Source: Actomonas aquatica
Lineage (GTDB): Bacteria; Verrucomicrobiota; Verrucomicrobiia; Opitutales; Opitutaceae
Assembly (NCBI RefSeq): GCF_019679435.2
Contig: NZ_CP139781.1
Location: 62,001 to 126,000 of the forward strand
Direction of reading: 5' to 3'
DNA: 64,000 nucleotides
Under the pieces are notes generated by a model that was not told where the DNA came from, did no database searches, and saw only the letters and a program-made list of their open reading frames with translations. Position numbers and translations under genes: made by a program. Below are positions 1 through 64,000 of this stretch, in pieces. Numbering within the stretch: the first letter of the stretch is position 1; every line of letters begins with the position of its first letter.

Positions 1-585
1 CACGAGTCCGCCCATCACGAGGGCGGTTTCGATCATGGCGGCAGTTTTGTTGAGGTGGATGAATTCGAGTTCCTCCGGCGTGGCGTCGCCTTTGGCTTCG
101 CCCTCGAGGTCGGCCATTTGACCGCCGATCAGGCGTCGGCTGCCCGCGGTCGCGGCGAGTTCGCGGATGAGGCCATGGGCGAGGGCGGGCCGATCGGCGT
201 AAGCCTCGGCAAGCAGGGCAAAGGCGTGGGTGAGCAGCGCGTCGCCGGCGAGCAGGGCGGTGGCTTCGTCGTAGGCCTTGTGCACGGTGGGACGGCCGCG
301 GCGCAGGTCGTCGTTGTCCATGCAGGGTAGGTCGTCGTGGATGAGCGAATACGTGTGCAGGCACTCGATGGCGACGGCGGCGGGCAGGGCCTCGTCGCCG
401 TCCAGGCCGCCGAGTTCGGCGGCGGAGAGCAGCAGGGCGGGGCGCAGGCGCTTGCCGCCGGCCTCCAGGCTGTAGCGCATGGCGGCGTGCAGGCGGGCAG
501 GGCGCGTGTCCGCTGCCGGAACATGTTGATCGAGGCCCGTTTCGACGCGGGCGACCAGAGAGTTTAATTTGTTTGTGACATCCAT
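1..585 (-). CDS. ispA: Polyprenyl (farnesyl/geranylgeranyl) diphosphate synthase, C-terminus cut by window edge
   Basis: This open frame runs from ATG at 585 off the left edge, giving the N-terminal 195 residues. It shows the GGKRLRPAL substrate-binding stretch and the first aspartate-rich motif of trans-prenyltransferases ([10 protein letters not shown]), followed by [21 protein letters not shown]. This is the signature of IspA-type enzymes, which add isopentenyl diphosphate to allylic diphosphates in the cytoplasm. The second Asp-rich motif would lie outside the window. Chain length (C15 or C20) cannot be decided from the motif alone, so the symbol is by family resemblance. It is divergent from the DUF4013 gene, with 43 bp between the two starts. 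Confidence 0.88.
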
Positions 586-628
586 GAGGGCGTCGCTACG
601 GTCCGGCTCAACCTTAGCTTCCGCCGCA

Positions 629-1234
629 ATGCCGACCCTAGAACTCGTTTGCAAACGCCTTTTCGCGGACTCCTCGTGGTTCATTAAGAGCATCGTAGGA
701 GCCCTGCTGCTGGTGGTGCCCATCGCGCACTTCCTGGCCTTTGGCTACCTGTATGGGTTGATTGAGCGCGCCCGTCGGGGTGACTCGGTCATTTTGCCGG
801 AATGGGGGGAGTGGCGCCGGCTGTTTTTTGATGGGATCGCCGCGTTTGTGATCTTTTTGGTGCTGGGCGTGGTGCCGTTGGCGATCGCCTGGATGTTCAC
901 GCTGCCGCTGCGTCTGCTGGCTTACGGTGCCTTTGTTTACCTCCCGATGGTGCCGGCGGTGCTCATCGTGGGGCCGTTGGTGGTGGCGGGCATTTACCAA
1001 TACCAGAAGCGCGAGGAGTATCGGGATGCCTTCCGGCTGCCGGTGCTGGGCGCCATGCTGCGGGCGGCGCGCGGTCGTTTTGTGCTGCCGACCCTGGCGC
1101 TCATCGGCTTCGTGCTGGCGGGTTATCCGCTCATGACCTTCACCGTTTTTGTGGGCTGGGCGTGCAGCTGGACCTACTACGCCGCTTCCTTCCGCTTTAT
1201 CGAAGAAACGCGCCGCGGTGGCGTGAAGATTTGA
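629..1234 (+). CDS. DUF4013-type integral membrane protein
   Basis: This protein of about 200 residues is read from ATG 629. An earlier in-frame start at 569 would overlap the divergent ispA gene and adds a non-hydrophobic leader, so it was not used. It has four to six hydrophobic segments and a repeated GxxxGxLYGLIERARRG / EWGEWRRLFFDGIAAF arrangement, typical of DUF4013 membrane proteins. No catalytic residues are visible and the function is unknown. It is followed 31 bp later by the FmdB-like gene on the same strand and may be co-transcribed with it. Confidence 0.7.
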   Translation: MPTLELVCKRLFADSSWFIKSIVGALLLVVPIAHFLAFGYLYGLIERARRGDSVILPEWGEWRRLFFDGIAAFVIFLVLGVVPLAIAWMFTLPLRLLAYGAFVYLPMVPAVLIVGPLVVAGIYQYQKREEYRDAFRLPVLGAMLRAARGRFVLPTLALIGFVLAGYPLMTFTVFVGWACSWTYYAASFRFIEETRRGGVKI

Positions 1235-1265
1235 TTTTTTGCTCCGGTTAGACACCTAAGCGCTC

Positions 1266-1529
1266 ATGCCGACCTACGACTACGTCTGCACCAAGTGTGA
1301 ACACGAATTTGAAGCGTTTCAGTCCATGAAGGACGAGCCGCTGAAAACCTGCCCGAAATGCAAGAAACGCGCGTTAAAGCGACTTGTTGGCGGCGGGTCC
1401 GGGCTAATCTTCAAGGGCTCGGGTTTCTACATCACCGACTACAAAAACAAGTCCAGCGGCGGCAGTGAGAAGTCGTCGGCCAAGGATTCCGGCACGGCCG
1501 CCAAATCGACCGACGCCAAGGCGTCCTGA
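1266..1529 (+). CDS. FmdB-family zinc-ribbon protein
   Basis: The 87-residue protein begins MPTYDYVC and has two CxxC pairs (C8/C11 and C29/C32). This is the compact zinc ribbon of the FmdB/CxxC_CxxC_SSSS putative regulatory family. The motif is followed by a GGGSGLIFKGSGFYITDYK segment and a low-complexity Ser/Lys-rich tail, both usual for the family. Members are named after a putative regulator of formamidase or amidase genes, but no DNA target has been shown for this type. It sits between two membrane-protein genes with short gaps. Confidence 0.85.
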   Translation: MPTYDYVCTKCEHEFEAFQSMKDEPLKTCPKCKKRALKRLVGGGSGLIFKGSGFYITDYKNKSSGGSEKSSAKDSGTAAKSTDAKAS

Positions 1530-1553
1530 TTCCACCCTCAACCCGTCCGTCTC

Positions 1554-2207
1554 ATGCTCAGCTCCACCAAACCCGCCGCTCCCAGTTTATTTGAGATCAC
1601 GCTCGGCGCGGTGCTGAGTGTGGTGTTGGGCGCGGTGCTCGCTGCGAGTTATCTGGCGGCCCAGCCGGTCGAGCAGGTGCGTTCGCTGCCGAAGGAGCCG
1701 GATGAGAGCACAGTATACTACGTGACGGGCTCCAGTCGCAGTTCGCTGGGACGCCAATGGCTGCGCAAGAAGCAGGTGCTGGTGGAGCAGGGCGCGTTTG
1801 AGCTCGAGTTCAATGAGGACGAGCTGAACACGTGGATGTCGTCGTCCCAGGCCAAGCCGGATGGGGAGGAAGAGTCCGGGGTGTTTGTCGCCAAGGGACT
1901 GAACTTCCGCATCGACGACGGCCAGTTGCAACTTGGTTTGCCGTGCACGTTTTCGCTGGCGGGAGTGACGCGCGATGTGGTGGTGCAGGCGCGGGGCGGT
2001 TTTGTCCGTGATGGAGGCGCTTACGCTTTCAAACCCGCGCAGCTCTACGTGGGCACGCTCGACGTGGCGCGACTGCCGGTGGTGGGTGACTTTTTCTACG
2101 ATCGTTTGATCGCTGCTCAGGAGATTCCGGAGGATGTGGCGGCGGCGTGGGGGAGCCTCAGCCGAGTCGCCGTCGAGGGCAATGTGCTGAAGCTGGAGCG
2201 GCGCTGA
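1554..2207 (+). CDS. Membrane-anchored protein of unknown function
   Basis: The 217-residue protein has one N-terminal transmembrane segment (about residues 14-36, LFEITLGAVLSVVLGAVLAA) and a soluble, probably periplasmic remainder of mixed alpha/beta composition with no recognisable catalytic motif. The ATG lies 24 bp after the stop of the FmdB-like gene, so the two may share a transcript. I do not recognise the family. The gene converges on the minus-strand DRTGG/AAA gene that ends at 2252. Confidence 0.65.
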   Translation: MLSSTKPAAPSLFEITLGAVLSVVLGAVLAASYLAAQPVEQVRSLPKEPDESTVYYVTGSSRSSLGRQWLRKKQVLVEQGAFELEFNEDELNTWMSSSQAKPDGEEESGVFVAKGLNFRIDDGQLQLGLPCTFSLAGVTRDVVVQARGGFVRDGGAYAFKPAQLYVGTLDVARLPVVGDFFYDRLIAAQEIPEDVAAAWGSLSRVAVEGNVLKLERR

Positions 2208-2251
2208 GGTCGCCCGAAGGCGGAGCGGGACGAGCGCCGGCGCCTCAGCGC

Positions 2252-3433
2252 TCAGCGCTTCATGGCTTCGAGCAGGTTGGGGATGCCCACGTGCTCTTGG
2301 ACGAGACGTTTGATGACCGGAATCTTGTCGGTGTCGCCCGGCTGCGTTTTCACCGTCATGCCGTTGATTTTGGAGGTCACGGTGTAGCTCTCGCCGGAGG
2401 CGGTCATCACGGGAATGCGAGTGCGGGAGAGGAGCTCCTTCAGCTTCGGGTGCGGCTCGATGTCGTTGGTGAGAATGATGCCGGCGATGGTGTCGTCGGG
2501 CGCGAGCTGGGCGCCGGAGATGGCGGCGAGCAGGATGTCGTCACGGTCGCCGGGGGTGATGATGACGGTGCCGCGCTCGAGGTGTTCAACGATGCCTTTG
2601 GCGGTCATGGCGCCGACGACGAGGCGTTCGACGCGCACGCGGGCTGCGCCGGCTTCGGCGTTGAGCCAACGGGCACTGATGTGTTCGGCGATCTGCGAGA
2701 GATTGGGATGGGACAGCACCGGCTGGATCGGCAGGACGCCGAGCAAGGGCACGCCGAGGCGAGCGAGACCGCGACCGGCGTAGTCGCGCACCATTTCCAT
2801 TTTGTCTTCCTCGACCTTGTTGAGGATGGCGCCCACCACCTCGACGCCGGCCTTGTCGAACAGCGCCTTATTGAGGGCAATTTCATCGACGGGGCGGCCG
2901 ATGCCTCCGGGGCAGACCAGGATGGCTTTAGCCCTCAGTAGCTTGGCGACGCGGGCGTTGGACAGGTCGAACACGCTGCCGACGCCGGCATGGCCGGTGC
3001 CCTCGATGAGGGTGAAGTCCTTTTCCCAGGAGACGCGGTCAAAGGCGCGGCAGATTTGGTCTTCGAGTTTGGGCAGGGTTTCGGCCGGGTCGGTGAGATA
3101 GCGGCGGGTGAAGCTGCCGTCGATGGCGACGGGGCTCATGCTCTCGATCGGCACGCGCACCTTAAAAATGGTGTCGAGGAGCACGGAGTCCTCATCGATC
3201 TGGCGGCCTTCGACCTTCACGAAACGTTGCCCGATGGGCTTGATGAAACCGACGCGCGGGAAGTGGGCCTGCAGCGCGGCGAAGAGGCCGAGGCAGGTGG
3301 TGGTCTTGCCGTCGTTCATGCGGGTCGCGGCCACAAACACGCGTTCGGTTTGCGTGTTGGTCGGGGCGGTCAGCAGCGGCAGAGCGGGCAGATTAAAGGG
3401 GTTGGTGGACGGAGAAGGTGTCTTGCTAGACAT
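2252..3433 (-). CDS. P-loop (BioD-like) plus DRTGG-domain protein, detached N-terminal half of long-form Pta
   Basis: Residues about 30-240 form a dethiobiotin-synthetase-like P-loop domain with MNDGKTTT as the nucleotide loop and EGTGHAGVGSVFDLSNARVA further on. Residues about 245-355 resemble a DRTGG domain (RLVVGAMTAKGIVEHL). In long bacterial phosphate acetyltransferases these two domains lie N-terminal to the catalytic domain and mediate allosteric control. Here they form a separate 393-residue protein, 14 bp downstream of the catalytic gene. A regulatory partnership with that Pta is inferred from this arrangement. No stop-codon lesion or frameshift is seen, so this looks like a genuine split and not a broken gene. 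Confidence 0.8.
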   Translation of the reverse strand: MSSKTPSPSTNPFNLPALPLLTAPTNTQTERVFVAATRMNDGKTTTCLGLFAALQAHFPRVGFIKPIGQRFVKVEGRQIDEDSVLLDTIFKVRVPIESMSPVAIDGSFTRRYLTDPAETLPKLEDQICRAFDRVSWEKDFTLIEGTGHAGVGSVFDLSNARVAKLLRAKAILVCPGGIGRPVDEIALNKALFDKAGVEVVGAILNKVEEDKMEMVRDYAGRGLARLGVPLLGVLPIQPVLSHPNLSQIAEHISARWLNAEAGAARVRVERLVVGAMTAKGIVEHLERGTVIITPGDRDDILLAAISGAQLAPDDTIAGIILTNDIEPHPKLKELLSRTRIPVMTASGESYTVTSKINGMTVKTQPGDTDKIPVIKRLVQEHVGIPNLLEAMKR

Positions 3434-3447
3434 GAGCGTCGGGAAAG

Positions 3448-4479
3448 TCAGGAGTTGGGGAAGAGGAGGTCGCGGTCGATTGCTTGAAGGCCGCAGACGA
3501 CGGCGGCGCCAAACACGTCGTGGGCGCTGGAACCACGACTGATCTCGGCGGCGGGTTTGGTCAGCCCGGTCACGATCTGACCGTAGGTGGCGGCCCCGGC
3601 GATGTGTTGCACGAGTTTGAAGGCGATGTTGCCGCTGTTCAGATCGGGAAAGATCAGCACGTTGGCGCGGCCGGCGACGGGAGACTCCACGTGTTTGGCC
3701 TTGGCGGTGTAGGCGTCGAGGGCGGCGTCGGCCTGGATTTCGCCATCGATCTCGAAGTCGAGTTTGGCGGCGGCCGCGCGCTCGCGGGCGAGTCGGGTGG
3801 CTTCACGCATCTTCAGCACCGAGGGGTGGGTGGCCGCGCCGTGGGAGGCGAAGCTGAGCATGGCGATGCGGGGCGACTCGTTGGTGAGGTGATGCGCGAT
3901 GATGCCGGTGGAGATGGCGATGTCGGCCAATTGGTCGGCGGTCGGCTCGGGAATGACACCGCAATCGGCCATAAAGAGGGCGCCGTGGGTGCCGAGCGGT
4001 TTTTCGTCGAAACTCAGAATCATGAGCGACGAGGCGGTGCGCACGTGCGGCAGACGCGGGATGATTTGGAAGAGGGGACGCAGGGCGCTCGACGCGCTCT
4101 GGGTGGCGCCACCAACGAGGGCGTCGGCTTGGGCGTGCAACAGCATCATGGTGGCGTAGGTGCTGTTGTCGCTCATCGCTTCGCGGGCGGCCTCGAGGGT
4201 CATGCCCTTGGCGGCGCGCATCTGGTGAAACTCGTGCACGAACACCTCAAAGTCGTCGGCCCGGGAGGGATCCAACAGGCGCATGCCCTCGATGTTGATG
4301 TCGAGTCGCACCGCGAGACGCTTCATTTCGGTGCGATCGCCGAGGAGGATCGGCACGCCGAGGCGGCGGGTCACCCATTGGCGAGCCGCTTGCATGATGC
4401 GGGCATCGGCGCCTTCAGGGAAGACGACGCGTTTCGGGTGCCGTTGTAGTTTGGCCGCAAGTCGATTGAGCAGAGGCAT
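3448..4479 (-). CDS. pta: Phosphate acetyltransferase catalytic subunit
   Basis: The roughly 343-residue protein consists almost only of the PTA_PTB domain: KRVVFPEGADARIMQAA at the start, MLLHAQADALVGGA in the middle and NVLIFPDLNSGNIAFKLVQ near the end. It should interconvert acetyl-CoA and acetyl phosphate in the cytoplasm. ATG 4479 (MPLLNRLAAKL) was chosen because the frame upstream lacks family resemblance and would run toward the divergent murJ. It is the first gene of a two-gene minus-strand unit with the P-loop/DRTGG gene, in the reverse of the domain order in fused Pta proteins. Confidence 0.88.
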   Translation of the reverse strand: MPLLNRLAAKLQRHPKRVVFPEGADARIMQAARQWVTRRLGVPILLGDRTEMKRLAVRLDINIEGMRLLDPSRADDFEVFVHEFHQMRAAKGMTLEAAREAMSDNSTYATMMLLHAQADALVGGATQSASSALRPLFQIIPRLPHVRTASSLMILSFDEKPLGTHGALFMADCGVIPEPTADQLADIAISTGIIAHHLTNESPRIAMLSFASHGAATHPSVLKMREATRLARERAAAAKLDFEIDGEIQADAALDAYTAKAKHVESPVAGRANVLIFPDLNSGNIAFKLVQHIAGAATYGQIVTGLTKPAAEISRGSSAHDVFGAAVVCGLQAIDRDLLFPNS

Positions 4480-4605
4480 GGACGCGGCGAAAGTGGTTTG
4501 TCGGTCGCCGGGCGTCAATGGCACTCACGGACGTTCGCTGGCACGAGCGTGGTCAGGTCAGGGTTCACACTTGTAAGGCCTTGGGGGGCAGGCGAGAACT
4601 GCGCG

Positions 4606-6204
4606 GTGTCCCGCAGTCTGAAGAACATCGGCATCGTCTCCGCCGCGACCATGGTGTCGCGGGTGCTGGGCTTGGGGCGCGACGTGTTGGTGACGGCGGT
4701 GTTTGGCACAAGTGCGTTGGCGTCGGCCTTCGTGACGGCCTTTACCTTGCCCAACCTGTTTCGGCGGCTGCTGGGCGAGGGGGCGCTGACGGCGGCGATG
4801 GTGCCGACCCTCAACGATGAGTTGGCGGCGCGGCAGAAGGCCGGGGCGTTTGCGCTGCTGAATCAGGTGGCAAGTTGGCTGGGACTGGTAACGTTGCTGA
4901 TCGTGGGCGGATCCATGCTGGGACTGCACGGGCTCGCCGATGCGTCGTGGCTGGAGCGGGTGGTGGATAACGCGGCGACGGTGGAGCGCTGGCGACTGGC
5001 GGCGGAGATCGGCGTGTTCCTGTTTCCGTATCTGTTCTTCGTGTGTTTGGCGGCGGCGTTCAGCGCGGCGTTGCAAACGCTGAACCGTTTTCTGGAACCG
5101 GCGCTGTCGCCGATCTGGCTCAATCTCGCCATCATTGGCGCGTTGGGCGGTGCGGTGTGGGGACTGGGCATCGAGGTAGGGGAGGCGCGCATGCGCTGGT
5201 TGTGCGGCGGGGTGCTGGTCGGTGGATTTCTGCAGATGGCCGTGCCGGCGGGAGCACTGATGGTGCGGGAAGGGTGGCGGCCGCGGTTGGACCTGAGCCT
5301 GAGCCCGGCAGTGCGGGCGGTGCTGGTGTTGATGGGACCGACGGTGCTGGGGTCGGCGGTGTATTTGATCAACCTCGCGGTGTCGCGGGTGATCGGGCTG
5401 TCGCTCAACGAGGCGGCGGCGACCATCCTCAATCTCGCGACTCGTCTGATTGAGCTGCCGATCGGCGTGTTTGCGATCGCGGTGTCGACGGTGGTGTTTC
5501 CGCTCATCTCCAGTTACGCGGCCAAGCGGGAATGGGGCAAACTGGCGGCGGCGTATCATCACGGCATGCGCCTGGTGTTGGCGATCAACGTGCCGGCTGC
5601 GGCGGGTATGGTGGTGCTGGCCTCGCCGATCATTCGGGTGCTGTTTCAACGCGGGGAGTTTACCGGCGCTGATACCACGGCGATGGCGCCGGTGCTGATG
5701 GTGTTCGCCGCGGGGCTACCGTTTTTCGCTTACGTCAACCTGATGCTGCGCGCGTTTTACGCGGAGAAGGACACGCGCACGCCGGTGAAGGCGGCGGTGT
5801 TGAGTTTTGTGATCAATGTCGGTCTGAGCCTGTTGCTGATGGGGCCGCTCTCGACGATGGGACTGGCGCTGGCGAGCAACCTCGCGGTCGTGGCGCAGGC
5901 GGTCTATCTGCAACGCGCGCTCACGCGTCAGCGCCGCGAACTGGGCGTGGCGACCCTGTTGCCGAGCGTGGTGAAGATCCTCGTCGGCAGTGCCGCGATG
6001 GGTCTGGTGCTGTGGGGCGGGCTGCAGTGGATCGCGCCGGACGCGCAGACCTGGTGGGCGGATTTTGGCCGCTTGGCGGTGGGCGTGCCGGTAGGGGCGG
6101 GACTTTATGCCGCGGTGGTTTGGACCCTGCGGTTGGAGGGACGCGACGAGTTGTTGCGTTTGGTGCGTGGGCGTAAGCCGCGCGTGGATACAAAAGGACT
6201 ATGA
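4606..6204 (+). CDS. murJ: Lipid II flippase MurJ
   Basis: This polytopic protein of the MVF/MurJ family moves lipid II across the inner membrane during peptidoglycan synthesis. The N-terminus SLKNIGIVSAATMVSRVLGL and the following FVTAFTLPNLFRRLLGEGAL are family signatures, and about 14 hydrophobic segments follow. GTG 4606 was chosen because it places the start just before the conserved motif and has a purine-rich GGCGAG about 9 bases upstream. An in-frame TTG at 4498 would add 36 residues of unlikely sequence. The last four bases overlap the next gene (ATGA), which indicates translational coupling. Confidence 0.9.
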   Translation: MSRSLKNIGIVSAATMVSRVLGLGRDVLVTAVFGTSALASAFVTAFTLPNLFRRLLGEGALTAAMVPTLNDELAARQKAGAFALLNQVASWLGLVTLLIVGGSMLGLHGLADASWLERVVDNAATVERWRLAAEIGVFLFPYLFFVCLAAAFSAALQTLNRFLEPALSPIWLNLAIIGALGGAVWGLGIEVGEARMRWLCGGVLVGGFLQMAVPAGALMVREGWRPRLDLSLSPAVRAVLVLMGPTVLGSAVYLINLAVSRVIGLSLNEAAATILNLATRLIELPIGVFAIAVSTVVFPLISSYAAKREWGKLAAAYHHGMRLVLAINVPAAAGMVVLASPIIRVLFQRGEFTGADTTAMAPVLMVFAAGLPFFAYVNLMLRAFYAEKDTRTPVKAAVLSFVINVGLSLLLMGPLSTMGLALASNLAVVAQAVYLQRALTRQRRELGVATLLPSVVKILVGSAAMGLVLWGGLQWIAPDAQTWWADFGRLAVGVPVGAGLYAAVVWTLRLEGRDELLRLVRGRKPRVDTKGL

Positions 6205-7190
6205 TGAAAAAGTGGGTGGCTAAAAACTGGTTCATGCTCGGCATGCCCCTGGCGGTGGCGTTGGCCTGGGTATTCCCGGATATTGGGGCGAAGGGAGGTC
6301 TGCTGCGCACGGAAATCACGACGAAGCTGGCGGTGGCCTTTGTGTTCTTTTCGCAGGGACTCACTCTGCCGGCGAAGGCGCTCAAGGATGGCGCGAGTCA
6401 GTGGCAACTGCATCTGGCGGTGCAGCTTTTCGGGTTCCTGATTGTGCCGCTCATTGGCCTCGGTTTCGACGCAGTGGTGGGGGCCCAACTCGCGCCGGAT
6501 CTACGGCTGGGTTTCCTGTTTCTGTGCGTGCTGCCCTCCACGATCGTGATGGCGGTGGCGCTTGCCACGGTGGCTGGCGGCAACGTGCCGGCCGCTATTT
6601 TTAACGCCGTGCTTTCCAACGTGCTGGGCGTGTTTGTGACGCCGATGTGGGTGGCGTGGCTGATGAAATCGAGCGGTCAGACCCTGTCGCTCGTCGACGT
6701 GTTGCAGGAGTTGTTTTTCCTCCTGCTGCTGCCGCTGGCGGTGGGGCAAATCGTGCGCCGTTTTGGCGCCGAGATTTGGGCCGACGCCAATCGCAAACGC
6801 CTCAACAACGCGGCGAACGCGATCATCCTCGTGATCGTTTACGCGGCGTTCTGCAATTCGGTGAAGGCCGATCTCTGGTCGTCGCACGGTTGGAAAACCT
6901 TCGTGGCGGCGGCGGTGGGGGTGATGGTGTTGCAGCTCGTCGCAGTGGGGGGCGCGGTGCTCTTGGCGCGCGTGTTTCGCTTCGCGCCCGCAGAAGCCAT
7001 CGTGTTCACCATCACCGGCGCCCAGAAGAGTCTGGCGACCGGGGTGCCGCTAGCGAAGGTCATCTTCGGCGCGCACCCGGGTCTGGGGCTCATCCTGCTG
7101 CCGATCATGATCTATCACCCGTCGCAGTTGTTCCTCTGCGGCACCCTGGCGGGGCGGCACTTACGCAAGCACGGTGTGACGGACCGGTGA
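6201..7190 (+). CDS. Bile-acid:sodium-symporter-like transporter (SBF_like/YfeH type)
   Basis: The 329-residue protein has about ten hydrophobic segments and motifs of the SBF-like family: FVFFSQGLTLPAKAL near residue 60, LPSTIVMAVALATVAGGN near 120 and ITGAQKSLATGVPLAKVIF near 280. Relatives of this type (YfeH) are putative sodium-coupled carriers with unassigned substrates. It starts inside the murJ stop (ATGA overlap), so both are probably translated from one message. Nothing in the neighbourhood identifies the solute. Confidence 0.8.
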   Translation: MMKKWVAKNWFMLGMPLAVALAWVFPDIGAKGGLLRTEITTKLAVAFVFFSQGLTLPAKALKDGASQWQLHLAVQLFGFLIVPLIGLGFDAVVGAQLAPDLRLGFLFLCVLPSTIVMAVALATVAGGNVPAAIFNAVLSNVLGVFVTPMWVAWLMKSSGQTLSLVDVLQELFFLLLLPLAVGQIVRRFGAEIWADANRKRLNNAANAIILVIVYAAFCNSVKADLWSSHGWKTFVAAAVGVMVLQLVAVGGAVLLARVFRFAPAEAIVFTITGAQKSLATGVPLAKVIFGAHPGLGLILLPIMIYHPSQLFLCGTLAGRHLRKHGVTDR

Positions 7191-7246
7191 CAAGAAAGTC
7201 GTCGCTCGGCTTGATTGAGCGCGCGGGGTTTGTAGCTTCCCGCCAG

Positions 7247-7855
7247 ATGGGCCGAACCAGCAACGCAGATCAACGTCTCATGGACGCCGCACTCTCTCTC
7301 ATGTGGGAGGAGAGTTACGGCGCCGTGTCGGTGGATGATATCTGTCGCAAGGCGGACGTCCGCAAAGGCAGTTTTTACTACTACTTCAGCTCCAAGTCCG
7401 AACTGGCCGTGCGCGCCTTGGACCGTATGTGGGAAGAACACAAGCGGGCACTGGAAGAGTATTTCGCCGCCAGCCGCGGTCCAATTGAACGCATTCGCGC
7501 CCGCTGCGACCAAGCGTTGATTTTTCAGCGCGAAATGAAGCAGCAATACGGCCGCGTCCTGGGCTGTCCGCTGTGTTCGCTCGGTTCGGAAATCTGCAAC
7601 CAAGACTCGGCGATCCGCGACAAAGTGCGCGAGATTCTCGACCTCAAGGTCGGTTACTGGGAGCAGGCCATCCGGGAGGCGCAGGACTTGGGACTTTTGG
7701 TGGCAAACAATCCCACTCAGAAGGCGCGCTGCGCGATGGCCTTCTTCGAGGGCATGATCGCCCAAGCGCGCCTGCACGACGATCTCAGTCGATTGGAAGG
7801 TCTGGCTGACCAAATGTGCGAGCATCTCGGTGTGCGGTCTTCGGTGACGGCCTGA
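7247..7855 (+). CDS. TetR-family regulator, NemR-like with a cysteine cluster
   Basis: The N-terminal helix-turn-helix spans about residues 25-50 (VSVDDICRKADVRKGSFYYYFSSK), and the C-terminal half belongs to the group with a GCPLCSLGSEIC stretch (C107, C110, C117). In E. coli NemR a cysteine at the equivalent region senses electrophiles and bleach. ATG 7247 was chosen because the frame upstream overlaps the transporter gene. Downstream on the same strand lie thioredoxin, Old Yellow Enzyme and nitroreductase, the same type of target set that NemR controls. A perfect inverted repeat between this gene and trx is its likely operator. The inducer is inferred, not shown. Confidence 0.8.
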   Translation: MGRTSNADQRLMDAALSLMWEESYGAVSVDDICRKADVRKGSFYYYFSSKSELAVRALDRMWEEHKRALEEYFAASRGPIERIRARCDQALIFQREMKQQYGRVLGCPLCSLGSEICNQDSAIRDKVREILDLKVGYWEQAIREAQDLGLLVANNPTQKARCAMAFFEGMIAQARLHDDLSRLEGLADQMCEHLGVRSSVTA

Positions 7856-7924
7856 TCGATGCGGCGAGGGGGTTAATGCCCGCTGCGCACGGGTTTGGGG
7901 AATTTAGGGCAGGGGATGAGCCCT

Positions 7925-7980
7925 CTAATCGTCGGAAAATTGCGTGAACCGCTTGCGCGAATCTAAACCTAGACGATTAG
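7925..7980. promoter_or_regulatory. Perfect 9-bp inverted repeat bracketing the probable trx-operon promoter
   Basis: CTAATCGTC at 7925-7933 is exactly repeated in inverse as GACGATTAG at 7972-7980, 9 bp before the thioredoxin ATG. Between the arms, TTGCGT (7940-7945) and TCTAAA (7962-7967), 16 bp apart, could serve as -35 and -10 elements. Two arms 47 bp apart around a promoter are compatible with two regulator half-sites or with looping. The neighbouring TetR-type protein is the obvious candidate binder. The promoter boxes are weak matches. Confidence 0.5.
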
Positions 7981-7989
7981 TCAACTATT

Positions 7990-8337
7990 ATGAACCAAAC
8001 CCCCACACTCCTCCCGGCCGTAACGGCCGCCACCTTTGAACACGATGTCCTCGAGGCCTCCCGCGAACGCCTTGTGGTGGTCGACTTCTGGGCCGAATGG
8101 TGCGGCCCGTGTAAGGCCATGGCACCGGTCCTCGAAGAGGCGCTCATCCAACGCGGCGAGGCCGTGAAGATCGTTAAGGTCGACGTCGACCGCGAACCGC
8201 GCCTTTCCATGCTGCATGGCGTGCGCTCGATCCCCACGTTGGCCTTCTTCCGCGACGGCCGAAAGGTCGACGAACTCGTCGGCTTGCAGGCGCTCGACCC
8301 GCTCTTGCAGCGCATCGACCGCGCCGCCACGGCCTGA
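7990..8337 (+). CDS. trxA: Thioredoxin
   Basis: The 115-residue protein contains the WCGPCK active site (C38/C41) after VVVDFWAEW and the cis-proline segment RSIPTLAFF, with no signal peptide. It is therefore a cytoplasmic disulfide reductant. It is the first gene after the putative operator and is followed by two flavin reductases, which suggests induction under redox or electrophile stress. It is probably an accessory paralogue, since a main housekeeping trxA would be expected elsewhere, so the symbol is by family resemblance. Confidence 0.88.
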   Translation: MNQTPTLLPAVTAATFEHDVLEASRERLVVVDFWAEWCGPCKAMAPVLEEALIQRGEAVKIVKVDVDREPRLSMLHGVRSIPTLAFFRDGRKVDELVGLQALDPLLQRIDRAATA

Positions 8338-8406
8338 TCGCGCCGCGCTCGTCCGCTCCTCCGTCAGATTTCCCATTCCCGCTTCACTGTTCTCAACCCT
8401 CCGCTG

Positions 8407-9471
8407 ATGCCCGTTCCTCAAACTGCTCTCGCCGCGCCTCTCCAGGTCGGCGCCTTCAATCTGCCCAACCGTGTGGTTATGGCTCCGCTCACGCGTTGCC
8501 GCGCCGCCCCCGGTCGGGTGCCCGCCGACTTGGCGGCCACCTATTATGAGCAACGGGCTTCGGCCGGCCTCATTCTGACCGAAGCCACCTCGGTTACTCC
8601 GATGGGCGTCGGTTATCCGGACACGCCGGGCATTTGGAACGATGCGCAGACGGAAGCGTGGAAGAAGATCACGGCGGCCGTGCATGCGCGCGGTGGTCGC
8701 ATCGTCCTGCAGCTCTGGCATGTCGGCCGCATCTCCGATCCGCATTACCTCGAGGGCGCCCAACCGGTCGCGCCCTCGGCGATTCGTCCGGAAGGCCACG
8801 TGAGTGGGATCCGTCCGATGAAACCCTACGAGGTGCCGCGGGCGCTGGAGCGCTCCGAAATTCCCGAGGTGGTGCAAGCCTATCGTGACGGTGCGGCGCG
8901 GGCGAAGGCCGCTGGTTTTGACGGTGTCGAAATCCACGGTGCCAACGGCTACCTCGTCGATCAGTTCCTCGCCGATGGCTCCAACCAACGCACCGACGAC
9001 TACGGCGGCTCCGTTGAGAACCGCGCCCGCTTCCTCCTCGAGGTGACGGATGCGGTGGTCGACGTCTGGGGCGCCGATCGTGTCGGCGTGCATCTCAGCC
9101 CGGGAGGCGCGTATAATGGCATGAGCGACTCCAACCCGGCCGAAACCTACGTGCACGCGGCCCGGGAACTCGGTCGTCGCGGTTTGGCGTTTATTTTCCT
9201 GCGCGAGACCCTCGACGGTCCGCGCCTCGCGCCGGCGATGAAGGAGGCCTTCGGTGGTCCGGTGATCCTCAACGACTCGATCGATCCCGACCAAGGTGCC
9301 GGTCTCGTCGAATCGGGTGAAGCCGATGCGGTGTCCTGGGGACGCCTCTACATCGCCAACCCCGATCTCGCCGAGCGCCTCATCGAAGGCGCGCCCCTCA
9401 CCGAGCCGAATCCCGACACCTTTTACGGTGGTGGTGCCGAGGGTTATACCGATTATCCGTTCCGCAGCTGA
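8407..9471 (+). CDS. nemA: Old Yellow Enzyme family NADH:flavin oxidoreductase (NemA-like)
   Basis: The 354-residue FMN TIM-barrel enzyme shows NRVVMAPLTRCRA at the N-terminus, QLWHVGR, the family signature VEIHGANGYLVDQFL (about residues 177-191, with the substrate-binding His/Asn pair) and WGRLYIANPDLAER near the end. Family members reduce alpha,beta-unsaturated carbonyls, maleimides and nitro-esters with NAD(P)H. Its position between thioredoxin and a nitroreductase and downstream of a NemR-like regulator supports an electrophile-detoxification role. The symbol rests on this resemblance and the substrate is not determined. Confidence 0.85.
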   Translation: MPVPQTALAAPLQVGAFNLPNRVVMAPLTRCRAAPGRVPADLAATYYEQRASAGLILTEATSVTPMGVGYPDTPGIWNDAQTEAWKKITAAVHARGGRIVLQLWHVGRISDPHYLEGAQPVAPSAIRPEGHVSGIRPMKPYEVPRALERSEIPEVVQAYRDGAARAKAAGFDGVEIHGANGYLVDQFLADGSNQRTDDYGGSVENRARFLLEVTDAVVDVWGADRVGVHLSPGGAYNGMSDSNPAETYVHAARELGRRGLAFIFLRETLDGPRLAPAMKEAFGGPVILNDSIDPDQGAGLVESGEADAVSWGRLYIANPDLAERLIEGAPLTEPNPDTFYGGGAEGYTDYPFRS

Positions 9472-9516
9472 CCCTGTGCTCAGTCTTTCCGTATCCAGCA
9501 ACCAACGACACCGAAC

Positions 9517-10167
9517 ATGAATCCGATTACCAAGGAAACCCTCCTCGACGCCCTCAAGTGGCGTTACGCCACCAAGCAGTTTGATCCGGCCAAAAAGATC
9601 GACGACGCCACCTGGGCCGCTCTCGAAGAAACACTCGTCCTCGCGCCCTCGTCCTACGGTCTGCAGCCGTGGAAGTTCATCGTGGTGGAAGACCCGGCCA
9701 TCAAGGCGCAGCTCGTGCCGGCGTCCTACGGCCAGACCCAAGCGGCCGACGCCTCCCACTTTGTGGTCTTTACCGTGCGCCGCGGTCTCGACGACGCTCA
9801 CCTCGATCACTTCATCGAGCGCACGGCCGAAATCCGCGGCATCACCCCCGACGATCTGGCGGGGTTCCGCAAGGTCATCGCCGGTTCCTTGGCGGGTGCG
9901 CGCCAAGCGGGTTTCCTGGATGCCTGGCAGGAGCACCAGATCTACATCGCGCTCGGTCAGCTCATGACCGCCGCCGCGCTGCTCGGCATCGACACCTGCC
10001 CGATGGAGGGCATCGACAAGGCGAAGTTTGACGAGATTCTCGGCCTCACCGGCACCGACTACGCCACGGGCGTGGCCTGCGCGGTGGGCTACCGTTCGGC
10101 CGACGATAAATACGCCGCGGTGCCGAAGGTGCGCTTCCCGGCCGTCGAAGTGATCGAGCGCCGGTAA
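9517..10167 (+). CDS. NAD(P)H-dependent nitroreductase family protein
   Basis: The 216-residue protein has the FMN nitroreductase fold. LKWRYATKQFDP is the N-terminal FMN-binding Arg region, LAPSSYGLQPWKFIVVED the central motif, and IALGQLMTAAALLGIDTCPMEG the C-terminal one. It resembles NfsB/YdgI-type oxygen-insensitive nitroreductases that act as dimers in the cytoplasm. It ends the run trx, OYE, nitroreductase, with 45 bp after the OYE stop. A long hairpin downstream may end the transcript. Confidence 0.85.
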   Translation: MNPITKETLLDALKWRYATKQFDPAKKIDDATWAALEETLVLAPSSYGLQPWKFIVVEDPAIKAQLVPASYGQTQAADASHFVVFTVRRGLDDAHLDHFIERTAEIRGITPDDLAGFRKVIAGSLAGARQAGFLDAWQEHQIYIALGQLMTAAALLGIDTCPMEGIDKAKFDEILGLTGTDYATGVACAVGYRSADDKYAAVPKVRFPAVEVIERR

Positions 10168-10193
10168 CGGTCCGGTTAACAATCTTCATACCC

Positions 10194-10246
10194 TGCGTCG
10201 AAGGCATGGCGAAGCTTTGACTTCGCCCATCTTCGGCGCAGGTTTT
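10194..10246 (+). terminator. Long imperfect hairpin between the nitroreductase and phoX-like genes
   Basis: Two arms of about 20 bases (10194-10214 and 10221-10240) are imperfect inverse repeats around the core GGCGAAG-CTTTGA-CTTCGCC, followed by GGTTTT. This could be a rho-independent terminator for the trx-OYE-nitroreductase unit. It ends only 10 bases before the GTG start of the next gene, so it could also shape that gene's leader. The T-run is short, hence moderate confidence. Confidence 0.45.
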
Positions 10247-10250
10247 CGGC

Positions 10251-11636
10251 GTGAAATCACGTCGAGCGTTTATCCGTAGTGCGGGTCTTTATTCCGCGGC
10301 CTTTCTGGGGCTGCGCGCGTTGGTCAACAGTCCGCTCAGAGCGGCGTTGGAAGGCGCGGGCTCGGTGGCCGGTTTTGGTCCGCTGCAGGATAGCCCGGAT
10401 GGCCTGATGCGCGTGGCGGAAGGTTTCCGCTACACCGCCTTTTCGTTCCACGGTGACGAGATGGACGACGGGCTGCTCGTTCCGGGCAAACACGACGGCA
10501 TGGCCGCTTTTGCCGGTCCAGACGGCACCACGCTGCTGGTGCGCAACCACGAGATCGAGAGCGCGTGGCTCGACGTAAGTCCCTATGGTGAGGGCAACCA
10601 TCGCTTCGATCGCGTGGACGCCTCGCGCGTTTACGACAAAGGCCATGGGCGTCTGCCGTGTATTGGCGGCACCACGACGCTGGTTTTCGATACGAAGACC
10701 CAGACCCTGAAGGGCCACCACCTGTCGCTAGCCGGCACGCAACGCAACTGCGCCGGCGGTCCGACCCCGTGGGGCACCTGGGTGACCTGCGAGGAAGTGA
10801 ATGGCGAACGCGAGCCCGACGAGGAGGAGTGGCACGGCTACAATTTTGAAGTGAAACCCTCGGCCAAGCCGGGCCTGGTCGAGCCCGTGCCGCTGCGCGC
10901 GATGGGTCGCTTCCGCCACGAGGCGATCGCGGTCGATCCGACCTCCGGTGCGATTTACGAGACGGAAGACCTCGGCGACGGTTTGCTCTATCGTTTCCTG
11001 CCGAAGGAGCCGGGCAACCTCGCGGCCGGTGGACGGCTGCAGGCGCTGGTGGTCACCGGTATGAACCAAGCGGATACACGCAACTGGCCGGGCACGCCGG
11101 GCTTCCCGATCGGCCAGCCGCTGGCGGTGGAATGGCTCGATTTGGAGAATGTCGACAGTCCGGTGCTCGACCTGCGCCACCGCGGTCGCGCGGCGGGCGC
11201 GGCGGTGTTTGCCCGTGGCGAAGGTGCGTGGTGGGGCGACGGCGCGGGCTATTTCGCCATGACCAACGGTGGTCAGAACACCATGGGCCAGATCTTTAAA
11301 TACGTGCCGAGTCCCTACGAAGGCACCGAACAGGAGAAAACGCAGCCCGGCACGCTCGAGCTTTTCGCCGAACCCAACGACACGGGGCTCTTGGCCAACT
11401 GCGACAACCTCACGGTGGCGCCGTGGGGCGACCTGATTGTGTGTGAAGACACCAGCGGCGTGTGCCGCGTGGTGGGCATCACGCCGGCCGGCGAATATTA
11501 CGTCGTCGCACAGAACCCAACCGTGGGCCACGAACTGGCCGGCGCGTGTTTTTCGCCGGATGGTTCCACCTTGTTCGTGAACGTGCAAAACCCCGGTTAC
11601 ACCGTGGCGATCACGGGCCCCTGGCCGACGCGATAG
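10251..11636 (+). CDS. PhoX-family (DUF839) exported phosphatase-like protein
   Basis: The 461-residue protein starts at GTG 10251 and has a twin-arginine type leader (SRRAFIRSAGLYSAAFLGLRA). The body carries PhoX-like motifs: TTLLVRNHEIES, CAGGPTPWGTWVTCEE near residue 165, GRFRHEAIAVDP and the C-terminal CDNLTVAPWGDLIVCEDTSG followed by ELAGACFSPDGSTLFVNVQ. PhoX proteins are Tat-exported calcium/iron phosphatases with a beta-propeller fold. Alkaline phosphatase activity is likely from the family but not certain. The gene converges on rluE, whose stop lies 1 bp away. Confidence 0.82.
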   Translation: MKSRRAFIRSAGLYSAAFLGLRALVNSPLRAALEGAGSVAGFGPLQDSPDGLMRVAEGFRYTAFSFHGDEMDDGLLVPGKHDGMAAFAGPDGTTLLVRNHEIESAWLDVSPYGEGNHRFDRVDASRVYDKGHGRLPCIGGTTTLVFDTKTQTLKGHHLSLAGTQRNCAGGPTPWGTWVTCEEVNGEREPDEEEWHGYNFEVKPSAKPGLVEPVPLRAMGRFRHEAIAVDPTSGAIYETEDLGDGLLYRFLPKEPGNLAAGGRLQALVVTGMNQADTRNWPGTPGFPIGQPLAVEWLDLENVDSPVLDLRHRGRAAGAAVFARGEGAWWGDGAGYFAMTNGGQNTMGQIFKYVPSPYEGTEQEKTQPGTLELFAEPNDTGLLANCDNLTVAPWGDLIVCEDTSGVCRVVGITPAGEYYVVAQNPTVGHELAGACFSPDGSTLFVNVQNPGYTVAITGPWPTR

Positions 11637-11637
11637 C

Positions 11638-12210
11638 TCAGGCGAACACCAGCCGACGTTCGGCGTCGTTCAGCCCGCGCCACTCGCCCGGCTGGAGCGC
11701 GAGTTTAGCCAGTTCGAGCTGACCGATGGTGGCGCGGTGCAGGCGCAGGGTGGGGTGATCCACCGCGGCGGTCATGCGGCGCACCTGACGGTTTTTGCCC
11801 TCGGTGAGCACGAGCGAGATCCAAGCATCCGGCACATTTTTGCGATAGCGCACCGGCGGATCGCGCGGGGGCAGCGTCGGGGCCGGATCCAATAAACGCG
11901 CTTCACAAGGCGCGGTGTGATGACCGCGGATGTTCACCCCGGCGGCCAACTGACGCAGCGCGGCGGCATCGGGAATCCGTTCCACCTGTGCCCAATATTC
12001 GCGTCGATGACCGCGCTTGGGATCGAGCAAGCGGGTGTTGAGGCCGGGTTCGTCGCTGAGCAGCAGCAGGCCCTCCGAGTCCGCATCGAGCCGACCCAAT
12101 GGATAGACCCGACTCGGCAGGCCAAAGTCCGCCAGGGTGCTCCACCGCGAACCGGGTTCGGGCGTAAACTGGGAAAGCACCCCGTAGGGTTTGTAGAGGG
12201 CGATGAGCAC
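11638..12210 (-). CDS. RluE/RsuA-family rRNA pseudouridine synthase
   Basis: This protein of about 190 residues begins VLIALYKPYGVLSQF and carries the catalytic-Asp motif GRLDADSEGLLLL, then LTEGKNRQVRRMTAAV, both diagnostic of RsuA/RluB/RluE/RluF enzymes. It lacks an N-terminal S4 domain, as RluE does (E. coli RluE modifies 23S rRNA U2457). GTG 12210 was chosen because no ATG precedes the conserved start and the longer frame to 12390 would overlap the divergent oxidoreductase gene. Target specificity is inferred only from its architecture. Confidence 0.82.
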   Translation of the reverse strand: MLIALYKPYGVLSQFTPEPGSRWSTLADFGLPSRVYPLGRLDADSEGLLLLSDEPGLNTRLLDPKRGHRREYWAQVERIPDAAALRQLAAGVNIRGHHTAPCEARLLDPAPTLPPRDPPVRYRKNVPDAWISLVLTEGKNRQVRRMTAAVDHPTLRLHRATIGQLELAKLALQPGEWRGLNDAERRLVFA

Positions 12211-12276
12211 GGTCGCAGCAAAGGGAACCGGCCTGCGGGTTTGCGAGATCGAACAAGTGTGACCACTGGTGTGGGC

Positions 12277-13266
12277 ATGCGAGCTGCGCTGTTTCCTTCC
12301 GTAAACGAACTCCAAGTGGGCGAAGTCGCCGATCCCGCGCCGAAAGCGGGCGAGGTTGTGGTCGAGCTCAAGGCGGCTGCCCTCAATCACCGCGATCTGT
12401 GGATCAAGCTGGGCAAATATGCCGGACTCAAATGGCCGATCATTCCGGGCTCGGACGGTGCCGGCGTGGTGGTTTCGGGCGGCGAGGAGGTCGGCTTTCG
12501 TCCCGGCGATGAGGTGATCCTTTGTCCGAGTCTAAATTGGGGCGACAGCCCGGCGGCGCAGGCCAAGTCCTTTGAGATTTTGGGCCTGCCACGCGACGGC
12601 ACGCTTGCTCAACAAATCGCCATTCCCGCCGCGCAACTCGCGGCGAAACCCGCGCACCTCTCCTTTGAGGAAGCGGCGGCCTTGCCCTTGGCCGGACTCA
12701 CCGCCTACCGCGCCCTGTTTTCACGGGCGCACCTGCAGGCGGGCGAGCGGGTCTTGATCAACGGCATCGGTGGCGGCGTGGCTCTGTTTGCCCTGCAGTT
12801 TGCGGTGGCGGACGGCGCGGAGGTGTGGGTGACCTCGAGCAGCAACGATAAGATTGCCCAAGCCAAGGCGCTGGGCGCGAAGGGCGGCTTCAACTACAAT
12901 GACGAAACCTGGCCGAAGGCGGCGGAGCTGGAGGCCGGGGCCTTCGATGTGATTGTCGACAGCGCCGGCGGCGCGGGATTTGGAAACTTGGTCGACGCCG
13001 CCGCGCCGGGTGGTCGCATTGTGTTTTTCGGCGCCACCTGCGGCGACCCTGACACGCTGCCGATGCGCAAGGTGTTTTGGAAACAGCTCTCGCTGCTAGG
13101 CACCACGATGGGCAGTCCCGACGACTGGCAGGCGATGCTGGCCTTTGTCACCGAGCATCAAATCAAACCGCAAGTGAGCGCGACCTTCCCGCTCGGCGAC
13201 GCCGCGGCGGCGTTTGATCTGATGGAAAAGGGCGGCCAGTTTGGAAAGATCGTCGTCTTGCCGTAA
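12277..13266 (+). CDS. Zinc-type medium-chain dehydrogenase / quinone oxidoreductase-like protein
   Basis: The roughly 329-residue protein has the MDR fold. Residues 1-120 form the GroES-like domain (ALNHRDLWIKLGKYAG, IPGSDGAGVV) and residues 130-290 the Rossmann domain with AGERVLINGIGGGVALFALQF. The usual structural-zinc cysteine cluster of alcohol dehydrogenases is not evident, which fits YogA/quinone-reductase-like members. ATG 12277 was chosen because it directly precedes MRAALFP; a GTG lies two codons earlier. The gene is divergent from rluE with 66 bp between starts. The substrate is unknown. Confidence 0.8.
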   Translation: MRAALFPSVNELQVGEVADPAPKAGEVVVELKAAALNHRDLWIKLGKYAGLKWPIIPGSDGAGVVVSGGEEVGFRPGDEVILCPSLNWGDSPAAQAKSFEILGLPRDGTLAQQIAIPAAQLAAKPAHLSFEEAAALPLAGLTAYRALFSRAHLQAGERVLINGIGGGVALFALQFAVADGAEVWVTSSSNDKIAQAKALGAKGGFNYNDETWPKAAELEAGAFDVIVDSAGGAGFGNLVDAAAPGGRIVFFGATCGDPDTLPMRKVFWKQLSLLGTTMGSPDDWQAMLAFVTEHQIKPQVSATFPLGDAAAAFDLMEKGGQFGKIVVLP

Positions 13267-13299
13267 GGGGCCGAACGGCGTTTGTTGGGACTCGTTACC

Positions 13300-13692
13300 A
13301 TGCTGTTCCAAAAGAAATCCTCCGCCCCACTTTCGCTCCCGCAATCGGAACGCGAAGCCATCGTCGATCTTCTGCACCTGTGCCTCTACGCTGATTCACA
13401 CATCAGTCTGAAGGAAGGTCAGTTCATTGCCGATGTCGTCGACGTGATCGGCTGGGATGCCAATTTGTCTTTCCCGGTTTATGAGTCGCGGTCGATCGCC
13501 GCGGCCCGAGTCGCACGAGGTGGTGGTAAGGAAAAGCAGGATTTTCTGAGTTTTGCCGCCGAGCGCCTCCAGTCTCCCGAGGGCCGTTTGCTCGCTGTGG
13601 AGTTGTGCCGTGATCTTGCCGCCGCTGATGGAACCGTGCAGCGGGAAGCCACGGTGATCGGCGAGATCGTGAAGGCGCTGGACGCACGCTGA
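13300..13692 (+). CDS. TerB-like helical protein
   Basis: The 130-residue, all-alpha protein has REAIVDLLHLCLYADSHISLKEGQFIADVVDVIGW at the start and LCRDLAAADGTVQREATVIGEIVKAL at the end. These acidic (A)ADG/D turns resemble the metal-binding loops of the tellurite-resistance TerB/DjlA-N family. ATG 13300 was preferred to the in-frame TTG at 13282. No other ter genes are nearby, so tellurite resistance itself is not claimed. It is followed by a cluster of REP elements. Confidence 0.65.
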   Translation: MLFQKKSSAPLSLPQSEREAIVDLLHLCLYADSHISLKEGQFIADVVDVIGWDANLSFPVYESRSIAAARVARGGGKEKQDFLSFAAERLQSPEGRLLAVELCRDLAAADGTVQREATVIGEIVKALDAR

Positions 13693-13739
13693 ACATCGAC
13701 GAGCTTCGGCGACAGCGGCGGAGACCGAGAGGCAACGGA

Positions 13740-13862
13740 GCGCGACCAAGGTCGCAGCCTACAGTGCGCGTCCGAACCCTCACTGTAGGCCGCGAGCTCG
13801 CTCGCGCTGCGTATGATGGCGGCGGAGAGGCACCGTGGAGAGGCCGACACGGCCGCTGCTAC
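13740..13862. repeat. GTAG-footed REP cluster (inverted doublet plus single copy)
   Basis: Three GC-rich hairpins lie in the gap before the EamA gene. One ends in CTAC at 13759-13762 (minus orientation, 13740-13762). One begins GTAG at 13785 (13785-13807, stem GCGAG...CTCGC). A third, minus-oriented, covers 13841-13862. The first two face each other (CTACAGTG...CACTGTAG), which is a REPIN-like doublet. A GTAG foot plus imperfect palindrome is the hallmark of REP sequences mobilised by RAYT transposases. No RAYT gene is in the window. Confidence 0.7.
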
Positions 13863-13864
13863 AC

Positions 13865-14728
13865 TCAGACGCGTTTTTGTCCGACCACCAGCCAGGTGCC
13901 GGCGAGCATGATGGCGCAGCCTAGCAACATGCCGCTGGTGATGCGTTCGTGGAGTAGCAGGAAGCCCCACAGCATGCCGAAGACCGGGATCACGAAGGTG
14001 ACCGTCGTGACGCGGGTCGGTCCGATGTCGGCGATGAGCCGGTAGAAGATCAAGTAAGCGACCGCGCTCGAAAGCACGGCGAGCACCAGCAGGGCACCGA
14101 TCACGGTGAGCGACGGGACCGCGGTGGGCGGCGCGAACGGCAGGCCGAGCAGCAACACCGGCGCGACCATGAGTTGGCTGAAGGCGGCGTTGCCCTGCGG
14201 CGGCAGATGCGGGGCGCGCCGTTTGAGGTAGATGCCGTTGAGCGCGTAACAACAGGGCGCGATCAGGGTGATGCCAATGGCTCCGAGCACGACCGGCGTG
14301 AGCGCAACGTTGCCGAGTTTGTTGGCCAGAGTGACGCCGGTGATGCCGAGGAAGACGCCTAATCCGCGGCGCAGGTCAAAGGCTTCCCCGAGCCAAATGG
14401 CGGCGAAGAGCGCGCCGAACAGCGGGGTGGTGGCGTTGAGGATGGAGAGCAGCGACGCGGGCAACCACAGCGCGCCGATCGCGTAGCAGATGAAGGGGAT
14501 GCCGCTGCCGAGCAGGCCGACTTTCAGGTAGCTCCACTTGTAGTCGGCCCAGCGCGCATCGAAGCGGATGGCGCGCAGGTAGAACACCAGCACGAGGCCG
14601 GCGATGCCTACGCGCCCCGCGGCGGTCAGCACCGGTCCGAGGACGGGCGCGCAAATGCGGATGAACACGAAGGACGCGCCCCAGATTGCGCTGAGGAGCG
14701 TAAATCGAATCCAATCCTGTGTTCTCAT
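13865..14728 (-). CDS. EamA/DMT-family transporter
   Basis: The 287-residue protein has ten hydrophobic segments in two EamA repeats: FTLLSAIWGASFVFIR at the N-terminus, SILNATTPLFGALFAAIWLGE closing the first repeat, and VTTVTFVIPVFGMLWGFLLLHE in the second. Family members export amino acids or other metabolites. Its ATG overlaps the stop of ada (ATGA, 14725-14728), so it is probably translated with ada. A functional link to alkylation repair is not known; the coupling may be incidental. Confidence 0.82.
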   Translation of the reverse strand: MRTQDWIRFTLLSAIWGASFVFIRICAPVLGPVLTAAGRVGIAGLVLVFYLRAIRFDARWADYKWSYLKVGLLGSGIPFICYAIGALWLPASLLSILNATTPLFGALFAAIWLGEAFDLRRGLGVFLGITGVTLANKLGNVALTPVVLGAIGITLIAPCCYALNGIYLKRRAPHLPPQGNAAFSQLMVAPVLLLGLPFAPPTAVPSLTVIGALLVLAVLSSAVAYLIFYRLIADIGPTRVTTVTFVIPVFGMLWGFLLLHERITSGMLLGCAIMLAGTWLVVGQKRV

Positions 14729-15831
14729 GCCGGAGCAGAAACGGCCAAACGGCGCTCGTGGTCGAGCAGCCATTGTTTGCGCCAAAGGCCACCGCCGTAG
14801 CCGGTCAGTTTGCCGTCGGCTGCAATCACGCGGTGGCAGGGAATGATGATGGAGATGTAGTTCATGCCGTTGGCGCGGCCGACGGCGCGCGACGCGCCCG
14901 GGCGACCGAGGGCGCTGGCCATCTGACTGTAGCTCTGCGTCTCGGCCGGACCGATGGTGCGCAGGTGCGCCCAAGCGACCTGTTCGAAGGGCGTGCCGGT
15001 GGGCGCGAGCGGCAGGTCGAAGGTGGTGCGGCGACCGGCGAAGTATTCAGCGAGTTGGGACGCGGCAGCGGTGAGTGTCGGATGCGAACCGGGCACGACG
15101 GTGACTTTGAGGCGTTCGCGCAGGGTGATGAGTTTGCGTTCGAGTCCGCGGCGGTCGACGAAGTCGAGCACGTGCAGCCCCTCGTCGTCGGCCAGCGCGA
15201 GCATGCGGCCGAGTGGAGTGGTGAAGCGTTCGGCGAAGAGCACGCGTCGCGTGGCGGCGGCATCGCGGGGGGCGGCGCCGAATAGACGGCGGACGGCCTC
15301 GCGGAAGCCACTGGCCGATTCGAAGCCTTGGGCAAACTGGGCCTCGGTCACGTTGCCGTGGTGACCAACCTCGCGCAGGGCGAGGCCCATGCGCCGGGCG
15401 CGGGCGTAGGCTTGGAAAGTCATGCCGTAGTAGCGGCGAAACTGGCGGCGAGCGGTGGACGGATCGATGCCGCGGGCGGCGAGTTCCTTTTCGGTGATGC
15501 GGCCGGTGGGGTCGGCTTCGACGGCTTCGCGCAATTGGATGACGAGAGGCGGTGGGGGCAGCTCGCGATCGATGGGTTTGCAGAGTTTGCAGGGACGGAA
15601 TCCGGCGTGCAGAGCTTCGGACGGGTTGGCGTAGAATGAGATATTCTCCGGCTTGGGTTTGCGGGCCCCGCAGGTGGGTCGGCAGAAGATGCCGGTGGTG
15701 TGCACGCCGACGAGGAAGATGCCCTCCGCCGCGGAGTCGCGGGCGTAGAACGCGCGCATCATGGCGTCGCGGGAAGGCAGGGCGGATTCGGTCGGCGGAG
15801 GCATCGGCGCAGGCGCGAGGTGGTAGCTCAT
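14725..15831 (-). CDS. ada: Bifunctional alkylation-response activator / methylated-DNA-cysteine methyltransferase Ada
   Basis: The 368-residue protein has the full three-part Ada layout. Residues about 20-90 form the zinc module with C50, C54, C81 and C84 (same spacing as E. coli C38/C42/C69/C72, with C38 the methylphosphotriester acceptor). Residues about 100-190 form an AraC-type DNA-binding domain. The C-terminal O6-alkylguanine transferase domain carries the IIIPCHRVI active site. It should repair O6-methylguanine and activate alkylation-response genes. ATG 15831 was chosen as the last start before MSYHLAPAPM; the frame upstream is implausible. Confidence 0.9.
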   Translation of the reverse strand: MSYHLAPAPMPPPTESALPSRDAMMRAFYARDSAAEGIFLVGVHTTGIFCRPTCGARKPKPENISFYANPSEALHAGFRPCKLCKPIDRELPPPPLVIQLREAVEADPTGRITEKELAARGIDPSTARRQFRRYYGMTFQAYARARRMGLALREVGHHGNVTEAQFAQGFESASGFREAVRRLFGAAPRDAAATRRVLFAERFTTPLGRMLALADDEGLHVLDFVDRRGLERKLITLRERLKVTVVPGSHPTLTAAASQLAEYFAGRRTTFDLPLAPTGTPFEQVAWAHLRTIGPAETQSYSQMASALGRPGASRAVGRANGMNYISIIIPCHRVIAADGKLTGYGGGLWRKQWLLDHERRLAVSAPA

Positions 15832-16044
15832 GGGGAGGAGCTTAGCAAATCGCCCGGCGCGCCCGCCGCCGATTTTCGGGCAGAGATATCTGTGGAGCTG
15901 GGGAACGCCATGAATTCTAACTGATAGACCCGGGACGACTGGTCGCGGGGCGGTGGGGCAAGTGTGATGGCGGTTGCCCCTCTGCCGTTGGCGCGGCCCC
16001 GTGTGTCGCGTCTGGACAGCGTGTTCACCCCCCACGATTTTGCC

Positions 16045-18246
16045 ATGTCCCCAACCCCATGCTCCGTCTTGTTTTCTGCGTTCTGTGCCTCGGCCCTTTG
16101 CTCCGGGCGGGAGATCCTGAGGCGATGGTGGTCAAACCTGGGATTGGTGTTGTTGAGCGCCTTATGGCTGGGGGCGCAGGACGATGTCGCCACGAAGTTG
16201 CTCGAGTTGCCCGAGGCGACAGTCTCGATCTCGGTGGACGGCGCATTGACGGAGGCGTCCTGGTCCGGGGCCGCGGTGAGACGTGACCTGTTGCAGGTGG
16301 AGCCTTCGCCGGGTTTGCCTGGCAGTGAACGCACCGAGGTGCTGCTCCTGCGGGACGCGCAGCATCTGTATGTGGGCGTGCGAGCTTACGATCGGGAGGC
16401 AACGGGAATCCTGGCGCGGCAACTGCGGCGGGACGCTAGTCTGGGGGGCGACGATCATTTTGTGTTGGTGGTCGATTCGATCGGCGACCGGCGCGAGGGT
16501 TACCAGTTCAGCATCAATCCGCGGGGGGCGCGTTACGATGCGTTGGTGACGGGGCAGACCCTGAACGACGATTGGGATGGAATCTGGCAGGGACGCGCGC
16601 AGGTCACGGCGACGGGGTGGGAAGCGGAGATGGTGATCCCGTTTGCGACATTGTCGTTCCGCGATGACGGCACACCGTGGAACATCAATTTTGAGCGGCG
16701 CATCGCGCGCAAGAACGAGACGGTGCGTTGGACGGCGGCGAGCCGAAATCAGCGTGCGTATTACCTCGGCAGTGCCGGACAGATGACGGGCATGGCGGAT
16801 CTCAACATCGGGCTGGGGCTGGACTTTCGACCCTTTCTGCGCGGCGGCTGGGAGGATGTCGCCGGCGTCGGGGACGACACTTCGCTGGATGCGGGTTTCG
16901 ACCTCTTTTGGAAGATCTCACCCACGATATCGACGGCGTTGACCTACAATACTGATTTTTCGGAAACGGAGGTGGATGACCGGCTGATCAATCTGACCCG
17001 TTTCTCGACCTTCTTCCCGGAGAAGCGGGCCTTCTTTTTGCAGGACGCCGGGGTGTTCGCCTTTGGGGATCAGTCCAACAGCCTGCTGCCGTTTTTTTCG
17101 CGACGCATCGGATTGGATGCCCAGGGCAACACGGTGGATCTGCGTGCGGGGCTGAAAACGACCGGGCGCACGGGACCGTTTTCCTTCGGGGTGTTGGCTG
17201 CGCAAACACATGATACTTTGGGCAATCACAACCTGGGCGTGGCGCGCGGACGGTTTGATGTGTTGGAGGAGTCGACCGCGGGTTTCATCTTCACGCGAGG
17301 AGATCCGTTGGGTGGCGACAAGGACTGGTTGGGCGGCATTGATCTGAATTTTCAAACCAGCCAATGGCGCGGTGGCGACCAGACGCTGCGACTCAACGCG
17401 TATGCGCTCCAGACCTACGATGACGGCACCGACACCAACGCGGGCGCTTACGGCGTGGGGTTGCGCTACCCGACGGATCGCTGGTCGGTTACGACCAATC
17501 TGTTTCGCATCGACGAAGGCTTTCGACCGGCGCTCGGCTATGTGCGTCAACGGGGCATTTACAACGCTTCCGGCAAAGTGGTTCGACGCTGGCGCCCGGC
17601 GAATTTTGAGAGCATCGACTGGGGCACGGCGGTCAGTTACGTCGCGCGGCTGGACGGCGAACTGGACTACTTCGAAGCGTCGATCGTCGACTTCACCATC
17701 ACCCCGCCTAGCCGGGAGTTTTTCGGGGCGTCGTGGTTCGTTTACCGGGAGGCGATCACGCAACCGTTTTTCATCGGACCCGGTGTGCTGGTGCCGACCG
17801 GAGTGCACGACACCCAACGTTTCTCGGCCTGGTTTGGCACCAGCAGCGCCCGGCCCTGGGGGGTGCGCACGGAGGTGTCGCAGGGTGGGTTTTACAACGG
17901 GGAGAGCTGGGAAACATCGCTTTCACTGGAGATGCGCGCGCTCGATCATTTTCACCTGTCCTTGGATCATGGATACTTCCAGGTCGATCTGCCGCAGGGA
18001 GAGTTTGATATTCACAATGCGGGCCTGCGGGCGGATGTGCTTTTCTCGCCGGACCTGAATCTTTCGCTGGTGGCCAACTGGGATAGTCTGTCGGAGGACC
18101 TGGGGGCAAACGTGCGGTTGCGCTGGACGCGCACACCGGGGCAGGACGTGTTCCTGGTGTTTAACCAAAACATCAGCACCGAGCACAGCTGGCGGGCGCT
18201 GCAGACCGGCGTTTCCGCCAAGGCCGTGTGGTCGTTCCGCTTCTGA
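16045..18246 (+). CDS. CBM9-like plus DUF5916 outer-membrane-type protein
   Basis: The protein, about 733 residues, carries an N-terminal carbohydrate-binding-family-9-like domain (about residues 50-230, with EVLLLRDAQHLYVGVRAYD, then FVLVVDSIGDRREGYQFSINPRGARYD). It continues with a long beta-strand-rich DUF5916 region ending in an aromatic residue (WSFRF), as expected for a barrel inserted in the outer membrane. A hydrophobic stretch LGLVLLSALWLGAQ near residue 43 is the likely signal peptide. The true start is therefore uncertain: an ATG at 15967 also exists and a later one could be used. The function of this family is not established. Confidence 0.72.
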   Translation: MSPTPCSVLFSAFCASALCSGREILRRWWSNLGLVLLSALWLGAQDDVATKLLELPEATVSISVDGALTEASWSGAAVRRDLLQVEPSPGLPGSERTEVLLLRDAQHLYVGVRAYDREATGILARQLRRDASLGGDDHFVLVVDSIGDRREGYQFSINPRGARYDALVTGQTLNDDWDGIWQGRAQVTATGWEAEMVIPFATLSFRDDGTPWNINFERRIARKNETVRWTAASRNQRAYYLGSAGQMTGMADLNIGLGLDFRPFLRGGWEDVAGVGDDTSLDAGFDLFWKISPTISTALTYNTDFSETEVDDRLINLTRFSTFFPEKRAFFLQDAGVFAFGDQSNSLLPFFSRRIGLDAQGNTVDLRAGLKTTGRTGPFSFGVLAAQTHDTLGNHNLGVARGRFDVLEESTAGFIFTRGDPLGGDKDWLGGIDLNFQTSQWRGGDQTLRLNAYALQTYDDGTDTNAGAYGVGLRYPTDRWSVTTNLFRIDEGFRPALGYVRQRGIYNASGKVVRRWRPANFESIDWGTAVSYVARLDGELDYFEASIVDFTITPPSREFFGASWFVYREAITQPFFIGPGVLVPTGVHDTQRFSAWFGTSSARPWGVRTEVSQGGFYNGESWETSLSLEMRALDHFHLSLDHGYFQVDLPQGEFDIHNAGLRADVLFSPDLNLSLVANWDSLSEDLGANVRLRWTRTPGQDVFLVFNQNISTEHSWRALQTGVSAKAVWSFRF

Positions 18247-18262
18247 TCGCGGGACAAGAAAA

Positions 18263-18294
18263 AGCCCCGCCGCGAGTTGCCTCGGGGCGGGGCT
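18263..18294 (-). terminator. Rho-independent terminator of the iol operon
   Basis: A 14-bp stem with one mismatch (AGCCCCGCC... / ...GGCGGGGCT) and a TTGC loop is flanked on its left by an A-run (18256-18263). Read on the minus strand this is a GC-rich hairpin followed by TTTTTCTT, placed 38 bp after the iolA stop. It may also stop plus-strand transcription from the CBM9 gene, though without a T-tract on that side. Confidence 0.75.
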
Positions 18295-18331
18295 GCAGTG
18301 CGGTCGGGATGAGCGCCGCACAAGAGGGGGA

Positions 18332-19828
18332 TTACTTGCGCCAGATGTCGCCTTCGTCGGCGTGGAACCAGCGCGAGGTGGTGACCTTGGGTTGGGTGTA
18401 GAAGAGGATTCCACCGCGGCCCTGCATGGGCTGATCGCCAAAGAAGGAGTCGTTCCAACCGCTGAAGGGGAACATCGCCATGGGGGCGGGCACACCGACA
18501 TTTATGCCGATCATGCCGGCGTTGACCCGGTGTTGAAACTCACGGGCTGCTCCGCCGGAGCGGGTGAAGATGACCGCTCCGTTGCCGTAGGCGGAGGCGT
18601 TGGCCTGGGCGATGGCCGCGTCGAGATCGTGCATGTGCATGACATTGAGCACGGGGCCAAACACCTCTTCCCGGGCCAGTCGCATGTCGTTCTGAACATC
18701 GTCGACGATGGTCGGGCCGAGGTAGAAGCCGTTGGGGGCGTCCGGCACGCGCACGGCGCGTCCGTCGGCGATGACGCGGCCGCCGCTTTGCTCGCCGCTG
18801 TCGACCAGGTCGCGCACGCGATCGAGATGCGCCTGGGTGATCAGGGCGCCCATGCCGGGTTGCGTCTCGACGTCGGTGCGGCCGACGGAGAGCTCGCGGG
18901 CGGCGCGCTGGAGTTCGGGCATGAGTTTTTGACCGCGATCTCCGACGGTGAGCACACTGGAACCAGCCATGCAGCGCTCGCCGGCACAGCCGAAGGCGGC
19001 GTTCATCACCGCCTCGACGGTTTTGGGAATATCGGCATCGGGCATGACCACCACGTAGTTTTTGGCGCCACCGTTGGCCTGCACCCGTTTGCCGTGAGCG
19101 GTGGCGGTGGTGTATATGTGACGGGCGATCGGCGTGGAGCCAACGAACGACACGGCGCGCACGTCCGGATGCTTCAGCAGAGCGTCGACAGAGTCGGCGC
19201 CGCCATGCACGAGGTTGAACACGCCGTGGGGCAGACCGGCTTCGATCAACAGCTCGGTGAGGCGGACGGCGGTGAGGGGCACCCGTTCGCTGGGCTTGAG
19301 CACAAAGGTGTTTCCGCACACCAACGCGAGCGGGAACATCCACAGCGGAATCATGGCCGGGAAGTTAAACGGCGTGATGCCGACGCAGACGCCGAGCGGG
19401 TGACGGGCCAGTTCACCATCGATGCCGCGGGCGATATTTGGCAATACCTCGCCCATGAGCAGCGACGGCGCGCCGCAGGCGAGTTCGACGACCTCGTAAC
19501 CGCGGTAGAGGTCGCCGCGCGCCTCGGCGTAGGTCTTGCCGTGTTCGCGGCAGATGAGTCGGGCGATTTCGTCGAAGTGTTGTTCCAGCAACGCGCGGTA
19601 ACGGAACATGACGCGGGCGCGCTCCACCACGGGAGTCGCCTCCCAGGCCGGAAACGCGGCGCGGGCGGCGGCGACGGCGGCGTCGACTTCGCTGGACCCG
19701 CCGGTGGGAACCTCGGCAATGACTTCGCCTAGCGAAGGATTAAAAACCGGGGTGCGCGGCAGGTCGGAGTAGTTGATCCATTCGCCGTCGATGTAGGCGG
19801 GAACAAGGGGAGGGGATTGATCTGACAT
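18332..19828 (-). CDS. iolA: Malonate-/methylmalonate-semialdehyde dehydrogenase (CoA-acylating)
   Basis: The 498-residue aldehyde dehydrogenase has FNFP (N155, oxyanion), NGGAKNYVVVMPDADIPKT and the catalytic GCAGERCMAGS with nucleophile C286, all typical of MmsA/IolA. In inositol catabolism it turns malonate semialdehyde plus CoA and NAD+ into acetyl-CoA and CO2. It is the last gene of the minus-strand unit iolB-iolD-iolE-tal-iolA and is followed by a terminator. Its presence fits production of malonate semialdehyde by the gene directly upstream. Confidence 0.9.
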   Translation of the reverse strand: MSDQSPPLVPAYIDGEWINYSDLPRTPVFNPSLGEVIAEVPTGGSSEVDAAVAAARAAFPAWEATPVVERARVMFRYRALLEQHFDEIARLICREHGKTYAEARGDLYRGYEVVELACGAPSLLMGEVLPNIARGIDGELARHPLGVCVGITPFNFPAMIPLWMFPLALVCGNTFVLKPSERVPLTAVRLTELLIEAGLPHGVFNLVHGGADSVDALLKHPDVRAVSFVGSTPIARHIYTTATAHGKRVQANGGAKNYVVVMPDADIPKTVEAVMNAAFGCAGERCMAGSSVLTVGDRGQKLMPELQRAARELSVGRTDVETQPGMGALITQAHLDRVRDLVDSGEQSGGRVIADGRAVRVPDAPNGFYLGPTIVDDVQNDMRLAREEVFGPVLNVMHMHDLDAAIAQANASAYGNGAVIFTRSGGAAREFQHRVNAGMIGINVGVPAPMAMFPFSGWNDSFFGDQPMQGRGGILFYTQPKVTTSRWFHADEGDIWRK

Positions 19829-19847
19829 AAAGGGCGGTGAACGGAGT

Positions 19848-20906
19848 TCAGTTGAGCATGGCTTCGCGCACGATGCAGAGCAGGTCGGCGTAGCCGCCGA
19901 GAAACTGTTTGAGGGTGTGCTGAGTGGCGCCGAAGCGGAGGAATTCGGGCGGTGTCATGCCGGCGGGATCGTAGGCCTTCACGAAATCGGGGAAGGTCTG
20001 TTCGAGCTCGTGCACGATCGCGGGGTCCACCGGATCATCGAGGGTGAGGGTGGGCGTGGTGCCGCTGTCGTTAAACGTCCGCCACCAGTTGTAGGGAATG
20101 GTCTGGAGCACGTCGGGGCCGATGATTTGTGACCAGTGGCCCTCGTGCCGATAGGCGGCCGCCAGCAGCGTGCCCGGGCGGCCAGCCGAGCGGAAGAGCT
20201 CGTGGGCGCGCTTAAACACCGCGATGCCGGCCCAGTTGATGGCTTGCTCCGCGGCGGAAATTCCTTCGGCCGCGGCGACGCGCTTGAGGTGATCGTCCAC
20301 CCGGCCGATCATGAGAGTGATGTAGGGGCGTAGTCTATCGGTGGATACGCCGGCGGAACGGGCGCGCTGCAGGCCACGTTCGATGGCGTCGGACACAGCG
20401 ATGGCTTGAGCGACCGAAAAGCTCACGGTCGCGTTGATGCGAATGCCGGCGGCGGTCAGATCTTCCATCGCGACGATGCCCGCCACCGTCGTGGGCAGCT
20501 TGATGGCGATATTGGGGGCGAGCGCGGCGAGCTGGCGGGCCTGCGCCACCATGCGCTGTGGGTCCGGGTAGAACTGCGGGTTCACCTGCATGGAGAGGAA
20601 CCCCTTCTCGCCGTTGGACGCTTCGAAAACGGGCTGCAGGTGGGTGGCGGATTCGATGCCGAGGGCGTGGATCAGTTTCCAGGCGATTTCGTCCTCGGTC
20701 GCGTGCGGATGTTCGCGAATGAGGCGTTCGAGATGAGGGCGGCAGAGCTCCGGATGGTCCTGCGCGGCTTTGGAGACGATGACGGGGTTGGAGGTGCCGC
20801 CGACCGCGCCGAGCGCGACGGCTTCGGCGAGTTCGGAGGCGACTCCGGAATCGTTCCACCAATCCGCGCCGAGCGCGGTCATTTGCGACATGGGTGAGTC
20901 AATCAT
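19848..20906 (-). CDS. Transaldolase-family protein in the position of IolC/IolJ
   Basis: The 352-residue class I aldolase-fold protein carries GGTSNPVIVSKA (N40), the Schiff-base lysine in AIKLPTTVAGI (K136), INATVSFS and IGRVDD (R202, at the place of a transaldolase phosphate-binding Arg). In FLSMQVNP, Q107 stands where transaldolases have their Glu acid/base and where fructose-6-phosphate aldolase has Gln. It lies 19 bp before iolA and after iolE, and no IolC kinase or IolJ aldolase gene is in the window. I infer that it cleaves 2-deoxy-5-keto-D-gluconate, or transfers its dihydroxyacetone unit, to give malonate semialdehyde. A plain pentose-phosphate transaldolase is the alternative. ATG 20891 is another possible start. 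Confidence 0.82.
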   Translation of the reverse strand: MIDSPMSQMTALGADWWNDSGVASELAEAVALGAVGGTSNPVIVSKAAQDHPELCRPHLERLIREHPHATEDEIAWKLIHALGIESATHLQPVFEASNGEKGFLSMQVNPQFYPDPQRMVAQARQLAALAPNIAIKLPTTVAGIVAMEDLTAAGIRINATVSFSVAQAIAVSDAIERGLQRARSAGVSTDRLRPYITLMIGRVDDHLKRVAAAEGISAAEQAINWAGIAVFKRAHELFRSAGRPGTLLAAAYRHEGHWSQIIGPDVLQTIPYNWWRTFNDSGTTPTLTLDDPVDPAIVHELEQTFPDFVKAYDPAGMTPPEFLRFGATQHTLKQFLGGYADLLCIVREAMLN

Positions 20907-20932
20907 GGTAAATATGGGGGGGATGGGGAGGT

Positions 20933-21856
20933 TCAGGCGCCGGTGTGTTGGCGCACGTAGTCGCGGGCCGCGCGGGCTTTGGGCAGCGCGGGCACCTGCA
21001 CGGGATCTTCCTCGGCCTCAACGACGAGCCAGCCGCGGTAACCGGCTGCGGCGAGGACGTTGAAGAGCGAGGGAAAGGAGATGCCCCCGGCCGGATCGCC
21101 GGGGATGGTGAACACGCCGCTCTTTACGGCGCGGTGGAAGGACCAGGCTTCGGTGCGGGCGCGGTCGACGATCGCGGGACGCACGCTCTTGAGGTGCACG
21201 TGGGCGATACGGGAGGCGTAGTGTCGGGCAACCGCGATGGGGTCGAGGCCGGCGAAGGCGAGATGGCCGGGGTCCAGCACCAACTGCAGCGATGGCACCG
21301 CCTGCATAAGGCGATCGAGGCTGGCCTCGTCCTGAATCACGGTGCCCATGTGATGATGGTAGGCGAGGCGCAGCGGCGTCGCGGCGGCGATGTCGACCAG
21401 CCGCGTGAGTCCGGCGATGAGTTGGCTCCATTGATCCGGCGTCAGGCGTGGCTGCGGGTTGTCGCCACTTCCCAAGGCTGTATCAGGATCGCCATGACAG
21501 CAGAACGAGCATTCGGCCACGATGGCCACCTGGGCTCCGGCGGCTTGCAAGCGTTGAAGGTGCTGATGAAAGCGGGCCTCTTCGGTCGCGAGATCCCGCG
21601 TGGCGAGGAAGGTGCTGTGCCAACCACCGATCAGCTGCAGCTCGTGCGCGGCCAGGGTGGTGCGCAGGTCAACCCCGGAGGCGGGGTAGGCGTGACCCAG
21701 TTCGGAGCCGGCGTAGCCAGCGGCGCGCATGTCGTGCAGGATGGTTTCCAGCGGCACGTCTCCGGCGAGATCCGGGAAGTCGTCATTGCTCCAGATGATG
21801 GGGTTGGCGCCGACCGAGCAGGCGGCGAGGGAAGAGGAAGCGAGGGGGGCAGACAT
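20933..21856 (-). CDS. iolE: myo-Inosose-2 dehydratase
   Basis: The 307-residue TIM-barrel protein of the AP-endonuclease-2/xylose-isomerase group has VGANPIIWSNDDFPDLAGD at the N-terminus, AYHHHMGTVIQ in the middle (metal-binding His), DPGHLAF, and HLKSVRPAIV. This combination is characteristic of IolE, which dehydrates scyllo-inosose to 3D-(3,5/4)-trihydroxycyclohexane-1,2-dione. It is 33 bp after iolD and 26 bp before the transaldolase gene, in one minus-strand unit. Confidence 0.9.
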   Translation of the reverse strand: MSAPLASSSLAACSVGANPIIWSNDDFPDLAGDVPLETILHDMRAAGYAGSELGHAYPASGVDLRTTLAAHELQLIGGWHSTFLATRDLATEEARFHQHLQRLQAAGAQVAIVAECSFCCHGDPDTALGSGDNPQPRLTPDQWSQLIAGLTRLVDIAAATPLRLAYHHHMGTVIQDEASLDRLMQAVPSLQLVLDPGHLAFAGLDPIAVARHYASRIAHVHLKSVRPAIVDRARTEAWSFHRAVKSGVFTIPGDPAGGISFPSLFNVLAAAGYRGWLVVEAEEDPVQVPALPKARAARDYVRQHTGA

Positions 21857-21889
21857 GGCGGTCGGGGGCGGATTCGCAGGGGGGGCAGG

Positions 21890-23764
21890 TCAGTAGTGGA
21901 ACCGTTGTTTCTGCCGGGCTTGTTCGTAGTCCGTGCGGGCTTTCTTGACCGACGGCAGGGCGGAGACTTCGGCCGGCGGCACGTCCCACCAGGAGAACGA
22001 CTGCATGACCGAAGCGGTGGAAACGGGGATGTAGATGAAGCAGGTTTCCGTGGCCTCGCGGGCAGCGGCGAGAGCGGCCCGGATCGAGTCGCGGTCGGTG
22101 GCAGTGAAGGTGCGGGCACCGAGGCTGGCGGCGTTGGCGGCAAAATCGATGGGGATCACCCCGCCGTCGAGGCGGCGGGAGTTGGCGCTGCGTTCACGAA
22201 ACTCGTTGCCGAAACTGCGCCCGCCACAGCCGCGTTGCAGGTTGTGGATGCAGCCGAAGCCGTGGTTGTCCACGAGTACGACGGTGATCTTTTTGTTTTC
22301 CTGCACTGCGGTGACGATCTCCTGGCTGAGCATCAGGTAACTGCCGTCGCCGAGGAAGGCGTAGACCTCGCGTTCCGGCGCGGCGATTTTCACGCCGAGG
22401 GCGCCGGCGATTTCGTAGCCCATGCAGGAGTAGCCGTATTCCGAGTGGTAGTCGGTGGCGGAGTGGCCGCGCCAGAGTTTGTGGATGTCGCCGGGGATGC
22501 CGCCGGAGGCGTGGACAACGGTGCTGTTGCCATCGCACGCCTCGTTGAGGAGGCGCACAACTTCGCTTTGGTAGATGGCTCCGTCGGGGCCGTGGGCACC
22601 GGGAGCGGTCATTGCCTGCCAGGGTTTTTCCCAGGCGCGGCGGGCGCGCGCGATGGCGCGCTGGTGGGTGGTGGGCACCTGCCAGCCGCGCAGGCGGCGA
22701 CGCCAGGCGGCGAGCGTGGCGCGCGCATCACCCACGAGTGGCAGCGCGCCGTGTTTGGCGGCATCCATGGCGTTGGTGTTGATGGCGACAAAACGAACCT
22801 GGGGATGCTGGAACTGGGTTTTGGACGCGGTGGTGAAATCGGAGAGCCGCGTGCCGATCGCGATGACAACATCGGCGCGGGCGGCGATTTGGTTGGCGGC
22901 GGCTGTGCCGGTGACGCCGACGGCGCCGAGGCCGAGGGCGTGGGACTCGAGCAGCGCGCCCTTGCCTGCTTGGGTGACGGCAACGGGGATGCCAGTGGCG
23001 GTGGCAAAACGCGCGAGCTCGGCGGTGGCGTCGGCGTAGTGCACGCCACCGCCGGCGACGATGAGCGGAGCGCGGGCGCTACGCAGCAAGTCAGTGGTGG
23101 CGGCGAGGGCTTCGGCCACGGGCACGGTGCGATACTGGTCGTAGACGCGTTTGGCAAAGAAGTGGGCGGGGAAGTCGTAGGCTTCGGCCTGCACATCTTC
23201 GGGCAAGGCGATGGTCACAGCGCCGGTTTCCGCCGGGTCGGCGAGGACGCGCATGGCCTCGGGCAGGGCGGTGAGCAGTTGCTCGGGGCGATTGATTCGG
23301 TCCCAGTAGCGCGAGACGGGACGGAAACAGTCGTTGACGCTCGTTTCCTGGCTGCACGGGTGTTCGAGCTGTTGCAGAACCGGGGCGGGGCGACGGTTGG
23401 CAAAGATGTCGCCGGGCAGAAGCAGCACTGGCAGGCGGTTGACGGTGGCGGTGGCGGCGCCGGTCACCATGTTGGTCGCGCCGGGACCGACGGAGGAGGT
23501 GCAGGCGAGGGTGCCGAGACGTTGTTTGGTTTTGGCGAAGGCCGTCGCGGTGTGCACCATGGCCTGCTCGTTGCGCGATTGGTAGTAGGGCAGATCGGGC
23601 GACGCGTGTTCCTCGATGGCCTGGCCGAGCCCGGTCACGTTGCCGTGGCCGAAGATGCCGCAGATGCCTTGGATGAGGCGGTGTTCCTGGCCGTCGCGCC
23701 GGATGTATTGTGCTTCCAAAAAGCGGACGAGGGCGGCGGCAGTGGTGAGACGGATGGTCTTCAT
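21890..23764 (-). CDS. iolD: 3D-(3,5/4)-trihydroxycyclohexane-1,2-dione hydrolase
   Basis: The 624-residue thiamine-diphosphate enzyme has HGNVTGLGQAIEE and YYQSRNEQAMVHTATAFAK in the N-terminal Pyr domain. The PP domain has FLGDGSYLMLSQEI and the GFGCIHNLQRGCGG segment (NHGFGCIHNLQ is typical of IolD). It opens the cyclohexane ring to 5-deoxy-glucuronate. Its ATG overlaps the iolB stop by 4 bp, so the pair is translationally coupled. The length matches the family. Confidence 0.92.
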   Translation of the reverse strand: MKTIRLTTAAALVRFLEAQYIRRDGQEHRLIQGICGIFGHGNVTGLGQAIEEHASPDLPYYQSRNEQAMVHTATAFAKTKQRLGTLACTSSVGPGATNMVTGAATATVNRLPVLLLPGDIFANRRPAPVLQQLEHPCSQETSVNDCFRPVSRYWDRINRPEQLLTALPEAMRVLADPAETGAVTIALPEDVQAEAYDFPAHFFAKRVYDQYRTVPVAEALAATTDLLRSARAPLIVAGGGVHYADATAELARFATATGIPVAVTQAGKGALLESHALGLGAVGVTGTAAANQIAARADVVIAIGTRLSDFTTASKTQFQHPQVRFVAINTNAMDAAKHGALPLVGDARATLAAWRRRLRGWQVPTTHQRAIARARRAWEKPWQAMTAPGAHGPDGAIYQSEVVRLLNEACDGNSTVVHASGGIPGDIHKLWRGHSATDYHSEYGYSCMGYEIAGALGVKIAAPEREVYAFLGDGSYLMLSQEIVTAVQENKKITVVLVDNHGFGCIHNLQRGCGGRSFGNEFRERSANSRRLDGGVIPIDFAANAASLGARTFTATDRDSIRAALAAAREATETCFIYIPVSTASVMQSFSWWDVPPAEVSALPSVKKARTDYEQARQKQRFHY

Positions 23765-24624
23765 CGGGAAGCGGGGAGGGTCGGTTGCCAGCCCTGTTGC
23801 TGTGCATCGAGCAACCAGGTGTGAGCGGGGGTGAATTTAAATCCCTTGTAGGGACGGCGCGGGAGGTGGTGCACCACCCAGAGATAATACATGCCGTAGC
23901 CGGGCGCGGAGACCTGGGCGTGGTCGAGGCCACCGGGAATGCCAACCGTGTCGCCGTGACGGACCTTGAGGACGTCGTCGCCGAGTTCGGCGTGGCCGTA
24001 GCCGCGCGGGTCGGTGAAGCGGTAGTGGTAGATTTCCGGTTGGGCGTGGTGGTGGGGCGGATAACTCGACCAGCGGCCGGGGTAGTTCACCACCTCGCCG
24101 ACCACGAGGTCGGAGTCCGGACGGGTGTTGTAGTCAAAGATCGTGCGCACACAGCGGCGGCAGGCTCCCTGCACCAAGCCGGCTCCACGATCCTCGCTGT
24201 CGACTGCGGAGGCGGGCGTAAAGCGGGTAGGCAGCGGAGCGGATTTGGAGGAACGAATGACGGCGAGCTCCGCGCCGCCGGTGCCGGCCTTGAGCTCCAG
24301 CTCCGTGCCGGCGCCGCAATGGTAGGTGGAGGGATCCTCGTCGAACAGGGACGCGCGACTGGCGAGGTGTTCCTGCGCGGCATCGCGGAAGCGGATCTCG
24401 CCGTGCAGGAGCACAAAAACGGATTCGACGGTGCAGGTCTCGCTGTGGCGTTGACCGCGGCGCAGGCGCAGAATGCCGAAGTCCATGTTGGTCTCGGCGG
24501 GGTCGCGGCGTTTGCTTCCCGGGGTGACGATGGCGGTATGTCCCAGGGGGAAGCGTTGGGCGGTGGAGGATGCCGGAGCCGGGACGCGACAGGAGGAGGA
24601 GTTAACTGTTCGATTTTTTGGCAT
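23761..24624 (-). CDS. iolB: 5-Deoxy-glucuronate isomerase
   Basis: The 287-residue double-cupin protein carries the metal-binding stretch SYPPHHHAQPEIYHYRF and IPGGLDHAQVSAPGYGMYYLWVV, both diagnostic of IolB. It converts 5-deoxy-glucuronate to 2-deoxy-5-keto-D-gluconate. ATG 24624 was chosen; a TTG two codons upstream is the alternative. It is the first gene of the minus-strand operon, divergent from the SDR gene. A putative LacI operator covers codons 4-8, so a bound repressor would block early elongation or the promoter just upstream. Confidence 0.9.
   Translation of the reverse strand: MPKNRTVNSSSCRVPAPASSTAQRFPLGHTAIVTPGSKRRDPAETNMDFGILRLRRGQRHSETCTVESVFVLLHGEIRFRDAAQEHLASRASLFDEDPSTYHCGAGTELELKAGTGGAELAVIRSSKSAPLPTRFTPASAVDSEDRGAGLVQGACRRCVRTIFDYNTRPDSDLVVGEVVNYPGRWSSYPPHHHAQPEIYHYRFTDPRGYGHAELGDDVLKVRHGDTVGIPGGLDHAQVSAPGYGMYYLWVVHHLPRRPYKGFKFTPAHTWLLDAQQQGWQPTLPASR
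24602..24613 (+). promoter_or_regulatory. Putative LacI operator, site D (one mismatch)
   Basis: TTAACTGTTCGA matches the locus motif TTAACnGTTAGA in all but one position. It lies between the divergent iolB and SDR genes, 59 bp before the SDR ATG and just inside the iolB coding start. This is the weakest of the four sites. Confidence 0.5.
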
Positions 24625-24671
24625 ATTCAAATCCTTGCGAAGTGCGCGGCGGCGAGGGAGGAGGCTGAGGC

Positions 24672-25445
24672 ATGGAAAAAAGCCCCTCTTTGTTTTCCCT
24701 GCAGGGCCGTCGTGCGTTGGTGACCGGTTCGGGTCGCGGTCTGGGTTTCAGTTTGGCGCGCGGTTTGGCGCGGGCGGGCGCCGCGGTGGTGCTGAATGAT
24801 GTGGCGGAGGACCGTTTGGCCGCTGGCGTGGAGCTCCTGCGCGGGGAAGGTGCCGCGGTCGAAGGTTGCCGGTTTGACGTGACCGATCCGCTCGCCGTGC
24901 AGCAGGCCATCGCGCAGCTGACCGCCGACGGCGGCGCCATTGATATCCTGGTGAACAACGCCGGCATTCATCGTTACGCGGCGCTCGACACCATGTCGTT
25001 GGCGCAATGGAACGATGTGCTGTCGGTCAATCTGACCGGTGCGTTCCTCGTCGCGCAGGCCGTGATCGGTGGCATGAAGCGGCGCGGCGGCGGCAAGATC
25101 ATCAATATCTGCTCGCTCATGAGTGAAGGCAGCCGGCCGACGACCGGTAACTACACCGCAGCCAAGGGCGGGTTGAAGCTGCTCACCAAGTCCATGGCGG
25201 TGGAGTGGGGGGCACATGGCGTGCAGGCCAACGGGATCGGTCCCGGTTACATCCTGAGTGACATGACACGTCATCTCGCCGCGGATCCGCAATTTGACGG
25301 TTGGGTGCGAAGCCGGACGCCGGCTGGTCGATGGGGCACGCCGGATGACCTGGTCGGTGCGGCGGTATTCCTGGCCTCGCCTGCCGCGGATTTCGTGAAT
25401 GGTCATGTGATCTATGTCGATGGCGGTTGGCTGGCCGCGTTGTAG
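24672..25445 (+). CDS. SDR-family oxidoreductase, gluconate 5-dehydrogenase-like
   Basis: The 257-residue classical short-chain dehydrogenase has the cofactor loop TGSGRGLG, NNAG, catalytic NYTAAKGG (Tyr/Lys) preceded by a Ser region (ICSLMSEGS), and GRWGTPDDLVGAAVFLASP near the end. It is closest by eye to gluconate 5-dehydrogenase/IdnO-type enzymes, which reduce 5-ketogluconate. Within an inositol locus it could act on an inositol isomer ketone or on 2-deoxy-5-ketogluconate; neither is shown. It is divergent from iolB and shares operator site D with it. Confidence 0.8.
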   Translation: MEKSPSLFSLQGRRALVTGSGRGLGFSLARGLARAGAAVVLNDVAEDRLAAGVELLRGEGAAVEGCRFDVTDPLAVQQAIAQLTADGGAIDILVNNAGIHRYAALDTMSLAQWNDVLSVNLTGAFLVAQAVIGGMKRRGGGKIINICSLMSEGSRPTTGNYTAAKGGLKLLTKSMAVEWGAHGVQANGIGPGYILSDMTRHLAADPQFDGWVRSRTPAGRWGTPDDLVGAAVFLASPAADFVNGHVIYVDGGWLAAL

Positions 25446-25449
25446 GTGA

Positions 25450-26460
25450 TCAGTCCTGATCCAGCGTGATGCGGCGGTCTTCGTGCAGAGAGCGGGTGGC
25501 GGCCGATGCGATACGTTGGGCCGCGATGCCGTCCTCGCAGGTGATGGCCGGGGCATCGCCGGCCCGCAGGCGGTCGACAAAATCCTGCAGCTGAATCAGG
25601 TAAGCCTGCGCAAAACGTTCGAGGAAGCCGGGCACGGTGTCGTGGCCGATGTGACCGGCGGACATGATTTGCAACGGGGTCTCACGGTCGTAACCAACCC
25701 GCAGGGTGCCATCGCGGCCCACGATCTCGGTGTCGATCGCGTAGCCGTAGACACCGTTGCGGCTGAGGTTCACCTGGCCGAGCATGCCGGAGGCAAACAC
25801 CAGGCTGGTGAAAGCGTTGTCGACGTCTCCCACTTCGGCCACGGCAGGATCGGCGAGGGCGCCACCGGTGCTGTGCACGCTTTGCACGTCCCCCATAAAC
25901 CAGCGTGCCAGGTCGAAGTCGTGAATGCCCATGTCGATGAACAAGCCGCCGCTGTTTTCGGGGCGCAGGTAGTCGAGAGGTGGTGGATTCCGATCGCGGG
26001 AACTGGATTTAAACACGAGCGGCGCGCCGATCCGGCCGGTGGCGATAGCGCGCTGGGCGGCAGCGTAGCCGGGGTCGAAACGGCGCATGAAAGCCAGGTG
26101 GAAAAAGATGCCGTGCTGGTTCACTGCCGCGCGCATGGCTTCACCCTCCGCGAGATCCAGCGAGAGCGGCTTTTCACAAAAGATCGCTTTGCCGGCAGCG
26201 GCGGCGGCGAGCACCACCGGATGATGGTAGCGGGTGGGGGTAACGACGACCACAGCGTCGACCTCGGGGTGGGTGACCAGAGACTCAAAATCGGGACAAG
26301 CCCGGGCGCCGGTTTCGGCGGCGACCGCAGCGGTCACGTCGGCCTGCACGTCGGTGACGGCCACCAGGCGGGCGTGATGGATTCGGGAAGCAAAATGGCC
26401 GGCGTAGATGCGGCCGAGGCGGCCGAGCCCGACGACTCCGATGTTGATGGGGGCATTCAT
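25450..26460 (-). CDS. iolG: Inositol 2-dehydrogenase (Gfo/Idh/MocA family)
   Basis: The 336-residue protein has the NAD-binding GVVGLGRLGRIYA, the catalytic-lysine motif CEKPLSL, FMRRFDPGYAAAQ and DMGIHDFDLARWFMG. This last Asp...His...Asp stretch is typical of myo-inositol 2-dehydrogenases. It oxidises myo-inositol to scyllo-inosose, the first step of the pathway. It is transcribed alone, 4 bp from the convergent SDR stop. A copy of the shared operator (26552-26563) lies 92 bp upstream of its ATG. Confidence 0.88.
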   Translation of the reverse strand: MNAPINIGVVGLGRLGRIYAGHFASRIHHARLVAVTDVQADVTAAVAAETGARACPDFESLVTHPEVDAVVVVTPTRYHHPVVLAAAAAGKAIFCEKPLSLDLAEGEAMRAAVNQHGIFFHLAFMRRFDPGYAAAQRAIATGRIGAPLVFKSSSRDRNPPPLDYLRPENSGGLFIDMGIHDFDLARWFMGDVQSVHSTGGALADPAVAEVGDVDNAFTSLVFASGMLGQVNLSRNGVYGYAIDTEIVGRDGTLRVGYDRETPLQIMSAGHIGHDTVPGFLERFAQAYLIQLQDFVDRLRAGDAPAITCEDGIAAQRIASAATRSLHEDRRITLDQD

Positions 26461-26551
26461 GGGGGGGGGAGGAAACCGTGACCTCGGGGCGAGGTGAAAA
26501 GGGGATGCCCCACCGAAAGCGAAGGCCGCGGGGTTCGCGAGGGGGCGAAAT

Positions 26552-26563
26552 TCTAACAGTTAA
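26552..26563 (+). promoter_or_regulatory. Putative LacI operator, site C, upstream of iolG
   Basis: TCTAACAGTTAA is an exact match to the locus motif TCTAACnGTTAA, a near-palindrome with an odd centre. It lies 92 bp upstream of the iolG ATG in the gap after the second Gfo/Idh gene. Confidence 0.65.
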
Positions 26564-26618
26564 AATGCAGGGCTGCATGGACCCCGAGCTGGGGCGGAGG
26601 CGCAACGAGAAGAGGCGC

Positions 26619-27809
26619 TCAGACCTCGGGGTGAGAGACGGTGGATTGCGTGGGCAGAGTGGCCCAGGGAGCTCCGACTTGATGCAGGCCGACCCCCTGA
26701 TGGGCAGCGGTCTGCAATGCCTCACCCAAACCCGGGACGTAGGTGCGGGGGCCATTTTCCTCCTCCTTTTGCACGGTGAAGGCCGCACTGATGGGGGTGG
26801 TGGGGATGCTGGCGTGAAGGGCCCAAACGCATTCCACGTGGGTCATGGCAAGATGTGGACCGCAGACGAACGCGTCCTCGCCGCGCCAGTGGGCAATGAT
26901 GTCGCGGAGCATGACTTCGCGGGTGACTGATTCGGGGTTGGCCTCCTGGTGCCATTCCCCGTCGGCGTTGCTTAGTTTGGCGAAGCGATCCTGTTGCCAC
27001 TCCGCCACGCCCTCGCTGCCTTCCAGGCGCAAGGAAGGACGAATCAGGTCCTTGGCGCTATGGGTCCCGTAGAAATCCATGCGGGGACGGTTGGGATGGG
27101 TGAAACTGAAGATGGCGGTGTCATACATCTCGATGTCTTGGGCGCGATAGAGCTCCCCGCCGAGTTGCCAGCCCTCGAGCGATTCGCAGTCGCAGAGGTG
27201 CAGCATGAGCATGACGAAGTGGGACATGGCGTTGTTGACCGGCGAATCCAGCACCCATTTGTCCTGAGATTTGCAGCGCCCGGCCCAGGTGTTGCGTTGG
27301 TAGTAGGCGTGGGGACGCGGCCACGCGCCGATGATGGTGGCGCGCTGCAGGGTGCCGATGGCACCGCCCTGCAGGTGTTTGCGCAGGGCCCGGACTTCGG
27401 GGGCGTGAAGGTATTGAAAGCCGATGGTGAGCTTGCGATCGCAGTCCAGCGCGGTTTGGGCGAGGCGCCGGGCCTCGGCCAGGGAACCGGTGAGCGGTTT
27501 CTCCAAGAGCACGTGCATGCCGGCGCGCAGGAGGGCTTCGGCCATCGGCGCGTGCAGATGGATAGGGGTAGGCACCACCGCGAGATCGATCGCCAGCTGG
27601 GGTTGCGCGGCCAACAACTGCTCGATCGAAGCGAAACGCTTGCATCCGAGGTCAGCCAACTGGCCCTGGGTTTCGGGGTTGAAGTCCTGAGGCAAAACCA
27701 CGGCCGCAGCGAGCGTGAGCTCCCCCCGGCGATGAAAGTCCATCAGGTGGGCGAGGTGCACGCGGCCGTAGCCGCCGATGCCAACAATGGCGACGCGGGG
27801 GCCTTTCAT
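26619..27809 (-). CDS. Second Gfo/Idh/MocA-family oxidoreductase
   Basis: The 396-residue protein starts MKGPRVAIVGIGGYGRVHLAHL, with a standard Rossmann loop, and has the EKPLTGSL lysine motif and DSPVNNAMSHFVMLMLHL in place of the usual GG...D/H stretch. The C-terminal domain is longer than in IolG. ATG 27809 was chosen because the upstream frame is proline-rich noise. Its role is unassigned: it might act on scyllo- or another inositol isomer, or on a methylated inositol. It is divergent from the symporter gene, with operator site A between them. Confidence 0.78.
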   Translation of the reverse strand: MKGPRVAIVGIGGYGRVHLAHLMDFHRRGELTLAAAVVLPQDFNPETQGQLADLGCKRFASIEQLLAAQPQLAIDLAVVPTPIHLHAPMAEALLRAGMHVLLEKPLTGSLAEARRLAQTALDCDRKLTIGFQYLHAPEVRALRKHLQGGAIGTLQRATIIGAWPRPHAYYQRNTWAGRCKSQDKWVLDSPVNNAMSHFVMLMLHLCDCESLEGWQLGGELYRAQDIEMYDTAIFSFTHPNRPRMDFYGTHSAKDLIRPSLRLEGSEGVAEWQQDRFAKLSNADGEWHQEANPESVTREVMLRDIIAHWRGEDAFVCGPHLAMTHVECVWALHASIPTTPISAAFTVQKEEENGPRTYVPGLGEALQTAAHQGVGLHQVGAPWATLPTQSTVSHPEV

Positions 27810-27959
27810 CGGAGTTGGGTAAGGAGGGGGTGGGCACGGGTATCGCGGGTGACTGCGGATACGTTTGGAAGGGCCCGAAGGGAGAAAAGTGGGGGTTTCA
27901 GCTGGGGCATTGTCGAGATCGCAATCAACCCCGCAGCGAGCCACAACCCACTTGGTAAA

Positions 27960-27971
27960 TTAACGGTTAGA
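27960..27971 (-). promoter_or_regulatory. Putative LacI operator, site A, in the symporter/oxidoreductase divergent promoter
   Basis: On the minus strand this reads TCTAACCGTTAA, an exact motif match. It is 104 bp before the symporter ATG and 150 bp before the oxidoreductase ATG, so one site could serve both promoters. Confidence 0.65.
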
Positions 27972-28075
27972 TCCCGCCGGCGGTTGCGAGTGCGCAGGTC
28001 CTGGATATCTCGATGGTTTCCCCGGCCGTCCGGCCTCGCGTCATCCCTCGCGTAACCCCACCCCAAGCTTTCTTT

Positions 28076-30115
28076 ATGAACGGAATCCACTTCCTCGATA
28101 TCCTCGTTTTCATCGCCTACATGGTGGTGGTCATTTACCTCGGTCGGCGCAGCAGCCACGGCAACACGAGCAATCAGGAAGGGTATTTTTTGGCGGGGCG
28201 GAAGCTGGGCAAAGTGTATCAGTTTTTCCTCAACTTCGGCAACGCGACCGACGCCAATGGCGCGGTGAGTGCGGCGAGCATGGTGTATCAGCAAGGTGTG
28301 TCGGGCGTGTGGCTGGGGTTTCAGCTCATTTTTCTCAATCCGTATTATTGGTTCATGAACACGTGGTTCCGCCGCGTGCGATTGGTGACCACGGCGGACC
28401 TCTTTGAAGACCGACTGGGGAGCCGGAAACTGGCTTCGTTCTACGCCGTGTTTCAGAGCCTCGCGGCGATGTTTGTGGTGATCGGTTTCGGCAATCTGGT
28501 GACCTACAAAATCTGTGCCGCGCTGGTGACCAAGCCGGAGGTGCAGTGGACGGTGGAGGAGCGTTCGGCGGTGGAGGGGCATGCCGCGTTGCATCAGTTG
28601 GAAATGAGGTTGGCCGAAGGGCCGCTCGGTGAAACGGAGGCGGTGGAATTGGCGATGTTGCGGGAGAGGGATGCCCGCGGGGAACTGCGCAGTTTCGTGA
28701 CCGCGTTGCAGCCATTTAGTTTTTATCTTTGTTACACCTTGGTTGTAGGCATCTACGTCGTGGCGGGAGGCATGGCGGCGACCGCGATGAACGAGGTCCT
28801 GCAAAGTATCATCATCGTGGCGTTTTCAGTGATTCTGGTGCCGGCGGGATTGGTGGCGATTGGTGGATTCGATGCGCTGCGGGACAGGGTGCCGGCCAAT
28901 ATGTTTGAGTTGGTGGGGAGTAATGCAGACCTGCAGCAGATTACAGGCCTGTCGCTGTTTGCGCTCTTCCTCGTCGCGATCATTCAAATCAACGGCATCA
29001 TCGGAAACATGGGGATCAGCGGTTCGGCCAAGAACGAATACGCCGCGCGCCTGGGGGCAGTGACGGGAACCTACGCCAAGCGTCTGATGTTCATCCTGTG
29101 GGCCTTTGCGGGGCTGATCGCCGTGGCGATGTTCTCGGGCGCAGATACTCTGGCGGATCCGGATCTGGCTTGGGGCACGATGTCTCGCCAATTGCTTGGC
29201 CCGGGTATGTTGGGGCTGATGATCACCGGTGTGTTGGCGGCAAACATGTCGACGGTTGCCGCGCAGACCGTGGCGGTGTCGGCCTTGATTGTCCGCAATG
29301 TTTATCATCCGTTCTTCCCCAATACGACGCAGCAGGGAGCGGTGCGATTGGGGCGGATCATGGTCGTGCTGGCATTGGCCGTGGGCGTGGTGGCGGCGAT
29401 GATGATGGACAGTGTTTTCTCCGCGCTGCTGTTGGTGCAGACGGTGAGTGTGCCGTTTGGCGCCGTGGTCATGTTGATGTTCTTTTGGCGCCGACTCACC
29501 TGCGTGGGCGTGTGGGCGGGGCTCTTGCTCGCCATCGGGCTCAATGTCGTCGGCCCACTCTTCCTTTCGCAGCTTGATTCCATTCGTTCACACCCCGCGT
29601 TGACGGTGCGGGCGGAGGATTCGATGGGGCGTCCTCAGCCGATTTATTTTGAGTCGGTGGAGCGCCCAGTCGGCCGGGAGCTCGATGGGGATCTGGAGGG
29701 CAAGGGGCGCTTCCATCTGGAATTGGTCATCGTGAATGCGATCGGCTTCGATGTGGAAAAGATGAGTTCCAGCGGACGCTTTGCGGCGCGCTTTTTCTTC
29801 AATGCGATATCGCCGTTTATCTTCCTGATCGCAGTGAGTCTCCTGACCCGTCCGCCGGAGAAGTCCCGGGTGGATCAGTTTTTCGGTCGGATGAAGACAC
29901 CGGTCGGCGCGACGGCGCAGGAAGAGGACGAGGCCTTGGCCGCGACGCAACGGGATCCCCATCGTTTTGATGACCAGAAACTGTTCCCGAAATCCTCGTG
30001 GGAATTCACCAAGTGGAATCGCGTCGATACCATTGGTTTTGTGGTCTGCTGCGCCGTCTCCGGAGCCATCATCTGGTTGTTCCAGATCCTGCTCGATCTG
30101 GCGGCGGGAGCCTGA
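28076..30115 (+). CDS. Sodium:solute symporter (SSS family), probable inositol transporter
   Basis: The 679-residue polytopic protein begins FLDILVFIAYMVVVIYLGRR and has SSS-family features: GYFLAGRKLGKVYQFFLNFGNATDANGAVS near residue 40, then ITGVLAANMSTVAAQTVAVSALIV around the sodium site. A charged, helix-prone insertion of about 55 residues (about 153-208) sits between two membrane segments, and a hydrophilic loop of about 75 residues lies near 500-575; both are larger than in simple SSS carriers. The operator upstream and the surrounding iol genes suggest inositol or a derivative as substrate. Confidence 0.82.
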   Translation: MNGIHFLDILVFIAYMVVVIYLGRRSSHGNTSNQEGYFLAGRKLGKVYQFFLNFGNATDANGAVSAASMVYQQGVSGVWLGFQLIFLNPYYWFMNTWFRRVRLVTTADLFEDRLGSRKLASFYAVFQSLAAMFVVIGFGNLVTYKICAALVTKPEVQWTVEERSAVEGHAALHQLEMRLAEGPLGETEAVELAMLRERDARGELRSFVTALQPFSFYLCYTLVVGIYVVAGGMAATAMNEVLQSIIIVAFSVILVPAGLVAIGGFDALRDRVPANMFELVGSNADLQQITGLSLFALFLVAIIQINGIIGNMGISGSAKNEYAARLGAVTGTYAKRLMFILWAFAGLIAVAMFSGADTLADPDLAWGTMSRQLLGPGMLGLMITGVLAANMSTVAAQTVAVSALIVRNVYHPFFPNTTQQGAVRLGRIMVVLALAVGVVAAMMMDSVFSALLLVQTVSVPFGAVVMLMFFWRRLTCVGVWAGLLLAIGLNVVGPLFLSQLDSIRSHPALTVRAEDSMGRPQPIYFESVERPVGRELDGDLEGKGRFHLELVIVNAIGFDVEKMSSSGRFAARFFFNAISPFIFLIAVSLLTRPPEKSRVDQFFGRMKTPVGATAQEEDEALAATQRDPHRFDDQKLFPKSSWEFTKWNRVDTIGFVVCCAVSGAIIWLFQILLDLAAGA

Positions 30116-30198
30116 GCGTGAGGATGGGGCAGAGTGCTGATCCGCGCCCGCAGATGCAGGCCGTGGCGAGGCGCAACTGAACTGCACGTGGAGGGGGC

Positions 30199-31260
30199 TC
30201 AGGTCTTCTTTTTGGTGCGAGAAGCACGGGGCTTGCGCTCCGGTCGGATGGTCGGACCGTCCGACCAAATGGCGTCGACCGAGATCGACTTGGGATAGCG
30301 TGGTATCCCATGCTCGCGACGATGCAGCATGGCGACGACGGACTCGACGGCGGTCGCACCCAGGAGGTGCGGGCGCAGGTCCAAACCAGCGCAAGGATCG
30401 GAGCGTTCTGTGGTGTTAATGCGAAAGAATCCCACGTCTTCGGGCACGCTGATTTTCAACGCCCGCAACCAATCGATCACGACCTGCCCGTGACCCACGA
30501 TAACGTCGGGTCGGTAGCGCCGAAACCAGCGGGTGAAGGTGCCTTTATGCAAGGTTTCGGCGATGAGTGGCGGCACGGGAGGGCCCTTGGGTTTTTCGCG
30601 AAACTGGGAAAGAAAACCCGCGCTCCATTTATGATCGACGCGGCTGTCCTTGCGGGCCTCGAGACAGAGACCGATGCGCCGGTAACCATGCGCGGTCAAC
30701 TGTGCCACCGCGTGATGCATGGAGAGGTAGTGATCAGGTTGGACAGTGTGCAGACTGGGGTTACTGAGGCGGTGATCCATGCCCACCGCGGCGATCTGCG
30801 AAAAGTCGAAGCGCGAGAAGTCCTGCCGTTGATCAAAAGGCAGAAAAATCACGCCGGGAATGCCGCGGGCAAACAGCACGTTGTTGAGGCGGGTAACGGA
30901 AAGCGCCGGGGCGGTGCGACCGACCCAAAAAAGCTCGGTGCGAAAGCCCAGTTCCTGGGCGCGTTTGGTCGCGCCCCGCACGACCTCCTGGTGAAACAAC
31001 ATCAACTCCGTGCGGTCGTCGATGGCGACATCCACCAAGCCGATGGTGCCGTTGAAGCCGAGGTGTCGGCTGCGGCGCAACGCCGAGAAAGTCGCGCCCA
31101 ACAGCGGGTTGCGTTCATAGCCGGCTTCCCGGGCGGCACGCTGCACGCGTTCGCGGGTTTCAGGCTTCACGCGTTCACTGTCGCGGAGGGCTTCGGAGAT
31201 GGTGGCGGTGGAGAGTCCCAGCTGCGAGGCGAGGCTGCGAATGGTGGCGGGGCGGGGCAT
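30199..31260 (-). CDS. LacI-family transcriptional regulator of the iol locus
   Basis: The 353-residue protein has the LacI HTH and hinge at residues 3-60 (ATIRSLASQLGLSTATISEALR, then RVQRAAREAGYERNP) and a periplasmic-binding-like effector domain (about 70-330). It is divergent from the TonB receptor. A copy of the TCTAACnGTTAA motif begins 3 bp upstream of its own ATG, which suggests autoregulation. As the only dedicated regulator in the locus it is the likely binder of all four sites. The effector could be inositol or a pathway intermediate. Confidence 0.85.
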   Translation of the reverse strand: MPRPATIRSLASQLGLSTATISEALRDSERVKPETRERVQRAAREAGYERNPLLGATFSALRRSRHLGFNGTIGLVDVAIDDRTELMLFHQEVVRGATKRAQELGFRTELFWVGRTAPALSVTRLNNVLFARGIPGVIFLPFDQRQDFSRFDFSQIAAVGMDHRLSNPSLHTVQPDHYLSMHHAVAQLTAHGYRRIGLCLEARKDSRVDHKWSAGFLSQFREKPKGPPVPPLIAETLHKGTFTRWFRRYRPDVIVGHGQVVIDWLRALKISVPEDVGFFRINTTERSDPCAGLDLRPHLLGATAVESVVAMLHRREHGIPRYPKSISVDAIWSDGPTIRPERKPRASRTKKKT

Positions 31261-31263
31261 AAT

Positions 31264-31275
31264 TTAACCGTTAGA
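31264..31275 (-). promoter_or_regulatory. Putative LacI operator, site B, between lacI-type gene and TonB receptor
   Basis: On the minus strand this reads TCTAACGGTTAA, an exact motif match. It lies 3 bp before the regulator ATG and 98 bp before the TonB receptor ATG. Confidence 0.68.
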
Positions 31276-31373
31276 AAACAAATCCTTCGCTAGCTCGCAA
31301 GTCTTCAGCCCCACTGCAGCCATCGAATCCCCAGCGAAGGATTCATCACCCCTAACCCTAGACATTACCCCTT

Positions 31374-33641
31374 ATGAAATTGATCTCTCCCATCCTGCGG
31401 GGGGTCGCGGTCTTGGCAGTGCTGCCCGCCGCGTTTTCGCAGACCACTGAAGAGGATAACGACGTGATCGAGTTGGCGGAATTCACCGTCGATGCCGATC
31501 TGGCAACCGGATATCGTGCGACCACTTCACTGACCGCCACAGGCATCGGTGCCAAGATCATGGATACGCCCATAGCCATCAATGTGCTGACGGAAGACTT
31601 CATGAAGGACACCGCCACCACGGAGCTGCGTGAGGCGCTGCAATTCGTGCCGGGCGTGGGCACTTCTCCGCGCAATGAGTCGGAGTTCACCCTGCGCGGG
31701 TTCTCCGGCAATATCTCCTATCGCAATGGTCAGTATCGACGTCAGAACTACACCTCTTGGAACGCCCAGCGGGTGGAGGTGCTGAAGGGACCGGCGGCGA
31801 TTTTCTTCGGCACGGTGCGTCCCGGCGGTGCCATCAACTACGTGACCACTCGACCGAAACTCGGTGAATCCTTCACCGACGTGCAGGCCGCCGTGGGCTC
31901 GGAAGACTACTACAAGGCCGGCTTTTTCACCAATGTGCCCGTGGGCGACAATCTGGCGTTCCGGTTTGGTGCCGGTGGCTTGGATTCCCTGGGCAAGGCG
32001 ATGTTCGACTATCGCAAGGAGAGCTATTTGGGCGCCTCGATGCTGTGGGCGATCACGCCGAACCAGCAGTTGATTGTCGATTTGGAAACCGTTCATCGGA
32101 ACAACTATATGCAAAGCAGCCGCGGGTATGCGGTGTCGCATTCCGACTACCTCTTCAACCCGGCGGTGCCAGCGGGCATGACGGTTCGTGCCTGGCTCGA
32201 CAGTCAGGGCCGCACGGATGAGCCGACCTACAACATCTATGCGCCGATTTTTGGGGCGGATGATCCCTACGGGCGCTTCTACGGCTACTCAGAGGACAGT
32301 TTTGAGAAGTTCATCTCCCGCACGGTTGACGTCGAATACCTGGCCCGCATCGGCGACAGCCTGGTCTGGCAAACGCAGTTGAACTACGGCTACGACGAGC
32401 AGCCGGGCATGCGTAGTAATTATGGTGATACGACTCCGTTTGCGGACGGCACGGTGAACCTTGCCTTCGAGCGTTGGAACAACATCCGCGACTCCTACAA
32501 CGCCAAAACCAAGCTGACTTGGCGCTATCACCTCGGCGAAACCAGCCACACCCTGCAGGCCGGTTACGAGTTTCAGGATGTGATCTTCAACAAGCCCGGT
32601 TACTACGATCCCGCTTCGCAACGCTACAACGGTTCCCTGCGCGGAGTGGACATCATCGGATTTGATCCGAGCAGCGATCCGCAGCCCAGCGGCGAGGCGA
32701 CGATTCAAGCCAGCGGCCAGACCTTCGACATCACCCGCAAGATCACCGAGACCAACGAGGCCTACTTCATCGTCAACCAGAGCCGCTTCTTTGACGAGCG
32801 TCTGCACGCGCTCTACGGGGCGCGCAACAACATGCTCTCGCGTAAGGTGGCCTACACCCGTCCGGTCACGAATGCCGACAGTGGACTGGGTTCACCGGAA
32901 GGTTGGACGCCGCAATACGGCGCGCTCTTCAAGCCGCGGCCCGACCTGTCTTTCTTCGCGGTTTACAGTGAGTCGATTGAGCCCAACTACGCCATCGATG
33001 CCGACGGTAACACCGCTCTGCCGATCGAGACCGAAGGCATGGATTTTGGGATCAAGTCCGAGTTGTTGGACGGTCGTCTGGCCGGCACCTTCACCTATTA
33101 CACCCTGGACCGCGGCAACGTCGCCGCTCGTGACACCGATCGGGAAATCGCGACCGGCAACAGCCCCTACTATATCTTCGGTAACACCAGCAGCTCGGAG
33201 GGCATCGAATTGGAGCTGAACATGGCGCCGACGGATAACCTGCAGTTGGTCTTCGGCTGGTCCCACATGTTCGAAGCCGAAGTGACCGAGTCGACCGACC
33301 CGGCCCGTATCGGTCAGGCCCTCAATTACACTCCCGACGACAAGGTCAGTGTGTGGAGCCGCTACAGTTTCGACACGGGTTCGCTGAAGGGACTGACGGT
33401 CGGCTTGGGTGGGCGTTATTCGGCCGCCGCCCGCATGACCGGAGATCCCAATCGAGTGATGGTGGAACCCTCCTTCTACGTCATGGATCTGATGTTGAGC
33501 TACAACCCGAAGATCTTCGGCCAGGAGGTGCGCACCCAACTCAACGTGAAGAACCTCTTCGACAACGATTATCGGGAAGGGCCGCAGGGCATGTTTGGTC
33601 CGCCCCGCAGCATCATCCTGAGCATGTCCACGCGCTTCTGA
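31374..33641 (+). CDS. TonB-dependent outer-membrane receptor of the inositol locus
   Basis: The 755-residue protein has a signal peptide (GVAVLAVLPAAFSQ), a TonB-box-like ELAEFTVDAD, a plug domain (ATGIGAKIMDTPIAINVLTE, RVEVLKGPAAIFFGTVRPGG) and a C-terminal barrel ending in Phe (SMSTRF). It should import a ligand across the outer membrane using TonB energy. Free inositol would normally pass porins, so the ligand may be a larger inositol conjugate. It is divergent from the regulator and followed 55 bp later by a secreted protein gene, probably in one transcript. Confidence 0.88.
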   Translation: MKLISPILRGVAVLAVLPAAFSQTTEEDNDVIELAEFTVDADLATGYRATTSLTATGIGAKIMDTPIAINVLTEDFMKDTATTELREALQFVPGVGTSPRNESEFTLRGFSGNISYRNGQYRRQNYTSWNAQRVEVLKGPAAIFFGTVRPGGAINYVTTRPKLGESFTDVQAAVGSEDYYKAGFFTNVPVGDNLAFRFGAGGLDSLGKAMFDYRKESYLGASMLWAITPNQQLIVDLETVHRNNYMQSSRGYAVSHSDYLFNPAVPAGMTVRAWLDSQGRTDEPTYNIYAPIFGADDPYGRFYGYSEDSFEKFISRTVDVEYLARIGDSLVWQTQLNYGYDEQPGMRSNYGDTTPFADGTVNLAFERWNNIRDSYNAKTKLTWRYHLGETSHTLQAGYEFQDVIFNKPGYYDPASQRYNGSLRGVDIIGFDPSSDPQPSGEATIQASGQTFDITRKITETNEAYFIVNQSRFFDERLHALYGARNNMLSRKVAYTRPVTNADSGLGSPEGWTPQYGALFKPRPDLSFFAVYSESIEPNYAIDADGNTALPIETEGMDFGIKSELLDGRLAGTFTYYTLDRGNVAARDTDREIATGNSPYYIFGNTSSSEGIELELNMAPTDNLQLVFGWSHMFEAEVTESTDPARIGQALNYTPDDKVSVWSRYSFDTGSLKGLTVGLGGRYSAAARMTGDPNRVMVEPSFYVMDLMLSYNPKIFGQEVRTQLNVKNLFDNDYREGPQGMFGPPRSIILSMSTRF

Positions 33642-33696
33642 GCCACCACCCGTCAAAGCGAGTAGCCCCTCCTCCCAACCCCTCGATAGTATCCTC

Positions 33697-35532
33697 ATGA
33701 CTGGTCTCCGCATCCCCCGATGGTTCCTTCCATTCATCGTCCTCTCTGTCTGGTTTGGCGCGGCCACGGCCGGTCGCGCCCAGAGTGGCGAAGATGTGCT
33801 TCGGCAACTCACTGCTGCGAACGATGCACTCATTGATTCGCTGCTGGAGCGCGAACCAATTGCTCGGTTCGGGGGACCCCGGGGGCACGGCGCGGAGATC
33901 ATGATCGTGGCGGCGGCGCACGCCAATCCGCGTTCCCGCCACCATCATGCGGCGGCCCTGTTGCCGCTTTTGGAGCGCAACATCGCCGCGTTGGCGTCCA
34001 CTCAGAATCCCAGCGGATTGTGGGATGGGGGGAACATCGATTCGCCGCCGGACTCCGCCTTCGTGCTGAAGACCTTGGCCAAGGGACAGTGGTTTCTGGT
34101 CGAGGATCAGCAGGCGTCGACCGCGGATGTGCGCCGAGCATTGGCCTCCGTCATCACCCACGCCGCCGACGGCGTGCGGGCGGGGGGCGTGCATACGCCC
34201 AACCATCGCTGGGCCATCTGTGCGGCTCTGGCGCACGTAAATGCCGTGGTGCCGGATCCCCGGAACATCGACCGCATCGACCAGTGGTTGGCCGAGGGGA
34301 TCGACGTGGACGCCGACGGCTTGTGGGCGGAGCGCAGCTCGAACTACACCTCCGATGTCAACAACCCCGCCATCCTCGAGGTGGCGCTGCTCCTGGATCG
34401 TCCGGAACTGCTCGAACCCATCCGTCGCAGCCTCGAGGCCCGGTATTACTTCTTCGAGCCGAACGGCGAAGTCGACACGGTGGCCTCTCGCCGGCAGGAC
34501 CAACGTCCGGGCTCGATCAAGCACGTGTGGGAATATTATTTCCCCTACCGCTACCTGGCGGTGCACGATCAGAACGGTCGCTATGCCGCCGTCGCACGTT
34601 GGATCGAGCAGGACTTCATGGAGGACATCGGACAACAAGCGACCAACATGAGCTCGCCGCTGACGGTCATGCTCATGTTTCCCCGCATGCAACAGCCGAT
34701 GCCGCCGACGGAGGCGTGGCCGGAGTCGTTTGACCACGTCTACGAGCACAACTCGATTGCTCGTATCCGGCGTGGTGATACGACAGCGACCGTCTTTGGC
34801 GGCAGCGACTGGTATGCCGGTTATGGGCACGGTTCCGGACTCTCCACCAATCCGACCTTCTTCAAAATGCGAAAGGGGGAGGTCATCCTGGAATCCGTGC
34901 GCATGGCGCCGCGGTTCTTCTCCACCGGCTTTTTCTACAGTCAAGGGCTGGAAGTCGAAGGCGACCGCTACGTGCTGTCGCAGGAGCTGCCGGTGCCCTA
35001 TCATCTGCCGATGCCGGCCGAGAAGCGTAACGCCGACGGCCAGTATAAGCTCGAGCCCGACATGGGCACGGAGGGGCTCCTTGGTCGGTATTTCAGCAAA
35101 ATGGGTTTTGCGGATCGTCCCACCCACGCGGTCACGCTGAACAGCAAGGTGACCGTCGAGGAAACGGACGGTGAGTTTGCCTTGGCGATTGAGGTGGAAG
35201 GGCCGCCCGACCTGCCGGTAACGATCGAACTGGCCTTCCGGCCCGGCGGTGAATTCACGGGCGTGGAGCCGGGAGACGGACCGCGCAGCTGGTATTCGCG
35301 CAATCGAGAGGACACCGAACCCACCAAAGGCGTCTATAACTTGAAGGAAGGCACGGCCAGCTACACGGTGGGAGACGATCGGTTGGAATTTGGTCCCGGC
35401 ACGTTTACGCAGCCGCCGCATCGTTTGGAGGGGGAAACCGTGACTTGGATGGGCGGGCGCATCGAGTCGGTTGGTGATAAAGTTTACCTCACCGGCAAGA
35501 CACCGTTTCGCCATGTGATTCGGTTCAGGTAG
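33697..35532 (+). CDS. Secreted protein with toroid plus beta-sandwich layout, polysaccharide-lyase-like
   Basis: The 611-residue protein has a signal peptide (about residues 1-28). A helical half (about 30-330) contains GVHTPNHRWAICAAL and SNYTSDVNNPAILE, followed by a beta-rich half (about 350-611). This two-part layout, with Asn/His and Tyr in the helical half, recalls (alpha/alpha)-toroid polysaccharide lyases of the heparinase/alginate-lyase kind, but I cannot name a family and the match is weak. It follows the TonB receptor and precedes a terminator hairpin. It may release an inositol-containing ligand; this is a guess from context. Confidence 0.62.
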   Translation: MTGLRIPRWFLPFIVLSVWFGAATAGRAQSGEDVLRQLTAANDALIDSLLEREPIARFGGPRGHGAEIMIVAAAHANPRSRHHHAAALLPLLERNIAALASTQNPSGLWDGGNIDSPPDSAFVLKTLAKGQWFLVEDQQASTADVRRALASVITHAADGVRAGGVHTPNHRWAICAALAHVNAVVPDPRNIDRIDQWLAEGIDVDADGLWAERSSNYTSDVNNPAILEVALLLDRPELLEPIRRSLEARYYFFEPNGEVDTVASRRQDQRPGSIKHVWEYYFPYRYLAVHDQNGRYAAVARWIEQDFMEDIGQQATNMSSPLTVMLMFPRMQQPMPPTEAWPESFDHVYEHNSIARIRRGDTTATVFGGSDWYAGYGHGSGLSTNPTFFKMRKGEVILESVRMAPRFFSTGFFYSQGLEVEGDRYVLSQELPVPYHLPMPAEKRNADGQYKLEPDMGTEGLLGRYFSKMGFADRPTHAVTLNSKVTVEETDGEFALAIEVEGPPDLPVTIELAFRPGGEFTGVEPGDGPRSWYSRNREDTEPTKGVYNLKEGTASYTVGDDRLEFGPGTFTQPPHRLEGETVTWMGGRIESVGDKVYLTGKTPFRHVIRFR

Positions 35533-35540
35533 GTTGAGGG

Positions 35541-35571
35541 CCCCGGAGGTGGCGGGTAACCGCCTCCGGGG
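35541..35571 (+). terminator. Hairpin after the TonB receptor / secreted protein unit
   Basis: CCCCGGAGG (35541-35549) pairs perfectly with CCTCCGGGG (35563-35571); an inner CGG-GTAA-CCG can extend the stem. It starts 8 bp after the stop of the secreted-protein gene. The following sequence is TCTGTTCTG, only a weak T-tract. Confidence 0.55.
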
Positions 35572-35785
35572 TCTGTTCTGCGGGGGGGGGCGCGGAGGGG
35601 CGAAGAGGCGGCGAGGCTGGCGTGGACGAAAGTAAATCGCTAGGGACGTGAATAGGCGCGAAGCGGAGTGTGGAAACCGGCGAGACTGGGGCCGACATGC
35701 CCTGGAACGCGATCGCTCGAAGCGACGGATAGCGCGCGTCATCGCTCAGTGCGGCTAAACCACAACCCTAATTTGGTCCTTAAAG

Positions 35786-35861
35786 TGGTGGCGAGACCCG
35801 GAATCGAACCGGGGACACGCGCATTTTCAGTGCGCTGCTCTACCAACTGAGCTATCTCGCC
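35786..35861 (-). tRNA. tRNA-Phe (GAA anticodon)
   Basis: Read on the minus strand, the 76 bases fold as a tRNA. The acceptor GGCGAGA pairs with TCTCGCC, the D-arm contains AGCTCAGTTGGTAGAGC, the anticodon stem GCGCA/TGCGC holds loop CTGAAAA with anticodon GAA, and the T-arm has GGTTCGATTCC. The 3' CCA is encoded. It is the only tRNA gene I found in the window. Confidence 0.96.
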
Positions 35862-35956
35862 GTCAGAGGAGGGAGGAGAGCACCGTTTCAACGGCAGGTC
35901 GTCAACAGGTTTTTGTGGAAGAAAATCTGTTGGGGCAGTGCGACGCTCACCGGGAC

Positions 35957-36023
35957 GTGGCCGCGGCATCTTGCCGCGGTGCTTTCGGGCGGGGCGCGCC
36001 GAGGCTGGAAGCCTCGGCCACGG
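35957..36023. repeat. Inverted pair of GTGGC-footed palindromes (REP-like)
   Basis: A hairpin beginning GTGGC and continuing CCGCGG...CCGCGG (about 35957-35980) faces a second one (CCGAGGC...GCCTCGG, ending GGCCAC at about 36021). The arrangement is the same head-to-head doublet as in the GTAG-type repeats, with a different foot. It fills the gap between tRNA-Phe and the SNF2 gene. Confidence 0.5.
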
Positions 36024-36045
36024 GCGGGGCGTCGGCGGTTCTGGC

Positions 36046-38490
36046 TTATTTCAGGAGGTCGCGGAGGTCGGCGAGTTCGAGTTTGGCGGCGGCGGCGTCG
36101 CTGGCTTCGAAAACATCGGCGAGTAGGGCGCGCTTCTGCTCCTGCAGGCCGAGGACCTTTTCCTCCACGGTGTTGCTGCAGATGAGCTTGTAGCTGGTGA
36201 CCACCCGGTCCTGGCCGATGCGGTGGGCGCGGTCCGTGGCCTGGGCCTCAACCGCCGGATTCCACCACGGATCAAAGTGGATGACAGTGTCGGCGCCGGT
36301 GAGGTTGAGACCGGTGCCGCCGGCTTTGAGGGAGAGAAAGAACACCGGAATGCTGTCGTCGCTCTGGAAGGCGTCGACGGCGGCCTGGCGCTGTTTGGGG
36401 TTCATGGCGCCGTCGAGGTAGGCGTAGGGCACCTCGGTGGCGTCCAACTCGGCGCGCAGCAGGGCCAGCAGCGAGGTGAATTGGGAGAACACGAGCACGC
36501 GGTGGCCTTCGTCGACGATCTCGTCGAGCAACTCGCGGAAGGCAGCCAGTTTGGCCGACCATTCGGGCGGGGCTTCCTTTTGCACGAGGCGTGGGTCGCA
36601 GCAGGTTTGTCGCAGGCGGAGGAGTTGGGTGAGGGTGGCGAGGCGCAGGGCGTTTTGGGAGGCGCCGGAAGCTTCGAGGTCGAAGAGGGCGCGTTCGCTG
36701 TCCTCGTGGGTGCGGCGGTAGAGCGCGGCCTGTTCGGGGCTGAGGTCGCAATACACCACCTGCTCGATCTTGGGTGGAAGCTCGGGGGCGACGGCGGTTT
36801 TGGTGCGGCGCAGGATGTAGGGGGCGGTCTGCGTGCGCAGGCGGTCGTCATACCAGCGGCGGTCGTCGCCGCGGGTGCCGGTGGGGATGGGTTTGAGGAA
36901 GCCGGGCAGCAGGAATTCGAAGAGGGAGCGCAGGTCTTCGAGAGAGTTTTCCAGCGGCGTGCCGGTGAGCAGAAAACGGCTGGAGGCGTCGAGGGCGCGC
37001 AGGGCCTTGGCGTTGCGGGTGCGGCGGTTTTTGATGTGTTGGGCCTCGTCGGCGATGACCGTGCACCAACGGTTTTGGGCGAAGATGGCGCGGTCGTTGG
37101 CAAGGGTGCCGTAGGAGGTGATGATCAGATCGTGCGCGGCGGCGTCGGTCGCGGTGTTGAGGCGCGAATTGGCGTGGTGCACAAAGACGCGCAGGTTGGG
37201 CACAAACCGGGCGGCCTCGCGGCGCCAGTTTTCAACCAATGACGCTGGTGCGATGATCAACGTCGGGGACGGGGCATCAGAAGTTGGGATTTGGGATTTA
37301 GGATTTAGGATTTTCGCGGAGCGGAGCGACGCGACCAACGCAAGGGCTTGGAGGGTTTTACCGAGGCCCATTTCGTCGGCGAGGATGCCGCCGAGCTCGT
37401 GGTGGTGGAGGTAGTGGAGCCAGGCGACGCCGAGTTTTTGGTAGGGGCGCAGGATGGATTCGAGCGCGGTTGGCAGGGGCGCGGGGCGGAGGGTGGAGAG
37501 GTCGCGCAGGGCGGAGCTGAGCTGACGCCAGGCGGCGGGGGATTTAAAGCCGGGGGCGAGGTCTTCGAGCAGGTCGTCGACCTCGGCGGCGCGGCTGGCG
37601 GGAATGTGGTGGGTCTGGCGGGTGCCGCCGATGGCGGTCTGGTCGCCGGCGAGCGCGCTTTGCACGGCGCCGACGCGGCGGGCGGCGGCTTGGTCGATGA
37701 GGTAGATCTTGTCGCCAGCTTCGACGTATCCGCGACTGCTGGTGAGGGCGCTGGCGATGGCGGCGGGCGGAGCGTCGCCGGCGCGCAGGCCGACGGTGAC
37801 CTCAAAACCGTCCTCGGCGGCGCGGATGGAGGTCTCGACGTCGGCCAGGACGATGTTGGCGGTGTTGCGCTCGAAATTGGGGGTGAACTCGGCCTGGAAG
37901 TCCTCGCGCAGGGTGTCGAGGTGGGTGGAGAGGAAGGCGAGGGTCTTGTGGCGGTCGCGCAGCCACCACTTGCGGTTGGAGGGCTCGAGACGGAAGCCGT
38001 GGTCCTTCAGCAACTCGAGGGCGGAGCCGTAGGCGTGGGATTCGCGGGACGGCAGGGTGATGGCGAGGAAATGTTGGGAACCGTCGACCGTGAGCGGGAC
38101 GAGGTCCCGCTCACGGGGGATTTTTGATTTTTGATTCTCGATTTTGGATTGCTGGGGCGCGGCGGGTGGTGGCTTCGGTGCCTCCGGTTGCTTTAAAGAC
38201 TCCGAGACGCCGCGGAGGAGGGGGCCGACCCAGAGCAGGGTTTTTTGGGGGGCGTTGACGAAGGCGAAGACAGGTTGGCCGCGCAGGAGGTTGACCAGTT
38301 CGCTGAGTTGGGCGCGGGTGAGCTGGAGGAAGAGCACGGGCGCGGGGGCGGCGCCCATGCGTTGCAGGGCGGCGAGGGCGGGCAAGAGTTCCGGGGCGGG
38401 CGGGCGGCTCAAGTCGACCTCGACCTTGAGCGCGATGGCGTCGCGGGGGGCGGAGTTGGCGAGATTGGGCGGCAGGAGGAGTCGGATCAT
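36046..38490 (-). CDS. SNF2-family DNA-dependent ATPase/helicase
   Basis: The 814-residue protein has an N-terminal region of about 330 residues of unclear fold. The SNF2 core follows: GGILADEMGLGKTLQALAL (Walker A), TLIIAPASLVENWRREA, VIADEAQHIKNR (DEAQ box) and LLTGTPLENSLEDL. The helicase C lobe has RVLVFSQFTSLLALLR, SLKAGGTGLNLTGAD and ATDRAHRIGQDR. It should remodel protein-DNA complexes using ATP. ATG 38490 was chosen as the start of recognisable sequence. Two blocks of 7-bp repeats are embedded in frame and encode Lys/Ile/Pro-rich inserts. Confidence 0.88.
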   Translation of the reverse strand: MIRLLLPPNLANSAPRDAIALKVEVDLSRPPAPELLPALAALQRMGAAPAPVLFLQLTRAQLSELVNLLRGQPVFAFVNAPQKTLLWVGPLLRGVSESLKQPEAPKPPPAAPQQSKIENQKSKIPRERDLVPLTVDGSQHFLAITLPSRESHAYGSALELLKDHGFRLEPSNRKWWLRDRHKTLAFLSTHLDTLREDFQAEFTPNFERNTANIVLADVETSIRAAEDGFEVTVGLRAGDAPPAAIASALTSSRGYVEAGDKIYLIDQAAARRVGAVQSALAGDQTAIGGTRQTHHIPASRAAEVDDLLEDLAPGFKSPAAWRQLSSALRDLSTLRPAPLPTALESILRPYQKLGVAWLHYLHHHELGGILADEMGLGKTLQALALVASLRSAKILNPKSQIPTSDAPSPTLIIAPASLVENWRREAARFVPNLRVFVHHANSRLNTATDAAAHDLIITSYGTLANDRAIFAQNRWCTVIADEAQHIKNRRTRNAKALRALDASSRFLLTGTPLENSLEDLRSLFEFLLPGFLKPIPTGTRGDDRRWYDDRLRTQTAPYILRRTKTAVAPELPPKIEQVVYCDLSPEQAALYRRTHEDSERALFDLEASGASQNALRLATLTQLLRLRQTCCDPRLVQKEAPPEWSAKLAAFRELLDEIVDEGHRVLVFSQFTSLLALLRAELDATEVPYAYLDGAMNPKQRQAAVDAFQSDDSIPVFFLSLKAGGTGLNLTGADTVIHFDPWWNPAVEAQATDRAHRIGQDRVVTSYKLICSNTVEEKVLGLQEQKRALLADVFEASDAAAAKLELADLRDLLK
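37286..37313. repeat. Heptamer repeat block inside the SNF2 gene, copy 1
   Basis: Four consecutive 7-mers (GGGATTT, GGGATTT, AGGATTT, AGGATTT) form an AT-rich island in GC-rich coding DNA. They encode part of AKILNPKSQIPTSD, an insert between the Walker A helix and the next conserved strand of the ATPase lobe. Confidence 0.75.
38117..38151. repeat. Heptamer repeat block inside the SNF2 gene, copy 2
   Basis: Five consecutive 7-mers of the form nnGATTy/g (GGGATTT, TTGATTT, TTGATTC, TCGATTT, TGGATTG) encode QSKIENQKSKIPRE in the N-terminal region of the protein. The unit is the same kind as in copy 1. Confidence 0.75.
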
Positions 38491-38518
38491 GCGGGCGGGG
38501 GACCGTGGGGCGTGGCGG

Positions 38519-38548
38519 GAGAAAGAGAAAGATAAAGAGATGGAGAAA
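38519..38548. repeat. Purine-rich hexamer run in the SNF2/sigma-factor divergent gap
   Basis: Five degenerate 6-mers (GAGAAA, GAGAAA, GATAAA, GAGATG, GAGAAA) lie between the divergent SNF2 and sigma-factor genes, 50 bp before the sigma ATG. This may be a short dispersed repeat or part of the promoter region; no function is evident. Confidence 0.5.
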
Positions 38549-38598
38549 GAATTCTTGGTTGGGAATAGGACCGGGCGGGGCATGCTCTTAGTGGCTGC

Positions 38599-39159
38599 AT
38601 GAGTCACGATGTCTTTAACCAGCTGGTGGATACGCACTATACCCCGCTCTATCGGTTTGCGCTGAGTTTGGCGCGACGGGAGGCGGATGCGTGCGATCTG
38701 GTGCAGCAAACCTTCTTTATCTGGGCCAAAAGCGGGCACCAGTTGCGAGAGGTGTCGAAGGCCAAGACCTGGCTCTTCACCACGCTCTACCGGGAGTTTT
38801 TGCGCGGGCGGCGGCGCGATCAGCGTTCGCAGTCGATCGAAGACCTGCCGCCGGCAGAGCAGGAGTTGCCGGCCGAGACCATCGATCAGGCGCGTTCGAT
38901 GGATGGTCAACAGGTCGTCGAGGCGCTGCAGGAGGTGGACGAAGTGTTCCGCGCGCCGCTCACCTTGTTTTACCTGGAGGATTTGAGTTACCAGGAGATC
39001 GCGGAGACGTTGGACGTGCCGATCGGCACGGTGATGTCGCGCCTGTCGCGCGGCAAAGCGCAGTTGCGCAAGTTGTTGGCTCGCAAGGAAGCGGGTGGCA
39101 GCGGCGAGAACGGCGGGATTGTTGAATTTCCAAAAACCAAGAGTGGAGGGACCCACTGA
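38599..39159 (+). CDS. ECF-type RNA polymerase sigma factor
   Basis: The 186-residue protein has sigma region 2 (YRFALSLARREADACDLVQQTFFIW, then AKTWLFTTLYREFLRGRRRD) and region 4 (APLTLFYLEDLSYQEIAETLDVPIGTVMSRLSRGKAQL), with no region 1 or 3, as in extracytoplasmic-function sigma factors. Its stop overlaps the next start by one base (TGATG), and a strong GGAGGG lies 8 bases before that start. The coupled downstream membrane protein is its probable anti-sigma factor. Confidence 0.9.
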   Translation: MSHDVFNQLVDTHYTPLYRFALSLARREADACDLVQQTFFIWAKSGHQLREVSKAKTWLFTTLYREFLRGRRRDQRSQSIEDLPPAEQELPAETIDQARSMDGQQVVEALQEVDEVFRAPLTLFYLEDLSYQEIAETLDVPIGTVMSRLSRGKAQLRKLLARKEAGGSGENGGIVEFPKTKSGGTH

Positions 39160-39938
39160 TGACGAACGAAGAAGCAAAATTCCTACTGCAAGGTTATCGG
39201 CCCAATGGTCGTGACGCCGAGGATCCGGCGCTGGCGGAGGCACTGGCCCGCGCGGAGCGTGATCCGGCGCTGCGCAACTGGTTTGAGCGCGAACAGGCGT
39301 TTGACGCGGTGATCGCGGGCAAACTGCGCGAAGTCGCGCCGCCGGCCGGGTTGCGCGAGTCGATTCTCGCCGGCACGCGTCTGAGCGAGCAACCGGTCGC
39401 CGAGCCGGCCCGCCGCTCGCAGGCGTGGTGGCGCAGCGGCTGGGGCGTGATGTTGGCCGCGGCGGCGGCGGTCGCCATGATGGTGACGCTGGCGCTCAAC
39501 CCGTCGGCTGATGGCCCGGTGGTCGCATCGCTGCCGCGGGCGGAGCTGTTGTTAAAAACCTCGCTGGCCGACTATCGGGGGGCACATCCGGCGACGCCGC
39601 ATGCCGATGAACTCGGCACCTTTGGGGCTTGGTTGGAAGCCGACGGCAATACGCTGGCGACGCAGGTGATGCCGGTGGATATGGAGGAACTGCGCCGGTT
39701 GGGCTGCCGGGCGATCGAGGTCTCCGGCATGGAGATGTTTGAGATCTGCTTCGTGCGCAACGGCGAGTGGTATCACCTCTACATCGCGCCGCGAGACGGC
39801 TTCGACCCGGACTCGCTGCACGAAGAGCCCATGTTTCATGAGCAGGGCCAGTTCGTGGCGGCGTCGTGGTCGGACAAAGACTACGTCTACCTCGTTTCCA
39901 GCACTTCCGGTAAAGACGCCCTGCAGGCGCTTCTCTGA
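39159..39938 (+). CDS. Single-pass membrane protein, probable anti-sigma factor
   Basis: The 259-residue protein has a cytoplasmic segment (about 1-90, with LAEALARAERDPALRNWFEREQAFD), one transmembrane helix (about 95-113, GWGVMLAAAAAVAMMVTLAL) and a periplasmic domain of about 145 residues. The HxxxCxxC zinc motif of ZAS anti-sigma factors is missing. The repeated ERDPxLRxWF pattern is common in anti-sigma-like proteins coupled to ECF factors in Verrucomicrobiota and Planctomycetes. The role is inferred from overlap with the sigma gene. Confidence 0.68.
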   Translation: MTNEEAKFLLQGYRPNGRDAEDPALAEALARAERDPALRNWFEREQAFDAVIAGKLREVAPPAGLRESILAGTRLSEQPVAEPARRSQAWWRSGWGVMLAAAAAVAMMVTLALNPSADGPVVASLPRAELLLKTSLADYRGAHPATPHADELGTFGAWLEADGNTLATQVMPVDMEELRRLGCRAIEVSGMEMFEICFVRNGEWYHLYIAPRDGFDPDSLHEEPMFHEQGQFVAASWSDKDYVYLVSSTSGKDALQALL

Positions 39939-39946
39939 TTCCGACG

Positions 39947-42223
39947 ATGAGCCGCGTGCGCAACTATCTGAACTGGCTGCATCTCCAGTGGCCGGCGGGC
40001 AAGGTCGACAAACTGCCGGAGGTGAACGCCGACGGCACGACCGCGGTGCCGGGCGTGCGGGTGGTGGGTGACCTCACCGGCGTGCCGCTGCTGAAGTTCT
40101 CAGCCGACTCGGGCGCCAAGGCGGTCGAGGCGATCGCGGCGGAGCTGGGCAACGACATCGGCGCGGAGAGCGGGCCGGTGGATGTCGCCATCATCGGCGC
40201 CGGCGTGGCTGGCATCGCCGCGGCGCTCGAAGCCAAAAAACGCGGTCTGCGTTTTGCGGTGTTTGAGGCGACGGCGGCCTTCACAACCATAACCAATTTC
40301 CCGAAGGCGAAGCCGATCTACACCTATCCGACCGATATGGTGCCGGCGGGTGACCTGCACTTTCGCGCCGACGTGAAGGAAGACCTGCTCGCCGAGCTTG
40401 AGCAGCAGCGCTCGGCCGCGGGCATCGAATACAAACGCGTGCGCATCGAGCGGGTGGAGCGACGCGGCGGTGAGCTGCGCCTGCACCACGCGGGCGGCGA
40501 ACCGTTTCTGGCCAAACGCGTCATCGTCGCGATCGGCCGCAGCGGCAATCATCGCAAGCTCGGCGTGCCGGGCGAGGACCGCGAACACGTCTTTAACCGC
40601 CTGCATGATCCGGCGGAGTTTGCCGGGCGCGACGTGGTTGTCGTGGGCGGCGGTGACTCGGCGGTGGAAGCGGCCGTGGCGCTGGCGCAGGCCGACGCCA
40701 AGGTGACCCTGAGCTATCGCGGCGACGCGCTGGTGCGGGCGAAACCCGAGAACGTTGCGGCGCTCGAAGGCAGCGGGGTGCGCCTGATGCTTAAATCGCA
40801 ACTGACCGCGATCGAGACGGACAGCGTGACGGTGAAGCCGGCCGACGCGGCGGCGGAGACGGTGCCGGCCGACGCGGTGTTTGCGCTCATCGGGCGCGAA
40901 GCGCCGCTGGATTTTTTCCGCCGCAGCGGCATTCCGATTCAGGGTGAGACGACGAAGTGGGGCTGGGTCGGTTTGGCGGCGATGCTGCTCTTCGCCATTT
41001 TTATCTACACGTGGAAGAGTGGTGGGCCGACCGAGAGTTGGATCGACCCGGCGGGGTTTGCGTCGTCGCTGCAGGAGCAGGTTGAGGACCGCTCGACGAT
41101 CGTCGGCACGCTGGCGGTGTCGCTGCACTCGCGGTCGTTTTATTACACGCTGCTCTACAGCTCGCTCATCCTGTGGTTTGGCATCGCGCGCATTCGACGC
41201 CGGCGCACGCCCTATGTGCGGCGGCAGACGATCGCGCTGATGGTGGTGCAGTGGATGCCGCTCTTCATCCTGCCGGAAATCATCCTGCCGTGGGCCGGCT
41301 ACAACGGCGCCTTTTCGGGCGGCGGCGTCGGCGAGGCGGTGGGCGATGCGTTGTTTGAAAAATACGTTTCGCCCGAGGAATACGCGGTGGAGATGTGGCC
41401 GGAGAACGGCCACCCGCGGGCGTATTGGCGCGCCTACGGACTGATCCTGGCGTGGCCGCTCAATGTGTATAACGTATTCACGCAGTCACCACACTGGTGG
41501 TGGATCGGGATTGGTCTGCTGCAGACGGCGGTGCTCATCCCCTGGATGGTGCGGCGTTGGGGCAAGGGCGCGTATTGCGGCTGGATCTGTTCCTGTGGCG
41601 CGCTGGCCGAAACGATGGGTGACCGGCATCGTCACAAGATGCCGCACGGACCGGGCTGGAACAAAGTCAACGTGATCGGGCAGGTGTTTCTGGCGGTGGC
41701 CTTCGCGCTGTTGGCGGTGCGCGTGGTCGGCTGGGTGCTGCCGGGCTCGTGGTTTGATCGCGGCTTCGATGTGATGCTGGAAGGCAAACTCGACGGCCAG
41801 ACGACCGCGGGCTGGTTCCTGAGCTACAAGTGGTTTGTCGACGTGCTGTGGGCGGGCGTCATCGGCGTGGCGTTTTATTTCAAATACTCCGGCCGCGTGT
41901 GGTGTCGTTTCGCCTGTCCGCTGGCGGCGCTCATGCACATCTACGCCCGGTTTTCGCGCTTCCGGATTTTCTCCGAAAAGAAGAAGTGCATCTCCTGCAA
42001 CGTGTGCACCTCGGTGTGTCACCAGGGCATCGACGTGATGGCCTTTGCCAATCGCGGCGTGCCGATGGAGGACCCGGAATGTGTGCGTTGCTCGGCCTGT
42101 GTGCAGAGCTGCCCGACGGGCGTGCTGAGCTTCGGCCGACTGTTGGCCGACGGCAAACCGCTCTTCGACGACCTCGAAGCGTCCCCGGTGCGAATGCAGG
42201 AAAGCGCGCTGGCCCGCCGGTAG
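39947..42223 (+). CDS. Flavoprotein-polyferredoxin membrane fusion (TrxR-like FAD/NAD domain plus NapH/CcoG-like domain)
   Basis: Residues about 75-320 form a pyridine-nucleotide oxidoreductase with two dinucleotide loops (GAGVAG at 84-89, GGGDSA at 234-239) but no redox CxxC. Residues about 36-66 (GVRVVGDLTGVPLLKFSADSG) resemble the FAD motif normally found at the C-terminus of such enzymes. From about 335 on there are five or six membrane helices with NapH-type YCGWICSCGA and CRFACPLAAL motifs. The C-terminus has two 4Fe-4S motifs (CISCNVCTSVCH and CVRCSACVQSCP). It likely carries electrons from NAD(P)H to or across the membrane. It starts 8 bp after the anti-sigma gene. Confidence 0.82.
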   Translation: MSRVRNYLNWLHLQWPAGKVDKLPEVNADGTTAVPGVRVVGDLTGVPLLKFSADSGAKAVEAIAAELGNDIGAESGPVDVAIIGAGVAGIAAALEAKKRGLRFAVFEATAAFTTITNFPKAKPIYTYPTDMVPAGDLHFRADVKEDLLAELEQQRSAAGIEYKRVRIERVERRGGELRLHHAGGEPFLAKRVIVAIGRSGNHRKLGVPGEDREHVFNRLHDPAEFAGRDVVVVGGGDSAVEAAVALAQADAKVTLSYRGDALVRAKPENVAALEGSGVRLMLKSQLTAIETDSVTVKPADAAAETVPADAVFALIGREAPLDFFRRSGIPIQGETTKWGWVGLAAMLLFAIFIYTWKSGGPTESWIDPAGFASSLQEQVEDRSTIVGTLAVSLHSRSFYYTLLYSSLILWFGIARIRRRRTPYVRRQTIALMVVQWMPLFILPEIILPWAGYNGAFSGGGVGEAVGDALFEKYVSPEEYAVEMWPENGHPRAYWRAYGLILAWPLNVYNVFTQSPHWWWIGIGLLQTAVLIPWMVRRWGKGAYCGWICSCGALAETMGDRHRHKMPHGPGWNKVNVIGQVFLAVAFALLAVRVVGWVLPGSWFDRGFDVMLEGKLDGQTTAGWFLSYKWFVDVLWAGVIGVAFYFKYSGRVWCRFACPLAALMHIYARFSRFRIFSEKKKCISCNVCTSVCHQGIDVMAFANRGVPMEDPECVRCSACVQSCPTGVLSFGRLLADGKPLFDDLEASPVRMQESALARR

Positions 42224-42262
42224 GGGTTGAAATCGTGACGGGGGCGGATTGTTTCCCAAACG

Positions 42263-45130
42263 ATGCTTTTTACTCCGTGTCTGCGCAGGTTTTGGCAACT
42301 GGCTTGGTGGGTAGCGGCGACGGCGCTGCTGGCGATCGGGCTGCAGGCACAGTCGGCCGCGCGCTCGGGCCGATGGGCGCATGAAGACAGCGCGCTGACG
42401 CCGGACGCTCGGGTGGTGTGGGGCAAGCTGCCCAACGGCGTGCGTTACGCGCTGCGGCCACATGATGCGGTGCCGCAGGCGGCGACGTTGCAGTTTCTGG
42501 TGCTCTCGGGCTCGATGGACGAGCGCGACGACGAGCGGGGCCTGGCTCACTTCATCGAGCACATGTGTTTCCGCGGCACGGAGAGTTTCAGCGAGGAAGC
42601 GATGGTGGATTTTTTCCAGGAGCTGGGCATCGAATACGGCAGCGACGTCAACGCCATCACGACCTTTGACCACACGGCCTACGCGCTCGATTTTCGCGAT
42701 GCCTCGGAGGAGTTGCTGGGGCGCGGGTTGGACCTGTTTCGCAGTTTTGCCGACGGCGTGTTGTTTACCCCGGAGTCGATCGACAACGAACGCGGTGTGA
42801 TCCTGAGCGAGCTGCGCGGGCGCGACAGCATCGGCGCGCGGGGGCAACTGGCGTCGATGCAGACGATGTTTGAGGGCCTGAGTTTTCCGAACCGCACGCC
42901 GGGTGGTTCGCCGGAGAGCATCGAGTCGCTGCGGCCCGAGCAGTTTCGCGATTTCTACGAGCGCTGCTACCGGCCGGACCTGATGGTGATTGTGGCGGCG
43001 GGGGATTTTGATCCGGCGCTGCTCGAGCAGATCATCACCGAGCGTTTTGGTTCGATGAAACCGGCCACGCGGCCGCTGCCGGAGCGGCATACGGGAGCGC
43101 TGGCGGAGAGCCGCGGCATGCGCGCGGATGTGTTTCGGATCAGCGACGTGGGCTCGGTGCGCGTCACGACGGCTTCGGTCGCGGCAGAGCCGGCCGGAGC
43201 CGACAACAAGGCGGCGCGGGTATTGGGCCAGCAGCGCAGCTTCGTGCAGACGCTGTTGAACAGCCGGCTGCAGATGGGCTTGATGCCGACGCCGGGCGCG
43301 GAGGCGGGTTACGAAACTTTGCTCGGTTACGAGGCGGCGATGGCCAGCGTGATGACGGCCGCGCCGGTGTGGAAAACGCATGTCGCGGCCTTGGACGACA
43401 CGCTGCGCTCGACCTACCAATACGGTTTTGAGTGGTCGGAGGTGCAGCCGCTGCGCGACCGGAATCGGCGCATGATCGAGTTGTTGCGGGAGCAGTTGGC
43501 GCATTCCGATCCGCATGGGGTGTGTCAAGCGCTGCTCGACTCCATTGTGGAGCACAAGGTCTTCGTCGGCCGCGAAACGGAAATCAACTGGATGGGCGAG
43601 TGGCTGGACGGCTTGAGCTTGGCGCAGGTCAACGCGGTGTATCGCGACCTGTGGAAACTGGACACGATGAGCTGGCACCTGAGCGGCGATCTGCCGGCGG
43701 AGTTCAAGGCCGGCGAGGTGCTTACGGAGCTGGGCAAGTCGCGCGACAACGATCCGCGCCAACTGCATCCGAGTGAGCGTGAGGAGCATCACTTCGAGTT
43801 GAAGGATTGGGGCGAGGCGACCGAGTGGGAGTTGGTGCGCGACCTCGATGAAGTGGGCGCGAAGCTCTTCAAGTTTGGCAACAACGTGCGCTTCAACTTC
43901 CGTCCGTCTCCGCACGAACCCGGAGTGGTGCGCATGGTCGTTCGAGTGGGCCCGGGGCTGCTCAACCTGCCGGGTAACGAACCGGCGCTGAAGGAGTTTG
44001 GCCTACAGACCTTGTTCTCCAGCGGCACGATCAACTACGGGCCGGATGACCTGCGCGAAATCATCGGCGAACAGCTGCTGGAGTTTGATCTCAACGTCGA
44101 TGACTACGACGCGCTGACCTTTCGCGGCGCGGCGCAACGCGAGGACCTCACCGCGTTGCTCGGGGTGGCGACGGAGTTTTTGTATGCGCCGAAATTCGGC
44201 ACCTACGTGCACCGCAACGAGAAGATGAAGGCGGCGATGACGCGCGCGTCCAACTCGATGGGCATGCAAGAAGGCATGCGCGAATTCACCGACTACCTCT
44301 TCGAAGGCGACGCCCGTTTCACCTGGGGCACGATGGTCGACTATCTTGGGCTCAGCTCAGTCGATGTGCGCAAGTGGCTGCAAAAGCCGCTGACGGAAGG
44401 CTATGTCGAAGTCACCCTCGTGGGCGACATCAGCGAGGAGGATGCCTTGGCGGCGGTGCAACGCACCCTCGGCCAACTCCCGACGCGCGATGTGGAGAAG
44501 GTGGTGCCGCGCAACCGCAAGCCGGTGAAGCTGGCGGCGCGGCCGGGCTTCAAGCGCATCGAGTTTGTGGGCGAGCGTCACCTCGCGATGGTGATGGGCG
44601 TTTGGCCGGTCGAGGGCGAACTCGACACGCGGGATCGGGCAGCGCTCTACCTGCTCTCGAAGATCCTGGAGCTGCACGTGCGCGAAGAGATTCGCAACAA
44701 CCTCGGCATGGCTTACTCGCCGACGGCAAGTTTTGAAAACTACGATGGGTTTCCGGAGTTTGGCCTGCTGCGGGCGATGATCGATTGCTCGGCCGATGAG
44801 ACCACGAAGATCGCGCGGCTGGTCGAAGACATCGCTTGGGAGATCTCGCGGAAGGGCGTCGACGAAGGTGAGTTCAAGGGCGCTCGCGGTATTCTCTCCA
44901 GCCGCATTCGGCGGGCCTTCATGGACAACGGCTTTTTGCTGGAGGAACTCATCCGCGCGCAGGAGCGCCCGGAGTCGGTCGAAGAGATGCTGGCGCTTAA
45001 GGAAGGGCTGGTCGACGAGATCACGCTCGAGGAAGTGGACGCGTGGGCGAAGAAGGTGCTCACGCGCCGCAACAGCCGCACCGCGGCGATCGTGCCGAAG
45101 CAGTTCATCGGTCTGTTCGAGACGAACTGA
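42263..45130 (+). CDS. M16-family zinc metallopeptidase (pitrilysin/insulinase type)
   Basis: The 955-residue protein has an N-terminal hydrophobic leader (LAWWVAATALLAIGLQAQ), then LPNGVRYALRPH and the inverted zinc motif HFIEH (H96, E99, H100), with a distal Glu in NERGVILSELRGRDS. A second, inactive M16 domain follows in the C-terminal half (EFVGERHLAMVMGVWPVEG, VREEIRNNLGMAYSP). It probably degrades peptides in the periplasm. It starts 39 bp after the polyferredoxin gene but has no evident functional link to it. Confidence 0.88.
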   Translation: MLFTPCLRRFWQLAWWVAATALLAIGLQAQSAARSGRWAHEDSALTPDARVVWGKLPNGVRYALRPHDAVPQAATLQFLVLSGSMDERDDERGLAHFIEHMCFRGTESFSEEAMVDFFQELGIEYGSDVNAITTFDHTAYALDFRDASEELLGRGLDLFRSFADGVLFTPESIDNERGVILSELRGRDSIGARGQLASMQTMFEGLSFPNRTPGGSPESIESLRPEQFRDFYERCYRPDLMVIVAAGDFDPALLEQIITERFGSMKPATRPLPERHTGALAESRGMRADVFRISDVGSVRVTTASVAAEPAGADNKAARVLGQQRSFVQTLLNSRLQMGLMPTPGAEAGYETLLGYEAAMASVMTAAPVWKTHVAALDDTLRSTYQYGFEWSEVQPLRDRNRRMIELLREQLAHSDPHGVCQALLDSIVEHKVFVGRETEINWMGEWLDGLSLAQVNAVYRDLWKLDTMSWHLSGDLPAEFKAGEVLTELGKSRDNDPRQLHPSEREEHHFELKDWGEATEWELVRDLDEVGAKLFKFGNNVRFNFRPSPHEPGVVRMVVRVGPGLLNLPGNEPALKEFGLQTLFSSGTINYGPDDLREIIGEQLLEFDLNVDDYDALTFRGAAQREDLTALLGVATEFLYAPKFGTYVHRNEKMKAAMTRASNSMGMQEGMREFTDYLFEGDARFTWGTMVDYLGLSSVDVRKWLQKPLTEGYVEVTLVGDISEEDALAAVQRTLGQLPTRDVEKVVPRNRKPVKLAARPGFKRIEFVGERHLAMVMGVWPVEGELDTRDRAALYLLSKILELHVREEIRNNLGMAYSPTASFENYDGFPEFGLLRAMIDCSADETTKIARLVEDIAWEISRKGVDEGEFKGARGILSSRIRRAFMDNGFLLEELIRAQERPESVEEMLALKEGLVDEITLEEVDAWAKKVLTRRNSRTAAIVPKQFIGLFETN

Positions 45131-45168
45131 TCGCTGAGGCGAACGCACGGCGGGGCGCGGCAAACAAA

Positions 45169-45196
45169 ACGCCCACCGGCTGGGGCCGGCGGGCGT
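45169..45196 (-). terminator. Terminator between the M16 and SpoIIAA-like genes
   Basis: ACGCCCACCGGC and GCCGGCGGGCGT form a 12-bp stem with one mismatch and a TGGG loop. Read on the minus strand it is followed by TTTGTTTG, so it best serves the minus-strand SpoIIAA-like gene. It may also stop transcription of the M16 gene. Confidence 0.65.
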
Positions 45197-45265
45197 CGGG
45201 CGCGCGAGACGCGCGAGTGCAGTCCGGTGGTGCCGGTGCACAAAGTGTCGGTGGTGGTGGGAGCG

Positions 45266-45658
45266 TCAGTCGCGGGCGTTGGCGGTTTCGACCACGGCGC
45301 CGGTGATCCAGGCGATGGCCTCGTCGAGTTGACCTTCTTCGAAGGTGCGGAATTCGCCGTCGAGGACCTTGGAGCCGAGTTGCATGGCCCATTTGAACCA
45401 GGCTTGGGCGCCGACCACGGCGATGTGTTTGAAGTCGTGGCGATGTTTGTAGCCGAAGCGGGCGTCGTCCCACATGGCACCGAAGTCCCAGCCTTCGAAG
45501 TTTTCGTCGAGGTGAAGGACGAGGTTCACTTTGCCCTGTTTGGCGATGGCTTGTTCGATCCGCGGGGCAAAGTCGGATTCGTAGTCACGGGCGCTGAGGA
45601 TGCCGGTCGCGGAAAAAACGAGGGTGTCCTCGGAGGGGGAGGGGAGTTGGTCAATCAT
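45266..45658 (-). CDS. SpoIIAA-like / STAS-SEC14-type small protein
   Basis: The 130-residue protein has the pattern of the SpoIIAA-like family (PF11964 type): LVFSATGILSARDYESDFAPRIEQAI, KVNLVLHLDENFEGWDFGAMWDDARFGYKHRHDFKHIAVVG, then a C-terminal FEEGQLDEAIAWI. Such proteins adopt a STAS-like fold and are thought to bind lipids or partners; the function is not established. The gene stands alone and ends at a terminator. Confidence 0.8.
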   Translation of the reverse strand: MIDQLPSPSEDTLVFSATGILSARDYESDFAPRIEQAIAKQGKVNLVLHLDENFEGWDFGAMWDDARFGYKHRHDFKHIAVVGAQAWFKWAMQLGSKVLDGEFRTFEEGQLDEAIAWITGAVVETANARD

Positions 45659-45740
45659 TGGGGTTTGGGGCTTTGAGGTTTGAGGGGGTAGAAAAGCCGG
45701 GAAAGGGGGCGGTGGGAGGCACCGCTGGGGAGCGTGCGGG

Positions 45741-46268
45741 TCAGTTCACGCCGGACGTCTCCAGTTGCCGTTTACGCTCGTAGAGGCGGATCTGGCGGCA
45801 GGTGGTCGCGATGAAGCTCTGGAGCATGGCGGTATCGAGGTCTTCGACGGACTTTTTGACGCCAGCCATGTTTTTGACGACCCAGCGCTGCAGCATGGAC
45901 ATGCGGTCAAAATAAAACGCACCGCCCAGACGGGCGGTGGCGAAAGCGTGGGCGCGCAAGCGCAAGGGGTAGGCGGCCTCGAGTTGTTCGGCGGCTTCCT
46001 CGTCCTGCTTCATGCAGGAAATAAACAACGCGAGGGGATGGCGCAGCAGGCGATCATGGTAGCGTTCGCAGAACTCGCCGACGGCGGGTTGGATCGCGCC
46101 GATGTGGACCGAGCCGCCAATGAGAATCACCCCGGCCCTCGAGAGGTCGGGATGCGGGTGAGTGGACAGGTCGAAGGTCTCAACCGGACCGGGCAACTCG
46201 CGGGCGATGCGCTGGGCGCACATCTCGGTGAAACCGTGAGTCGAAGCGTAAACGATGAGCGTGGACAT
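45741..46268 (-). CDS. Flavodoxin-domain protein, HemG-like protoporphyrinogen oxidase family
   Basis: The 175-residue protein begins MSTLIVYASTHGFTEMCAQRIAREL, a flavodoxin-type FMN phosphate loop, continues with GVILIGGSVHIGAIQPAVGEF and ends with a basic helix. Length and layout match HemG, which oxidises protoporphyrinogen IX using FMN. ATG 46268 was chosen because the upstream frame runs through REP repeats. No other haem genes are near, so it is called by fold only. Confidence 0.75.
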   Translation of the reverse strand: MSTLIVYASTHGFTEMCAQRIARELPGPVETFDLSTHPHPDLSRAGVILIGGSVHIGAIQPAVGEFCERYHDRLLRHPLALFISCMKQDEEAAEQLEAAYPLRLRAHAFATARLGGAFYFDRMSMLQRWVVKNMAGVKKSVEDLDTAMLQSFIATTCRQIRLYERKRQLETSGVN

Positions 46269-46730
46269 GATCGCATTCTCCTCGCGGAGCGGAGCGCGGA
46301 CGACCGGGGAAGGGGTTTTCCATGGACAACGGACGTGCTTCGCAGCGCACGTCGAAAAATAGTCCCAAACCGGTCCCCAAGTAAATGCACATTTGGCCAA
46401 TTGGTGGGCATCCCTTGACCGGCAGGAATTTAGGGCTGCGGTGTCGGATTTGCAAAGGGGCCACGGATCGCACGGATAACCACGGATATGAGCACTGAAG
46501 TCGGGGCGGACTGCGCGGTCGCCGCGCAGGTTTTTCCGTAGAAACGCCAGGGGAAAAGCGGCCGAGACGGCCGCTGCTACAGGATGAGGCGGGGTGTAGC
46601 CGTGGGCGTGTCGCCCGCGTTCGTTGGAGTGGTGGCAGTCTCTGAGGGCGACCATAACGCGGCGATGCCGCGAAGGCGGGATCGCTGCGCGCCAACGCGG
46701 CTACTGTGCGGGCCGTCAGAGGGCCCGGTG
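46269..46730. other. 460-bp gene-free gap with repeats
   Basis: Between the flavodoxin start and the xylanase stop I see no gene. At about 46460-46490 there is a CCACGGAT / CACGGAT short dispersed repeat, at 46511-46529 a perfect 8-bp-stem hairpin followed by T5, and at 46557-46619 a REP doublet. The rest is GC-rich sequence without clear features. Confidence 0.6.
46557..46619. repeat. GTAG-footed REP doublet
   Basis: A minus-oriented hairpin (46557-46580, AGCGGCC...GGCCGCT, ending CTAC) faces a plus-oriented one (46596-46619, GTAGC then GGGCG-TGT-CGCCC). The same pair of stems in the same order occurs at 62900-62962, so this is a repeated composite and not a chance pairing. Confidence 0.72.
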
Positions 46731-47900
46731 TTACGGGGTGGTCGCGAGCTCGAGCACGCGATGGAAGGCGGGCTTGGGCTGACCTTCGCGATCGAAGAGT
46801 AATGGGTAATTGGTGCGGCCGCGGGCGGGCCAGTTGTTGAGCCAGGAATCGGCGTCGGTGACGCCCCAGAAGGTGACGCGTTCGATCTTGTCGGCGTGTT
46901 TGAGCAGCAGCGCGAAGATCTCGGCGTAGCGGTCGGCGAGGCGTTCCTGTTCGGCGGCGGGCAGGCCATCCGGGAAGGGATTGTTTTCCGGCGTGGCTTG
47001 GCGGGCGGCGAGGTCGACGTTGGCGCCATCGGCACCGAAGAACTGGTCGCGGCCGAGGAAGTCGACGTCGAGTTCGGTGATGTGCAGCGGCAGGCCGGTG
47101 GAGGCGAGGTGGAGGATGGACTCCTCGATCTCGGTGATGGTCGGACGGTGCATGGACCAGTGGCCCTGCAGGCCGATGCCGTCGATGCGCACGCCCTTGG
47201 CTTTGAAGTCTTCAACCATGGCGACGACGCCGGCGCGGCGACCGGGCTCGGTCATGCCGTAGTCGTTGTAGATGAGCTTGGCGTCGGGGAAGAACTCGGC
47301 GGCGATGCGGAAGGCCTGTTCCTCGAAGTCGTCGCCGATGATTTGGTTGAACTTGGACTGGCGTTTTGAGCCGTCGCTTTCGATGGACTCGTTGACGACG
47401 TCCCAGAGATCGATGGCGTCGCCCCAGCGTTCGGCGTAGAGGCGGGCGCGTTCGCGCATGCGGGCGAGGAGGGCGTCGCGGGAGAGCGGGTTGCCCTCGG
47501 CATCTTCGTAAACCCAGTCGGGGGTCTGGCTGTGCCAGAAAAGGCAATGGCCGATGGTGTAGAGGTCATGCGCCTCGGCGAAGTCGATGTAGGGCTGGAC
47601 GTATTCGTAGTGGTAGACGCCCGGCTCGGGGTTAAAGACGCCCCACTTCATGGCGTTGGCCGAGGTGACGGTGTCGAACTGCTGCGCGGAGATTTGTAGG
47701 GCGGGATTGGACAGGTCGCGCAGATACCAGCCGTTGACGGTCGACCCGATGCGGAACTTACCGGCGTAGGCGTCGCGCAGGGTGGTGGCGGGTTGGGTGG
47801 CCGTGGCGACCGCGACACCGCCGAGGATTCCGATGGTTCCGGTCAGGCCGCGGATGAGGCGGGCACACCGGTTAGGGGCGCAAAAAAACGGGAGGGTCAC
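46731..47900 (-). CDS. GH10 endo-1,4-beta-xylanase
   Basis: The 389-residue protein has an N-terminal hydrophobic leader (LTGTIGILGGVAVATA) and a GH10 barrel: FDTVTSANAMKWGVFNPEPG, GHCLFWHSQTPDWV, LWDVVNES (acid/base Glu) and LHITELDVD (nucleophile Glu), then TFWGVTDADSWLN. It should hydrolyse xylan in the periplasm or outside the cell. GTG 47900 is the only reasonable start upstream of the leader. A truncated acetylxylan esterase lies 15 kb away, which suggests plant hemicellulose use. Confidence 0.92.
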   Translation of the reverse strand: MTLPFFCAPNRCARLIRGLTGTIGILGGVAVATATQPATTLRDAYAGKFRIGSTVNGWYLRDLSNPALQISAQQFDTVTSANAMKWGVFNPEPGVYHYEYVQPYIDFAEAHDLYTIGHCLFWHSQTPDWVYEDAEGNPLSRDALLARMRERARLYAERWGDAIDLWDVVNESIESDGSKRQSKFNQIIGDDFEEQAFRIAAEFFPDAKLIYNDYGMTEPGRRAGVVAMVEDFKAKGVRIDGIGLQGHWSMHRPTITEIEESILHLASTGLPLHITELDVDFLGRDQFFGADGANVDLAARQATPENNPFPDGLPAAEQERLADRYAEIFALLLKHADKIERVTFWGVTDADSWLNNWPARGRTNYPLLFDREGQPKPAFHRVLELATTP

Positions 47901-47977
47901 AGGGCATGGTTCTGCAGTTGTCCCGGGGCGACAAGTGACGGTCGTGTTATGCGTTAACTGCGGCGCGTGGTCGGGAA

Positions 47978-50017
47978 TCAGAGGTGTTTGGCCAGGAAGG
48001 CCTCGATTCGGGAATAGAGTGCGTCGAGGTTGCGCAGTTGCTCCATGCCGTGTCCTTCACCGCCGGCGAACAGGACCTCGTGAGGGATGTGGTTTTTTTC
48101 CAGTTCATCGACCAGGTGTTTCGATTGGCGGATGGAGACTACGGTATCCTTTTTGCCGTGGGCGACGAAGACGGGGATCTTGATCTGGTCGATCCGATTG
48201 AGCGGGGAGATCGCTTCCAGGTCCGCGCTAGTGGCCGAGGCCTCGAGGAGGTTGCGGCGCAGCACCTGATAACGAGCATCCTCGAAGCGAAAACGCTGCA
48301 TGTCGTCGATCAACTCCTGCCAATCGAAAACGCCGGCGTTGCTGATGGCGCAACGATACAGGTCGGGCTCCTGCGTGGCGCCGGTGAGGGCCAGGTAGCC
48401 GCCGAACGAGGAGCCCATGATGGCGATTCGGTCGGGATCGATGAGACTCATCTTGCGCAGGGCCTTCACGCCATCGGTGACATCGTGGTGCATCTTGGCG
48501 AAGTCCCAGGTGTCACCGGGGAATTTCCAATCGTAGCCGGTGGAGCCGCGGTAGTTGGGTTGGAAGACGGCGTAGCCGCGGCTGGCGAGGAACTGGACCT
48601 CGGGATCCCAGCCCCAGATATCGTTGGCCCAGGGACCGCCGTGCGGCAGGACGACCAGGGGCACCGGATTGGCCTCGGAGGCGGCGGGCGGGATGGTGAG
48701 GAACCCTTCCAGTTTCACGCCGTCGCGGGCTTTGAACTGGATGATGTGCATGGGCGCACTGCGATCGGGATCAATCCAGGGCGCGCTCTGTTTCAGCAAG
48801 CCGAGCGACTTCTTTTTCAGGTCGAGCACGTGAAAGATCGGAGGCTGCTTGTCGGAATAGGAGGCGAGGATGAAGTGACGTCCCTCCTCGTCCATGTCGA
48901 CGATCAGCACGATTTGCCGGGGCAGGCTCTGTTCCACCATGGCCTGCACCTGTCGCATGGTCTCGTCGAACCAGACCGTGCGGGTGGCGACGCTGTCGAT
49001 CCGCAATCCGATCATGCGCCGTGAGCGGGGATCTCGGATGATGGACGCGGATTCGGGGTCGTAGGCGTCATCCTGATACACCATTTCACCGAGTTGGCCC
49101 GAGCGGGCGTCGAAGCGGTGCAGGGCGCGCGGCGAGCCCGCTTGGGTGGGCCCCATGACGATCAGCTCCCCGGGGTCATCGCCGGCGCCGATGATGTAGA
49201 TCTCATCGAGATCGGCAGGGCTTTCGTGCCACTCGTCCTGCTCGAGATAGTGCAGCGTGAACCTGCCGCCTGAGGCTGTGGTGGCAAAGGCGAGTTCGCC
49301 CAAACGATCGGTGAAATAGGACGTGACGACCGGTCCGGGGGCTTTGGGAAACGTGCGTTTGACGGTGGCCTGGATGCCGTAGGTCGAGAGCGGGTCGTTA
49401 TTGGATTGGAAGCCGGTGCCCCCGAGGACGTGTTCCTCGCGGCGGGAGCGGATGCCGACGCGGGTGTTGATCTGCACCACGCCGTAGTCGCGACCATCAT
49501 CGTAGGCGTTGCGCCGGACCCACACGAGCGGGAAGTCGGGCGTCTCGAGGGGGAGGCCGATGATTTGGCAGGCGCTGTTCTGCTCGACGGAGAAGGACTT
49601 CCCGCTGGGCTCGGCAATGTAGAGACCGGAGGCGTAGAGGTTGTCCTCCACCACCGTGAGCAGAACACGTTTGTCGTTGAGCCAGACATAGCTGGCGACG
49701 TCGCGGTTGGCCGACGGGGTGACGGTTTTGATTTTATTCTTCTCCAGCTCGACGAAGAGCAGGCCTTTGCGGTCGGCCGACATGGGCACAACCGCGGCGA
49801 CGTGGGTGCCCTTGCCGTTCAGGGCTGGCTGGGAAAACAGCCAGGGGCGGAAGAAGTCAGTGACCGGAATCGGTTGGTCGGCGGGGACCGGGGTGGCGCG
49901 TTCCGTGGGGTCGTCGGCGCCGTGGACGGCGGCGAATCCGCCGGCGAGAACTGCGATGAGGAGCGTGAGGGAACGCTGGCGAAGCGCGGACCTGACGGGG
50001 CGAATGGTTGCGGGCAT
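47978..50017 (-). CDS. S9-family prolyl-oligopeptidase-like serine peptidase
   Basis: The 679-residue protein has a signal peptide (LTLLIAVLAGGFAAVHGA), a beta-propeller N-terminal domain (about 60-400) and a C-terminal alpha/beta-hydrolase domain with VVLPHGGPWANDIWGWD, the nucleophile elbow GSSFGGYLALTG, and the terminal Asp/His region (FVAHGKKDTVVSIRQS, GEGHGME). It is probably an exported dipeptidyl- or oligopeptidase. It is 77 bp from the xylanase gene and on the same strand, but separately controlled as far as can be seen. Confidence 0.88.
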   Translation of the reverse strand: MPATIRPVRSALRQRSLTLLIAVLAGGFAAVHGADDPTERATPVPADQPIPVTDFFRPWLFSQPALNGKGTHVAAVVPMSADRKGLLFVELEKNKIKTVTPSANRDVASYVWLNDKRVLLTVVEDNLYASGLYIAEPSGKSFSVEQNSACQIIGLPLETPDFPLVWVRRNAYDDGRDYGVVQINTRVGIRSRREEHVLGGTGFQSNNDPLSTYGIQATVKRTFPKAPGPVVTSYFTDRLGELAFATTASGGRFTLHYLEQDEWHESPADLDEIYIIGAGDDPGELIVMGPTQAGSPRALHRFDARSGQLGEMVYQDDAYDPESASIIRDPRSRRMIGLRIDSVATRTVWFDETMRQVQAMVEQSLPRQIVLIVDMDEEGRHFILASYSDKQPPIFHVLDLKKKSLGLLKQSAPWIDPDRSAPMHIIQFKARDGVKLEGFLTIPPAASEANPVPLVVLPHGGPWANDIWGWDPEVQFLASRGYAVFQPNYRGSTGYDWKFPGDTWDFAKMHHDVTDGVKALRKMSLIDPDRIAIMGSSFGGYLALTGATQEPDLYRCAISNAGVFDWQELIDDMQRFRFEDARYQVLRRNLLEASATSADLEAISPLNRIDQIKIPVFVAHGKKDTVVSIRQSKHLVDELEKNHIPHEVLFAGGEGHGMEQLRNLDALYSRIEAFLAKHL

Positions 50018-50111
50018 GAAGCGGGGGAGGGTGAGATGACGGCCAGTCGATCACGTTCGACGAAGCCGGAGGCAGCAGGGGCGCGCAACACCATTGGCAT
50101 CCCGGATATTG

Positions 50112-51662
50112 TCAGGGACTGCTCTGCACTGGAGCGAAGGGTTTCCCGTCGTTGAGGGGGAAGACGAGTGGGGTGACGGTGACGGCGTCGCCGTCGGGGC
50201 TGAAGTGGAGGGCGAGCTCGGGGGTGTAGGTGGTCTCAGGGAGGCTGAAACGCACGGTGAAGGTGTTTTCGTCGGTCCACGCTCCGGCGGCGCCGACGTC
50301 CTGCGCGGTGCCGGGCATGGGACGGTTTTCGAGCACTTGGAAGGCGCCGGTGCGGCCGGTCAGCCAGCGGTCGTAACCGACGGCGAGCGTGTGCGTTTCA
50401 CCATCCACGGTGCCGTGGAAGGTGGCCTGGTCTTGTCCAAACTCGATGGATACAGCGCTGAAGCGGGAGGCGTTGGCGGGCAGCTGGTAGGTGCGGCCGC
50501 TGACGGTGGCGGCGAGAGGCGAGGTGGCGGCGCCGGCGGGACGGTCGTAGCTGAGGTGACTCAGGCGTTCGGCGAGGGCGGCGGCGGCGGTGTTGTCGGC
50601 GGGCAGCGGCACAGGCGCGAGGCCGGGCAGGAGGTGTTTCCAGACGGCTTTCATGACGCCGCCCATGTCGTTGGTGCCGGACGTGATGGCGACGACGGCG
50701 TCGTATTGGGGCATGACGATACAGAACTGACCGAAGCGACCGTCGCCGCGGTAGAAGCCGGGGATGCAGCGCCAGAATTGGTAACCATAACCCTGGTCCC
50801 AATCGCTTTCGGGGTTGCTGCCGTTGGAGGACTGTTTGCGAGTGGCGGCCGCGACGTAGTCGGCGGGCAGGAGGCGTTGGGCGTTCCACTCGCCTTGCTG
50901 CAGGTAGAGTTGGCCGAGCTTGGCGATGTCTTCAGTGGTGGCGCGCATACCGAAGCCGCCGAAGGCCACGCCGTCTTTGCTCTGGTCCCAGTGCGGGGTG
51001 TTGATCCCGAGTGGTTCAAACAGGCGCGGCGTGAGGTAGTCGATGAGGCTCTCGCCGGTCGTTTTTTCCACGGCGGCGGCGAGCACGTAGGAGGCGGGAG
51101 TATTGTAGAGGAAGTGGGTGCCGGGTTTGTGGGCGACGGGCAGGTGCAGGAAGTCGTTCACGAGCGTGGTGTCGGCGGTGCCGGCCCAAGAGAATTTACT
51201 TAGGTCCTCGTCGTGGTGGCCGGTGTTCATGGCGAGCAGATCGCGCACGCGCATGTTGCGGAGGTGGTCGGACGGCTCGGCGGGCGCCTCGGCGGGGAAC
51301 AGTTCGATTATGGGCGTGTTGAGCGTGAAGTGCCCCTCGGCGATGGCCATGCCCACGGCGGTGGAGGTGAAGCTCTTGGAGAGGGAAAAGAACATGTGCT
51401 GGGCGTCGGCGTGGTGAGGCGTCCACCAGCCCTCGGCGACCACCTGACCGTGGCGCACGAGCATGAAGCTGTGCAGCGCGTCGATGTTGGCGTCGACGTC
51501 GTCGATGAAGGCTTGAATGGCCGCCGACGAAACACCCTGCGCTTCGGGCGAGCCGCTGCGCGGGAGGGAGGATTCGGCACGAGCGAGGGGGCTAAGCAAG
51601 GTGCCGAGGAGCATGAGCATGGAGAACGCAGCGACGCGGCGTCCGAGGGGCAGAGAGGTCAT
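50112..51662 (-). CDS. Serine hydrolase of the class C beta-lactamase fold
   Basis: The 516-residue protein has a signal peptide (FSMLMLLGTLLSPLARA), the SxxK nucleophile motif in MFFSLSKSFTST, and FLYNTPASYVLAAAVE (YxN). A C-terminal domain of about 130 residues is unlike AmpC. This layout fits esterase/DD-peptidase-like members (EstB/PBP4* group) more than a true beta-lactamase. ATG 51662 was chosen because the frame upstream lacks resemblance and crosses the divergent dipeptidase gene. The substrate is unknown. Confidence 0.85.
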   Translation of the reverse strand: MTSLPLGRRVAAFSMLMLLGTLLSPLARAESSLPRSGSPEAQGVSSAAIQAFIDDVDANIDALHSFMLVRHGQVVAEGWWTPHHADAQHMFFSLSKSFTSTAVGMAIAEGHFTLNTPIIELFPAEAPAEPSDHLRNMRVRDLLAMNTGHHDEDLSKFSWAGTADTTLVNDFLHLPVAHKPGTHFLYNTPASYVLAAAVEKTTGESLIDYLTPRLFEPLGINTPHWDQSKDGVAFGGFGMRATTEDIAKLGQLYLQQGEWNAQRLLPADYVAAATRKQSSNGSNPESDWDQGYGYQFWRCIPGFYRGDGRFGQFCIVMPQYDAVVAITSGTNDMGGVMKAVWKHLLPGLAPVPLPADNTAAAALAERLSHLSYDRPAGAATSPLAATVSGRTYQLPANASRFSAVSIEFGQDQATFHGTVDGETHTLAVGYDRWLTGRTGAFQVLENRPMPGTAQDVGAAGAWTDENTFTVRFSLPETTYTPELALHFSPDGDAVTVTPLVFPLNDGKPFAPVQSSP

Positions 51663-51814
51663 GATGAGGCGGGGTGGAGGTGAAGCCGGGGTAGGTGAAA
51701 AACGTCGGTCGCATGACCGGGGGAAGCGAGGGATGGCAGGCTGACCGTTGACCCCAGAAACGCGCTGGAGCTGGAGGTTGCGCGCCGCGGGTTTTTGGGC
51801 CAAGGGTGGAGTCG

Positions 51815-52525
51815 ATGGGGTTCTGGCGAAACAGACTGATGCTGGGGACACTCGGAGTCGTGCTCGCAGGGACGAGTTGTCGGGCGGACGACGGCGAGGT
51901 CGGATCGTTGCCCGCGGGGTTTGTGCGTCTGGCGGAGGTCGCGCCGACCGTGCAGCAGGAGCCGCGTTATGCGACGGCGGATAATTTTGTGGGGGAGCCC
52001 ATTCACGGGTATGAGGCGCCGACTGTGGTTTTGACCGTGCCCGCGGCACAGTCGTTGCGCGCGGTGCAACAGGCGCTGTTGGAGCAGGGACTGAGTCTAA
52101 AGGTGTTCGATGCATACCGGCCGCAACGGGCGGTGTTGCACTTCGTGCGCTGGGCGCGGGATGAAGATGATCAGCGGACGAAGGCGACGTATTATCCGGA
52201 CGTGCCGAAAGCGGAGTTGTTTGAACGAGGTTACATCGCGCTGGAATCGGGCCACTCGCGAGGGAGCACGGTGGACGTGTCCTTGCTGCGACGGGTAGCC
52301 GACGGCACATGGCAGGAGCTACCGATGGGCACGCCGTTTGATTTTTTTGGGCCGGAGTCTGCCAGCAGCTCGGAGGCGGTTTCGGCCGAGGCGCAGGCCA
52401 ACCGAAAGCGACTGCGCGCCGTCATGGAAAAACACGGCTGGATTGCCTACGAGGCGGAGTGGTGGCACTTTACCCTGCGCGACGAGCCGTATCCGGAAAC
52501 CTACTTCGATTTTGTGGTGCGGTAG
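51815..52525 (+). CDS. M15-family D-alanyl-D-alanine dipeptidase (VanX/DdpX-like)
   Basis: The roughly 236-residue protein has a hydrophobic leader with a possible lipobox-like cysteine (LGVVLAGTSC). It has the VanX signature: FDAYRPQRAV (Arg), SGHSRGSTVDVSL (zinc His and Asp) and EWWHF (catalytic Glu and zinc His). It should cleave D-Ala-D-Ala during peptidoglycan turnover. No vanH/vanA-type genes are present, so glycopeptide resistance is not implied. ATG 51815 is preferred to the GTG at 51806. Confidence 0.86.
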   Translation: MGFWRNRLMLGTLGVVLAGTSCRADDGEVGSLPAGFVRLAEVAPTVQQEPRYATADNFVGEPIHGYEAPTVVLTVPAAQSLRAVQQALLEQGLSLKVFDAYRPQRAVLHFVRWARDEDDQRTKATYYPDVPKAELFERGYIALESGHSRGSTVDVSLLRRVADGTWQELPMGTPFDFFGPESASSSEAVSAEAQANRKRLRAVMEKHGWIAYEAEWWHFTLRDEPYPETYFDFVVR

Positions 52526-52582
52526 CGTAGTGTGTTCGCACGCGCCCTGCTTTCGCCAACCTGCAGACCTCCCGAAATTGCC

Positions 52583-53419
52583 ATGCCTACCCTGACTCGA
52601 CTCTTCCGTTTTGCCGCCGCTACTGTGCTCTCCATCGCCACCTTGTCCGCTCAGGAGCCCGGCGAATGGGCCGACGAGATCATCAAAGCGCTCGACCGCA
52701 AACATCCGATTCCGGCCATCGGCGTCACCAGCCGCAATCCGACCGAATACATGGGTTACCGGGTGCAGCGTGAGTTGGTGAAGAAGTTGGTCGAAGCCGG
52801 TGACGAAGTCGTCGGGCACAAAGCCGGGGCGACGTCGGAGGCGGCGCAGGTGAAATTTGGGTTATTGGAGCCGGTGGCCGGGGAGCTCTTGAAGTCACAC
52901 CTGAAAAATACCGCGACCTTTGTGAGCCTGCGCGGCAAGGACGGGGTGATGATCGAAATGGAGATCGGGTTTGTGCTGAAGCTCACCATCCGCGAAGCGC
53001 CGGCCAATGTGGAGGAGCTGAAGGAGTATGTGCGCGAAATCGTGCCGGTGGTGGAGTTGCCCAATGTGGATTTCACCGAGGAGCGGATCACGCCGGCGGA
53101 TCTCATCGGCAGTAATGTGGCGGCCTCGACGGTGGTGGTGGGGCGCCCCAAGCGAGTGGGCTTGGTCGACTTGAACGATGTTGCAGTGACCTTGGAACGC
53201 GGTGGCGAAGAAATTGCCACGGGCGTCGGCAGCGATGTGATGGGCGACCCATGGGAGGCGTTGCTATGGCTGGTGCGCCAACGCCTGCGCGAAGGTTACG
53301 AAGTGAAGCGCAATGACCTGTTGATCACGGGCGCGATGGGGCAGGTGGTGTCGGCCAAGGCCGGACGTTACGTGGCCGATTTTGGCAAGCTGGGCCGCGT
53401 GACGTTCTCGATGCGCTGA
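52583..53419 (+). CDS. MhpD-family 2-keto-4-pentenoate hydratase-like protein with signal peptide
   Basis: The 278-residue protein has a clear Sec-type leader (FRFAAATVLSIATLSAQ). The rest follows the FAH/MhpD hydratase fold: HPIPAIGVTSRNPTEYMGYRVQ, GHKAGATSEAAQVKFG, a metal-site Glu region FVSLRGKDGVMIEMEIGFVL, and a C-terminal LLITGAMGQVVSAKAG. Normal members are cytoplasmic and hydrate 2-hydroxypentadienoate in aromatic meta-cleavage; export is unusual. No catechol pathway genes are nearby. It follows the VanX-like gene by 57 bp. The substrate is unknown. Confidence 0.78.
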   Translation: MPTLTRLFRFAAATVLSIATLSAQEPGEWADEIIKALDRKHPIPAIGVTSRNPTEYMGYRVQRELVKKLVEAGDEVVGHKAGATSEAAQVKFGLLEPVAGELLKSHLKNTATFVSLRGKDGVMIEMEIGFVLKLTIREAPANVEELKEYVREIVPVVELPNVDFTEERITPADLIGSNVAASTVVVGRPKRVGLVDLNDVAVTLERGGEEIATGVGSDVMGDPWEALLWLVRQRLREGYEVKRNDLLITGAMGQVVSAKAGRYVADFGKLGRVTFSMR

Positions 53420-53453
53420 AGCGGCGAGTCGAGCGCGCGGAGAGGCAGAGCGT

Positions 53454-53522
53454 GTCGGGCGTGAAGCCCGACCCACGGCAAAGCTCCGCATCCAAATTTG
53501 TGGGTCGGGCTTTATGCCCGAC
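53454..53522. repeat. Inverted pair of GTGGG-footed palindromes (REP-like)
   Basis: A hairpin GTCGGGC-GTGAA-GCCCGAC ending CCCAC (53454-53476) faces GTGGG plus TCGGGC-TTTAT-GCCCGA (53500-53522). It lies between convergent genes and overlaps no coding sequence. It may also act as a two-way terminator. Confidence 0.55.
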
Positions 53523-53526
53523 GGCG

Positions 53527-55413
53527 TTATTCGGGCTGCTCGGTTTCGTTGCCGGCGAGAATGTGTTCGAGCAATCGGTCGACGTAACCGCCGTAGCGCG
53601 GGTGCGGCAGATCCGTGGACTCGCGCGGATAGGTTTTGAGCAGCGGGTGGAGCGGAGAGGCAATGGGGCCGAGTTGGTCGATGACCTGCAGGGCCGAGAC
53701 CGCGGCGAAGTGATCGTGGGTGGGATCGGCGAAGGCACCGAGGTGTTCGAGCGCGAGGGCGCGGTCGTTGCGGTTGCCGCGGTGGACGAGGAGCTCGGCG
53801 GCGGCGATGGCGACCTCGGGCGACGGGTCATCGAGCATGTTCCGCAGATGGGGGACGTGATCGTAAGCGACCGACGGGTGCTGCAGGCCGAGATGGCGCA
53901 GCGTCCAGTAACGCACCGCGGAGTCGTTGTCCTGTAGTTGGCGTTCCACTACGGCGGTAGGAAGCGGCGGGCCGAGGGTGGCACGACCGGCGACGGTGGC
54001 GAGGCGGTGCACGTCGTAGTGGCCGGACTCGCGGGCCCAGTCGTAGGGCGACGTGTCGCCGGCCCGGCATTTGATTTCGCCTTCGGGCAGGAAGCCGAGG
54101 TCCCGGGTGGCGATGAGGTGTTGAAAGAGCGCGGAAGAGAGCCGGTCTTTGGTCGCGACGTGGGCCGGATCGTTGGCGAGGTTGTGGATCTCGAGTGGAT
54201 CGGTGTGGAGGTCGTAGAGTTCTTCGGGCGGGGTGGGCTCCCAGAAGGCAGCTTGGGCGGCGTTGAGTTCGCCGGCCTGCCATTGTTCAAACCACAGGCG
54301 GGTGGTCGGGGTCTGAAATTGGTAAGCGACGTGTTGGCCGGCGGGGAGATCCGGGCGGAAGTTGCGCACGTAAACGTAGTGACCGTCGGTGACGGTGCGG
54401 ACAAAGTCGGTGCGTTCGTCCATGCGACCGCGGAAACCAAACATGAACTCCGGCGCGGGCGTGAGATGTTCGCCGAGGAAGGCGTGACCTTGCATCCATT
54501 CCGGAGGCTTGATGCCGATCAAGCTGAGCAGGGTCGGCGCAAAATCGACGAAGCTGACCAGGCGGTCGGTGGCTCCGCCGGGCGTGTAGTCGGCGGAGCG
54601 GAGGTGGGCGAATTTCTCCGGGATGTAGACGACCAACGCGATCTGTTGGCCGCGGTTGTTGGGGTTGCGTTTGTGGCCCGGCATGCCCGCGCCGTGATCG
54701 CTGTAGTAGAAGATGATGGTGTCTTCGGTGAGGCCGTCGGCGGCGAGTTCGGCCAGGCGGGCGCCGGCGGCAGCATCGGCGGCGGTCACGCTGTCGTAAT
54801 ATTGCGCCCAGTCCTGGCGCACGGCGGGGGCGTTGGGGTGATAGGGCGGGACGGGCGCGTGGGCCGGATCGTGAATGGCCTCGTGGGGGCGTTTGCGCAG
54901 CTGGCTCTCGTGACTCTGAAAGGCGTTGAAGATGGCGAAGAAGGGCTGGGAGGGATCGGCGCGATTGCGCCAGTGGGCGCTGCGGGAGGATTCGTCCCAG
55001 AGGTCGGCTGGGGTGGAGAGGTTGTAATCGGTCTTTTCGTTGTTGGTGCAGTAGTAACCGGCTTCGCGCAGGAAGGTCGGGTAGGGCGCCTTGCCGGCGG
55101 GCGCGGGCGCGAAGCTGCGCATGTGTTGGGTGCCGGTGGAGGGTGGATAGAGTCCGCTGATAAGGGTGGTGCGGGCGGGCGCGCAGACCGGGGCGTTGGA
55201 CCACGCGTGATCGTAGCGCAGCCCGCGACTGGCGAGGGCATCGACATGGGGCGTGGTGGCGTAGTCGTCGCCGTAGCAGCCCATGTCGGGACCGTGATCC
55301 TCACTGGTGAGCCAGAGGATGTTGGGGCGGTCGGCGGCGGTGGTCGTGCTGGCGGCGGTGGCGAGCAGCGGCGCGAGTGCGCAGCACAGGGCGATGAGGC
55401 GAAGGAGGGGCAT
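53527..55413 (-). CDS. Exported sulfatase with C-terminal HEAT-like repeats
   Basis: The 628-residue protein has a signal peptide (about 1-26), RPNILWLTSEDHGPDMGCYG (metal Asp) and the formylglycine motif CAPAR (C77-R81) inside APVCAPARTTLISG, then IIFYYSDHGAGMPGHKR. C77 would need conversion to formylglycine by a sulfatase-modifying enzyme encoded elsewhere. Residues about 500-628 form helical HEAT-like repeats (VRYWTLRHLGLQHPSV, SPEVAIAAAELLVHRGN). It resembles heparan-N-sulfatase-type members. The substrate is unknown. Confidence 0.9.
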   Translation of the reverse strand: MPLLRLIALCCALAPLLATAASTTTAADRPNILWLTSEDHGPDMGCYGDDYATTPHVDALASRGLRYDHAWSNAPVCAPARTTLISGLYPPSTGTQHMRSFAPAPAGKAPYPTFLREAGYYCTNNEKTDYNLSTPADLWDESSRSAHWRNRADPSQPFFAIFNAFQSHESQLRKRPHEAIHDPAHAPVPPYHPNAPAVRQDWAQYYDSVTAADAAAGARLAELAADGLTEDTIIFYYSDHGAGMPGHKRNPNNRGQQIALVVYIPEKFAHLRSADYTPGGATDRLVSFVDFAPTLLSLIGIKPPEWMQGHAFLGEHLTPAPEFMFGFRGRMDERTDFVRTVTDGHYVYVRNFRPDLPAGQHVAYQFQTPTTRLWFEQWQAGELNAAQAAFWEPTPPEELYDLHTDPLEIHNLANDPAHVATKDRLSSALFQHLIATRDLGFLPEGEIKCRAGDTSPYDWARESGHYDVHRLATVAGRATLGPPLPTAVVERQLQDNDSAVRYWTLRHLGLQHPSVAYDHVPHLRNMLDDPSPEVAIAAAELLVHRGNRNDRALALEHLGAFADPTHDHFAAVSALQVIDQLGPIASPLHPLLKTYPRESTDLPHPRYGGYVDRLLEHILAGNETEQPE

Positions 55414-55451
55414 GGGGCAGGACGTTGGGCGAGCGTGAACAGAACGGCGTT

Positions 55452-56516
55452 TCAGGACGAGGTGGACTCGTGGTCGTCATGTTTACGCAGGAGGGATTCG
55501 CGCTCTTCCTGGAGGCGTTGAATCTTGGCGGCGAGGGCGGGGGCGGCGTCTTTGCCGGTGGCGCGTGGATCGGCTTCGAGGCGTTTGATTTCGGCTTCGA
55601 TCTCGGCGAGCCGGATTTCGGCGGCTTCGGCTTCCTCGGCTTTGTCAAAGGCGAGGGTTTCCGCGGTGGGGGGCTCGGGTTGGGTCGAGCTGGAAACCGG
55701 GGTGGCGGCGGAGGGCATGATGGGCTGTTCCTCGGGAATGCGCCGCTGGTTCATGATGGCAGGCGAGGCGATTTCGATGCCCGCGCCGTGGAGCGCGTCG
55801 AGCACGTGGCGGTTGAGGATGGAGCGGGTGGTGAGCAGGCTTTTCACCTCAGTGAGCAGCCCGGCGACGCGGTAGGTGACGGCGTAGTCGCCGAGTTCGC
55901 TGACTTGCACAAACGGATCGGTGAGGCCGGCGTCGGACGCGGCCTGTTTGAGCAGCCCGTCGATGGTCGCGTGGTGGACGTCGTAGCCGAGCGAGAGGGA
56001 GGTGGAGACGATGGTGCCGGAGGCGCGGATGGTGGTGACCGGGTGGGTGATCAAGAAAGTGTGGGGAAAGGCAATGAGGTCGCGGTGTTCGGTCTGGACC
56101 TCGGTGTCGAGCAGCCCGCGCTCGGAGACGCGACCAAAGTGGTCCTCGACGCGGATGAAGTCGCCAGTGCGAAACGGTTTGGTGATCCGCAGCATCATCC
56201 CGGCGGTGAGGTTGGCGAGGATGGTGGTGGAGGAGAACGCGAACATGCCCGAGATGATGAGGCCGATGAGCCCGAGCACCTGGTTACGGCTGCTGTCACT
56301 GACCGGCAGGGCTAGGGCGAGCAGCGCGATGGCGACAAGGGCGAGAAACACCATGATCAACTGGCGGGGCAGCCGGCGCTCGTTGCCGAGGTTGGGAAAG
56401 CGGCCGAGGAGCAGCCAGTGGGCGATGCGAAGCACGATACCGCAGATGGCAGCAGTGGCTACGAGAGGACCCAGTGCAGCGAGCAGGTCGGTCACCGAAG
56501 CGAGCGGAAGGGGCAT
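55452..56516 (-). CDS. MscS-family mechanosensitive channel
   Basis: The 354-residue protein has three N-terminal hydrophobic segments, then FSSTTILANLTAGMMLRITKPFRTGDFIRVEDHFGRVSE, which is the MscS pore-lining helix and beta-domain. A C-terminal charged coiled-coil tail (about 290-350, AEEAEAAEIRLAEIEAEIKRLEA) is extra. It should open under membrane tension on osmotic downshift. ATG 56516 was chosen since the longer frame adds a Pro-rich, non-hydrophobic stretch. Confidence 0.86.
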   Translation of the reverse strand: MPLPLASVTDLLAALGPLVATAAICGIVLRIAHWLLLGRFPNLGNERRLPRQLIMVFLALVAIALLALALPVSDSSRNQVLGLIGLIISGMFAFSSTTILANLTAGMMLRITKPFRTGDFIRVEDHFGRVSERGLLDTEVQTEHRDLIAFPHTFLITHPVTTIRASGTIVSTSLSLGYDVHHATIDGLLKQAASDAGLTDPFVQVSELGDYAVTYRVAGLLTEVKSLLTTRSILNRHVLDALHGAGIEIASPAIMNQRRIPEEQPIMPSAATPVSSSTQPEPPTAETLAFDKAEEAEAAEIRLAEIEAEIKRLEADPRATGKDAAPALAAKIQRLQEERESLLRKHDDHESTSS

Positions 56517-56840
56517 GGCGGGACCTTGGCGGGTGGGGCAGAGGGGAGCGAAAAGAAAATGCGACAGGGGGCGCGGGATCGGCTTGGGCAAGCTGCTGAT
56601 GCCTCACCTTTTGCCAATGCATGTGCACGGCTTGGGCTGGGGACGTTTCGGCGTTGGCGAGCGGCGGGTAACGTCGCAAAATCGTCACCATGTTGGCACG
56701 CGCTACAGTGGAGCCCACCCGCCGCCCAGAGCGGCATAGTGGACGCGGCCGGACCGAAGGAGCGAGCGACTCAAGGCTCGCCACGGCAATCGGAGACCGC
56801 GCGCGGGCCTGAATAAACCCCCAATCATAGGAATACCCCC
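56517..56840. other. 324-bp divergent gap between MscS and the EF-G-like gene
   Basis: No gene or clear promoter is visible. A CTACAGTGGAGCCCACC stretch near 56703 and neighbouring GC-rich palindromic sequence may be the remains of a REP element. The start context of the downstream gene contains no obvious Shine-Dalgarno beyond weak purines. Confidence 0.4.
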
Positions 56841-58922
56841 ATGGCCGACTACCCCGCTCCCAAAATTAGAAACTTAACCCTGGTCGGCCACGCCTCAGCC
56901 GGAAAAACCGTGCTTGCGGAAGCCATGCTGGCCTGCGCCGGTGAGATCGGCCGCATGGGTTCGATCGAAGCTGGCACCACGCAGTCAGACTTTCATCCCA
57001 GCGAAAAGGACCACGGCATCTCCGTGCATGCGACGCTGCTCACCCTGGAGTGGGCGGGCGCGAAACTGAATCTATTGGACGCCCCCGGTTACCAGGACTT
57101 CAGCGGCGAGGCGTTGAGCGCGCTGCGCGTCGGTGATTCCGCGGTGATTGTGGTGAATGCCAGCCAGGGCGTTGCCGCCGGCACCGACAAGATGTGGAAA
57201 GCGGCCGATGAGTTTCACCTGCCCAAAACGCTGGTGGTCACCGGTATCGATAAACCCAATACGGATTTCAACGCGGTGCTGGAACAGGCGCGCGAACACT
57301 TTGGCACCAACGTGTTTCCGCTCACCCTGCCGCTCGAGGGCGGCCCCGGGTTCAATCGGCTGCTCGATGTCATGCGCAGTGAGGTGTTGACCTACCGGAC
57401 CGACCAATCGGGCGCCTTCACGGAGGCACCGGCGGAGGGCGCGCTGGCGGATCAGGTGAAGGCCCTGCACCGGCAGCTGATCGAATATGTGGCGGAGTCG
57501 GACAACGCGCTGATGGAGAAATTTTTCGAGCAGGACGGCCTGAGCGAAGAGGAGCTGCGCCAGGGGCTGCACCAGGCCTTGGAAGACGGCGTGTTTGTGC
57601 CGGTTTTCGCGGTGTCGGGCCTGAACAACATCGGCGTGAGTCGTTTGCTCGACCACATTGCCAAGTATGAGTCTTCGCCGGTGGACCATCATCGCGTGAA
57701 GGGGCGCACGCCGGAAGGTGTGATGATCGAGGTCGACTTGGCGGACAAAGGCACGGTGATGCACGTCTTCAAGACGATGAACGAGCCGGGCGTGGGTGAG
57801 TTTTCGCTCTTCCGCGTGTATGCCGGCGAGGTGCGCAATGGTCAGGAGCTCTTCAATCCGGCGCGCAACACCACGGAGCGCATCGGCCAGTTGTATTACC
57901 TGAATGGGCACAAACGTGCGCCCACCACGGTGCTCGGTGCGGGTGACATCGGTGCGGCGGTGAAGCTGCGCGACACCCACACGGGCAACACGCTCTGCGA
58001 TCCGGAGCGCCCGGTTGTATTGCCCGCGGTCAAGTTCCCGCGGCCCAATATCCATGGCGCGCTGGTGTGCGAATCGCGCGGTGACGAGGACAAGTTTGCG
58101 GTGGGGCTCAACACCCTGCGCGAGGAGGATCCGTCCTTCCACCATCGGGTGGATGACGAGGTGCATCAGACGATCATCTCAGGCCAAGGCGAGATTCACC
58201 TGCAGGTTACCCTGGAGCGGCTCGTGCGCCGATTCGGGGTGAAGGTTTCGATGGTGCCGCCGCGCGTGCCGTATCGCGAGACGATCAGCGGGACCGGCGA
58301 AGCCAAATATCGTCATAAGAAACAATCCGGCGGCGCCGGGCAGTTCGCCGAAGTGTGGCTGCGCATCGCGCCGGGTGAACCGGGCTCCGGGATCGATTTT
58401 AAACAGTCTCTGGTCGGCACCAATGTGGACCGCGTGTTTGTGCCCTCCGTGGAGAAGGGCGTGCATCAAGCGTGTCAGGAAGGCGTCATCGCTGGCTGCA
58501 ACATTGTCGATGTGCAGATCGATTTCTACGACGGCAAGATGCACCCGGTGGACTCCAAGGACATCGCCTTCCAGATCGCGGGGTATCACGCCTTCAAGGA
58601 CGCGTTTGCGCAGGCTCGTCCGGGACTCATGGAGCCGATCTACGAGATTGTGGTGACGGTGCCGGAAGACTGCGTGGGTGACGTGTTGGGCGATCTGTCC
58701 TCGCGGCGCGGTCGCATCATGGGCGTCGACGCCGACGGGCACTTCCAAGCGATCAAGGCGCATGTGCCGCAACGCGAGTTGCATAACTACAGCACGCGCC
58801 TGCGTTCCCTCACCGCGAGTCGGGGCGTGCACACCGAAACCTATGTGAGTCACGAACGCGTGCCCCGCGAGCTCGAGGCGACCATCATCGCCGAAGCGCA
58901 GGCGGCTCGCGCGACGGAATAG
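56841..58922 (+). CDS. EF-G-like translational GTPase (FusA2-type)
   Basis: The 693-residue protein has EF-G domain order I-V: P-loop GHASAGKT (16-23), G3 DAPGYQDF (79-86), domain II, GQGEIHLQVTLERLVRRFG of domain III, KKQSGGAGQFAEV of domain IV and the EF-G C-terminal domain. The catalytic His after G3 is Tyr83, and the G4 NKxD is TGID (133-136). Both changes are seen in non-housekeeping EF-G paralogues (FusA2). It is thus likely an accessory, weakly GTP-hydrolysing factor and not the main elongation factor. Confidence 0.85.
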   Translation: MADYPAPKIRNLTLVGHASAGKTVLAEAMLACAGEIGRMGSIEAGTTQSDFHPSEKDHGISVHATLLTLEWAGAKLNLLDAPGYQDFSGEALSALRVGDSAVIVVNASQGVAAGTDKMWKAADEFHLPKTLVVTGIDKPNTDFNAVLEQAREHFGTNVFPLTLPLEGGPGFNRLLDVMRSEVLTYRTDQSGAFTEAPAEGALADQVKALHRQLIEYVAESDNALMEKFFEQDGLSEEELRQGLHQALEDGVFVPVFAVSGLNNIGVSRLLDHIAKYESSPVDHHRVKGRTPEGVMIEVDLADKGTVMHVFKTMNEPGVGEFSLFRVYAGEVRNGQELFNPARNTTERIGQLYYLNGHKRAPTTVLGAGDIGAAVKLRDTHTGNTLCDPERPVVLPAVKFPRPNIHGALVCESRGDEDKFAVGLNTLREEDPSFHHRVDDEVHQTIISGQGEIHLQVTLERLVRRFGVKVSMVPPRVPYRETISGTGEAKYRHKKQSGGAGQFAEVWLRIAPGEPGSGIDFKQSLVGTNVDRVFVPSVEKGVHQACQEGVIAGCNIVDVQIDFYDGKMHPVDSKDIAFQIAGYHAFKDAFAQARPGLMEPIYEIVVTVPEDCVGDVLGDLSSRRGRIMGVDADGHFQAIKAHVPQRELHNYSTRLRSLTASRGVHTETYVSHERVPRELEATIIAEAQAARATE

Positions 58923-59031
58923 GTGGATGGTCGTTCTTTTTTGCCGGGATTGGTCGATGGCTCGACTGATCCTGGCGAAGAGGCCGGGCTGACGCGGTCG
59001 AGGACGTCCGCGTCCACCTGGCGGCAACACG

Positions 59032-59853
59032 CTAAGTCTCACACAGCGCGCGGAAACGGGGGAGGGCTTCGGCCAGCGGCGGCAGGTAGGGATGCCAGTG
59101 TTGCTCCCACTCAAGTGACAGTGCGCCACGGTAGCCGAGTTGGTTCAGGACGGTGAGCGCTTCGGCCCACGGAAATTTGCCGTCGCCGGGCAGGCAGTAG
59201 GTGAAGGGTTTGCGCGGTGAGGGTTTGTTGATGCTGTCCTTGAGGTGCACGTGACACACGGCGTCGCCCAGCAGGGCCGCGGTGTCGGGCAACGCGACGC
59301 CGGCGCGCCACGTATGGTGCAGATCCCACAACACGGCGAGGTCGGGCAGTTGCTGGCGCAGCGCTTGTAGCGCGAGCGGATGCACCAGCGCGTCGTGCGT
59401 TTCGACAGCCAACTGGGTGCGAATACCGGCGCGATTTCGCTGCGTTTCCCAATCCGCCATCCACGCGGCGACCTGAGCCCAGTGGCTTGCGGAGGGTGGG
59501 GTGCTCGCGTCGCCGCCATCAAAGACGCGCAACCACGGACAATCCAGCGCGTCGGCGGTGGCGCCCAAGGTCTGTAGCGCGGTGATGTCTGCGGTCGTTG
59601 CCTCGAGTAGCTTCACCGAGGTGCCGAGCATCGGGACTTTGAGTTGGCGCTGAGTGAGGTCGTGTCGGGCGTTCGGCGGTCTAGGCAAAAGGTCCGCTAC
59701 GTTAGTCGGCTCCAAGGTCTCGCCACGAAGACAGCGTAGTTCGATGCCCGCCATGCCGGAGGCCTGAGCGAGGTCCAGGGTTGAGTCCCAATCAAGAGAG
59801 GGGCACCCGAGCGTGGAGAAGGAAAGAGGGCGGGCAGCGCGAGCGTTGAACAT
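59032..59853 (-). CDS. Sugar phosphate isomerase/epimerase-like TIM-barrel protein
   Basis: The 273-residue xylose-isomerase-like barrel has LSFSTLGCPSLDW at the N-terminus, QLAVETHDALVHP, LAVLWDLHHTWRAG and VCHVHLKDS with YCLPGDGKFPW, which are the metal-binding Glu/Asp/His positions of this superfamily. The exact reaction is not predictable. It is divergent from a TonB receptor and may act on the sugar that the receptor imports. Confidence 0.8.
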   Translation of the reverse strand: MFNARAARPLSFSTLGCPSLDWDSTLDLAQASGMAGIELRCLRGETLEPTNVADLLPRPPNARHDLTQRQLKVPMLGTSVKLLEATTADITALQTLGATADALDCPWLRVFDGGDASTPPSASHWAQVAAWMADWETQRNRAGIRTQLAVETHDALVHPLALQALRQQLPDLAVLWDLHHTWRAGVALPDTAALLGDAVCHVHLKDSINKPSPRKPFTYCLPGDGKFPWAEALTVLNQLGYRGALSLEWEQHWHPYLPPLAEALPRFRALCET

Positions 59854-60107
59854 GGGAATGAAGATGCCAAGTGAGCGAGGGGGGCGACGTATGGCTGCGC
59901 CACAAATAATAATAAAACCGGTTCGTAAGAGGAGAAACAGGCAATCGGACGAGGCGAACGTGGACGAGAATAATAATTATAAATTTGAGCTTGCCGGACC
60001 GCGCGAGAGGCGCGATAGCAACAACGCTGATTTCTCGAAGTCGTGCCTTGGCGGCGAATTCGCTGCCGGGACGACGCATCCCCCGCATCCCCCTAACCCA
60101 GTTGTTT
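59854..60107. promoter_or_regulatory. AT-rich divergent promoter region between epimerase and TonB receptor
   Basis: This 254-bp gap contains two AT-rich patches that stand out in the GC-rich surroundings: an AATAATAATAAAACCGG stretch near 59906 with the palindrome AACCGGTT, and AATAATAATTATAAATTT near 59970. They probably hold the promoters and perhaps operators of the two divergent genes. The TCTAACnGTTAA motif is absent. Confidence 0.4.
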
Positions 60108-62483
60108 ATGAAACCGTTTTTCGGTCTGACCGCCTTGCCGCGGTTGTCCCTTGCTGCGTCGTTGGCGACCTTGTCGTGCGCCCATCTGCCGGCGCAAACT
60201 GAAGCCGCGGACGATGAGCCCACCAATGAGGAGGTCGTCACGCTCAAGGAATTTTCCGTCACCGCCACCACGCCCAGCGAGTATGGTGCGGCGGAGTCCA
60301 CCACCGGCACGCGTGTCGCCAGTCGGATTCGCGACCTGCCGTTTTCGGTCAATGTCGTGACCGGCGAGTTCCTCGATGACTTCGCGGCCTTTGAGTTCCG
60401 TGAACAGTTCGGCTACACCAGTAGTGTCTCGGTGTGGGAAACGCTCTCCACCGGCTACAACCTGCGCGGCTTTGATGCCGACGTGCAGCTGCGCAATGGC
60501 TTTCGTCGCATCGGTCTGATCGACAAGGTCAACGTCAGTCGCGCCGAAGTGATCAAAGGCCCCGCCGCGTCGATCTACGGCACGGTGCTGCCGGGCGGCA
60601 CGATCAACGTGATCACCAAGAAACCCGAGGCGAAGCAGAAGACGCAGATGACCCTCTACGGGGGCAGCGACGACATGTATCGCGTGCGGCTTTCGTCCAC
60701 CGGTCCGGTCAAGGACAGCGAGTCGTGGTTCTACCGCATTGATGCGGCCCATCACGCCAACGACTACGACCAGCCGTTTAAGCACAAGGAGCAGCGCACG
60801 GTGGCCGCGCAGTTGCTCTGGAAACCCAACAGCGACACCAGCTTCCTGATGGAATACGAGTGGTTGGAGCGCGACGAAGTGGCGATCGCGAGCACGAGTA
60901 TCCCGATGCTGACCGAGGTCGCGGATGACCCCTACCGGGAAGGCCGCACCTATACCCGCTACACGGGGCTCGCTCTCGACCTGATGGATTTTAATCCGCA
61001 GGGACCGCTCAACTATTCCGACCGCTACGTGCACAATGTGACGGCGACCTTTGAGCATCGCTTTAACGACATCTTCTCCCTGCGCAGCAGCGGCAACTGG
61101 TTCGAGCGCGGCTTGGAGCGCCAGGAAGTCGGCAGCCGCAGCCGGATCAATTCGGCCACCGGTCTGATGGATCGCGGCACCCCGCGCCTGCGTCCCTATG
61201 GTGAAGGTGGCGCGAGTTGGCAGACGGACCTGCTGGCTTCGTGGGAGAGTGGCTCCGTCTCGCACAAAACGCTGCTCACAGTCGATTACCAGCGTCAGAC
61301 TGAGACCCCGGAGCGTTGGGACATGACCGCCACCGCGATCGCCAATGGCGGCATGCCGGCCGACGTGCTGGGCGGCCTTGATCCGGCCAACCCCAACTAC
61401 GATTTTGTGACTTACCGCGAGGACCCCTCGCTCTACGCGCTGTCGCAGAAAGAGGATAACTCCCTCGATCTCTGGGGCGTGTTCCTGAGCGAGCGCATGA
61501 CCCTCGCCGATGAGCGCATCAACCTCATGGCCGGCGTGCGTTACGACTACGTCGACAGCCACGCCCGCGATCTGCGCAACAACACCGACAGTCGTCGCAA
61601 CATCAACGAGACCACCTACCAGTTGGGCGGCAACTGGCGCGTCACGCCGGGACTTTCGCTCTTCGCCAGCACCTCCAAGTCGTTCGTGCCGCAATTTGGC
61701 GTGGGCCGCGCCATCGATGGTTCGACCTACGACCTGCCGAACGAAACCGGCGAAGGCTGGGAAGCTGGCTTCAAGGCCGACATGCTGGAAGGGCGCCTCA
61801 CCTTCACCACGACCTACTTTGATATCGATCGCGCCAACGTGGCCCGTGACACCTTCGACCTCGATACCGGCGCCACCATCACGGTGCTTTCCGGCGCCGA
61901 GACCTCGTCGGGTGTGGAGTTCGATTTCAACTGGGTCGTCACGCCGAGCCTGCAGTTCTTCGGCGGCTACGGTTATGTCGACGCCAAGTATGTTAGCCAC
62001 GCCCAGGCCCCGCACCTCGAGGGCATCCCGCTGCGTCGCGCGCCGAAGGACAATTTGGGCGTGGGCGTGAAATACACCGTCAAAAACGGCACGCTCAAGG
62101 GCCTGTATTTCACCGGCGGATACAAGTATTACGGCGAGTCGCTGGTGAATCCCTCCACCGGTCGTCGTATCACCGCGAGCAGCAGCCGTCCGATTCAGAA
62201 TCTGCGTCTGCCGAATGGTCGCCTCATCTTTGCCGACCTGCCGGAAGGTGAGTTGATCTACAGCGGTGAAGCCCGGGTCGACGACGGTCGCGAGTCCATC
62301 TTCAACGACTCGTATGGCATCTTTGAAGCCGGTGTGGGTTACAGCTGGCGCACGCATGAGCGCCGCTATCGCCACAAGGTGCAGCTGAACGTGCGCAACC
62401 TCAGCGACGAGGTTTACACCTACGGTTCCGCCGGACCGGGTCAGGGCCGCTCCTTCACCGGCACCTACGACCTGAGCTTCTGA
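60108..62483 (+). CDS. TonB-dependent outer-membrane receptor
   Basis: The 791-residue protein has a signal peptide (about 1-27, LSLAASLATLSCAHLPAQ), a TonB-box-like VVTLKEFSVTA, a plug domain (TGTRVASRIRDLPFSVNVVT, RAEVIKGPAASIYGTVLPGG, TINVITKKP) and a barrel ending in Phe (TYDLSF). The plug wording is of the siderophore-receptor-like type abundant in Opitutaceae. ATG 60108 was chosen directly before the leader. It is paired with the divergent TIM-barrel epimerase, which hints at a carbohydrate ligand. Confidence 0.88.
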   Translation: MKPFFGLTALPRLSLAASLATLSCAHLPAQTEAADDEPTNEEVVTLKEFSVTATTPSEYGAAESTTGTRVASRIRDLPFSVNVVTGEFLDDFAAFEFREQFGYTSSVSVWETLSTGYNLRGFDADVQLRNGFRRIGLIDKVNVSRAEVIKGPAASIYGTVLPGGTINVITKKPEAKQKTQMTLYGGSDDMYRVRLSSTGPVKDSESWFYRIDAAHHANDYDQPFKHKEQRTVAAQLLWKPNSDTSFLMEYEWLERDEVAIASTSIPMLTEVADDPYREGRTYTRYTGLALDLMDFNPQGPLNYSDRYVHNVTATFEHRFNDIFSLRSSGNWFERGLERQEVGSRSRINSATGLMDRGTPRLRPYGEGGASWQTDLLASWESGSVSHKTLLTVDYQRQTETPERWDMTATAIANGGMPADVLGGLDPANPNYDFVTYREDPSLYALSQKEDNSLDLWGVFLSERMTLADERINLMAGVRYDYVDSHARDLRNNTDSRRNINETTYQLGGNWRVTPGLSLFASTSKSFVPQFGVGRAIDGSTYDLPNETGEGWEAGFKADMLEGRLTFTTTYFDIDRANVARDTFDLDTGATITVLSGAETSSGVEFDFNWVVTPSLQFFGGYGYVDAKYVSHAQAPHLEGIPLRRAPKDNLGVGVKYTVKNGTLKGLYFTGGYKYYGESLVNPSTGRRITASSSRPIQNLRLPNGRLIFADLPEGELIYSGEARVDDGRESIFNDSYGIFEAGVGYSWRTHERRYRHKVQLNVRNLSDEVYTYGSAGPGQGRSFTGTYDLSF

Positions 62484-63000
62484 GTTCTAGAGAGTTCTTG
62501 GGGTTAGTTATAAGTTAGGACACAGATCGAACACCCGGCCACGGATCACACGGTGCCTCGCGAGGGCCCGCGGGATCCGTGGCCTTCTGCGTTTGGGAGC
62601 GGAGGGGAATGCAGCAGCGAGGCAGGGGGGCTTGGATACAGAGGTCTCAGAGGGGGACACAGAAAGGCACAGAGGAAGTCACCGGAGGAGACGGAGTGGC
62701 CACGGATCACTCGGATTAGCAGGGATGAGGTGCTGTAGCCGGGGTCGGTGACCCCGGGAGAGCGGCGGACGGCGGAGAGGCAGCGTAGCGCGAGCAAGCT
62801 CGCAGCCTACAATGCCGTGTTCGAAGCCGCCCGGTAGGCCGCGAGCTTGCTCGCGCTAACGTTGGAGTGGTTTGACCACGCGGCCGAGGGGCAACGTAGA
62901 GCGGCCGAGAGGGCCGCTGCTACACTCGGACGAGGGATGTAGCCGCGGGCGTGTCGCCCGCGTGCGGTGGAAGGAGGGGCGACGCGGTGCCGGCCTCGCC
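62484..63000. repeat. 517-bp intergenic repeat cluster
   Basis: There is no gene here. From 62534 there are GGCCACGGAT / CACGGAT units, repeated at 62698-62720. At about 62640-62680 there are CACAGA(A/G)G units. Five GTAG-footed REPs follow: 62735-62758 (plus), 62788-62810 (minus) facing 62834-62856 (plus), and 62900-62923 (minus) facing 62939-62962 (plus). The last pair copies the doublet at 46557-46619. The cluster lies between the convergent receptor and esterase genes. Confidence 0.75.
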
Positions 63001-64000
63001 TTACTGCACGCCGGCCATCGCGGCGACGCGATCGGCGTAGTGTTTCGCGAAGGGGCGGGAGGAGCGGTGGCCCATTTCCTTTTCGATCATGAGCGTCTTT
63101 TCCACCGCGATGAGGTTGTAGACGGCCTGCATGCTGGTGGGCGGGCAGGTTTCGTCGTTGTAGCCGAAGGCCAGGCTGATCGGGGCGTGCAAGCGACGCG
63201 CGAAATTGGCGGTGTCGTAATAGCGCGTGGTCTCCAGTTTGGCGGCGGTTTGGTTTTCCGGCTTGGACAAGAGATGCGGCCAGCCGCCGGCGCGGCCGGT
63301 CAGGTAGCCCGTGGTGTCGCAGTAGGCGGGGTAGTTGGTGACGGTGCCGGTGACGCGTGGATCGAGCGCGGAGGTCACGATCGAGAGTTGTCCGCCTTGG
63401 CTGCCGCCGGCGACCACGAGGCGCGTATTGTCCCAGTTTTCCTCCTGGGTGAGCACATCGTTGGCGCGCAGACAGGCGAGGTAGACGCGCAGGAAGTAAT
63501 AGCGGTCGCGGTTATCGAGGTTGAACTCCGGGTAGTAGTTCAACGCTCCGGCGCGGAGGTTTTGGTAGAGCGGCTCGGGCAGATCCACCGGGATGCCGTG
63601 AATGCCGATCTGAAGCACAATCATACCGCGCGCCGCGAGCGACTTCTCGCCGGTGTAAGGGCGCACCCCGGCGCCCGGCACGCGCAGGACGGCTGGGTAG
63701 CGACCGGGCGCGGCGGGCATGGTGAGCATGCCGTAGAAACGCATGGGGCGGTCGCTGAAATTCCAGGCATCAAAACTTACTTTGTAGACGAGCACTTCCT
63801 CGGTCGAAGCCTCCACGTCGAGTTCGCGGCTGAGGTTCATCGGGATGGCGGCGAGGCGTTCGATGTAGCTCGCCCAGAAGGCGTCGAAATCGGCCGGATC
63901 GGTTTGGGTGACCGTGAGTTGCTCCGGCGCGAAGGCGGCGGTGGCGAGCGCACTCTGTTCACCGTAGCTGACTTTGCAGCGCAGGAAGCCGGGCGAGGTC
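63001..64000 (-). CDS. Acetylxylan esterase / cephalosporin-deacetylase family (AXE1), N-terminus cut by window edge
   Basis: The frame stays open to the right edge, so the N-terminus is missing; an internal ATG at 63840 is not the true start. The alpha/beta-hydrolase part has YPAVLRVPGAGVRPYTG, nucleophile elbow GGSQGGQLS, the Asp in FGYNDETCPPTS and His in MGHRSS, which is the AXE1 catalytic triad. The upstream part (FDAFWASYIERLAAIP) fits the AXE1 N-terminal segment. It likely removes acetyl groups from xylan, complementing the xylanase. Confidence 0.88.
   Translation of the reverse strand, partial: TSPGFLRCKVSYGEQSALATAAFAPEQLTVTQTDPADFDAFWASYIERLAAIPMNLSRELDVEASTEEVLVYKVSFDAWNFSDRPMRFYGMLTMPAAPGRYPAVLRVPGAGVRPYTGEKSLAARGMIVLQIGIHGIPVDLPEPLYQNLRAGALNYYPEFNLDNRDRYYFLRVYLACLRANDVLTQEENWDNTRLVVAGGSQGGQLSIVTSALDPRVTGTVTNYPAYCDTTGYLTGRAGGWPHLLSKPENQTAAKLETTRYYDTANFARRLHAPISLAFGYNDETCPPTSMQAVYNLIAVEKTLMIEKEMGHRSSRPFAKHYADRVAAMAGVQ

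Follow-up and report, generated by a model that had tools for sequence, protein, structure and literature searches.

The window, a 64,000-nucleotide stretch of the single 6.1 Mb contig that makes up the Actomonas aquatica genome, harbours on its minus strand five genes in the order iolB-iolD-iolE-tal-iolA (18332-24630; Table 1), the operon already described in a sequence-only reading of the same DNA, and each gene has a matching profile. There is a 4-nt overlap between iolB and iolD, and the other gaps are 33 nt (iolD-iolE), 26 nt (iolE-tal) and 19 nt (tal-iolA), which places tal directly ahead of iolA on the same strand, as that reading had pointed out. By the definition of Weber 2022 (at least three of iolB, iolC, iolD and iolE per determinant, at most 10 kb apart; PMC9430895), iolB, iolD and iolE within 20933-24630 constitute a myo-inositol catabolic gene cluster. 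Against the NCBIfam profile TIGR04378, iolB scores 98.2 bits, below the cut-off of 205, and translation may in fact begin downstream of the TTG given as its start. A homologue of the sodium:solute symporter (59% identical) is located close to the Tal-iol operon of another genome (G140, locus L122), and the symporter is a candidate inositol transporter.

Table 1. Inositol-related features of the window.
Feature	Position	Strand	Product	Profile match
iolA	18332-19828	-	CoA-acylating (methyl)malonate-semialdehyde dehydrogenase (MMSDH)	TIGR01722, 642 bits (cut-off 448.5)
tal	19848-20906	-	352-aa Gln-type transaldolase-family protein	PF00923 (TAL_FSA), 142.6 bits
iolE	20933-21856	-	inosose dehydratase	TIGR04379, 313.1 bits (cut-off 290)
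iolD	21890-23764	-	trihydroxycyclohexanedione hydrolase	TIGR04377, 897 bits (cut-off 715)
iolB	23761-24630	-	5-deoxy-glucuronate isomerase, diverged	PF04962 (KduI/IolB), 179.5 bits
iolG	25450-26460	-	inositol 2-dehydrogenase, upstream of iolB	TIGR04380, 339.6 bits (slightly below cut-off 355)
symporter	28013-30115	+	sodium:solute symporter	PF00474, 78.3 bits

With the canonical inositol pathway (IolC plus IolJ, or IolC-DUF2090), the steps of IolG, IolE, IolD, IolB and IolA are held in common, and the proposed C3-C4 cleavage yielding malonate semialdehyde is identical; however, where the canonical pathway has a kinase and a 6-phosphate aldolase, the Actomonas operon has a transaldolase-family protein instead. 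The two enzymes were sought genome-wide, as the sequence-only reading had advised, with TIGR04382, PF09863 and PF01116 as the kinase and aldolase families covered. The highest-scoring match to IolC (5-dehydro-2-deoxygluconokinase) has 101 bits (cut-off 300), and DUF2090 has no match. The sole class II aldolase is FBA-like by score, is not linked to the iol operon and is 32.5% identical (240 aligned columns) to a class II aldolase from a Paracoccus iol cluster. Thus, within these families, neither the canonical kinase nor a dedicated aldolase (DUF2090 or IolJ-type class II) for the 6-phosphate of 2-deoxy-5-keto-D-gluconate (DKG) is hidden elsewhere in the genome. A canonical TalAB transaldolase is encoded separately (TIGR00874, 481.5 bits; cut-off 396.2).

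Among 387 Verrucomicrobiota genomes, IolD was found in seven and a close Tal (at least 45% identity) in eight, with both in seven, and in all seven IolD-bearing genomes Tal lies inside the iol operon. Co-occurrence at this level is not due to chance (Fisher p = 3e-14, relatedness ignored). By profile search, none of the eight Tal genomes carries IolC above cut-off or DUF2090, while each has exactly one class II aldolase. Further Tal loci were collected from genome contigs via the peptide patterns [LT][GA][AT]D[WF]WND and LAPNIAIK, a search that more diverged Tals escape; 71 loci were fetched, and leaving out nine fragments or weak matches (L130 and L132-L139) gave 62 close full-length Tals. 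Of these, all from named genomes, 47 are accompanied by at least two of iolB, iolD and iolE (at least 120 bits, within fetched flanks of at most 8 kb on each side), and the linkage is present in several phyla. For the other 15, seven genomes have IolD on a different stretch and eight have no IolD that was found, thus inositol need not be the role of every Tal. Only one of the 62 loci (L124) harbours an IolC-like gene scoring 100 bits or more. Conservation of tal beside iol genes in genomes without iolC, which the sequence-only reading had named as a check on its proposal, is borne out in the Verrucomicrobiota. Among 20 distant Tal genomes, two (SAR324 and Anaerolineae) do have IolC above cut-off and a third has a match of 198 bits; in the SAR324 genome DUF2090 is matched as well, at 30.8 bits (cut-off 27).

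Tal and the canonical pair were compared directly in the Myxococcota, the phylum of Hyalangium, where 195 genomes contain 16 IolD loci. On the fetched stretches, six of these carry Tal, six carry IolC plus DUF2090, none carries both and four carry neither (Fisher p 0.034, relatedness ignored); genomes G387 and G388 are those of Tal loci L093 and L094. In the four loci with neither, no kinase or aldolase was present among the 10 neighbours scanned by Pfam, where two stretches (L184 and L185) reach a contig end and one (L186) ends 1.4 kb from one. On an IolD tree built by a quick method, Tal-type and IolC-type loci are separated by two changes over 59 labelled rows, a count that leaves aside the 12 of 71 rows labelled ‘other', one of which (L109) actually carries Tal; with ‘other' as a third state, 12 changes are required. 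A Streptomyces locus (L143) is the sole IolC-type row on the Tal side, and L198, with a broken IolD, was dropped by the coverage limit.

The AF2 model of Tal (pLDDT 94.8) has a TIM-barrel fold that, with the PF00923 match and the Schiff-base Lys136, places the protein in the transaldolase superfamily. Its closest solved fold is the transaldolase of Neisseria gonorrhoeae (7bbw_A and 3clm; Z 40.2, rmsd 1.9 over 320 and 321 residues, respectively), which is 28% identical (3clm) but has Glu where the Tal clade has Gln. No NCBIfam transaldolase or FSA cut-off is reached (best 124.2 against 367). Trp17, Asn18, Asp19 and Lys136 fall within the search patterns, hence their conservation is partly built in; this applies to Lys136, found in 62 of 62 Tals, and Asp19 aligns with FSA Asp6. 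Outside both patterns are Gln107, at the position of TalB Glu96; Ala251, at that of Ser226 near the phosphate site; Met199, equivalent to TalB Phe178 and FSA Tyr131; Arg202; and Arg253. All are invariant in the 62 Tals, except that Arg202 is found in 61 with one unread. Eighteen rows served for comparison, namely TalB and 17 more distant TAL-family proteins of the fetched loci, not each verified as a transaldolase. At the position of Gln107, 17 of them have Glu and one has Gln; at that of Met199, 17 have Phe and one has Met; at that of Ala251, all 18 have Ser. Arg253 is no general mark of the family, since 14 of the 18 have Ser there.

These residues set Tal apart from transaldolase proper, FSA and the sulfo-TALs. 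The catalytic Glu of transaldolase proper (EC 2.2.1.2) is Gln in 62 of 62 Tals, and of the FSA water site Gln59-Thr109-Tyr131, Gln107 and Thr160 are present, with Met199 in place of Tyr. E. coli FSA, an aldolase that frees dihydroxyacetone, resembles Tal in having Gln at the Glu96 position, yet differs in Tyr131 (Met199 in Tal), Ser166 (Ala251) and length (220 versus 352 aa). BmSF-TAL, the sulfofructose transaldolase of the sulfo-TAL pathway, is likewise a Schiff-base enzyme of the superfamily, taking a C3 unit off a sugar acid with no dedicated kinase; however, it is FSA-sized (218 residues in 8bc2), is 19% identical to the Tal model (Z 23.0, 201 residues, rmsd 2.0) and retains the catalytic Glu61 (PMC11659671), where the Tal clade has Gln107, and membership of Tal in the sulfo-TALs was rejected on this ground. 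Interconversion of FSA and transaldolase by exchange of the water-organising residues is reported (Stellmacher 2015, as cited in PMC13259622). The published residues D23, Q111, K140, N162 and T201 of Faecalicatena sp. DSM22707 F2, the second transaldolase candidate of a sulfoquinovose cluster that also contains a candidate dihydroxyacetone kinase (PMC11659671), equal D19, Q107, K136, N158 and T197 of Tal shifted by four, a spacing that suggests F2 may be kin to Tal.

In some bacteria, from several distantly related groups, a single transaldolase-like enzyme appears to have taken over from the usual kinase and aldolase in inositol breakdown. That Tal would cleave unphosphorylated DKG in place of IolC and its aldolase, as had been proposed for this operon, is well supported at the level of sequence: the known families were not found genome-wide, Tal occurs in iol operons of several phyla, and Tal and IolC never share any of the 16 Myxococcota IolD loci on the fetched stretches. 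For the whole explanation, an IolC-free myo-inositol pathway in which Tal is the DKG-cleaving enzyme and aldolase its likelier mode, the estimated probability is about 0.7. DKG would be left unphosphorylated, with no IolC step; Lys136 would form a Schiff base with its C5 ketone, and the C3-C4 bond would be broken to malonate semialdehyde and a three-carbon dihydroxyacetone unit, the former passing to acetyl-CoA by IolA. The carboxylate of DKG would probably be held by Arg202 and Arg253, at the phosphate site of relatives. By reasoning, such a cleavage agrees with class I aldolase chemistry, as the sequence-only reading had also argued. Its description of the route as kinase-free stands in so far as IolC was not found, yet by our accounting no ATP would be saved, since either dihydroxyacetone is phosphorylated later or fructose 6-phosphate is, by phosphofructokinase.

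Two modes, previously given equal weight, can be considered for the dihydroxyacetone unit. A true aldolase freeing dihydroxyacetone, to be phosphorylated by glycerol kinase directly or via reduction to glycerol, is somewhat the more probable, because Gln107 for Glu96 and Ala251 for Ser226 hold in all 62 Tals. In the other mode, which is somewhat less probable, glyceraldehyde 3-phosphate would accept the unit and become fructose 6-phosphate while malonate semialdehyde is released, in analogy to the transaldolase pathway of sulfoquinovose; against it, besides the two exchanges at the catalytic Glu and beside the phosphate site, the sulfofructose transaldolase retains Glu61 (PMC11659671). Met199 fits poorly with the aldolase mode, as it stands in place of the catalytic FSA Tyr131 at the TalB Phe178 position, and the anion-site residues Arg202 and Arg253 are kept; both points favour transfer. 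So does the search for a kinase: Dak1 was found in none of the seven Verrucomicrobiota genomes with Tal and IolD and was rejected as partner, and no gene like E. coli DhaK or GlpK was detected in the 71 fetched loci (tblastn, E 1e-5). Glycerol kinase is above cut-off in six of the seven, the exception being G158, and equally in 12 of 12 tested relatives without Tal, thus it is not a specific partner of Tal; moreover, E. coli GlpK in vivo seems to use glycerol, not dihydroxyacetone (PMC6643234). The parallel drawn earlier to the sulfoquinovose transaldolase would hold for kinase-free Schiff-base removal of a C3 unit, but not for Gln107 versus Glu61; Gln107 and Ala251 lean to aldolase.

Other roles for Tal were weighed against DKG cleavage. 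An unrecognised PfkB kinase might form DKG 6-phosphate for the single class II aldolase, Tal acting elsewhere; each of the eight Verrucomicrobiota Tal genomes has that aldolase and three to eight PfkB-type matches to the IolC model (best about 100-118 bits). This is improbable, as none comes near the 300-bit cut-off, an IolC-like gene accompanies so few Tals, and the Tal-iol linkage would be left without explanation. Also against it, the C6 phosphate of DKG would fall on the dihydroxyacetone side, a part that FSA/TAL enzymes handle in unphosphorylated form. Slightly less probable still is a related keto acid, for example of another cyclitol, as the substrate. Wider relatives of Tal do occur in different cassettes, together with MMSDH and an MDR dehydrogenase and at times with a second Tal, and IolD was not detected in eight of the 62 Tal genomes; however, the window and two Lentisphaerota operons contain the other myo-inositol steps and, inside these operons, no known alternative consumer of DKG. 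Least probable is an ordinary pentose-phosphate transaldolase merely co-transcribed with iol genes. The shared fold, Lys136 and the alignment of Asp19 with FSA Asp6 would suit it, but this identity was rejected because TalAB is encoded separately and Gln replaces the catalytic Glu; in addition, Tal stays below all NCBIfam transaldolase cut-offs, is linked to iol genes across several phyla and never accompanies IolC at the 16 Myxococcota IolD loci.

Inositol is plentiful in soils as phytate. No description of a transaldolase-type inositol pathway was found in a literature search whose coverage excludes most subscription journals and all bioRxiv preprints; within that partial coverage, this agrees with the sequence-only reading, which knew of none. 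Genome surveys treat IolC as a core gene (PMC9430895), and in Weber 2022, where 1,024 genomes had only three core genes in a cluster, the fourth lay elsewhere in 810 of them; cases of a missing fourth gene were ascribed to incomplete assemblies, errors or frameshifts (PMC9430895). Of the 26 inositol users in Price 2022, 16 have IolC-DUF2090 and 2 have IolJ (PMC9007349), which leaves at least eight without a known aldolase. A Tal-type branch could account for some of these surveyed cases, would correct ‘transaldolase' annotations and would offer, in the Tal clade, a natural aldolase/transaldolase switch for study. With about even odds, judged from sequence comparison, Tal would be a class I aldolase acting on unphosphorylated DKG, a new enzyme activity that defines a kinase-free inositol branch recurring in iol operons across eight named phyla or classes, and would belong to a wider Gln-type clade cleaving unphosphorylated keto-sugar acids, perhaps including Faecalicatena F2.

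The window's genome probably uses a conserved variant of inositol breakdown that dispenses with the kinase IolC. The minus-strand operon iolB-iolD-iolE-tal-iolA described in the sequence-only reading was borne out by gene coordinates and by NCBIfam and Pfam profile matches. In the profile search iolD, iolE and iolA reached curated NCBIfam cut-offs and iolB was above its Pfam cut-off only; iolB and iolD share 4 nt, and the gaps downstream are 33, 26 and 19 nt. The 352-residue Tal matched Pfam TAL_FSA at 142.6 bits, with no NCBIfam transaldolase or fructose-6-phosphate aldolase (FSA) model at cut-off.

Features of the inositol region (window positions)
Feature	Position	Strand	Remark
iolB-iolD-iolE-tal-iolA	18332-24630	-	
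tal	19848-20906	-	
SDR gene	24672-25445	+	divergent; gluconate-5-dehydrogenase-like, 299.7 bits (cut-off 369)
iolG	25450-26460		slightly under NCBIfam cut-off
second GFO/IDH/MocA oxidoreductase	26619-27944	-	upstream of iolG; 48% identity to an oxidoreductase adjoining the L108 Tal operon

The gap left in the operon by IolC and the aldolase IolJ was not filled elsewhere in the genome (a single contig of 6,109,182 bases) in searches for IolC, DUF2090 and class II aldolases: the best IolC match was 101 bits (cut-off 300), DUF2090 had no match and the one class II aldolase scored as FBA-like. The genome also has a canonical TalAB transaldolase gene at another site (481.5 bits; cut-off 396.2), so the pentose phosphate pathway does not have to rely on the operon Tal. 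In the accessible text of Weber 2022 (PMC9430895) the core inositol genes are iolB, C, D and E, and in that of Price 2022 (PMC9007349) the aldolase route was IolJ in 2 and IolC-DUF2090 in 16 of 26 inositol users. Our literature search found no description of a Tal-type pathway.

Among 387 genomes of the phylum, IolD exceeded its cut-off in seven; Tal of at least 45% identity occurred in these plus G286, where it adjoins an MMSDH fragment and an MDR dehydrogenase. In all seven, tal lies inside the operon. The five from the window's family share the order iolE-tal-iolA; in G150 and G269 it is iolG-tal-iolB-iolD-iolE-iolG-iolA. None of the eight Tal genomes had IolC or DUF2090 over cut-off, and each had a single class II aldolase match.

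A two-peptide-pattern scan of 84,980 species (one genome each) returned 71 loci, 62 of which were retained (full-length Tal, at least 42% identity). At a 120-bit limit, 47 of the 62 fetched loci carried at least two of iolB/D/E, two carried one and 13 none; for the 15 with fewer than two, IolD was elsewhere in the genome in seven and not found in eight. Loci pairing Tal with two or more of iolB/D/E came from Verrucomicrobiota, Lentisphaerota, Myxococcota, Neomarinimicrobiota, Latescibacterota, Bacteriovoracaceae, Gammaproteobacteria and Anaerolineae. An IolC-like kinase (at least 100 bits) was present at one of the 62 loci (L124). Among 20 distant Tal genomes hand-picked from the loci, two had IolC over cut-off and one DUF2090 (30.8 bits). 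In a SAR324 genome the IolC belongs to an iolD cluster distinct from the Tal locus, and the IolD encoded there falls among IolC-type IolDs in the tree. The Anaerolineae genome G398 (L118 and L183) combines two arrangements: an iol cluster of the Tal type, IolD included, and an IolB-like plus IolC pair on another contig. In three Vicinamibacteria loci (L101, L100, L113) Tal is away from iol genes; a type I phosphodiesterase adjoins it in L101, and two of these three genomes have IolD at another site. Wider Gln-type relatives occupy other cassettes: MMSDH-Tal-MDR dehydrogenase-Tal (L049), MDR-Tal-Tal (L046), SDR-Tal-MDR (L050) and MMSDH-Tal-MDR (L045).

In the phylum of Hyalangium, 16 of 195 genomes had an IolD match (14 over cut-off). 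Around these, Tal without IolC was found in six, IolC plus DUF2090 without Tal in six, both in none and neither in four (Fisher p = 0.034, with no correction for relatedness); the 62 Tals above already include those of two of these six Tal genomes. A quickly built IolD tree needed two changes between Tal and IolC labels over 59 labelled rows, so Tal-type and IolC-type operons are largely separate lineages. Comparative genomics strongly supports Tal displacing the usual IolC route; the proposed substrate of Tal is 2-deoxy-5-keto-D-gluconate.

The Tal model, of high confidence (pLDDT 94.8), was nearest in fold to Neisseria gonorrhoeae transaldolase (Z 40.2, rmsd 1.9). Residues were equated by sequence alignment to E. 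coli TalB and FSA. FSA Tyr131 is the main proton shuttle; Tal has Met199 there, a poor match to FSA.

Active-site residues of Tal
Tal	TalB	FSA	Tals with residue	Comparison rows
Lys136	Lys132		62/62	
Gln107	Glu96	Gln59	62/62	Glu 17/18
Met199	Phe178	Tyr131	62/62	Phe 17/18
Arg202	Arg181	Arg134	61/62 (one unread)	
Ala251	Ser226	Ser166	62/62	Ser 18/18
Arg253	Arg228	Lys168	62/62	Ser 14/18

According to the available part of PMC13259622, FSA and transaldolase are interconverted by swapping residues that organize the catalytic water, Ser166 and Arg134 mark a putative phosphate-recognition region (within 8 Å of the phosphate, contact not implied) and weaker phosphate binding broadens use of non-phosphorylated aldehydes. 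On that basis Gln107 and Ala251 would fit an aldolase acting on carboxylate rather than phosphate. The Faecalicatena F2 protein has the catalytic residues of Tal, each shifted by four positions; in the portion of the paper available (PMC11659671) an F6P aldolase is suggested for it, and the cluster also encodes a dihydroxyacetone kinase candidate.

Weighed together, freeing of dihydroxyacetone (aldolase mode) is slightly favoured, at about 60:40, over transfer of the three-carbon unit to glyceraldehyde 3-phosphate (transaldolase mode). Any dihydroxyacetone freed would have to be consumed. Dak1 was absent from all seven Tal- and IolD-bearing genomes and, among 20 tested, present in G286 only. 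Glycerol kinase was over cut-off in six of the seven, and also in G286 and every one of the 12 relatives lacking Tal; it is therefore available, yet no specific Tal partner. In the accessible text of PMC6643234, GlpK accepts dihydroxyacetone with an in vitro Km of 0.5 mM and is able to phosphorylate this compound in Haloferax volcanii; E. coli data indicate use via glycerol. By our own accounting both modes cost one ATP per three-carbon unit, equal to the IolC route, so energy cannot discriminate between them.

Homologues of the divergent SDR (at least 55% identity) occur close to the operon at 18 of the 71 scanned loci; a possible target of this enzyme is the 5-keto group of the pathway intermediate.
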